From Alphaproteobacteria bacterium (GTDB taxonomy: Bacteria > Pseudomonadota > Alphaproteobacteria > UBA9219 > RGZA01): DNA of 32,205 nucleotides. The notes below the pieces were generated by a model. The model saw only the letters and a program-made list of their open reading frames with translations, had not been told where the DNA came from and searched no databases. The translations under genes and the position numbers were made by a program. This document shows, one piece after another, positions 1-32,205 of the stretch. Location: positions 1-32,205 of the forward strand of contig RGZA01000010.1 in assembly GCA_010031785.1 (NCBI GenBank), written 5' to 3'. Position 1 is the first letter of the stretch; each line of letters starts with the position of its first letter.

Positions 1-7
1 GGGGGCG

Positions 8-104
8 GGGACACCTCAATAAATTCAGATTATTTCTTGCGACTTTCCCTCTCCTTTATGGACGATACGCGCAATGCCCATGTTATATTTGAGGACACGC
101 CCTA
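8..104 (-). pseudogene. possible remnant of a REP-associated tyrosine transposase (RAYT) gene
   Basis: On the minus strand an ATG at 80-78 opens an 18-codon ORF that begins MGIARIV and soon stops at TGA. REP-associated Y1 transposases often begin with a similar ARIV segment followed by a PGxPHHVTQRGN motif, which is absent here. The ORF runs instead into a short basic tail (KGEGKSQ). The flanks carry related termini: TTGAGG at 89-94 and CCTCAA at 15-20 face each other. I read this as a gene reduced to its first codons, last codons and flanks by internal deletion. The similarity rests on a few residues, so it could equally be plain intergenic sequence. Confidence 0.25.
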
Positions 105-122
105 ACAAAAAACACCCATAAA

Positions 123-151
123 AAAACGCCAGATGATTAATCTGGCGTTTT
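123..151. terminator. bidirectional rho-independent terminator
   Basis: AACGCCAGA and TCTGGCGTT form a perfect 9-bp stem around a 7-nt loop. It is flanked by A-runs on the left and T-runs on the right, so it can end transcription on either strand. It lies 24 bp past the stop of the His-rich gene on the minus strand and should terminate it. Confidence 0.8.
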
Positions 152-174
152 AATAATGTTAAGCTGTAAAGCGA

Positions 175-456
175 TTAGTGCTTTGGCTTCATGTGATCGT
201 GGTGGGCATCTTTTTTATCGTCATGATGATCTTTCTTTGCATCATGATGTTCATCCTTGTGGTCAGCTTTCTTTTCATGAGCATCTTTTGCTGCTTCATG
301 TGCTGGCGCTGCTTCTGTAGCAACTGCAGCAGGTGCTGCTGATGGCATTACAGCTGGGGGCGGTGGTGCTGGTGGGGTAACAGGCGCAGCATGATCTTCT
401 GCGAAAGCGGGGGCAGCCAAAAGCATTGCAGCAAGTGCAAGAGCAGCAGTTTTCAT
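175..456 (-). CDS. small secreted His/Lys/Asp-rich protein
   Basis: A 93-residue protein. Residues 1-19 are a clear Sec signal peptide (MKTAALALAAMLLAAPAFA) with an AFA-E cleavage site. Residues about 24-53 are Pro/Ala-rich and probably unstructured. Residues about 57-93 are made almost entirely of His, Lys, Asp and Glu in loose KDxH/HHDxKK repeats, with about 14 histidines. The start is supported by GGAG 7 nt upstream of the ATG, and a strong terminator follows. The composition suggests periplasmic binding of divalent metal (Ni, Zn, Cu or Co) or acid buffering; that is inference. No family is recognised, and low-complexity tails like this evolve by repeat slippage. Confidence 0.8.
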   Translation of the reverse strand: MKTAALALAAMLLAAPAFAEDHAAPVTPPAPPPPAVMPSAAPAAVATEAAPAHEAAKDAHEKKADHKDEHHDAKKDHHDDKKDAHHDHMKPKH

Positions 457-546
457 TGAGTAATCTCCAAAAAGTTAGGTTTTAGTTAGAGTAGTAAGAT
501 GCTAAGTACGCCAGCAAATTATGGCAAGCCTATGTTTGAAAGATTA

Positions 547-2064
547 TTATTTTATGAAGAAATCTTTTTTCGGCTTGATGATTGCCCAGTGGATCTGGGG
601 CCGGGGTGCGGTGGTAACCGTTTGCCATGGCAGGGCAATGGTTTGATCGTGCGTTATATCCTTTGCATCCATTTTGAACAGATATTCTGGCCGTGCTCCA
701 TTATTGACCCAGACAACCAGTGCACCTTTTTTAAGCACATCACCTTCATCAATCCATCGGCTGATCACAGGGTTGCCATCAATAAAGACATGCGGGCGGT
801 GGTTAATGTCGGGTGCATACAGGGCAATGTTACCACCAACCCATGCATCACTGATAATGTATTCAAGGGGCGCCTGCGTTTCCTTGTTCCAGAGTTCATA
901 CATGGTGCGTGATAATTCCTGTCCCGGGAAATGCGCGCGCAAGGGCTTGTAACCTAGGGCCGTTGCATAGATAACGTTGACATAAAAAGCAGTGAGGCCG
1001 AGAAGAAAAACAAAACTCCACGCAAGTGCAAAAATCTTCAGCTTCTTTTCGCTTATCTCGGTCGGTGCTATCACCATGATCCATAGCGGTATGAAGGTGA
1101 GATATGGCATGCCCCACATATCCAGCGCCTTATGGCCAGTGAATAGCGAGATGATGAAATTTAGAATGAGCGGTGCAAAGGCCAGCACACATAACAGGCG
1201 TTTGTTCAGGCGGGGCAATGCATCCGGTGTTTGTTTTGACTTATAGAAAAGCGCAGCAAGCCCAAGCATCGGAAGCATATCGAGGATTTGGGTCAGCGTA
1301 AACCGAACCGGGAAGATCAAGCGCTCCCATATATCCTTGGCTTCCACGCTGCGGCTCAGCGCATAGGTAAAGGGATAAAAATCATGTTGAAACAGCCATC
1401 TTACATGCGGGTAGAGCAGCGCGGCATTGAGCGCCACAAAGCCCAATAAAATAGGGTAGGGTATTTTAAAGAAATTGCTGCGCACCTCTTTTTCTAAAAG
1501 AATGAACAGGCCAAGCCCAAGGACTAGCAGCGCGATCGAATATTTTGCATAAATACCAAGCGTGATGCACAGGCTCAGCAGCAACCAATATTTTATTTTG
1601 TGGCGTAGCACCGCATGGGCAAACGCATAGCCTGCCAATGCCCATGTCATGATCTGCAAGACATTGGGGTTAAATTCGATTGCCAGAAAATTGAAATAAA
1701 CAATGCCTTCGCATAACAGGGCCGCGATCAGCGCTTTGGTCTTGGTGGTGAAGAGGCGCCCGGTGCGATACACCGCCCAAAAGCCAATCGCTGTCGTGAC
1801 CGCCGATAGTCCAAAATAACCAAATCCGGATGATCCGGTGATATGCGTAACAAATTGCAGCAGCCATGCTTGCAACGGTGGGTGCTTGTGGTAGCCCCAT
1901 TGCATTTCGCGGCCCCAGACAAAGCCTTCGGCTACATCAAGCGGTACGCTGGGTTGTGTAAGTGCTGGCAAAATAGTCCAGCACAGAACATGCAAAGCAA
2001 TGAACACCCAGAAGATGCGCGAGGCATTTTTTTCCACAATAGCGGGTGAAAAAGTGAGAGCCAT
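547..2064 (-). CDS. GT39-family (ArnT/PMT-like) membrane glycosyltransferase
   Basis: A 505-residue polytopic membrane protein. Near the N-terminus, after the first membrane segment, it has the acidic loop PLDVAEGFVWG followed by HKHPPLQAWLL, the pattern of PMT_2/GT39 enzymes, which move a sugar from a polyprenyl-phosphate donor to lipid A or another envelope acceptor in the periplasm. About ten further hydrophobic segments follow, then a C-terminal soluble region (about residues 385-505). Its ATG overlaps the stop of the upstream GT2 gene by one base (TAATG), so the two are probably translationally coupled. A GT2 enzyme that charges the lipid carrier plus a GT39 enzyme that transfers the sugar is the ArnC/ArnT or GtrB/Gtr arrangement. 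The sugar and acceptor cannot be read from the sequence. Confidence 0.85.
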   Translation of the reverse strand: MALTFSPAIVEKNASRIFWVFIALHVLCWTILPALTQPSVPLDVAEGFVWGREMQWGYHKHPPLQAWLLQFVTHITGSSGFGYFGLSAVTTAIGFWAVYRTGRLFTTKTKALIAALLCEGIVYFNFLAIEFNPNVLQIMTWALAGYAFAHAVLRHKIKYWLLLSLCITLGIYAKYSIALLVLGLGLFILLEKEVRSNFFKIPYPILLGFVALNAALLYPHVRWLFQHDFYPFTYALSRSVEAKDIWERLIFPVRFTLTQILDMLPMLGLAALFYKSKQTPDALPRLNKRLLCVLAFAPLILNFIISLFTGHKALDMWGMPYLTFIPLWIMVIAPTEISEKKLKIFALAWSFVFLLGLTAFYVNVIYATALGYKPLRAHFPGQELSRTMYELWNKETQAPLEYIISDAWVGGNIALYAPDINHRPHVFIDGNPVISRWIDEGDVLKKGALVVWVNNGARPEYLFKMDAKDITHDQTIALPWQTVTTAPRPQIHWAIIKPKKDFFIK

Positions 2065-3074
2065 TACTTACTGTCATCAATGCCGCGCTGTTCGGCAATG
2101 AAATAAAGCGGGCGGCGTTTCACTTCAACAAAGATCCGCGCGATATATTCGGCCAAAACACCAAGACCAATCAGTTGAATGCCACCAAGCATCAAGACGC
2201 TGACCATGATGGTGGCAAAGCCCGGCACATCAATGCCAAACAGCGTCGTTTGAATGAGCAGATAAGACATATAAAGCAACGAGAAGAGTGAAACAACACA
2301 GCCAATCGCCGTCCACATACGCAAGGGAATGCTGCTGAAGGATAGCAAGCCATCAAATGCAAAGCGGATAAGGCCAATGGGCGACCAGCTTGAGATGCCT
2401 TTGTAGCGCGGAGCAACATCAAACTCCACGCTCGCGCTTGAAAAACCAACCCAGCTCATCAGGCCTTTCATGAAACGACTGCGCTCGGGCAATGCATTTA
2501 CCGCATCAATTACCTTGCGGTCGAGCAGGCGGAAATCACCCGCGCCTTCGGGCAATTTAATGTCACCAATTTTATCAAACAGCCAGTAATAGAAATGACT
2601 AAACTGGCGGCGCGCAATACCATCGGTATCGCGGTTGCGGCGCAGCGCATAGACCATCTGCACACCATCCTGCCATTTTTTATAAAGCTCGGGAATAATC
2701 TCGGGTGGATGCTGTAAATCGCTATCCATAATAATCGCTGCATTACCGCGTGCATGCGAAAGGCCGCAGCTGACCGTATTTTCTTTGCCAAAATTACGTG
2801 CAAGGCGAATGGTAATAATGCGCGGGTTGCGAGTGTGATGTGCAACCAGTCGCGCATAAGTATCATCGGTGCTGCCATCATCAATGGCGATCAGCTCGTA
2901 AGGGATGGCCATTGTTTCAAAAACGGCTTCAAGGCGGCTGAAGAGCAAATCAAGATTCTCTGCCTCGTTATGGCAGGGAAGGATGACGCTGAGGATCGGA
3001 AGAGGAGATTGTGACACGGGGGATTCTAACTGCGGTGTTTCTGACATGGATGAAATGAGCATGGCAGAAAACAC
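2064..3074 (-). CDS. GT2 polyprenyl-phosphate glycosyltransferase (GtrB/DPM1-like)
   Basis: Up to 336 residues. The GT-A domain starts at about residue 27 (LPILSVILPCHNEAENL) and has the nucleotide-binding IAIDDGSTDDT and the metal-binding MDSDLQHPPEIIPEL typical of DPM1/GtrB/ArnC enzymes, which load a sugar on undecaprenyl phosphate. Two C-terminal hydrophobic segments (about residues 235-315) anchor it as in GtrB. The longest frame starts at a GTG (3074). In-frame ATGs at 3062 and 3047 are alternatives, and the latter would give MSETPQL; no Shine-Dalgarno sequence separates them. The gene lies 21 bp after rpsU and overlaps the GT39 gene by one base, so the three are likely co-transcribed. 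Confidence 0.87.
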   Translation of the reverse strand: MFSAMLISSMSETPQLESPVSQSPLPILSVILPCHNEAENLDLLFSRLEAVFETMAIPYELIAIDDGSTDDTYARLVAHHTRNPRIITIRLARNFGKENTVSCGLSHARGNAAIIMDSDLQHPPEIIPELYKKWQDGVQMVYALRRNRDTDGIARRQFSHFYYWLFDKIGDIKLPEGAGDFRLLDRKVIDAVNALPERSRFMKGLMSWVGFSSASVEFDVAPRYKGISSWSPIGLIRFAFDGLLSFSSIPLRMWTAIGCVVSLFSLLYMSYLLIQTTLFGIDVPGFATIMVSVLMLGGIQLIGLGVLAEYIARIFVEVKRRPLYFIAEQRGIDDSK

Positions 3075-3095
3075 CGAAGGTACAAAGAAAGGTTT

Positions 3096-3299
3096 TTAGA
3101 ACCCTTCGCGTTCTTTGCGCTTGCGTTCAACCTTGCGCAGACGGCGAACGGCTTCAGAACCTTCACGCGCTTTGCGCTCGGACGGCTTTTCGTAATAGCG
3201 GCGCAGCTTCATTTCACGAAATACACCTTCACGTTGCAATTTCTTCTTCAACGCGCGAAGCGCCTGGTCCACATTATTATCACGAACGCTAACTTGCAA
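3096..3299 (-). CDS. rpsU: 30S ribosomal protein bS21
   Basis: A 67-residue, strongly basic protein with the alphaproteobacterial bS21 signature: [21 protein letters not shown], then [15 protein letters not shown] and an Arg/Lys-rich tail. It binds the small subunit near the anti-Shine-Dalgarno region of 16S rRNA and helps initiation. The start is a TTG. It is fixed by AGGAG placed 7 nt upstream and by the family N-terminus, which begins at this residue; no ATG precedes it in frame. It is divergent from a COQ9-family gene, a pairing well known in alphaproteobacteria, and heads the glycosyltransferase genes. Confidence 0.97.
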
Positions 3300-3384
3300 A
3301 GCCGTCTCCTACTTTCAATTTTACAAAACAAATTCTGATCGGTTTCTCTGTTAGTCTCAGGGCCGAACCTCTTTCAAGCTGCGC

Positions 3385-3413
3385 AAACTAGTGAAAGCCT
3401 TTTGAAAAAGCAA
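3385..3413 (-). promoter_or_regulatory. candidate sigma-70-type promoter for rpsU
   Basis: On the minus strand TTGCTT (3413-3408) and TAGTTT (3390-3385) are separated by exactly 17 bp. Transcription would begin about 80 nt before the rpsU TTG. Only the -35 box is good, so this is a candidate only. The rest of the 3300-3492 gap must also hold the divergent promoter for COQ9, for which I see no convincing pair of boxes. Confidence 0.35.
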
Positions 3414-3492
3414 GCTAGCATTACTTATGCCCTATATAGTTCGCTTTTTGTTCCTGTTTGGCTTATATTTCGCGTCATGCTAGGTTTATCAA

Positions 3493-4095
3493 ATGGAACA
3501 ATTATCCAAAGAAATGCTGATAAATGCCGCCCTGCGGCAAATCCCGTTTGAAGGCTGGACCCGCCGTGCTTTTGAAAAGGCCGAGGAATCGGAAGGATTA
3601 TCCGCTGGCACCTATGCCGCTTATTTCCCCGGCGGTGTGCAGGATGTAATCAAGGCGATGCATCGCTGGGTGGATGAACAGATGGTCAAGAAAATTGACG
3701 CGCAGCCTGATTTTGCAAATGCAAAAATCCGTGAGAAAATCTTCCGCTGCGTGATGGCGCGTATTGAAATTTTAACGCCGCATCGTGAAGCGATCCGCCG
3801 TCTGGTCGGGCATCAACTCTTGCCATGGAACAAGCCATCAGGTGTGCGTGATCTTGGTTGTGCTGCCGATGCTATGTGGAAGCTCGCAGGTGATCGCTCG
3901 GTCGATTATAATTTTTATACCAAACGCATTTTGCTCTCGGGCGTTTATGCCTCAACGCTCAATCACTGGTTCAGCGATAGCAGCGATGATTTTGCCAGCA
4001 CACAGGAATTCCTGCGCGCACGTATTGAGAATGTTCTGAAGTTCGGAAAGTTTGTGGGCGGGATAAAAGAGCGCTTTAAAGGAAAAGCGGCTTAA
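3493..4095 (+). CDS. COQ9-family protein (rpsU-divergent)
   Basis: A 200-residue protein of the COQ9 / 'rpsU-divergently transcribed' family. The N-terminal half looks like a TetR-style three-helix segment (MLINAALRQIPFEGWTRRAF... AAYFPGGVQDVIKAMHRW). The C-terminal half carries the lipid-binding COQ9 core (LSGVYASTLNHWFSDSSDDF, then FLRARIENVLKFGKF). In mitochondria COQ9 binds isoprene lipids and presents ubiquinone precursors to COQ7. A bacterial role in ubiquinone synthesis is inferred. The position directly divergent from rpsU matches the family's usual context and makes the call secure. The start is the ATG at 3493, and no strong Shine-Dalgarno sequence is visible. Confidence 0.9.
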   Translation: MEQLSKEMLINAALRQIPFEGWTRRAFEKAEESEGLSAGTYAAYFPGGVQDVIKAMHRWVDEQMVKKIDAQPDFANAKIREKIFRCVMARIEILTPHREAIRRLVGHQLLPWNKPSGVRDLGCAADAMWKLAGDRSVDYNFYTKRILLSGVYASTLNHWFSDSSDDFASTQEFLRARIENVLKFGKFVGGIKERFKGKAA

Positions 4096-4098
4096 ATG

Positions 4099-4443
4099 TT
4101 ATAGCGTGAGTTCAGCATAATGAACGCCTGATGGCAGCGCTGTGTTACGCTGTACATTTTGGTGAAGGGGCTGCCGAGCGCTGTTTTGATAACAAAGCTT
4201 TCCGCCAGCTTCGACCTTCGCAATGCATACTTCCAGAAGTGCTTCGCCAAATTCTTTGCCTGAAAGTGCGCTGCCTCTATCCATCTCACGAATGAGGGGA
4301 CCAGATAGCTTATCATCGGCTCCTGCAACCTGATCCCATCTGCCATTACCAAGTTGAAAGAGAATTTTAAATCCGCGTCCTTTTCCTTGAAGAAAATGAT
4401 TTCCGGATGCTATTGCATCTTCTTTTTTATATAATGCAGGCAT
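4099..4443 (-). CDS. orphan small protein, unknown function
   Basis: The likely product is 114 residues from the ATG at 4443, beginning MPALYKKEDAIASGNHFLQG. AAAGG sits 6 nt before this ATG, so I prefer it to an in-frame ATG at 4464 that has no ribosome site. There is no signal peptide or membrane segment. The composition is that of a soluble globular protein, with Gly-rich stretches (QGKGRGFKILFQLGNGRWDQV) and a Glu/Ala helix (GKEFGEALLEVCIAKVEAGG). I do not recognise a family. The gene converges on COQ9 with only 3 bp between stops. The 4465-4595 region upstream is AT-rich with no other gene. Confidence 0.6.
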   Translation of the reverse strand: MPALYKKEDAIASGNHFLQGKGRGFKILFQLGNGRWDQVAGADDKLSGPLIREMDRGSALSGKEFGEALLEVCIAKVEAGGKLCYQNSARQPLHQNVQRNTALPSGVHYAELTL

Positions 4444-4595
4444 ATGCGTACCTTTAAATCTCAAAATGTGAAAAAATAAAATTCAAATGCCCAGCACATT
4501 GCTGTCACTTCTAATTTACAAACACTAAAATATCCCACGCGAAACTAAAAAGCTTTTTCTAAGACCTTATAATCACTGTATAAATATACAAAAGA

Positions 4596-5102
4596 TTATT
4601 CCGTCTTATCGCTTACAGCATTCTTTTTACGGAATTGGTCAAGGCTGATCACCACGCCTTTTTCGCCATCATCTTTTGGCGTTGTGGCTTTTTTGATTTC
4701 CTCATTCGCGCTGTCATCATCAAACGCATCATCTTCATCGCCTTCTTCCATGGTCTGGAATTGCAACGCAAAATTGACGGATGGATCAGCAAAGGTAGTG
4801 ATCGCGCCAAACGGAACCGTCAGGCGTTCCTTGATGTTATTAAAGCTCAGCGTCACGCTGAATCCGGTTTCAGTGACCACCAGCCCATAATACTGGTATT
4901 GCAACACGATGGTCATTTCCTTGGGATATTGCTCATGCAGATGCGGGGGGATTTGCACGCCCGCAAATTCGGTCAGGAATGAGATATAGAAATGATGGCT
5001 GCCAGGAAGGCCGCGCTCTGCCACCATTTTCAGCGTGTCGGAAACAACGCGGCGCAATGCGCCTTCAACCATTAAATCGTAACGTAAATCTTCATCTGAC
5101 AT
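4596..5102 (-). CDS. sspB: SspB-alpha adaptor for ClpXP
   Basis: A 168-residue protein of the alphaproteobacterial SspB family. Residues about 1-116 are the dimeric substrate-binding domain (FYISFLTEFAGVQIPPHL, MTIVLQYQYYGLVV, FSVTLSFNNIKERLTVPFGAI). Residues 118-135 form a very acidic flexible linker. Residues 149-160 are GVVISLDQFRKK, the conserved C-terminal motif that docks on ClpX. SspB captures ssrA-tagged polypeptides and delivers them to ClpXP. The tmRNA gene that makes those tags lies about 270 bp upstream on the same strand. No Shine-Dalgarno sequence is evident before the ATG. Confidence 0.92.
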   Translation of the reverse strand: MSDEDLRYDLMVEGALRRVVSDTLKMVAERGLPGSHHFYISFLTEFAGVQIPPHLHEQYPKEMTIVLQYQYYGLVVTETGFSVTLSFNNIKERLTVPFGAITTFADPSVNFALQFQTMEEGDEDDAFDDDSANEEIKKATTPKDDGEKGVVISLDQFRKKNAVSDKTE

Positions 5103-5218
5103 GAACAGGAACTGGATGCTAGGGGTTATCGGCTTATTTTATACATCCTTCTTCGCCCGAGTGCGGTACTAAGTCAAGGGAGGGTTTTTCAATACGTTTT
5201 TAAAGGCTATCACAAAGA

Positions 5219-5340
5219 AGTCATGCCCGCGAAGGCGGGCATCCACGAGCTTGCTTCTTTGTTTTAAGAAGTCAGTAAGCGCGTATATTTTTGCATTTTT
5301 TTAAGTAAGTTCGTGGATGCCCGCCTTCGCGGGCATGACT
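5219..5340. repeat. long inverted-repeat (MITE/BIME-like) element, copy 1
   Basis: Two 38-nt arms (5219-5256 and 5303-5340) are reverse complements with 2 mismatches. Each arm contains a smaller palindrome, ATGCCCGCGAAGGCGGGCAT. The AT-rich 46-nt centre has no gene. The same arm sequence recurs at 17556-17658 and its core at 26923-26952, so this is a dispersed family. It fills most of the 5103-5369 gap between sspB and ssrA. It could fold into a long hairpin in RNA read from either strand. Confidence 0.9.
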
Positions 5341-5369
5341 GCAAGGTTTGTGAGTTCTATAAATAAAGT

Positions 5370-5745
5370 GGGGGGCTTCTGTTGCCCGGTGCCCCCCGGA
5401 CCGCTAAGACTTAAACTATCTTACCGAGTCCCAAAGGACTAAGCAGCGATAGCGATTTCGTCTTGAGGAGCAACGTTGTCGTTGGCATCCGTAGTTGTTA
5501 GCCCGATAACGGCGGAACCATGCCGAGCAAAAACTGCACTTTTACTACATACGTCGATCCTAGTTCGCCCCCACAGCAAAAGTCAGTAATGAGGATTTAG
5601 TAATGAGTAGTAAGAGCTATTTCTTCACTACTCACTACTCTTTACTCACTACTACCTTTTGATGGTGGAGGCGCCGGGTACCGCCCCCGGGTCCGTCCTG
5701 CTTATTCTGTACAGCGTTTATCACTATAGTCGGTAAAACCGACGC
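5370..5745 (-). ncRNA. ssrA: tmRNA, circularly permuted two-piece form
   Basis: Transcribed on the minus strand as acceptor piece, spacer, then coding piece. The acceptor piece ends in CGCCTCCACCA at 5663 and is preceded by a T-arm-like GC-rich hairpin and a GTCGG/CCGAC hairpin (5729-5743). An AT-rich spacer with CACTACT repeats (about 5573-5662) is presumably removed. The coding piece begins GGGGGCG at 5572, followed by the conserved GGATCGACG. Its 7 bases pair with the acceptor 3' strand and leave G3-U70, the AlaRS identity pair. The tag frame runs from 5486 to the TAG at 5439 and reads ANDNVAPQDEIAIAA. The GC-rich 3' part (about 5370-5400) forms the last helix. A TATAAG at 5755-5750 could be the -10 box. 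tmRNA rescues stalled ribosomes, and the outer boundaries are approximate. Confidence 0.95.
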
Positions 5746-5879
5746 CCATCTTATAGCACAAAACCCGTAACAAATCGTGCACTTATTTTAATCAGATATT
5801 TCAACCCGTTATAAGTTGACCTTAAGGGGCTTTCTTATGAAACTAGAGCCATATTGATTCCTCTTATCTGGATTCCATC

Positions 5880-6827
5880 ATGCCTGTTTCTGCTGAACAA
5901 CGCTCCGAAATTGACCAAATCCGCTCCGAAACCAAGCCAACGCGCCGGGTTACGGTTCCTGCACTTGAAGAAATTCTGTATGAGCCACTGCCGGTGCTCG
6001 ATCACGGCTTTGTGCGCGTGATTGATTATATGGGCGATGATAATGCGGTGGTGCAGGCTGCGCGCGTATCATACGGCAAGGGCACCAAGAAAATGAGCGA
6101 AGATGCGGGTCTCATCCGCTATCTGATGCGCCACTGGCATTCAACGCCGTTTGAAATGTGCGAAATCAAATTCCATGTGAAGCTGCCGATTTTTGTCGCG
6201 CGCCAATGGATCCGTCATCGCACCGCCAATGTGAATGAATATTCTGCGCGCTATTCAATCATGGATAAGGAATTTTATCTGCCGCAACGCGACCAGATGG
6301 CAGTGCAATCCACGCAAAACCGTCAGGGCCGAGGCCAAACGCTAAACGATCAAGAGTCTGCACGCGTGATGGAGCTGCTTAAAAACGATTCCGAGCAGGT
6401 CTATGAGCATTATCAGGAAATGCTCAATGAAGATGAAAAAGGCAATGTGATTGATGCGGGCCGCGAAGGTTTTGCACGCGAACTTGCCCGTATGAACCTC
6501 ACGCTCAATTATTATACGCAATGGTATTGGAAGGTGGATCTGAATAATCTGATGCACTTCCTGCGCCTGCGCGCTGATGATCATGCGCAATATGAAATCC
6601 GCGTTTACGCAGAAGTGATGCTTGATGTATTGCAGCGCTGGTGCCCGCATACCTTTGGTGCATTCAAGGAATACCGCATGGGTGGCGCAAATATTTCAAC
6701 AACCGGGATCGGCATTGTACGCCGCATGCTGGCGGGTGAAAAAGTGCAGCAAAGCGATAGCGGCCTTTCCAAGCGCGAATGGAATGAATTGATGGATGAT
6801 CTGGGGCTTGAAAAACTGAAGGCGTAA
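5880..6827 (+). CDS. thyX: flavin-dependent thymidylate synthase ThyX
   Basis: A 315-residue ThyX. It converts dUMP to dTMP using methylenetetrahydrofolate and reduced FAD, and replaces ThyA. The diagnostic motif RHRTxxxNxxSxR is at residues 112-124 ([13 protein letters not shown]). [20 protein letters not shown] near residues 224-240 fits the C-terminal substrate-binding helices. The N-terminal 25 residues or so are a polar extension seen in many alphaproteobacterial ThyX. The 5746-5879 leader has TTGACC at 5817 without a matching -10 box, and two GATTC sites (5856 and 5871). Confidence 0.96.
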
Positions 6828-6858
6828 TAAATAGACTTACCGAAGCAATACAGCTATT

Positions 6859-6981
6859 CCCCGCCCCTTGCGGGCGGGGTTAGGGGTGGGGTAGATAATT
6901 AAGTAAGTACGAAACCAGCAAGAAATAAGACTTAGCAAGCTAAGTCATAAGTTCTTGCATCCTCTCCCGCAAGGGAAGAGG
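6859..6981. repeat. cluster of three hairpins between thyX and nhaA
   Basis: Three inverted repeats lie in the 196-bp gap. The first is CCCCGCCC/GGGCGGGG (6859-6879, loop CTTGC), followed by a G-rich tract of the type often seen as a dispersed REP in alphaproteobacteria. The second is a nested hairpin at 6918-6958, with GCAAGAA/TTCTTGC outside and GACTTAGC/GCTAAGTC inside. The third is CCTCTCCC pairing with GGGAAGAGG (6961-6981, one bulge). None is followed by a T-run, so they are not simple terminators. Confidence 0.7.
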
Positions 6982-7023
6982 CTTATCGTCTCGGGCTTTA
7001 TAACTCAGAGTTAAACGCAACTA

Positions 7024-8175
7024 ATGCCGCTCCAGTTCATCAACAAATTCCTCCACGGCCAATATTCCAGCAGTATCGTTCTGATTATTGCGACAGCGTG
7101 CGCGTTGTCTCTTGCCAACTCGCCCTGGTCTGCGGATTATCAGACGCTGTTGCAACAGCATATTGTGATCAGCACGCTTGATCTATCGGTGACCTATTGG
7201 ATCAATGATGGGCTGATGGTGCTATTTTTCTTGCTGGTCGGCCTTGAGATCAAGCGCGAATTACTGCACGGCGAACTTGGCACGCTGAGCAAGGCGGCTT
7301 TTCCGGTTGTCTGTGCGATTGGCGGGGTCATTGTTCCCGCGCTGATTTTCATGTTCATCAATAAGGCGCAGCCAGCGCATTGGCCGGGTTGGGCGATACC
7401 CACGGCAACCGATATTGCCTTTGCGCTGGGTCTGTTGGCGCTGGGCGGTAAAAATGTGCCGCTTTCGCTCAAGGTTTTTTTAACCGCGCTTGCCATAATC
7501 GATGATCTGATTGCAATCATCATCATCGCGTTGTTTTATGGCGAGCCCCTCAAGATCGATGCATTTTTTGTAAGTATTGCAGTGATGGCAGGATTATTCG
7601 CGCTCAACCTCATGCGCATCAAGCATATCTGGCCGTATCTGTTACTCGGCGTGTTCCTGTGGCTCTCCATTTTTGAATCCGGCCTGCATCCTACCATTGC
7701 GGGCGTATTGCTCGCGCTCATGATCCCGATTGATGAGGATCGCAAAAAATCCCCGCTGCATCGTTTGGAAAACAAGCTCCATCCTTTATCCGCTTTTGTG
7801 ATCATGCCGGTCTTTGCGCTTGCCAATGCGGGGCTTTCCTTCACGGGTGTCACGCCCACAGATTTCCTCAACACACTTCCGCTTGGCATTATGATGGGGT
7901 TGTTTTTTGGCAAGCAGATCGGCATCATTCTGGCCGGAAAAATCGCCATGCGCATGGGCTGGGCGCAATTACCCGCCGATATTACCCCGATGCAGTTTTA
8001 TGCAACCGCCATTTTGGCGGGTATTGGTTTTACGATGAGCCTGTTTATCGGTTCACTGGCGTTTAAATCGGGTGAGCTGGATAATCTTGTGCGGCTTGGC
8101 GTAATGGGCGGCTCGCTGCTCTCAGCAGTGGTGGGGATTGCGCTGCTGCGATTATGCAAGCCAGCAACGACTTAA
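7024..8175 (+). CDS. nhaA: Na+/H+ antiporter NhaA
   Basis: A 383-residue inner-membrane antiporter, close to the 388 residues of the E. coli protein, with about twelve hydrophobic segments. The ion-site signatures are present: PTATDIAFALGLLALGG (the D133 equivalent) and ALAIIDDLIAIIIIALFY, where D160-D161 correspond to E. coli D163-D164. It exchanges Na+ or Li+ for protons and supports pH and salt homeostasis. The ATG at 7024 gives the usual N-terminus (FINKFLHGQYSSSIVLIIATA). Its stop shares bases with the convergent prfC stop, so the two genes overlap tail to tail by 4 bp. Confidence 0.95.
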   Translation: MPLQFINKFLHGQYSSSIVLIIATACALSLANSPWSADYQTLLQQHIVISTLDLSVTYWINDGLMVLFFLLVGLEIKRELLHGELGTLSKAAFPVVCAIGGVIVPALIFMFINKAQPAHWPGWAIPTATDIAFALGLLALGGKNVPLSLKVFLTALAIIDDLIAIIIIALFYGEPLKIDAFFVSIAVMAGLFALNLMRIKHIWPYLLLGVFLWLSIFESGLHPTIAGVLLALMIPIDEDRKKSPLHRLENKLHPLSAFVIMPVFALANAGLSFTGVTPTDFLNTLPLGIMMGLFFGKQIGIILAGKIAMRMGWAQLPADITPMQFYATAILAGIGFTMSLFIGSLAFKSGELDNLVRLGVMGGSLLSAVVGIALLRLCKPATT

Positions 8176-9791
8176 GCTGCTGCCTTATTCATTTCGCGCG
8201 TCTTAGAAAAAATTAAGTCAGGATTTTCTTCCTTGGTGCGCTCAAGGTGCCATGCATTGCGCGCAAGGAATACCAGCGCGCCATCATGATCTTGAGCAAG
8301 GCTCATGCGGTACTTATCGGTGAAGAGCTTGATTTTCGTAGCATCGCCTTCGATCCCCCGACCTTCTACCCAACGCGCATATTCAACGCCTGCGGTTTCA
8401 AACTTTGCTGGCAGTCCATATTCGGCCTCAATACGTGCGCTGAGCACTTCGAACTGCAGCGGGCCAACAACACCAACGATCCAGTCTGAACCGCTGAGCG
8501 GCTTAAACACCTGGCTTGCGCCTTCTTCGGCAAAATGCTCAAGCGCTTTACGCAAATGCTTGATCTTCATCGGATCATCCAGATGCACGCGCTGCAAGAC
8601 TTCAGGCGCAAAGCTTGGCACGCCGACATAACGCAAAATTTCTGTTTCGCTGAGCGTATCGCCAATACGCAGCGTGCCGTGATTAGGAATACCCATAATG
8701 TCGCCGGCATAGGCGTCTTCAGCCAATTCGCGTTCGCGCGCTAGAAACAGCACCGCATTATTAACCGCCATCGTCTTTTCACTGCGAATATGTTTGAGCT
8801 TCATGCCGCGTTTAAAATGGCCCGAGCACAAGCGCACAAACGCAATCCGGTCACGGTGGTTGGGGTCCATATTGGCCTGTACTTTGAACACAAAGCCGGT
8901 GACTTTTTCTTCCGATGGATTAACGATGCGTTGCGCTGCTGCTTGCGGGCGCGGGGAGGGGGCAAAATCGGCCAATCCCTGCAACAATTCGCGCACACCA
9001 AAATTATTGACCGCGCTGCCAAAGAAAATCGGCGTCATATGCCCTTCGCGGTAGCTTTGCATATCAAATGGTTTGCACAGCGCGCGCACCATGTTCACAT
9101 CATCGCGCAGTTTGGCAAGGGCTTCTTCCGGTAAATGTTCCGCAAGTTGCGGATCATCAAGCCCGGTGCATTTAATGCCTTCATCCAGCTTGGCGGCAAA
9201 GCCTTTCCGGTTCATCAGGAACAGACGGTCGCGGATCACATCATAACAGCCAAGGAAATCACGGCCACAACCAATCGGCCAGCTCGCAGGCGTTACATCC
9301 AGCGCAAGGGTCTTTTCAATCTCGTCCATCAGATCAAATGGATCACGCGCTTCGCGATCCATCTTGTTGATGAAGGTGATAATCGGAATATCGCGCATGC
9401 GGCAAACTTCAAACAATTTGCGTGTTTGCGTTTCGATACCCTTTGCACCATCAATTACCATCACCGCGCTGTCTACCGCAGTGAGGGTACGATACGTATC
9501 TTCGGAGAAATCTTCGTGGCCCGGCGTATCAAGCAGGTTGAATGCCTTGTCATCAAACTCAAAGCTCATAACGGAAGCCGAAACTGAAATACCGCGTTCG
9601 CGCTCAACCTTCATCCAGTCCGAGCGTGCGCGGCGTTGCTCACCGCGCGCCTTCACCGCGCCCGCAAGCAAAATCGCGCCGCCGAACAGCAACAGCTTTT
9701 CGGTGAGGGTCGTTTTACCAGCATCAGGATGCGCGATAATCGCAAAAGTGCGTCTGCGCATCACTTCTTTTTGTTGTTGAGAAAGGCTCAT
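8172..9791 (-). CDS. prfC: peptide chain release factor RF3
   Basis: A 539-residue translational GTPase. G-motifs: AHPDAGKTT (residues 20-28), the switch I region with RGISVSASVMSFE, DTPGHEDFSEDTYRTL, and NKMDREARDP. The downstream domains end in an LxFEVLxxRIExEYG segment characteristic of RF3. RF3 promotes recycling of RF1 and RF2 after peptide release. Length and domain order match the 529-residue E. coli protein. It lies 45 bp downstream of the antitoxin gene on the same strand and may be partly read from that promoter. No strong Shine-Dalgarno sequence is visible before the ATG. Confidence 0.95.
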   Translation of the reverse strand: MSLSQQQKEVMRRRTFAIIAHPDAGKTTLTEKLLLFGGAILLAGAVKARGEQRRARSDWMKVERERGISVSASVMSFEFDDKAFNLLDTPGHEDFSEDTYRTLTAVDSAVMVIDGAKGIETQTRKLFEVCRMRDIPIITFINKMDREARDPFDLMDEIEKTLALDVTPASWPIGCGRDFLGCYDVIRDRLFLMNRKGFAAKLDEGIKCTGLDDPQLAEHLPEEALAKLRDDVNMVRALCKPFDMQSYREGHMTPIFFGSAVNNFGVRELLQGLADFAPSPRPQAAAQRIVNPSEEKVTGFVFKVQANMDPNHRDRIAFVRLCSGHFKRGMKLKHIRSEKTMAVNNAVLFLARERELAEDAYAGDIMGIPNHGTLRIGDTLSETEILRYVGVPSFAPEVLQRVHLDDPMKIKHLRKALEHFAEEGASQVFKPLSGSDWIVGVVGPLQFEVLSARIEAEYGLPAKFETAGVEYARWVEGRGIEGDATKIKLFTDKYRMSLAQDHDGALVFLARNAWHLERTKEENPDLIFSKTREMNKAAA

Positions 9792-9836
9792 GAGGCTTTG
9801 GAATAAAGCCTGTTTGAGGAAGAAGCAAGAGAGATA

Positions 9837-10145
9837 TTATTTTATAATAGGCGTAACCGTAAATTTCATACCCAGCGCATGAAGCACGGCATTGATGGTC
9901 GAATGGCGTGGCTGTGCACCCGCACTTAATGCTTTATAGAGGCTTTCACGTCCTAATCCTGCATCCTTGGCAATCTGCGCCATACCGCGCGCCTTTGCGA
10001 CATGGCCCAGAGCACGCACAAGCATTTCCGGATTTGGATCTTCTGCTGCCGCAATCAAATATTCCTGAATGATTTCCTCACTTTTCAGATAGGATGAAAT
10101 ATCAAGCGGTGCAAATGTTAGTTTGTTTGTTTTTTTCTTTTTCAT
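9837..10145 (-). CDS. HI1420-type antitoxin (XRE-like HTH)
   Basis: A 102-residue protein of the 'addiction module antidote' family (TIGR02684-like). The basic N-terminus leads to LTFAPLDISSYLKSEEIIQEYL, then ALGHVAKARGMAQIAKDAGLGRESLYKALSAGAQPRHSTINAVLHALG, a helix-turn-helix that ends close to the C-terminus. It should bind and neutralise the upstream toxin and repress the shared promoter at the palindrome at 10457-10474. Its ATG overlaps the toxin stop (ATGA), which couples their translation. Confidence 0.9.
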   Translation of the reverse strand: MKKKKTNKLTFAPLDISSYLKSEEIIQEYLIAAAEDPNPEMLVRALGHVAKARGMAQIAKDAGLGRESLYKALSAGAQPRHSTINAVLHALGMKFTVTPIIK

Positions 10146-10447
10146 TGCGGTTGTCCTTTCACATTCTTTGCCATTCTTTTTGCTTTTAAAATATCGTTCT
10201 TTTGCGATGCTTTGCTTCCTCCGACTAAAAGCAGGTAAACTGCACCATTCATTTGCGTATAATAAATTCTGTATCCCGGGCTTAGGTGGATACGCATTTC
10301 AAAAACACCATCGCCTACTGATTTATAATCACCAAAATTTCCTAAACATGCGCCATCAAGCCGCGAAAGAATACGTGCGTAAGCCCTGATGTCTTTTAGA
10401 CCAGAAAGCCATTCATCAAACTCAGAAGAACGCAGCAATGTAACCAT
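10142..10447 (-). CDS. HI1419-type toxin (RelE/HigB-like)
   Basis: About 101 residues from the ATG at 10447. It belongs to the 'addiction module killer protein' family (TIGR02683-like, RelE/ParE fold): FDEWLSGLKDIRAYARILSRLD, then GDYKSVGDGVFEMRIHLSPGYRIYYTQ and VGGSKASQKNDILKAKRMA. Members are ribosome-associated or free mRNA interferases. An in-frame TTG at 10483 would add 12 residues, but it lies inside the -35 box, so I prefer 10447. There is no Shine-Dalgarno sequence, and the promoter implies a leaderless mRNA. The toxin precedes the antitoxin, as is usual in this family. Confidence 0.9.
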   Translation of the reverse strand: MVTLLRSSEFDEWLSGLKDIRAYARILSRLDGACLGNFGDYKSVGDGVFEMRIHLSPGYRIYYTQMNGAVYLLLVGGSKASQKNDILKAKRMAKNVKGQPQ

Positions 10448-10454
10448 CAAGACG

Positions 10455-10483
10455 ATTGTATCTAATTGGATACAGCTAGGCAA
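10455..10483 (-). promoter_or_regulatory. promoter and operator of the HI1419/1420-type TA operon
   Basis: On the minus strand TTGCCT (10483-10478) and TACAAT (10460-10455) are separated by exactly 17 bp. The perfect inverted repeat TGTATC-6 nt-GATACA (10457-10474) lies across the spacer and -10 box, a natural repressor site for the antitoxin. The toxin ATG begins only 7 nt after the -10 box, where transcription would normally start, so the transcript would be leaderless or nearly so. The -35 box lies 9 bp past the pleD stop. Confidence 0.7.
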
Positions 10484-10491
10484 GCGCTAAA

Positions 10492-11853
10492 TTAGGTCTC
10501 TTTTTCCCCGATAACCCTGTTTCGGCCTGCTTCCTTGGCTTTATAAAGGGCGGCATCGGCTTTGCGGAAGAGGATCTCTGCGCTTTCTTCGCCTTCATCA
10601 GCGCCAGCAACGCCCACGCTTATGGTCACGGGAATTTCAATTTGCGGATCACGAATGTCAAAGGGCACATTACAAATCGAAGCGCGCAAGCGTTCCGCTG
10701 CACTCATCGCGGCACTATAGGGCGCTTCAGGCATTACCAAGGCAAATTCTTCACCGCCCATGCGCACCACCATATCAAAAAAGCGCAAGCCGTTATTGAG
10801 ACGGCGCACTAGTTCCTGCAAGACCTGATCACCCGCATGATGGCCATAGCTGTCATTGATTTTTTTGAAATGATCGATATCCAGCATCACAATCGAAATA
10901 GGCCGTTTGGTTGCGCGGCTGCGATTAAACAAACGCGGTGCATTTTTTTCAAGATAATGACGATTATAGGCGCCCGTGAGCGGATCGGTTACCGCCATCG
11001 CCATGTTTTTTTCATAGGATAACCGCAAGCGATCATAGGTGCGTTTATGCCTGATCTGTGTGCGCAGGCGCGCTTGCAGCTCATGCGGATCAACCGGTTT
11101 GAAAATATAATCATTGGCACCGATATCCAGCGCTTTGGCGATTTTTCCAAGTTCGCTTTCATCGGCATAGACAATCACCGGCACATGGCGTGTGGATTCA
11201 TTGGCTTTTAAATTAGCGCATACGCGCAAACCTTCTTCACCAATCAGATTAAGATTGATCATGATGGTATGAATGCGCTCGCGCGCAAGCAATGGCTCGA
11301 TCTCTGCGGATGTGGTAATGGCATGGCACACCATACCGGCATGCAGAATGTGCTTCTTGATAATACTCTGCTCATGCGGTTGATCATCAAGAAGAATGAT
11401 CTGGCCGGAGCGCAAGCTATCATCATCAATATCGCTCATCATGGCGCTATTGCCTTCGCGCATGCGCCATTCATCCATCAGGCTTTTCAGGCGTAAACAG
11501 GAACGCACGCGCGCCATCAGTGCAATATCATTAATCGGCTTGGTTAGAAAATCATCCGCACCCGCATCAAGGCCGCGCACGCGATCCTGCACATCGGAAA
11601 GCGCTGTGACCATTACAACCGGAATGCCTTGCGTAGCAGGGTTTGCCTTGATCTGGCGGCAGGTTTCAAAGCCGTCCAACCCCGGCATCATCACATCCAG
11701 TAAAATCAAGTCCGGTTTTTCTGAAACCGCTTTTTCAAGGGTTTCAAGGCCGTTTTCAGCCGTAATGACCGTATAATATTCCCGCGCCAGTTTCGCGCTG
11801 AGCAATTTGACATTTAACGGATTGTCATCGGTGACAAGCAGACGTGCTGACAT
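10492..11853 (-). CDS. pleD: response regulator diguanylate cyclase PleD
   Basis: A 453-residue protein (Caulobacter PleD has 454) with REC-REC-GGDEF architecture. The first receiver has D9-D10, phospho-acceptor D53 (LILLDVMMPGLDGF) and K105. The second receiver lacks the acceptor Asp (MINLNLIGEEG), as in PleD, where it acts as a dimerisation adaptor. The cyclase domain starts at about residue 287 (VTDPLTGAYNR), with the active site GGEEF at 366-370 and the inhibitory I-site RxxD at R357-D360. It makes c-di-GMP on phosphorylation and directs the swarmer-to-stalked type transition in Caulobacter. It starts 2 bp after the divK stop. Confidence 0.96.
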   Translation of the reverse strand: MSARLLVTDDNPLNVKLLSAKLAREYYTVITAENGLETLEKAVSEKPDLILLDVMMPGLDGFETCRQIKANPATQGIPVVMVTALSDVQDRVRGLDAGADDFLTKPINDIALMARVRSCLRLKSLMDEWRMREGNSAMMSDIDDDSLRSGQIILLDDQPHEQSIIKKHILHAGMVCHAITTSAEIEPLLARERIHTIMINLNLIGEEGLRVCANLKANESTRHVPVIVYADESELGKIAKALDIGANDYIFKPVDPHELQARLRTQIRHKRTYDRLRLSYEKNMAMAVTDPLTGAYNRHYLEKNAPRLFNRSRATKRPISIVMLDIDHFKKINDSYGHHAGDQVLQELVRRLNNGLRFFDMVVRMGGEEFALVMPEAPYSAAMSAAERLRASICNVPFDIRDPQIEIPVTISVGVAGADEGEESAEILFRKADAALYKAKEAGRNRVIGEKET

Positions 11854-11855
11854 GC

Positions 11856-12230
11856 TTAGCCTAAGTATTTTTGGACTGTTTCAAAAAACTTGCCCACAGA
11901 AATGGGTTTGGAAAGATAATCATCACAGCCACTCAAACGAATTTTTTCTTCATCACCCTTCATGGCAAAGGCGGTGATGGCAATAATGGGGATCGATAAA
12001 AGGCTGCTGTCATCTTTCATCATGCGGATAATGTCAAAGCCGGAAATTTCCGGTAACTGGATATCCATCAAAATCAAATCGGGTCGTTCGGTCTGCGTAA
12101 TGCGGATCGCTTCGCTGCCTTCGCGTGTTTCAAGAATGCGATGACCTTTGGATGACAATAAATCGCGGAACAGTTTTGCGTTCAGCTCATTGTCTTCGAC
12201 AATCAAAATGGTTTTGGGATTGGTCGGCAT
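11856..12230 (-). CDS. divK: single-domain response regulator DivK
   Basis: A 124-residue stand-alone receiver domain: acidic pocket VEDNELNAKLFRDLL, phospho-acceptor D56 (LILMDIQLPEISGFDIIRMMK), switch Thr in AITAFAMKGDEEKI and Lys in DDYLSKPISV. There is no output domain. It is close in length and motifs to Caulobacter DivK, which relays phosphate between PleC and DivJ and controls the CckA-CtrA cell-cycle pathway. The divK-pleD order with a 2-bp gap is the same as in Caulobacter, which supports both names. No clear Shine-Dalgarno sequence precedes the ATG. Confidence 0.95.
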   Translation of the reverse strand: MPTNPKTILIVEDNELNAKLFRDLLSSKGHRILETREGSEAIRITQTERPDLILMDIQLPEISGFDIIRMMKDDSSLLSIPIIAITAFAMKGDEEKIRLSGCDDYLSKPISVGKFFETVQKYLG

Positions 12231-12317
12231 TGGATATTTGATACAAAGGTAAGGGGAGAATGCAGCGTCCCATAAGGATGTCAGTAGAAGGTTAAGAAAT
12301 CCCTGATTATTGATGCG

Positions 12318-13316
12318 TTACGAACGTGGAATCGTATCACTTGCACTACATTTTGCCGCTGGGACCGGCTTTGCTTCAATCAAATCTGCGGTCATGGAAT
12401 AATCACCGTAATCAATGGTCATGGTTTTGATGATCCCATTATCCAGCAGCGTCATGTCCATTTCATAATCGGGGGAGGCTGTTTCGCTATTGGGCGCAAA
12501 AAACGCCATGCGGATCGGCCATGCCTTGACATTGGTTAGCTTGTTTTCCCCAACTTTATTTGAAGTGACGTTGCCTGCGCTGGCTTTTTCAACCACAGCT
12601 TGGGGCGCGATGGGCTCGCTGATGAAAGAGCTAATTTCATTGAAGCCTTTTTCATCCGCGCCATCAAATACATTCACCGAGAAAAACTTTTCACCTTTGC
12701 GTGCATGTTCGAGCAATTGCAAGGTGTGGTGCGCAGGGAAAAGCACGCCGGAAAGGCTGAGCCGTTTTTCATTGTCACCTGAATACACGGCTTCGCCAGA
12801 GCCAAGGCCATCGCTATCGACATTCAGATTGGCATAGCCATGAAAGGTTTGGGTTGTTTCTTTATCATCGCCAGTACGGCGGGTGTGAAAGTTAAAGCTG
12901 GAACCATCCTTGGCTTCACGGCTTACAAGGTCACTCACCGTATCGCTGACTTCGCCTTCGCTATAAAAAAAGCGCATCTGCATTTTTTGTTCAATATTCC
13001 ATGCATGGCAATCATCGGCCCATGAGAAAAGCATGCGCCCGGAAATATCACTCACCCGGCTGCCATTGCGTGTGCCCGAAAGCTTGATGCTATACATTGC
13101 GCGATGGGGAGTAATGCTTGGCGGCGCGATCGGTGCAGCTGTTTTCAGAACAGGTGGCTGTTCAGCAGTGACAGCTTTTTGTACAGGTGCTTGTGTGCCA
13201 GTGGATAGAATAGCAGCATGTGCATGTAGGAAGATCAGCCCGAACACACCAATGCCGCAGGCAAGGATAAGTTTTTGCATAATTTTTTTCTGGGGCCGAT
13301 CAAAAATACGCTTCAA
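12318..13316 (-). CDS. EipB-like cell-envelope protein (DUF1849)
   Basis: A 332-residue exported protein. A short basic N-terminus is followed by a hydrophobic segment (residues about 14-33, LILACGIGVFGLIFLHAHA), then a Pro/Ala linker and a beta-rich domain from about residue 67 (ITPHRAMYSIKLSGTRNGSRVSDISGRMLFSWADDCHAWNIEQKM). That matches the EipB/DUF1849 spiral beta-barrel of alphaproteobacteria, needed for envelope integrity. It keeps two cysteines (DDCHAW and AAKCSAS), which in EipB form a disulphide. The start is the TTG at 13316, because AGGAG lies 9 nt upstream; the ATG at 13280 has no ribosome site. The upstream gap has a small ATACA-CA-TGTAT dyad. Confidence 0.85.
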   Translation of the reverse strand: MKRIFDRPQKKIMQKLILACGIGVFGLIFLHAHAAILSTGTQAPVQKAVTAEQPPVLKTAAPIAPPSITPHRAMYSIKLSGTRNGSRVSDISGRMLFSWADDCHAWNIEQKMQMRFFYSEGEVSDTVSDLVSREAKDGSSFNFHTRRTGDDKETTQTFHGYANLNVDSDGLGSGEAVYSGDNEKRLSLSGVLFPAHHTLQLLEHARKGEKFFSVNVFDGADEKGFNEISSFISEPIAPQAVVEKASAGNVTSNKVGENKLTNVKAWPIRMAFFAPNSETASPDYEMDMTLLDNGIIKTMTIDYGDYSMTADLIEAKPVPAAKCSASDTIPRS

Positions 13317-13529
13317 TTTATTTTACTCCTAATACACATGTATTTTGCCACCAAATGGTTAAGCAAGCTTTACGGTCAGGCGTTATTTTCAGAAAAAGAC
13401 CTTATTTTTAGCGGGTTAGAGCAGTTTCGTTAGGCAAAATTTTCCATCCTAAAAGCGGTTTTATGATGGCGCAGGCGGGCAGCAGAGCAGGGCGCATCAA
13501 AACACTTATCTTTTTCAAATGCTTACGTA

Positions 13530-13545
13530 TGGCATGGTCCTTGCA
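13530..13545 (+). promoter_or_regulatory. sigma-54 (RpoN) -24/-12 promoter
   Basis: TGGCATGGTCCTTGCA matches the RpoN consensus TGGCACG-N4-TTGCW at all but one position, with the required GG-N10-GC spacing. The predicted transcript start near 13556 leaves a leader of about 42 nt containing the ribosome site of the downstream diguanylate cyclase. The rest of the 13317-13597 gap shows no other clear element. Confidence 0.7.
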
Positions 13546-13597
13546 CATTTTCCCCCTAACTGTGCGGCTCTCGCACAGGTGAGGATGGAGAGAGTAA

Positions 13598-14269
13598 ATG
13601 GCCCGCTACCCAATAACCGCCACGATGATTAACAGTGATACCGATTATTCTCTGCCTCTCAAAGACAATATCATCGATCAAACCCTCAACCGCGCACGTA
13701 TCAGTGATCTTGATTCCGCGCTTGCCGCGATTGGCGAAGCCGAACATCTCATTCAGGCACAACGTCGCCGCATCGCTTATCTTGAAACGCTATCACTCAG
13801 TGATGAAGTAACTGGCCTTATGAACAGGCGCGGTTATATGACGGCCTTGCAGCGCGAACTCGCCGCTGCCAAACGTGATCCACAAGCGCATGGCGTGGTC
13901 ATGATGTTTGATCTGGATGATTTTAAAGCGGTCAATGATGGCCATGGCCACGCAGCAGGCGATGCCTATCTTTCATCTTTTGCCGCAGTGCTGAGCAATA
14001 TCGTGCGTCCATCTGATATTGTTGCGCGCATTGGCGGTGACGAATTTGCGGTTATTTTAACAAGAGCAGCAGCAAAACCGGGAATTGCTCGCGCTGGTTC
14101 TATCCAAAAGCTGATCAACAGCAAAATCATGACCTGGCGCCAGCATACGCTACAGTTTAAATCAAGCTGTGGCATTGCAACCTACACAGGCCGTGATATC
14201 GCCGAAGCCGTGCTGGTTTCAGCGGACCTCAAGCTGTATGCGGATAAGCAGAAGCGGAAGAAAACCTAA
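13598..14269 (+). CDS. diguanylate cyclase (GGDEF) with N-terminal coiled coil
   Basis: A 223-residue soluble protein. Residues about 25-65 are predicted helical and probably coiled coil (NRARISDLDSALAAIGEAEHLIQAQRRRIAYLE). The GGDEF domain follows from about residue 68 (SDEVTGLMNRRGYM), with the metal and substrate site FDLDDFKAVNDGHGHAAGD, catalytic GGDEF at 146-150 and I-site R137-D140 (RPSD). It should be an active, feedback-inhibited c-di-GMP synthase. It has no receiver or sensor domain, so control is likely at transcription or by partners. The start has GGAG/GAGAG ahead of the ATG, and a sigma-54 promoter lies upstream. Confidence 0.92.
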   Translation: MARYPITATMINSDTDYSLPLKDNIIDQTLNRARISDLDSALAAIGEAEHLIQAQRRRIAYLETLSLSDEVTGLMNRRGYMTALQRELAAAKRDPQAHGVVMMFDLDDFKAVNDGHGHAAGDAYLSSFAAVLSNIVRPSDIVARIGGDEFAVILTRAAAKPGIARAGSIQKLINSKIMTWRQHTLQFKSSCGIATYTGRDIAEAVLVSADLKLYADKQKRKKT

Positions 14270-14278
14270 ATATAAGGC

Positions 14279-14310
14279 TTGACCACTATTACCATTTTAT
14301 GGTAATAGTG
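14279..14310 (+). promoter_or_regulatory. higBA promoter region with 12-bp-arm operator
   Basis: CACTATTACCAT (14284-14295) and ATGGTAATAGTG (14299-14310) are perfect reverse complements around TTT, a strong candidate HigA operator. TTGACC (14279-14284) overlaps the left edge as a possible -35 box. TAATAG (14303-14308, 18-bp spacing) is a weak -10 candidate and would start transcription very near the toxin ATG at 14318. Confidence 0.65.
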
Positions 14311-14317
14311 TCTTTGA

Positions 14318-14599
14318 ATGACAAGGCGGTTTTTGAATTCTTTAACAGAAGATTTGTATCTGGGGTATATCCGCAAAGGTATGCCAGCGGATATTGCTCG
14401 CGTTGCGCGACGCAAATTGCAGCAGGTTGTGCGCGCTGCATTGCTTCAGGATTTAGCCGTTCCACCCAATAACCGGCTTGAAGCATTAAAAGGGAGCCGT
14501 AAGGGAATGTATAGTATTCGGGTGAATGAGCGTTGGCGCATCTGCTTCATATGGAAAGAAACAGGCGCAGAAAACATCGAATTTATTGATTATCATTAG
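14318..14599 (+). CDS. higB: HigB-family toxin
   Basis: A 93-residue RelE-superfamily mRNA interferase of the HigB type: ARVARRKLQQVVRAALLQDLAVPP, NRLEALKGSRKGMYSIRVNERWRICF and the terminal EFIDYH. The antitoxin follows after 12 bp, as expected for higBA. The ATG at 14318 gives the canonical length, but the first residues (MTRRFLNSL) do not resemble the usual MIVSFxDKA. A family-like VSLNDKA is encoded just upstream in a different frame, which suggests a rearranged 5' end. No Shine-Dalgarno sequence precedes the ATG. Confidence 0.88.
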   Translation: MTRRFLNSLTEDLYLGYIRKGMPADIARVARRKLQQVVRAALLQDLAVPPNNRLEALKGSRKGMYSIRVNERWRICFIWKETGAENIEFIDYH

Positions 14600-14611
14600 A
14601 GGAGTAGCATC

Positions 14612-14944
14612 ATGGCAAAACGATTTGTGGGAACCATTCACCCAGGCGAACATATCCTTGAGGATTTTTTGAAGCCGATGGGATTAAGCGTTTATCAATT
14701 TGCAAACTATATGGGCGTTAGTCAGGCGCATGCGAGCGAACTGGTAAAGGGCAAGCGGCATGTTACCCCCATTGTTGCCTTGAAGCTGGCAAAGGTTTTT
14801 GGAACTTCGGCAGAGCTATGGCTTGGCCTGCAAATGGAATATGAAATGGATGCCATTCGCAGCAAGAAAACTGCTCTTACTAAAAGCACAAAGGCTATTC
14901 CTGCATCGCTCAAAAAGTATGCAGAAGAGCGGGCGGGGAAATAG
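14612..14944 (+). CDS. higA: HigA-family antitoxin (XRE HTH)
   Basis: A 110-residue antidote of the HigA family: IHPGEHILEDFLKPMGLSVYQFANYMGVSQAHASELVKGKRHVTPIVALKLAKVFGTSAELWLGLQ, a complete XRE helix-turn-helix at about residues 10-75, with a basic C-terminal tail. It neutralises HigB and represses the operon at the palindrome upstream of higB. AGAGGAG ends 7 nt before the ATG, so the antitoxin has a far better ribosome site than the toxin. It converges on the lysE pseudogene. Confidence 0.93.
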   Translation: MAKRFVGTIHPGEHILEDFLKPMGLSVYQFANYMGVSQAHASELVKGKRHVTPIVALKLAKVFGTSAELWLGLQMEYEMDAIRSKKTALTKSTKAIPASLKKYAEERAGK

Positions 14945-14974
14945 GCGGTAATGCTAGACAAAGAAAAAGTGGGC

Positions 14975-15594
14975 TTAAACACCAACGAATAACGCAATCG
15001 CAAAGCCAACCATTACCAATCCAGATAGCCGCTTGAACCATGGTCCTGACTTGATAATAAGCGCTCGGGCTGATGCATGTGAAACCATAGTGCAACCACG
15101 GTGTGCCAGCCAAAGGCGATTAATGGCATCATGACAACTGCAACAAGCTGATAAGAGAGAGGCATATCAAATGCCTTGGCTGCAGAAAAAATGCTTATGT
15201 AATAGGCGATTGCTTTTGGATTGGTGATATTGGCGATGAAGCCCATCAAAAAAGCATCGCGGTACGAACGTTTTTCCGTATTTTCGCCAAGCGTTGCGCC
15301 AGCTAGGAATGAGCCGCGCAATTCACGAAAACCCAGATAAAAAAGATATGCGCCACACATTATGCGCATGACAAAACTCAGCTATGGCAGATTGCTTACG
15401 AGCGCGCCAACGCCAAACAATCCTGCGGCGGTATAAAGCAGTGCGGATGGTGCAACGCCAAGCGCTGTAACAAGCCCTAACCGACGATCTTTGATTGCAT
15501 TCTGAACAACAATCAGCGTATTTGGCCCCGGTGACATAACAATTGCTATATGCGCAGTCGCGAGCAGCAATAATGTTTCAATGGGCGTTGCCAT
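14975..15594 (-). pseudogene. LysE/RhtB-family amino-acid exporter, broken
   Basis: Minus-strand ATG at 15594. The frame encodes a typical LysE N-terminus (AHIAIVMSPGPNTLIVVQNAIKDRRLGLVTALGVAPSALLYTAAGLFGVGALVSNLP). It is interrupted by TAG at 15384-15382, where the family usually has a residue such as Trp (a single G-to-A change). The same frame continues with LSFVMRIMCGAYLFYLGFREL and ITNPKAIAYY. Near 15045-15065 the frame shifts: the annotated frame ends in SSGYLDW, while the next frame gives SGPWFKRLSGLVMVGFAIALFVGV and stops at 14977-14975. Two independent lesions indicate a decaying gene. It begins 7 bp after the aspS stop. Confidence 0.88.
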
Positions 15595-15600
15595 ATGTTT

Positions 15601-17505
15601 TTAAGCGGTTTTTTTAACCGGCACATCCACCTTGATATGCAGTTCCTTGAGCTGATTGGGCATCACGAAATTCGGTGCCTGCATCATCAGATCTTCCGCG
15701 CGTTGATTAAGCGGGAAGGCGATGACTTCGCGGATATTTGGCTCATCCGCGAGCAGCATCACAATGCGGTCAATCCCCGGTGCTGATCCACCATGCGGTG
15801 GTGCGCCAAGCTTGAGCGCTGAGAGCATGCCACCAAACCGTGTTTCCAGATCTTCGCGGCTATAACCGGCAATACCAAACGCCTTGTACATTACTTCGGG
15901 TTGGTGATTACGGATCGCGCCCGATGACAACTCAATCCCGTTACAAACAATGTCGTACTGGAATGCTTTGATATCCAGCGGGTTCATTTTTTCTAATGCC
16001 TCAAGCCCACCTTGTGGCATGGAGAACGGGTTGTGCGAGAAATCGATCTTACCCGTCACTTCATCGGCTTCGAACATCGGGAAATCCACAATCCAGCAGA
16101 AGCGGAATGCGTTCTTTTCAATGATGTCGAGTTCCTGCGCAACCTTGGTGCGCGCTTGCCCGGCCATTTTGGCAGCAACCGCAGGCTTATCGCAGACAAA
16201 GAATACGGCATCGCCAGCCTCACAATTAGCAACGTCTGCTAATATTTTAATTGCTTCTTCGGATAAGAATTTTGCGATTGGTCCTTTTCCTTTGAGGTAA
16301 GCTTTATTCTCAAGTTTAGATTTAATATCTGGTATGTGTTTTGAAGCCGCATCTGCCAAATCTTTTATTACTGAACCATCCGTGTTCACAGTTTCGTTCT
16401 CAAATAAAATATACCCAAGGCCCGGTGCGCCAATTTCCTTGGCCCAGTCATTGAGCTTGTCAAAGAAGCTGCGTGGCTTATCCGAAACTTTGGGCGCACG
16501 AATGGCGCGTACAACACCGCCTGCATCAATGTTGGAGCGGAAGGCACGGAACTGCACATCATCGCGCTTAAACACTTCAGTTACATCGCAAATAACGAGC
16601 GGGTTACGCAAATCCGGCTTGTCATTACCGTATTTAAGCATGCTATCGGCATAGCTAATGCGCTTGAATGGGAAGCCATCAATCGCTGGTTTTGTTTCAC
16701 GGCGGAAAGAACTAAAATTTTCAAAGGTTGAATGCAGCACCGGTTCAATCGCAGCAAACACATCTTCTTGTGTTACGAACGACATTTCAAAATCGAGCTG
16801 ATAGAATTCGCCTGGCGAACGATCCGCGCGGCTATCTTCATCGCGGAAGCACGGCGCAATCTGGAAATAACGGTCATAACCGGCAATCATCAGCAATTGC
16901 TTGAATTGCTGCGGTGCCTGCGGCAATGCATAGAATTTGCCAGGATGTAAACGCGATGGCACCAGAAAGTCGCGTGCGCCTTCAGGGCTGCTGCTGGTTA
17001 GAATAGGCGTTTGGAATTCGTGAAAGCCTTGCGCAATCATCTTGGCGCGAATGTGCGAGATGACTTCGGAGCGCAGGATAATATTTTCCTGCATCTTCTT
17101 GCGACGCAGATCAAGGAAGCGGTAACGCAAGCGCGCATCTTCACCCGCATCTTCATCGGAATTCACCTGAATGGGCAGGGGGTCCGCTGCGCCAAGCACG
17201 CTTATTTCTTTTACATCCAGTTCAATTTCACCGGTGGGCAGGCGGGTATTGATGGTTTCTTCCGGGCGGCGCACAACATCGCCGGTAAAGCATACAACGG
17301 ATTCATTTTTGAGCGCTTCCACTTGCGCAAAAATCGCACTCGATTGATCAATCACGCATTGGGTGATGCCATAATGGTCGCGTACATCGATGAATAAAAG
17401 GCTGCCATGGTCGCGTTTTCGGTGCACCCAGCCGGAAATACGGGCGGTTTTGCCAATGTCGGAGCCGCGCAGCGCGCCGCAGGTATGTGAGCGATAAATA
17501 TGCAT
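15601..17505 (-). CDS. aspS: aspartyl-tRNA synthetase
   Basis: A 634-residue class II synthetase of the bacterial AspRS type. The N-terminal OB-fold anticodon-binding domain has [24 protein letters not shown]. The catalytic domain has motif 2 ([24 protein letters not shown]), a GAD insertion domain (about residues 300-430) and motif 3 ([19 protein letters not shown]). It charges tRNA with aspartate. The His in RKRDHG is the residue reported in non-discriminating enzymes, which also make Asp-tRNA(Asn) for GatCAB; that assignment is inference. It is slightly longer than the 590 residues of E. coli. It is divergent from rnd with an inverted-repeat element between. Confidence 0.96.
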
Positions 17506-17555
17506 TTTTCTTCTTTGCTATATAGAATTATTCCATAGGGTCTGACACCATGGAT

Positions 17556-17658
17556 GTCATGCCCGCGAAGGCGGGCATCCACGATCTTACTTACTTTTCC
17601 TTTGTTGAATATAAGAAACGAAGTAAACTCGTGGATGCCCGCCTTCGCGGGCACGACT
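17556..17658. repeat. long inverted-repeat (MITE/BIME-like) element, copy 2
   Basis: The arms at about 17556-17592 and 17620-17658 match those of the 5219-5340 element, including the ATGCCCGCGAAGGCGGGCAT core and the GATCTTACTT / GAAGTAAACTC tails, with a few mismatches and a shorter centre. It occupies most of the aspS-rnd divergent gap and so must sit within or beside both promoters. Confidence 0.88.
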
Positions 17659-17687
17659 GAACTAATCGATATTTATAAGGTTTTACT

Positions 17688-18836
17688 TTGATTATCAACA
17701 ATAATGACGAATTAAAGCAGTTTTGCGATAAGCTGCATTCCAGCCGCTTTCTCGCGATTGATACAGAATTTATTCGTGATCGCACCTATTGGCCGCGCCT
17801 ATGCCTCATTCAGGTGGCCGGTGAAAATGACGTCGTCGGCGCAATTGACCCGCTGGCCGATGACATTGACCTCTCGCCACTGCTCAATCTGCTCTATGAC
17901 GAAAAGATCCTAAAAGTATTCCATGCAGCGCGTCAGGATCTGGAAATTTTCTTTCACATGACGGGGAAGGTGCCTTCGCCAATTGCTGACACGCAAGTGA
18001 TGGGCATGGTGTGCGGCTTTGGCGAGTCCGTGAGTTATGAAAACATTGTTGCCAAACTCGCCAAGGGTACGATTGATAAATCTTCGCGCTTTACCGATTG
18101 GGCGCTGCGCCCGCTTTCTGAAAAGCAATTGCATTACGCGCTTGATGATGTGCGTTTTTTGCGTCCTGTGTTTGAAAAGCTTGAGAAGAAACTCAAGGAG
18201 CTTAACCGCGCGGATTGGATTGAAGAGGAGATGAATATTCTTCGCGAACCATCCACCTATAAGCTTGAGCCGGATCAGGCATGGAAGCGCCTGAAAATCA
18301 AAATGGATAAGCCAAAGTTTTTCACGCTTGTAAAAGATTTATGCGCATGGCGTGAACGTGAAGCGCAAACAATTGATATTCCGCGTAACCGCGTTATCCG
18401 CGATGAAGCGCTGATGGAAATTGTGCATCATGTGCCGCGCGATGCGGCTGAACTGGGCCGCGTACGTGGGCTTTCGGCGGAGTTTGCCAAGAACCGTCTT
18501 GGATCAGGGATCATCGAAGTGATTAAGAATGCGCAAAGCCGTGCACCCGATGCATTGCCAGATGAACTGCGCAAAAAACATTTGCCGTCTAATCTTGGTG
18601 CGGTGGTTGATATGCTCAAAGTTCTGTTGCGGCTTGTAGCAGAAGAAAATGATGTTGCAACAAAACTGATTTCCAATGCATCCGATCTGGATATGCTCGC
18701 TGAAAACGATGCTGCTGATGTGCTGGCCATGAAAGGCTGGCGCTATGATGTATTTGGCAAAAAAGCGGTTGCGCTCAAGCAGGGTAAGCTGGCCCTTAAA
18801 TTAAATAATAATAAGATCGAGTTTATTGATGTATGA
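17688..18836 (+). CDS. rnd: ribonuclease D
   Basis: A 382-residue 3'-5' exoribonuclease of the DEDDy family. Exo I: LAIDTEF (D25, E27). Exo II: HAARQDLEIFFH (D84). Exo III: HYALDDVRFL (Y150, D154). An HRDC-like helical region follows (CAWREREAQTIDIPRNRVIRDEALMEI, about residues 215-245). RNase D trims the 3' ends of tRNA precursors and other stable RNAs. The start is TTG at 17688, supported by AAGG 7 nt upstream; no ATG is near. Length matches the 375-residue E. coli enzyme. Confidence 0.95.
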   Translation: MIINNNDELKQFCDKLHSSRFLAIDTEFIRDRTYWPRLCLIQVAGENDVVGAIDPLADDIDLSPLLNLLYDEKILKVFHAARQDLEIFFHMTGKVPSPIADTQVMGMVCGFGESVSYENIVAKLAKGTIDKSSRFTDWALRPLSEKQLHYALDDVRFLRPVFEKLEKKLKELNRADWIEEEMNILREPSTYKLEPDQAWKRLKIKMDKPKFFTLVKDLCAWREREAQTIDIPRNRVIRDEALMEIVHHVPRDAAELGRVRGLSAEFAKNRLGSGIIEVIKNAQSRAPDALPDELRKKHLPSNLGAVVDMLKVLLRLVAEENDVATKLISNASDLDMLAENDAADVLAMKGWRYDVFGKKAVALKQGKLALKLNNNKIEFIDV

Positions 18837-18967
18837 GGTGATGCATCTTTCTCACATTTTTTCAGCATAGTGTGGTTAATCAATGCTTAAAAACCGTACA
18901 TTTATAATTTGTTAAACCGATTACCCTCATACTGCCGATCAGAAAAATCTGGCAGAAGAGTTGCGTC

Positions 18968-19222
18968 ATGGCATTTGGATATCGCTTTACAAAAACAACC
19001 GCTTTCACGGAAAGTGCGCGGCGCTATAACCCGAAATTATTTGTATCACTGCATGCGCGCCCATCGCGCATCACGCTGCGTGAAGCATCTAAAAACAGCA
19101 TCGAAGAGTTCGCAACCAATCTTGAACATATGCTTGGCAGCATTGAAGGCGCGCGCGAACCGATGCGCAAAGACAGCGCCTTTGCATATGCTGATACCAT
19201 GGCAGAAACATCTGCCGCTTAA
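18968..19222 (+). CDS. small conserved-looking protein, unknown function
   Basis: An 84-residue soluble protein with no signal peptide: MAFGYRFTKTTAFTESARRY, LFVSLHARPSRITLREASKN, a helical EEFATNLEHMLGSIEGARE, and an Ala-rich end. The start has AGAAGAG about 7 nt before the ATG. The upstream gap (18837-18967) carries a perfect -10 box TATAAT at 18903-18908 without a good -35 box, and a CTGCC/GGCAG hairpin just before the ribosome site. Its stop overlaps the convergent ppk1 stop by 4 bp. I do not recognise a family. Confidence 0.65.
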   Translation: MAFGYRFTKTTAFTESARRYNPKLFVSLHARPSRITLREASKNSIEEFATNLEHMLGSIEGAREPMRKDSAFAYADTMAETSAA

Positions 19223-21366
19223 ACGTCCCGCAATTTTAAATCTGGCGGTTTGATCCCTTCAAGCATAGCTGAGCCACGTCCCGAAAGGCTCGGGTTTTTC
19301 ATGAAATACTCATGCGCTGAAAACGCTTCTTCGCCCACAGCTGGCGTGATGCGACGATAGGAACCGTTCATATCCATTTCCCAGCTTTGCGTGTTGTCCT
19401 TGATATTGGCGACCATGATCTGGTTCAACACCTGCTCATGCACGGTTGAATTTTCAATCGGTGCCATAATTTCGATGCGGCGGTCAAGATTGCGCTGCAT
19501 CCAGTCAGCCGATGTAATAAAAACATTGGCATGTGTGCCCGGCAGCGCTTCGCCATTTCCAAAACAGACAATGCGGCTATGTTCAAGAAAACGCCCGACA
19601 ATGCTGCGCACCGTAATGCGATCGGAAAGGCCGGGTACATTGGGCTTTAAACAACAAATGCCGCGCACAACCAGCATAATCTCCACGCCTGCGCTGGATG
19701 CTTCATAAAGCTTATCAATCATATCCGGATCAACCAGGGAGTTGAGTTTTGCCCAGATGCTTGCAGGCTTACCGTTTTTAGCATGCGCAATCTCAGCATC
19801 AATCAATTCATAGAGTTTTTGCCGCAATGTGATTGGCGCAAAGGCAATCTTCTCCATCGCGCGCGGTTCGGCATAGCCGGTCATATAATTAAACATCGCA
19901 GCAACGTCGCGTCCAATCGCGGCATTGGCCGTAAACAGCGAAAGGTCAGTATAAACCTTTGCAGTTTGCGGATGATAATTGCCCGTGCCGATATGCGTGT
20001 AGCTTTTAAGCTCCGATTGTTCGCGGCGCACAACCATTGAAAGTTTTGCGTGAGTTTTTAAATCGGTGAAACCATACACCACTTGCGCGCCAGCACCTTC
20101 CAATGCGCGGCTGATGGTAATATTGGCCTCTTCATCAAAACGCGCCTTGAGTTCAATCATCACCGTCACGGCCTTGCCAGCACTTGCCGCTTCAATCAAT
20201 GCCTGCACAATCGGGCTATGCGCGCTGGTGCGGTAAAGGGTTTGCTTGATCGCAACAACGGCAGGGTCTTTGGCTGCTTGGAGCAAAAACACCACAACCG
20301 CATCAAAGCTTTCGTAAGGATGATGAATAATCAGATCTTTTTTGCTGATGGCTGCAAAAATATCGCCTTTAAAATCGATAATGCGCTCGCTGTGCCGCGC
20401 GGCATAGGGCGGATAGCGCAGATCATTGCGTCCGCAATTTACAATTTCCCGTAAATCAGAAAGTCCATTAATGCCGCGCACGCTATGCACATATTTTTCA
20501 TCCACGCGAATTTGTGTACGCAAAATGCCCCGCAGGCTTTCCGATGTATCGCTATGAATGCCAAGACGGATCACATGGCCCATGCGTCGTTTTTTGATGG
20601 TATGCTCATAGGTGCGCAGTAAATCTTCCGCGCGGTCATCAAATTCGATCTCACTGTTGCGGATCACGCGGAACACCCCCGATGATTTCAGGGTAAAGCC
20701 GGGCAGCAATTCTTCAGCAAACAGCAGTACCACGCGCTCAATCTGGATAAAGCGCTTTTTGCCAGGATCATCCGCATCCTTATTGTTGAGTAATACAAAG
20801 CGCTCCACGCTGCTTGGAATTGCAATAAGGTGACGCATGATTTCGCCGGTTGCATTTTCTTGCATTTCCAAAATCAGCGCGATCCCTTTGTTGGGAATAA
20901 GCGGGAAAGGATGCGCAGGGTCAATTGCGATTGGTGTAAGCAATGGCAAAATCATGTTCTGAAAAAAATCGCGTAGCCATGCAATATCGCTTTTGATCAA
21001 TTCGCTCGTGCGGCATACGTGAATGCCAGCGCCTTCCAACTCTTTACGGATTTCCTGCCAGGCTTTTTGCTGTCGCTCCATCATCTTGGCAGTTTTAATA
21101 TTAATTTTTTCAAGCTGCTGTTCTGCTGTTAATCCATCATCGCTCAGAATATCGACCTGGCTGTAAATCTGCCCATAGAGCCCGCCAATGCGCACCATAT
21201 AAAATTCATCAAGGTTGGCAGCGCTAATGGCCAGAAAATGCAACCGCTCGAGCAAGGGATGCGCAGAATTAAACGCTTCATCAAGCACGCGGTTATTGAA
21301 TTCCAGCCACGATAATTCGCGGTTATTAAAACGGGATGCGCTGTTTTTTTCAGGTTCTGTGGTCAT
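19219..21366 (-). CDS. ppk1: polyphosphate kinase 1
   Basis: A 715-residue PPK1 that makes polyphosphate from ATP. The N domain begins with NRELSWLEFNNRVLDEAF and SAANLDEFYMVRIGGL. The catalytic C domains hold H439 in THAKL and H458 in THIGTGNYHPQTAKVYTDLS. These two histidines are 19 residues apart, as are E. coli H435 and H454; the first would be the phosphorylated one. ELKARFDEEANI is also conserved. It is divergent from sixA, which encodes a phosphohistidine phosphatase. Confidence 0.96.
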   Translation of the reverse strand: MTTEPEKNSASRFNNRELSWLEFNNRVLDEAFNSAHPLLERLHFLAISAANLDEFYMVRIGGLYGQIYSQVDILSDDGLTAEQQLEKINIKTAKMMERQQKAWQEIRKELEGAGIHVCRTSELIKSDIAWLRDFFQNMILPLLTPIAIDPAHPFPLIPNKGIALILEMQENATGEIMRHLIAIPSSVERFVLLNNKDADDPGKKRFIQIERVVLLFAEELLPGFTLKSSGVFRVIRNSEIEFDDRAEDLLRTYEHTIKKRRMGHVIRLGIHSDTSESLRGILRTQIRVDEKYVHSVRGINGLSDLREIVNCGRNDLRYPPYAARHSERIIDFKGDIFAAISKKDLIIHHPYESFDAVVVFLLQAAKDPAVVAIKQTLYRTSAHSPIVQALIEAASAGKAVTVMIELKARFDEEANITISRALEGAGAQVVYGFTDLKTHAKLSMVVRREQSELKSYTHIGTGNYHPQTAKVYTDLSLFTANAAIGRDVAAMFNYMTGYAEPRAMEKIAFAPITLRQKLYELIDAEIAHAKNGKPASIWAKLNSLVDPDMIDKLYEASSAGVEIMLVVRGICCLKPNVPGLSDRITVRSIVGRFLEHSRIVCFGNGEALPGTHANVFITSADWMQRNLDRRIEIMAPIENSTVHEQVLNQIMVANIKDNTQSWEMDMNGSYRRITPAVGEEAFSAHEYFMKNPSLSGRGSAMLEGIKPPDLKLRDV

Positions 21367-21453
21367 GATTGGAACAGTTAATTCATATGGACCTATCTTA
21401 AGCAGTCAGGTATTAACAAGGTGTTTCCAATCGTTATATGAGAATACACGCTT

Positions 21454-21975
21454 ATGAAAACCCTTATTCTTTTACGCCATGCGGAAGCGGTAGAATTGAA
21501 AAACGGAAAAGATATCCAGCGCCCTTTGACGCAAAAGGGCAGGGGCATGGCCGTGTGGGTTGCGCATCAGCTTTCCAAGGAAGAGCGCTACCCCGAATTT
21601 ATCCTATGTTCATCGGCCTTGCGTACCAAGGAAACATGTCAGCTTATTCAGGATGCGTGGGCAGATGATTGCCATCCGCAAGTATTTTTTGATCCCGCCA
21701 TCTATAGCCTTGATGTGGCAACCGCGATGGAAATGATTTCCGAGCAGGATGAGATGCATGACACCATCATGATCATCGGCCATAACCCCACCATCCATGA
21801 ATTGGCGGCGCATCTGTGCGATGTAACGCAGGCACCGAAAAAAATAGCAAAACTGACACACGGTTTCCCGCCAGCTTCCTGCGCGATTATTCAATTCGAT
21901 GTCCAGGATTGGAACAAAATCCGTAAAGCCAAAGGTACGCTGGTCGATTTCTTTCATCCAACAGGATCGCATTAA
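21454..21975 (+). CDS. sixA: SixA-type phosphohistidine phosphatase
   Basis: A 173-residue member of the histidine phosphatase superfamily. The catalytic RHG-like motif is LLRHAEAV (R8, H9). The family pattern continues with RPLTQKGRGMAVWVAHQL, ILCSSALRTKETCQLI and MIIGHNPTIHELAAHL, which supplies the second catalytic His. SixA removes phosphate from histidine-phosphotransfer domains. Its stop overlaps the ATG of the WD40 gene by one base (TAATG), so they are probably co-translated. A partner HPt protein is not in the window. Confidence 0.9.
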   Translation: MKTLILLRHAEAVELKNGKDIQRPLTQKGRGMAVWVAHQLSKEERYPEFILCSSALRTKETCQLIQDAWADDCHPQVFFDPAIYSLDVATAMEMISEQDEMHDTIMIIGHNPTIHELAAHLCDVTQAPKKIAKLTHGFPPASCAIIQFDVQDWNKIRKAKGTLVDFFHPTGSH

Positions 21976-23009
21976 TGAATACTGAAGCCGATAAACCCTA
22001 TGCTGGTGCTGCATGGCGCGAAGATGCCTTTGTAGTTGATGTGGTTGCACTTGAAGCCTTTGGCTGCATGGCGACTGGCCTTGCCGATGGCACGGTGAAT
22101 TTGCGCCTGCTTGGCAAACCTGAAACGCTTCTGTGCCCACCGATTGCTGCACATAAAAGCGGCCTTACAGCGCTGGCGATTGCACCAAGCGGCAAGGCGT
22201 TTATTTCGATTGGCGAAGATGGCCGCGTGATGCGCATTTTGCCCGATGGAACTGTAACGCAGCTTTTGCATCTTGAAAAAACATGGTTTGAACAATTGGC
22301 CGTGCATGCGGCGTCTGGCCTGATTGCGGCAAGTTATAAAAAAACCGTGATCGTGTTTGATGAGCAGGGAAAAATGCGCGGGGAATATTCGGGTCACCCC
22401 AGCACCATTCAGGGCATCTGTTTTGATCCCAAGGGCAAACGCATCGCAGCGACGCATTATAATGGCGTGAGCCTGTGGTGGCTTAATGGTGATGCCGGGC
22501 AGGTGCCACAGCGTTTAAACTGGAAAGGCTCGCACCTTTCGATCAATTGGTGTGGCAATGGAAAATACCTGCTGACATCGATGCAGGAAAATACGCTGCA
22601 TGGCTGGCGCGTTCCTGAATTTGCCGATTTTCAAATGAGTGGCTATGCGATCAAGCCCAAATCCTTTGGCTGGTCGCATGATAATCGCTGGCTTGCAACA
22701 TCCGGCTCGCCCGGCATTGTCTGCTGGGATTGCGGTGGCAAAGGCCCGATGGGCAAGCCCGCAACGGTACTCGCGCAAGATGCTGAAGATATCACAACGC
22801 GCGTTGCCGCGCACCCAACGCTTGATCTGGTTGCCGCTGGTACACAAAATGGCGATGTCTATATGGCGCGCTTTCAGGATGATCGCATCGTGCGTTTAAA
22901 AACCAACACGAAAAGTGAAATCACCACCTTGCGCTGGAGCGATAATGGCCAGACCTTGCTCGGAGGCTGCGAAGATGGCCCCGCTTATGCCTGGGTGTTT
23001 GCGGATTGA
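21975..23009 (+). CDS. WD40-repeat protein
   Basis: A 344-residue protein that appears to form a single seven-bladed beta-propeller. Repeats can be seen as HKSGLTALAIAPSGKAFISIGEDGRVMRI (about residues 56-86), HPSTIQGICFDPKGKRIAATHYNGVSLWW, LSINWCGNGKYLLTSMQENTLHGW, PKSFGWSHDNRWLATSGSPGIVCWD, and a last EITTLRWSDNGQTLLGGCEDGPAYAW. There is no signal peptide, so it is probably a cytoplasmic scaffold. It is coupled to sixA by a one-base overlap, and its 3' end overlaps ygfZ by 25 bp tail to tail. The function is unknown. Confidence 0.85.
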   Translation: MNTEADKPYAGAAWREDAFVVDVVALEAFGCMATGLADGTVNLRLLGKPETLLCPPIAAHKSGLTALAIAPSGKAFISIGEDGRVMRILPDGTVTQLLHLEKTWFEQLAVHAASGLIAASYKKTVIVFDEQGKMRGEYSGHPSTIQGICFDPKGKRIAATHYNGVSLWWLNGDAGQVPQRLNWKGSHLSINWCGNGKYLLTSMQENTLHGWRVPEFADFQMSGYAIKPKSFGWSHDNRWLATSGSPGIVCWDCGGKGPMGKPATVLAQDAEDITTRVAAHPTLDLVAAGTQNGDVYMARFQDDRIVRLKTNTKSEITTLRWSDNGQTLLGGCEDGPAYAWVFAD

Positions 23010-23878
23010 AAAATCGTCTCGCGCAAATAATCCGGCGCCTTCACATCATACGTGGTGCCATGATGCACAACGATAGTGTTATCGGTGATAAACGGGCGGA
23101 TTTTATCAAGTTGAAATAGCCCCAGCCCATAATCCTTGCCAATCGCCATCACGCGGCCGATCGCAAAGCCTTCATGCAAAATATCATGATGCCGCACGGG
23201 TGGTAGACCTTCGTATTTAAAGGGCAGATAGCGCTTTTTAACAAGGGCGCGATAATGCATGCGTGCGGTCAGTTCTTGCCCCACATAGCAGCCCTTGGTC
23301 CAGCTAATCGCATTGAGCGCATCAAAATTAATCTCAAGTAATGTTGCCTGTCCCACTTCAATTTCAGAAAGACCTTCCGCAACGCCATTCTTGTAGCGGA
23401 ATTCGCGGTAATCGCTTTCTTCCTTGTTGGTGGTGATCGTATTTGCTTCATCTTTAGAAAGGATCAGCCGCTCGCCCATCACCGCCGCACGCGGATCGGC
23501 AAAGGCCTGCGGATGATCGCTTGCAACGCCCCACAAGCCAAACACTGAAAACTGATTGCGCGTATCTTCAAGCCCGACATTGGCGCGCATTTTATAAAAG
23601 GATAAACGCTTCACAAGTTCATTGAGCTGCGCCGTGTCACAATCAATCAGCAGCGCATCGCCTTGCGGCCCAGTTTGCGGAACGACAAAAAAATCAAACA
23701 GGTATTTTCCCTGCGGGGTGAGGTGCGCGGCAAAGAGCGGTTTGCCATCCATCGCCAGCTGCATATCCTGGCTGATCAGTCCCTGCAGGAAGGTAAAACG
23801 GTCCGGCCCCAGCAAACGCAGGACAGCACGGCTTTCCAAAAGGGCTATTTTTGTGGCTCCATTCATGGCTTTTGACAT
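22985..23878 (-). CDS. ygfZ: YgfZ/GcvT-like folate-binding Fe-S protein
   Basis: A 297-residue protein of the YgfZ family. The N-terminal part has RVLxLLGPDRFTFLQGLISQD-like residues and the diagnostic KGCYVGQE is at 195-202 with the key C197. YgfZ (IBA57 in mitochondria) uses folate to help assemble or repair certain [4Fe-4S] enzymes such as MiaB. The start may be the ATG at 23878 or the one at 23866 (MNGATKIALL); neither has a clear Shine-Dalgarno sequence. It is divergent from the GT9 gene, with about 30 bp between start codons. Confidence 0.92.
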   Translation of the reverse strand: MSKAMNGATKIALLESRAVLRLLGPDRFTFLQGLISQDMQLAMDGKPLFAAHLTPQGKYLFDFFVVPQTGPQGDALLIDCDTAQLNELVKRLSFYKMRANVGLEDTRNQFSVFGLWGVASDHPQAFADPRAAVMGERLILSKDEANTITTNKEESDYREFRYKNGVAEGLSEIEVGQATLLEINFDALNAISWTKGCYVGQELTARMHYRALVKKRYLPFKYEGLPPVRHHDILHEGFAIGRVMAIGKDYGLGLFQLDKIRPFITDNTIVVHHGTTYDVKAPDYLRETIFQSANTQA

Positions 23879-23908
23879 AGCGCAGTTTTGTCGTCTATCA
23901 AAGGGGGG

Positions 23909-24817
23909 ATGATTGCCGCCCCCAAAAAATTATTGTTCATAACCTCCAACCGCCTTGGTGATGCGGTATTATCGACCGGCGTGCTGGCTAAGGCGATTGA
24001 GCGTTTTGCGCCAACGGAAATCACCATCGCCTGTGGGCCCATTCCTGCGCCGTTATTTACTGCGGTACCTAACCTTAAAAACATCATCATTTTAAACAAG
24101 CAGGAGCGGGGCCTCCACTGGCTCAAACTTTGGCAGCAGGTTGTGCCGCACATCTGGGATGTGGTGATTGATCTGCGCAATTCCGCCGTGTCCTATTTAA
24201 TCTTTAGCAAAAAAACCTTCCGCTTCACGCAAGGCGATGAGACGCGCCATAAATCTGAACAACTCGCCGATGCGCTGAAGCTCACGGATATTCCTTATAA
24301 CAAAATCTGGCTTAGCGCTGCGGCACAGCAATTAGCGCAAACAACGCTGTATGATGGCGAGCCTATTCTTGCGCTATGCCCGACCGCAAATTGGCAACCC
24401 AAAACATGGCCAGCCAATCGCTTTATTAAAGCAGCCTTGCGGTTGCCATTTCAGCGCATCGCCGTGTTTGGTGCTGAGCATGAACGCGCGCAGGCGATGC
24501 CGATCATCAATGCCTTGCGCGCCTCGCGTGATGTGATTGATCTGGTCGGTAAAACTAACCCACTCGAAGCCGCCGCATGCCTTGCGCGCTGTAATTTGTG
24601 CATTGCAAATGACTCTGGGTTGATGCATATCGCAGCCGCCATGGGCATCCCTACACTCGGCCTTTTTGGTCCAAGCAATGATGTGGAATATGCGCCGCAT
24701 GGCCCGCATACTGCTCTCGTGCGCGGTGCGCCGTTTGATTACACCGATAATCCTTTTGCCCTTATGCAGGCGATTACGGTTGATGCAGTTGTAAACGCAG
24801 CAAAAAAACTAATATAA
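23909..24817 (+). CDS. GT9-family glycosyltransferase (heptosyltransferase-like)
   Basis: About 302 residues from the ATG at 23909 (MIAAPKKLLFITSNRLGDAVLSTGVL). AAAGG 4 nt before it supports this start over an in-frame TTG at 23888. The N-terminal Rossmann domain has the GD motif of ADP-heptose transferases. The C-terminal nucleotide-sugar domain has LCPTANWQPKTWPANRF, LVGKTNPLEAAACLARCNLCIANDSGLMHIAAAMGIPTLGLFGPS. Such enzymes add heptose to the LPS inner core on the cytoplasmic face of the membrane. The donor sugar is inferred from the family only. Confidence 0.88.
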   Translation: MIAAPKKLLFITSNRLGDAVLSTGVLAKAIERFAPTEITIACGPIPAPLFTAVPNLKNIIILNKQERGLHWLKLWQQVVPHIWDVVIDLRNSAVSYLIFSKKTFRFTQGDETRHKSEQLADALKLTDIPYNKIWLSAAAQQLAQTTLYDGEPILALCPTANWQPKTWPANRFIKAALRLPFQRIAVFGAEHERAQAMPIINALRASRDVIDLVGKTNPLEAAACLARCNLCIANDSGLMHIAAAMGIPTLGLFGPSNDVEYAPHGPHTALVRGAPFDYTDNPFALMQAITVDAVVNAAKKLI

Positions 24818-24873
24818 ATAGTGCGTTAGCCTATTTCCTTTGACAAAAACATTCATTCCACGCATGTTCTTTG

Positions 24874-25028
24874 CATTCCAAGAGGTGCCCAACTTAACCT
24901 CGGATGACGTATAGGGCGGCGACCGCCGCCCCGCGAGCTTATGCGAGCGAAGCCATACGGCGTCTGAGCATAAAAAGGCTGAGAAATACTCTTTGAACCT
25001 GATCCGGGTAATGCTGGCGCAAGGGATG
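24874..25028 (+). promoter_or_regulatory. TPP riboswitch (THI element) with enlarged P3 arm
   Basis: The conserved core is present: GGTGCC (24884-24889), GGCTGAGAAATACTC (24977-24991), GAACCTGATC (24995-25004) and GGGTAATGCTGGCGCAAGGGA. P1 pairs CATTCC (24874-24879) with GGGATG (25023-25028), one G-U. It lies directly before thiC. The P3 side holds an extra structured stretch (about 24899-24968) with its own hairpins. Downstream, GCATC (25057-25061) can pair with GATGC (25089-25093) over the thiC ribosome site, so control may act on translation; no terminator with a U-run is seen. The remainder of the 24818-25096 gap shows nothing else. Confidence 0.95.
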
Positions 25029-25075
25029 GAATGGTCAAATCCATATCTCGCATTCAGCATCGCTCTTAACTGTAG

Positions 25076-26905
<1,830 letters not shown>

Positions 26906-26922
26906 TTTTTAGATGATAGTAA

Positions 26923-26952
26923 CCGTCATGCCCGCCTTCGCGGGCATGACGG
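26923..26952. repeat. core palindrome of the dispersed repeat family
   Basis: CCGTCATGCCCGC and GCGGGCATGACGG are perfect 13-nt reverse complements around CTTC. The inner part matches the core in each arm of the 5219 and 17556 elements, but no second arm is present. It lies in the thiC-pabBC gap and ends 12 bp before the pabBC start codon. Confidence 0.9.
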
Positions 26953-26964
26953 ATTGTGGGTAAT

Positions 26965-28743
26965 ATGACGTTTATTCTTCTCGACAACACTCGCGACAAA
27001 GAAGAAGGCGCATGGTTGTTTGAAAATCCCTATGACATCATTAGCGCCACTTCGCCGGATGATGTCACGCCTGCCTTAAAAAAACTCGAAAATACCAGTA
27101 AAAACGGCATTTTTTGCGCTGGCTTCTGCTCGTTTGAGCTCGCCTATGTGCTGGAGCCTTGTCTGGCGCAGCGCCTACCGCATGATCGCACCGTGCCCTT
27201 ATTATGGTTCGGTCTTTTTAAAACACGCAAAAAACTATCCTATGCGCAAGCAACTGATTTTCTAAAAAATAAACAGCATAGCGATGTGCAAGTTTCTGAA
27301 TTGCGCCCACAATGGAATGCCGCGCAATACAAAAAGCGTTTTGATGCAGCGCGCAGCTATATCATCGCTGGCGATATTTATCAGATCAACCTGACTTTCA
27401 AAACACAGTTTGAATGCATGGGCGATCCCATCGCCCTCTATTTACAATTACGTGAACAGCAACCGGTTTCCTTTGGTGCCTATATCGATGTGCCAGAATT
27501 CAAGGTGCTATCACTCTCGCCCGAATTATTCATTCGTCAAAAAGGGCAGCAGGTCGAAACGCGGCCCATGAAAGGCACCGCGCCGCGTGCTTATCTGCCG
27601 GATGATGATAAAGCGATTGCAGGAAGCCTGGCCACCGACAGTAAATCTCGCGCAGAAAACCTGATGATTGTTGATCTGATGCGCAATGATATTGGGCGCA
27701 TTGCAGAGCAGGGCAGTGTAAAAGTTGCTGATTTATTCGCGGTGGAAACCTACAAAACCCTGCATCAAATGATCTCAACGGTGCAGGCAACACTCAAGCC
27801 GGAAACAACGCTCACTGAATTCTTTAAAGCCATCTATGCGCCGGGCTCGGTGGTTGGCGCACCAAAAATTCACGCTATGGAACTGATCCATGAATTGGAA
27901 GATGCGCCGCGCGGTATTTATTGCGGTGCAATTGGCATGCTCGGGCCGGAAAGCGAAAAAGTATTTAACGTTGCCATTCGTACTGCCGTGTTATTTCCCG
28001 ATAAAGAAAAAACCTATAAGGGTGAGATGGGGGTTGGCAGCGGTATCGTGTATGACTCACGTGCCCAAAGCGAATATGACGAATGCCTGCTGAAAACAAA
28101 ATTCTTTACAGCAACACATGCGCCCTTTGGCCTGATTGAAACGCTGCGCTGCGATAAAAACGATGGGTTTTATCTGTTTGATCGGCACCTTGATCGCCTT
28201 ATTGCTTCGGCACAGTACTTTGCCATCTCCTGTGATCGCGCTGCGCTTCATATAGCGTTGCTGGATCACGTTGTGGGCCAAAAGGCTGAGCATCTGCGCG
28301 TGCGCCTTGAGCTCTCCGCCGATGCAGCCATACAGATCAGTAGCGCGCCGCTTGAAGCCATGGCCCTGCAGCAAACGCTTACTTTCACAATCGCGCCCAA
28401 ACCTATTCACAGCGCGAATGTGCACCTCTATCACAAAACCACGCAGCGCGAATTTCTTGATACGCCGCGCCAGCAATCAGGCGTGGATGAAGTCGTATTT
28501 CTCAATGAGCGTGGTGAGCTAACCCAAGGCAGCTATACAAATATATTTCTGGAGCAGGCGGATGGAAGCTACCTCACACCGCCTATCAGTGCAGGACTGT
28601 TGGCCGGAACCTTCCGTGCCGAATTCATGGAAACGCACCGCGTGATTGAAAAAACGCTCTATCCACATGACCTAACCACAGCTGAGCAGATTTATCTGGG
28701 CAATTCGGTGCGCGGTCTTTTAAAGGCAGTGCTTAAAGCTTAG
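26965..28743 (+). CDS. pabBC: aminodeoxychorismate synthase I / ADC lyase fusion (PabB-PabC)
   Basis: About 592 residues from the ATG at 26965 (MTFILLDN); a GTG at 26956 is an alternative. The N-terminal chorismate-binding PabB domain (about residues 1-370) has YIIAGDIYQINLTF, RPMKGTAPR, PGSVVGAPKIHAMELI and GSGIVYDSRAQSEYDECLLK. The C-terminal PabC domain (about 380-592) is a fold-type IV PLP lyase, with IETLRCDKNDGFYLFDRHLDRL, a Lys in YHKTTQREFLD, and ELTQGSYTNIFLE. Together they turn chorismate into p-aminobenzoate for folate, normally with a PabA glutaminase, which is not in the window. Fused forms are known in several bacteria. Confidence 0.93.
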   Translation: MTFILLDNTRDKEEGAWLFENPYDIISATSPDDVTPALKKLENTSKNGIFCAGFCSFELAYVLEPCLAQRLPHDRTVPLLWFGLFKTRKKLSYAQATDFLKNKQHSDVQVSELRPQWNAAQYKKRFDAARSYIIAGDIYQINLTFKTQFECMGDPIALYLQLREQQPVSFGAYIDVPEFKVLSLSPELFIRQKGQQVETRPMKGTAPRAYLPDDDKAIAGSLATDSKSRAENLMIVDLMRNDIGRIAEQGSVKVADLFAVETYKTLHQMISTVQATLKPETTLTEFFKAIYAPGSVVGAPKIHAMELIHELEDAPRGIYCGAIGMLGPESEKVFNVAIRTAVLFPDKEKTYKGEMGVGSGIVYDSRAQSEYDECLLKTKFFTATHAPFGLIETLRCDKNDGFYLFDRHLDRLIASAQYFAISCDRAALHIALLDHVVGQKAEHLRVRLELSADAAIQISSAPLEAMALQQTLTFTIAPKPIHSANVHLYHKTTQREFLDTPRQQSGVDEVVFLNERGELTQGSYTNIFLEQADGSYLTPPISAGLLAGTFRAEFMETHRVIEKTLYPHDLTTAEQIYLGNSVRGLLKAVLKA

Positions 28744-28752
28744 TGCCAATTC

Positions 28753-30153
28753 CTATCGAATGTACAAATGTACTTCGGGTGATTGCGCAACATCACTGCT
28801 AATATTGCTCAACGTAATGCGGTTGGGTTGCAAACCAAGCTGAATAAGCGAGCTCTTCACATTTTCAGCATTACGGTCTGCGCGTTCCAGATCACCGCCG
28901 ACCGCTGCAGGGTCATTGCTTTTCGGGCTAACGGCAACGATCGTGAAGGTCGCATCAGGCTTGCGGTCAAGTGCGGTGCTCACTGCCTGATACATCTGAT
29001 CTTCATAATCAACATGTGCCTCGTTAAAGCGCACAAGAACTAAAAGCTGTCCAAGGCTGGCCTGATCCATCGAACCGCTCACAGGGCGCGCGCCGGTTCT
29101 AGTTTGGTGATTATTAAGCGGGGATGATTGCACAGGAGAAACCGGCACGGCTGGTGGGTTGTAAACGCCATCAAGGCTGGTTGGTTCGCGCAAGCTTGGG
29201 AAACCGCTTACATCCATCTGGGTATTGGGCAAGGTGCCATAGGATGATTGAGGGCCAACAATGACCGTTTGTCCAGCAAGGCTGTTGCGGATGAGTTCGC
29301 CACGGCTGATCGCCAGAGCAAGCACTTGCAGATTTTGACGTTCGGTTGAGAGGTAGGTGTTCTGACGGCGGATGTCATCATTAATCTCACCACGAATGCG
29401 ATCGATGTTAACGGTGTTCTTGGCCACTTCATCGCGGATCAATGCAAGCTGATCATGATCTTCATCCAGCGCGCCGGAAAGTTCAAACGCTGCCTTGATT
29501 GCTTGCAGCATATAGGCTGCCTGTGATGATGAAGCAGAAAGGGTCGATGACAGCATGTTGAGCTTGGAAATGGAGTAGTTCACTTCCGTCAGGCTTTGTT
29601 CGGCTTCCGACCATTGGCGTAGCAAGATCGGGTTGCCGCGCGTGGTGCCTGCTTCAAGGCGCGCCGTAATCGCTGCAACCGTGCTGTGGAATTGAATAGC
29701 GCCCGCAGCGCCATGGCCACGCAGTTGATTGAATTCATCCACATCGCGATCAACAGCCTGACGCAGGCCAACCGCTTCATCACGCAGTTGGAATACGCGA
29801 TCCGATATAACTGAGCCGCTTGGCGGTCCAAAATCAGCAAACATATTCTGGCCGCTTGGAACGCGCACCGGTGTGCGTGAACCCGGTGCAGGTGGTGCAA
29901 CATTCACATTAATCTGACTTGGAATTTGGCTTGGCGCGGGTGGTGGTGGAAGACGCAAGCGCGTATCATCGGTCGTTGGCGCGGCGCTGCCAGAAACATT
30001 GCTTGAAATGTTGTCCGTTGGACGCACAATCATCGGGCGCAGGCTGTCATCATTAACATCTTTATCGGCTGCGTATGCAGGCATCGAAACGAGTTGCACA
30101 ATGGCCAGAGCCAGTACGGCAACTAAACGATATATATGCTTGGTCACATTCAT
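28753..30153 (-). CDS. secreted coiled-coil protein with OmpA-like C-terminus
   Basis: About 466 residues from the ATG at 30153. GAGG 8 nt upstream favours this over a TTG at 30159. A signal peptide (LVAVLALAIVQLVSMPAYA-A) is followed by a Pro-rich low-complexity stretch (about residues 40-110), a long helical, probably coiled-coil region (about 125-290, heptad-like DEAVGLRQAVDRDVDEFNQLR), a second Pro/Ser linker and a C-terminal domain of about 110 residues. That domain (DATFTIVAVSP, ERADRNAENVKSSLIQLGLQPNRITL, PEVHLYIR) resembles the second half of OmpA/MotB peptidoglycan-binding folds. I expect a periplasmic or outer-membrane structural role. No exact family is recognised. Confidence 0.75.
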   Translation of the reverse strand: MNVTKHIYRLVAVLALAIVQLVSMPAYAADKDVNDDSLRPMIVRPTDNISSNVSGSAAPTTDDTRLRLPPPPAPSQIPSQINVNVAPPAPGSRTPVRVPSGQNMFADFGPPSGSVISDRVFQLRDEAVGLRQAVDRDVDEFNQLRGHGAAGAIQFHSTVAAITARLEAGTTRGNPILLRQWSEAEQSLTEVNYSISKLNMLSSTLSASSSQAAYMLQAIKAAFELSGALDEDHDQLALIRDEVAKNTVNIDRIRGEINDDIRRQNTYLSTERQNLQVLALAISRGELIRNSLAGQTVIVGPQSSYGTLPNTQMDVSGFPSLREPTSLDGVYNPPAVPVSPVQSSPLNNHQTRTGARPVSGSMDQASLGQLLVLVRFNEAHVDYEDQMYQAVSTALDRKPDATFTIVAVSPKSNDPAAVGGDLERADRNAENVKSSLIQLGLQPNRITLSNISSDVAQSPEVHLYIR

Positions 30154-30170
30154 ACCCAAAACCTCATTTT

Positions 30171-30194
30171 GACTTAATTACGTCGACTTAATTA
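30171..30194. repeat. tandem direct repeat upstream of the secreted coiled-coil gene
   Basis: GACTTAATTA occurs twice (30171-30180 and 30185-30194) with a 4-nt spacer, a 14-bp period, just before the ribosome site of the minus-strand gene that starts at 30153. Each repeat contains TAATTA, so it could be a pair of protein-binding sites or a -10-like region. Confidence 0.6.
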
Positions 30195-30259
30195 TGGCGC
30201 ATCAGCAGTCTCGCGACCAAAGCCTAAAAACTTATGAAAGATTAATACGTTAGAAGCCT

Positions 30260-30306
30260 CTTTCCTAGCGAAGTTCGCGATAATTGGCAATGAGAAGCTA
30301 GGAAAG
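30260..30306. repeat. inverted repeat in the rnr downstream gap
   Basis: CTTTCCTAGC (30260-30269) and GCTAGGAAAG (30297-30306) are perfect 10-nt reverse complements with a 27-nt loop. It lies between the rnr 3' end and the secreted-protein gene. There is no T-run, so it is not a standard terminator. Nothing else is evident in 30195-30380. Confidence 0.6.
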
Positions 30307-30380
30307 GCGCGCCTGTTGCTGGTGGGACACAGAGATTCTGATTGATTCGCGCGGTTTTTTTAGGAATAGCGAAGCTCCCA

Positions 30381-32205
30381 TTAACGTCTGCGCTTACCTT
30401 TTTGAAAGCTGCGCTTGCCAGAGAAAGGGTGACGGCCATCGTTCTTGCCGCCTGACTTATCGCGGAATCGCTTCTCACTTCCGCTTGCCCGGCCAACAAC
30501 GCCAACAATACTAAAGCGCAAGCCGCCTACAACTGGGTCGGCTTCCACAAGCTTGACCTTCAGTGTATCGGCAAGGCGGAAAATTTTTCCGTGCTTGCTG
30601 CCCACAAGGCGCTGGTTCTGTTCATCATGATTATAATAATCATCGGGCAACTGGCTCATGGGCACAAACCCATCCGCGCCTGTTTCGGTGAGGCGCACGA
30701 AAATTCCAGCGCGCGTTACGCCGCTAATGCGTCCTTCAAATTCACCGCCAATATTGCTGGCAAGATAAAGCGAGGTGTAGCGATCGCTCGCATCGCGTTC
30801 GGCGTCAATCGCGCGGCGTTCGGTTTTGGAAATATGTTCGCCAAGTTCCTCAAGGCGCGATAGCTCATCATCGCTGATGCCATCATCACCAAGTTTGAAC
30901 AAGCGGATCAGCGCGCGATGCACAATCAAATCGGCGTAGCGGCGAATGGGAGAGGTGAAATGCCAAAACCTTTAAGGAAATCGCGCAAGTTCGCAATCTT
31001 TTCAACGCTTGGTAAATCATGCACGCGATACAGCGCGCCCATATTGCCATCTTGCAATGCGCGCGCTGCTGCCACATTGGCGAGTACCATAAATTCTTCG
31101 ATGAGTTTATGACTTTCAAGGCGCGCGCGATTACCAATCGATGAAATTTTTCCATCTTCGCTTACTTTGATTTGTCGCTCGGCAATATTGAGTTCAAGGG
31201 TGCCGCGTTTCTTGCGCGCTTCGAGTAATACGGTGTAAGCACCATAAAGCGGTTTGATGACACTATCCAAAATCGGCTTGGTCAGCTCATTCGGATTACC
31301 ATCCATCGCTTCCTGCACTTGCTCATACGTTGTGCGGGCAACCGAGCGCATTAATGCGCGGGTGAATTTGAAATGCTTAAGCTCGCCATGTTTATCAATC
31401 GTCATATGCGCAACCATGCAGGCGCGATCAACGTTAGGTTTTAAAGAACATAATTCATTGCTAAGCGCTTCAGGTAACATCGGCACAACACGGTCGGGGA
31501 AATAAACCGAATTGCCGCGTTTGATGGCTTCGCGGTCAATAATCGAATTGGATTTGACGTAATAGGAAACGTCAGCAATCGCGACGGTTAAATTCCATCC
31601 GCCCTTGTTCGATGGATTGCTATCAGCTTCTGCATGCACAGCATCATCGAAATCGCGCGCATCGGCGCCATCAATCGTGATGAGCGGGAGTTTGCGCAAA
31701 TCCGTGCGGCCTTTTAAATCCGCGCCTTCCAGTTTTTCAGAGGCAGCAACAACGCCATCCGGAAACACCCATGGAATGGAATGCTGCGCAATCGCAATCA
31801 GGCTGACGGCGCGCGGTGCATTAAGCGGACCAAGATTATCAGTAAGGCGCACCAGTTTTTTGCCAAACCTGCTTTGCGTTAAAACTTCAGCGGTGACGAT
31901 ATCGCCTTTGACTGCGGTAATCGTCTGGCCTTTGCTATCAAGAATATATTCATCGCGGTTTTTGCGGTCGGTTGGACGCAGCACCAATGCTTCGCCGCTT
32001 TCTTCAATTACGCCAACGAGCTTGGTAACAGCGCGCGGCAATTTCTTGATGGGCCTTGCGGTATAATCACCGCGCCCCTGATGCTCAAGGCGTACGAGAA
32101 CGCGATCGCCCTTGGCCAGGCTTTCAAGCTTTAGCGTTTTTGCCTGATGATGCGAGATATGCACTTGAATGCGCGCATTGCGGTCATTCTGTTGTTCTAG
32201 CGGAC
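30381..32205 (-). pseudogene. rnr: ribonuclease R, internally deleted and frameshifted, 5' end beyond the window
   Basis: The reading frame is open to the right window edge (PLEQQNDRNARIQVHISHH), so the gene starts outside. It encodes RNase R cold-shock-like and RNB parts: GDRVLVRLEHQG, ITIDGADARDFDDAVHAE with the metal-binding Asp cluster, FPDRVVPMLPEALSNELCSL, and AREEFMVLANVAAA-like residues near SHKLIEEFMVLANVAAAR. After NLRDFLKGFG it runs into a stop at 30926. The next frame continues with HFTSPIRRYADLIVHRAL, the S1 domain (GEFEGRISGVTRAGIFVRL) and a basic tail. Around 30962/30963 roughly 50-60 residues normally found between these motifs are missing, and the frame changes. Confidence 0.85.

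Follow-up and report, generated by a model that had tools for sequence, protein, structure and literature searches.

The insert in the thiC riboswitch

We asked what the long structured insert in the P3 arm of a thiC riboswitch is, and how the aptamer accommodates it, in a 32,205-nucleotide stretch of alphaproteobacterial DNA (the window; contig RGZA01000010.1). The window's own genome (G000) was compared with those of two congeners, G001 and G002, which are other species of the genus. The thiC gene lies at 25097-26905 (+), with matches to PF01964 (617 bits) and PF13667. Directly 5' of it is a TPP riboswitch whose aptamer spans 24875-25032 (+), or 158 nt. In a permissive scan of 24780-25140, RF00059 matched with a score of 46.5 bits (E 3.4e-8). 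This lies below the gathering score of 54.3, a curation threshold and not a structural feature, so the riboswitch went unnoticed in the default Rfam scan of the window. The 5' half of the model was pulled into the insert, so the start of the match (24936) is wrong; the 3' half aligned to the consensus. The leader resembles other RF00059 members in its P1, P2, UGAGA and P4/P5 block, in its position upstream of thiC and in being the single match in its genome, as in each of the three genus genomes. Unlike them, it has a P3 of 93 nt that holds a dispersed repeat. The features of the leader are as follows.

24875..25032 (+): TPP aptamer, P1 to P1 (AUUCCA / UGGAAU); RF00059 match (46.5 bits), P1 and P2 invariant in three species, span read from the sequence
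24881..24884 (+): P2 5' strand AGAG, pairing with CUCU at 24989-24992; leader comparison, three species
24887..24889 (+): P3 base 5' strand GCC; leader comparison, three species
24899..24912 (+): 5' arm (clamp) CTCGGATGACGTAT, able to pair with the 3' end of the element; thiC copies only
24911..24970 (+): copy of the dispersed repeat; 86.9 bits, E 7.2e-24, to model R1, built without any thiC copy
24914..24931 (+): hairpin 1, GGGCGGC-GACC-GCCGCCC; compensatory changes among orthologues and among copies
24932..24949 (+): hairpin 2, CGC-GA-GC-UUAU-GC-GA-GCG; folding and copy comparison
24955..24968 (+): element 3' end ATACGGCGTCTGAG, 3' strand of the clamp stem; folding, leader comparison, identity test
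24977..24984 (+): GGC, the 3' strand of the P3 base, and UGAGA, conserved in J3/2; invariant in three species, fits the Rfam consensus
24985..25032 (+): P2 3' strand, P4/P5 and P1 3' strand; RF00059 alignment, species comparison
25023..25049 (+): candidate anti-P1 hairpin GGGAUGGAAU...AUCCAUAUCUC (expression platform); Shine-Dalgarno switching proxy
25086..25092 (+): likely Shine-Dalgarno AAGGATG; from sequence

P3 is closed by GCC (24887-24889) and GGC (24977-24979). The earlier note, made from the letters alone, had placed a structured insertion in P3 of this riboswitch, and both the insertion and its sequence proved to be as described; the ends that it gave (24899-24968) are exactly those of the clamp stem. 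In isolation the insert folds at -38 kcal/mol (z -3.2), and one of 200 dinucleotide shuffles did as well. The inner hairpin, the CGC/GCG hairpin beside it and the CTC/GAG and GTAT/ATAC pairings are all supported. Minimum-free-energy folding and the comparison of orthologues did not favour the proposed GAC/GTC pairing with a GGC bulge; the favoured register instead pairs CTCGGAT (24899-24905) with GTCTGAG (24962-24968) and, across a small internal loop, CGTAT (24908-24912) with ATACG (24955-24959). Energy folding alone did not predict P2 of the window aptamer, nor did it predict the P3 base when the 5' flank of that base was left out.

We next considered how unusual this architecture is. A search of 96 genomes (the window's own and relatives) with RF00059 gave 88 matches in 70 genomes. 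The 85 matches outside the genus, all alphaproteobacterial, span 91-138 nt with a median of 107, against 158 nt in the window. The three genus members scored 46.5, 54.2 and 50.3 bits, all below gathering, as did four further matches outside the genus; the insert-bearing riboswitches thereby fall under the Rfam cut-off and escape a default scan. All three congeners (G000, G001 and G002) carry the insert at the same position in P3, and G003 and G004, of the same family and another genus, have an ordinary short P3. The statement that P3 is usually far shorter in bacteria holds for the relatives, although one study (PMC12632268, in its accessible part) reports extended P3 arms for the thiC switches of Klebsiella and Serratia. 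There, as here, insertions lengthen P3 of a thiC TPP switch; those of Klebsiella pneumoniae are 17 and 7 nt long, and a repeat origin is not described in that part of the source.

A dispersed palindromic repeat

The note had also suggested that the insert might be a captured repeat, and this was right. A BLAST search of the window's own genome with the insert found three other places at an E-value of 4e-4 or better. Since the same element recurs across the genome, the insert is more than a chance structure. Among about nine best candidates per genome, at least four of the 96 genomes matched the insert at E ≤ 0.001: that of the window, both congeners and a genome from a different family. We built a covariance model, R1, from 18 aligned copies, leaving out all thiC copies. 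This independent model scored the thiC copies at 86.9 bits (window, 24911-24970), 72.4 bits (G001) and 79.9 bits (G002), and found multiple copies per genome at E ≤ 0.1: seven in G000, 33 in G001 and 23 in G002. The insert thus belongs to a dispersed family.

These scores bear on the possibility that P3 is an ordinary extended arm that grew locally, its likeness to other loci being coincidence or assembly error. Extended P3 arms are indeed known in other TPP switches (PMC12632268, as far as that source is accessible), but the 86.9 bits come from a model made without thiC copies, and the insert is present in three separate assemblies with divergent orthologues. We give local growth almost no credence.

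The element, a three-hairpin repeat of about 60 nt, comprises two covarying hairpins and a GCC/GGC stem. R1 matches were at most 104 nt long, and most measured 60-73 nt. Seven of 59 genomes searched with R1 matched at E 0.001; G003 and G004 did not. A pattern of 22 letters from the core, two of its positions left free, occurred in 60 stretches of a named genome collection, each bearing the label of an alphaproteobacterial MAG or lineage (e.g. Telmatospirillum, Rhodospirillales, Kiloniellales, Micavibrio), and an R1 scan of 31 of these 60 loci gave 36 matches. No Rfam family covered the element at 13 loci with copies, where the sole Rfam match was a tRNA. A match of PtaRNA1 to the insert (14.9 bits, gathering 47) was dismissed as chance. 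A plasmid search returned no match for the repeat.

Two further observations were made in these collections. One IMG/VR contig (IMGVR_UViG_3300044960_000299) bears the repeat core. In MAGs of Telmatospirillum and Rhodospirillales, the repeats are often larger mosaics in which another long hairpin, AGTCTCGATGAG...CTCATCGAGACT, is attached to the core.

Compensatory change and divergence

Pairing is kept among the copies. Of the cells in the 18-copy alignment, 95.9% pair, with two-sided changes in nine of 15 pairs (26 two-sided cells against 4.9 in shuffles), no one-sided changes and no G-U pairs. In 64 distinct rows, whose alignment was fitted to the model, 93.6% of cells pair, with 119 two-sided cells; hairpins 1 and 2 together contain about 18 G-U cells. 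The paucity of G-U pairs suggests that pairing may be kept at the DNA level.

The three orthologous thiC leaders were a check named with the original proposal: the insert is conserved in place and paired, not unconserved and non-structural. Over 39 pairs, 95.7% of cells pair (31-44% in a slid control) and five pairs show two-sided changes (at most one in the control), these being small counts from three orthologues that are related to each other. Three of the five lie in hairpin 1, one in the clamp stem and one in a short stem below the clamp, which is broken in one or more species.

Divergence separates the riboswitch from its insert. Two aptamer core blocks are identical at 62/68, 62/68 and 68/68 positions, the last being G001 against G002. 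The element copy in the leader is 78-92% identical between species, and orthologous copies outside riboswitches are 67-100% identical. The core is nearly invariant and the insert falls within the range of other copies; therefore the riboswitch is kept, and the insert shows no visibly stricter conservation than copies elsewhere. Judged by its sequence, the aptamer core is intact, and from this we infer that the window's switch would still respond to TPP.

Downstream signals were compared with a crude proxy, namely whether the P1 3' strand is free or held. By this proxy, Shine-Dalgarno accessibility changed clearly in G002 and slightly in G001, and no change was seen for the window's own leader. 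Given that the predicted effect is clear in G002 only, we claim no switching mechanism shared by the three species.

A probable clamp at the base of the insert

A 14-nt arm precedes the element at thiC. Compared with the reverse-complemented 3' end of the element, it shows 11, 11 and 10 of 14 identities in the thiC copies, which rank 1-3 of the 63 copies with enough flank; the other 60 have nine or fewer. This fixed-length identity test was chosen after two others, of which the longest contiguous helix (G-U allowed) did not single out the thiC copies and local alignment separated them in part (p 0.000, 0.015 and 0.09). This additional stem probably acts as a clamp that makes the insert part of an elongated P3. 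The arm could have arisen by inverted copying of the element's 3' end, or by selection.

A matching arm raises the question of whether the insert has been domesticated, such that selection keeps an elongated, clamped P3 that tunes the switch through folding kinetics, ligand selectivity or a protein recognising the element. The presence of the insert in all three congeners, the compensatory changes and the restriction of the clamp arm to thiC would fit this, as would the extended P3 of the Klebsiella thiC switch, where single-nucleotide deletions altered the pyrithiamine response (PMC12632268, in its accessible part). However, the identity of the insert lies within the range of orthologous copies outside riboswitches, so that no extra constraint is visible, and the linkers around it are poorly conserved. 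We therefore regard domestication as unlikely. A scenario in which the host gained the 5' arm after insertion, creating a clamped multi-way junction at the P3 tip that alters folding, binding or a protein reader, seems doubtful to a similar degree. The suggestion that the insert may tune folding kinetics found no support, as it diverges as fast as orthologous copies outside riboswitches beside a nearly invariant core.

Genomic contexts of the repeat

We then looked at where the copies lie, calling the contexts of 64 copies with a simple home-made gene caller. Of these, 27 adjoin a gene 3' end (three of them are bordered by one on each side). Another 11 precede a same-strand start by 40 nt or less, and four lie just upstream of an opposite-strand start only. 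Six copies are inside genes on the same strand and one on the opposite strand. The remaining 15, including the three thiC copies, are elsewhere.

The six same-strand copies inside genes, two of which are orthologous copies in mutM, all share a single reading frame and encode peptides like KGGDRRPASLCERSPAAFEQ. The mutM site is filled in G000 and G001, where MutM has about 20 extra residues, and the peptide is absent in G002 and G004. Since both filled and empty sites exist, the element was inserted at mutM or was lost cleanly. The same element is translated as part of MutM, and in the thiC leader it is read as RNA.

The 11 copies close to same-strand starts, together with the conserved hairpins, could also be taken to mean that the repeat serves the whole genus as a cis-regulatory RNA motif, perhaps as the binding site of a protein, with thiC as one instance; copies lie just upstream of rplK (two genomes), rpmE (two) and rpmI (one), the gene names having been read by eye from translations. 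Such a single role fits poorly with 27 of 64 copies at gene 3' ends and six in coding frames. Changes in the hairpins are almost all Watson-Crick, with few G-U pairs, which hints at pairing in DNA. We consider a regulatory motif quite improbable.

Relation to known repeat classes

Since no transposase, general target-site duplication or general terminal inverted repeat was found for the element, mobility would rest on its distribution and on the filled and empty sites. A classical MITE was rejected. Direct repeats were scanned in the 43 of 64 copies with a TTGAG-like 3' end (the other 21 were left out), and an 8-bp repeat was found at one (G002:C13:99244); the copies share no terminal inverted repeat, and a complementary 5' arm occurs at thiC only. 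This exception occurs in G002 only, where the gene preceding thiC has another copy of the element at its end, in inverted orientation (G002:C13:99244-99316) and flanked by TATATGAG.

The element resembles REPs and the CGTC- and GTAG-tagged palindromes in that many copies lie at gene 3' ends, as reported for REPs in the accessible part of that literature. CGTC repeats, which have been reported from Micavibrio and other Alphaproteobacteria (PMC3733652, seen in part), are defined by CGTC at one end, a stem of 8-9 bp and a loop of 4-5 nt. Our element has three hairpins, not one, and no GTAG tag. A minority of copies have GGCGTC close to the 3' end (of 43 copies, 30% have C at position -7). A REP/RAYT origin was also rejected: PF01797 (Y1 transposase) has two matches in G000 and none in G001 or G002, yet the latter two are the richest in copies, with 33 and 23.

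The element also resembles the Rickettsia palindromic elements (RPEs), which are likewise short structured repeats lying in frame inside genes with an encoded peptide. In-frame RPEs are described in a review of MITEs (PMC10969869, accessible in part), and the mutM sites and the six copies sharing one frame correspond to such insertions. The likeness concerns structure and placement. The lineage differs, and so does the length: about 60 nt here against 105-146 bp in the accessible part of a 2007 review (PMC2229807).

How the riboswitch may carry the element

Taken together, we consider it very probable that a palindromic element behaving like RPEs entered the P3 loop of thiC and has been tolerated there by a core that still works. 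A short non-autonomous palindrome of about 60 nt, dispersed in the genus, would have entered the terminal loop of P3 in a common ancestor of the three sampled species. It would be tolerated there for two reasons: the tip of P3 is remote from the ligand pocket, and the element folds by itself and so brings its own ends together. The same self-folding could let it sit in frame inside protein genes. The 5' arm found only with the thiC copies would pair with the element's 3' end and clamp P3 into a continuous elongated arm, with which the TPP-binding core could still form and regulate thiC.

If so, the locus illustrates the way in which foreign sequence can be accommodated within an RNA sensor. 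The three species would constitute a natural experiment on the uptake of a self-folding insert of 60 nt by a ligand-sensing RNA, and its accommodation is testable base by base through the clamp arm. For Rickettsia, the hosts on record are protein genes and the genes for tmRNA and RNase P RNA (PMC2229807, the part seen). The literature searched, which covered few subscription papers, contained no report of a riboswitch aptamer as host of a dispersed palindrome.

A separate observation concerns another structured RNA in the window. At 5367-5782 (-) lies a permuted alphaproteobacterial tmRNA, whose intervening loop contains a long A/U-rich near-palindrome, AGTAGTGAGTAGTG...ACTACTCATTACT. This is possibly another inserted palindrome.
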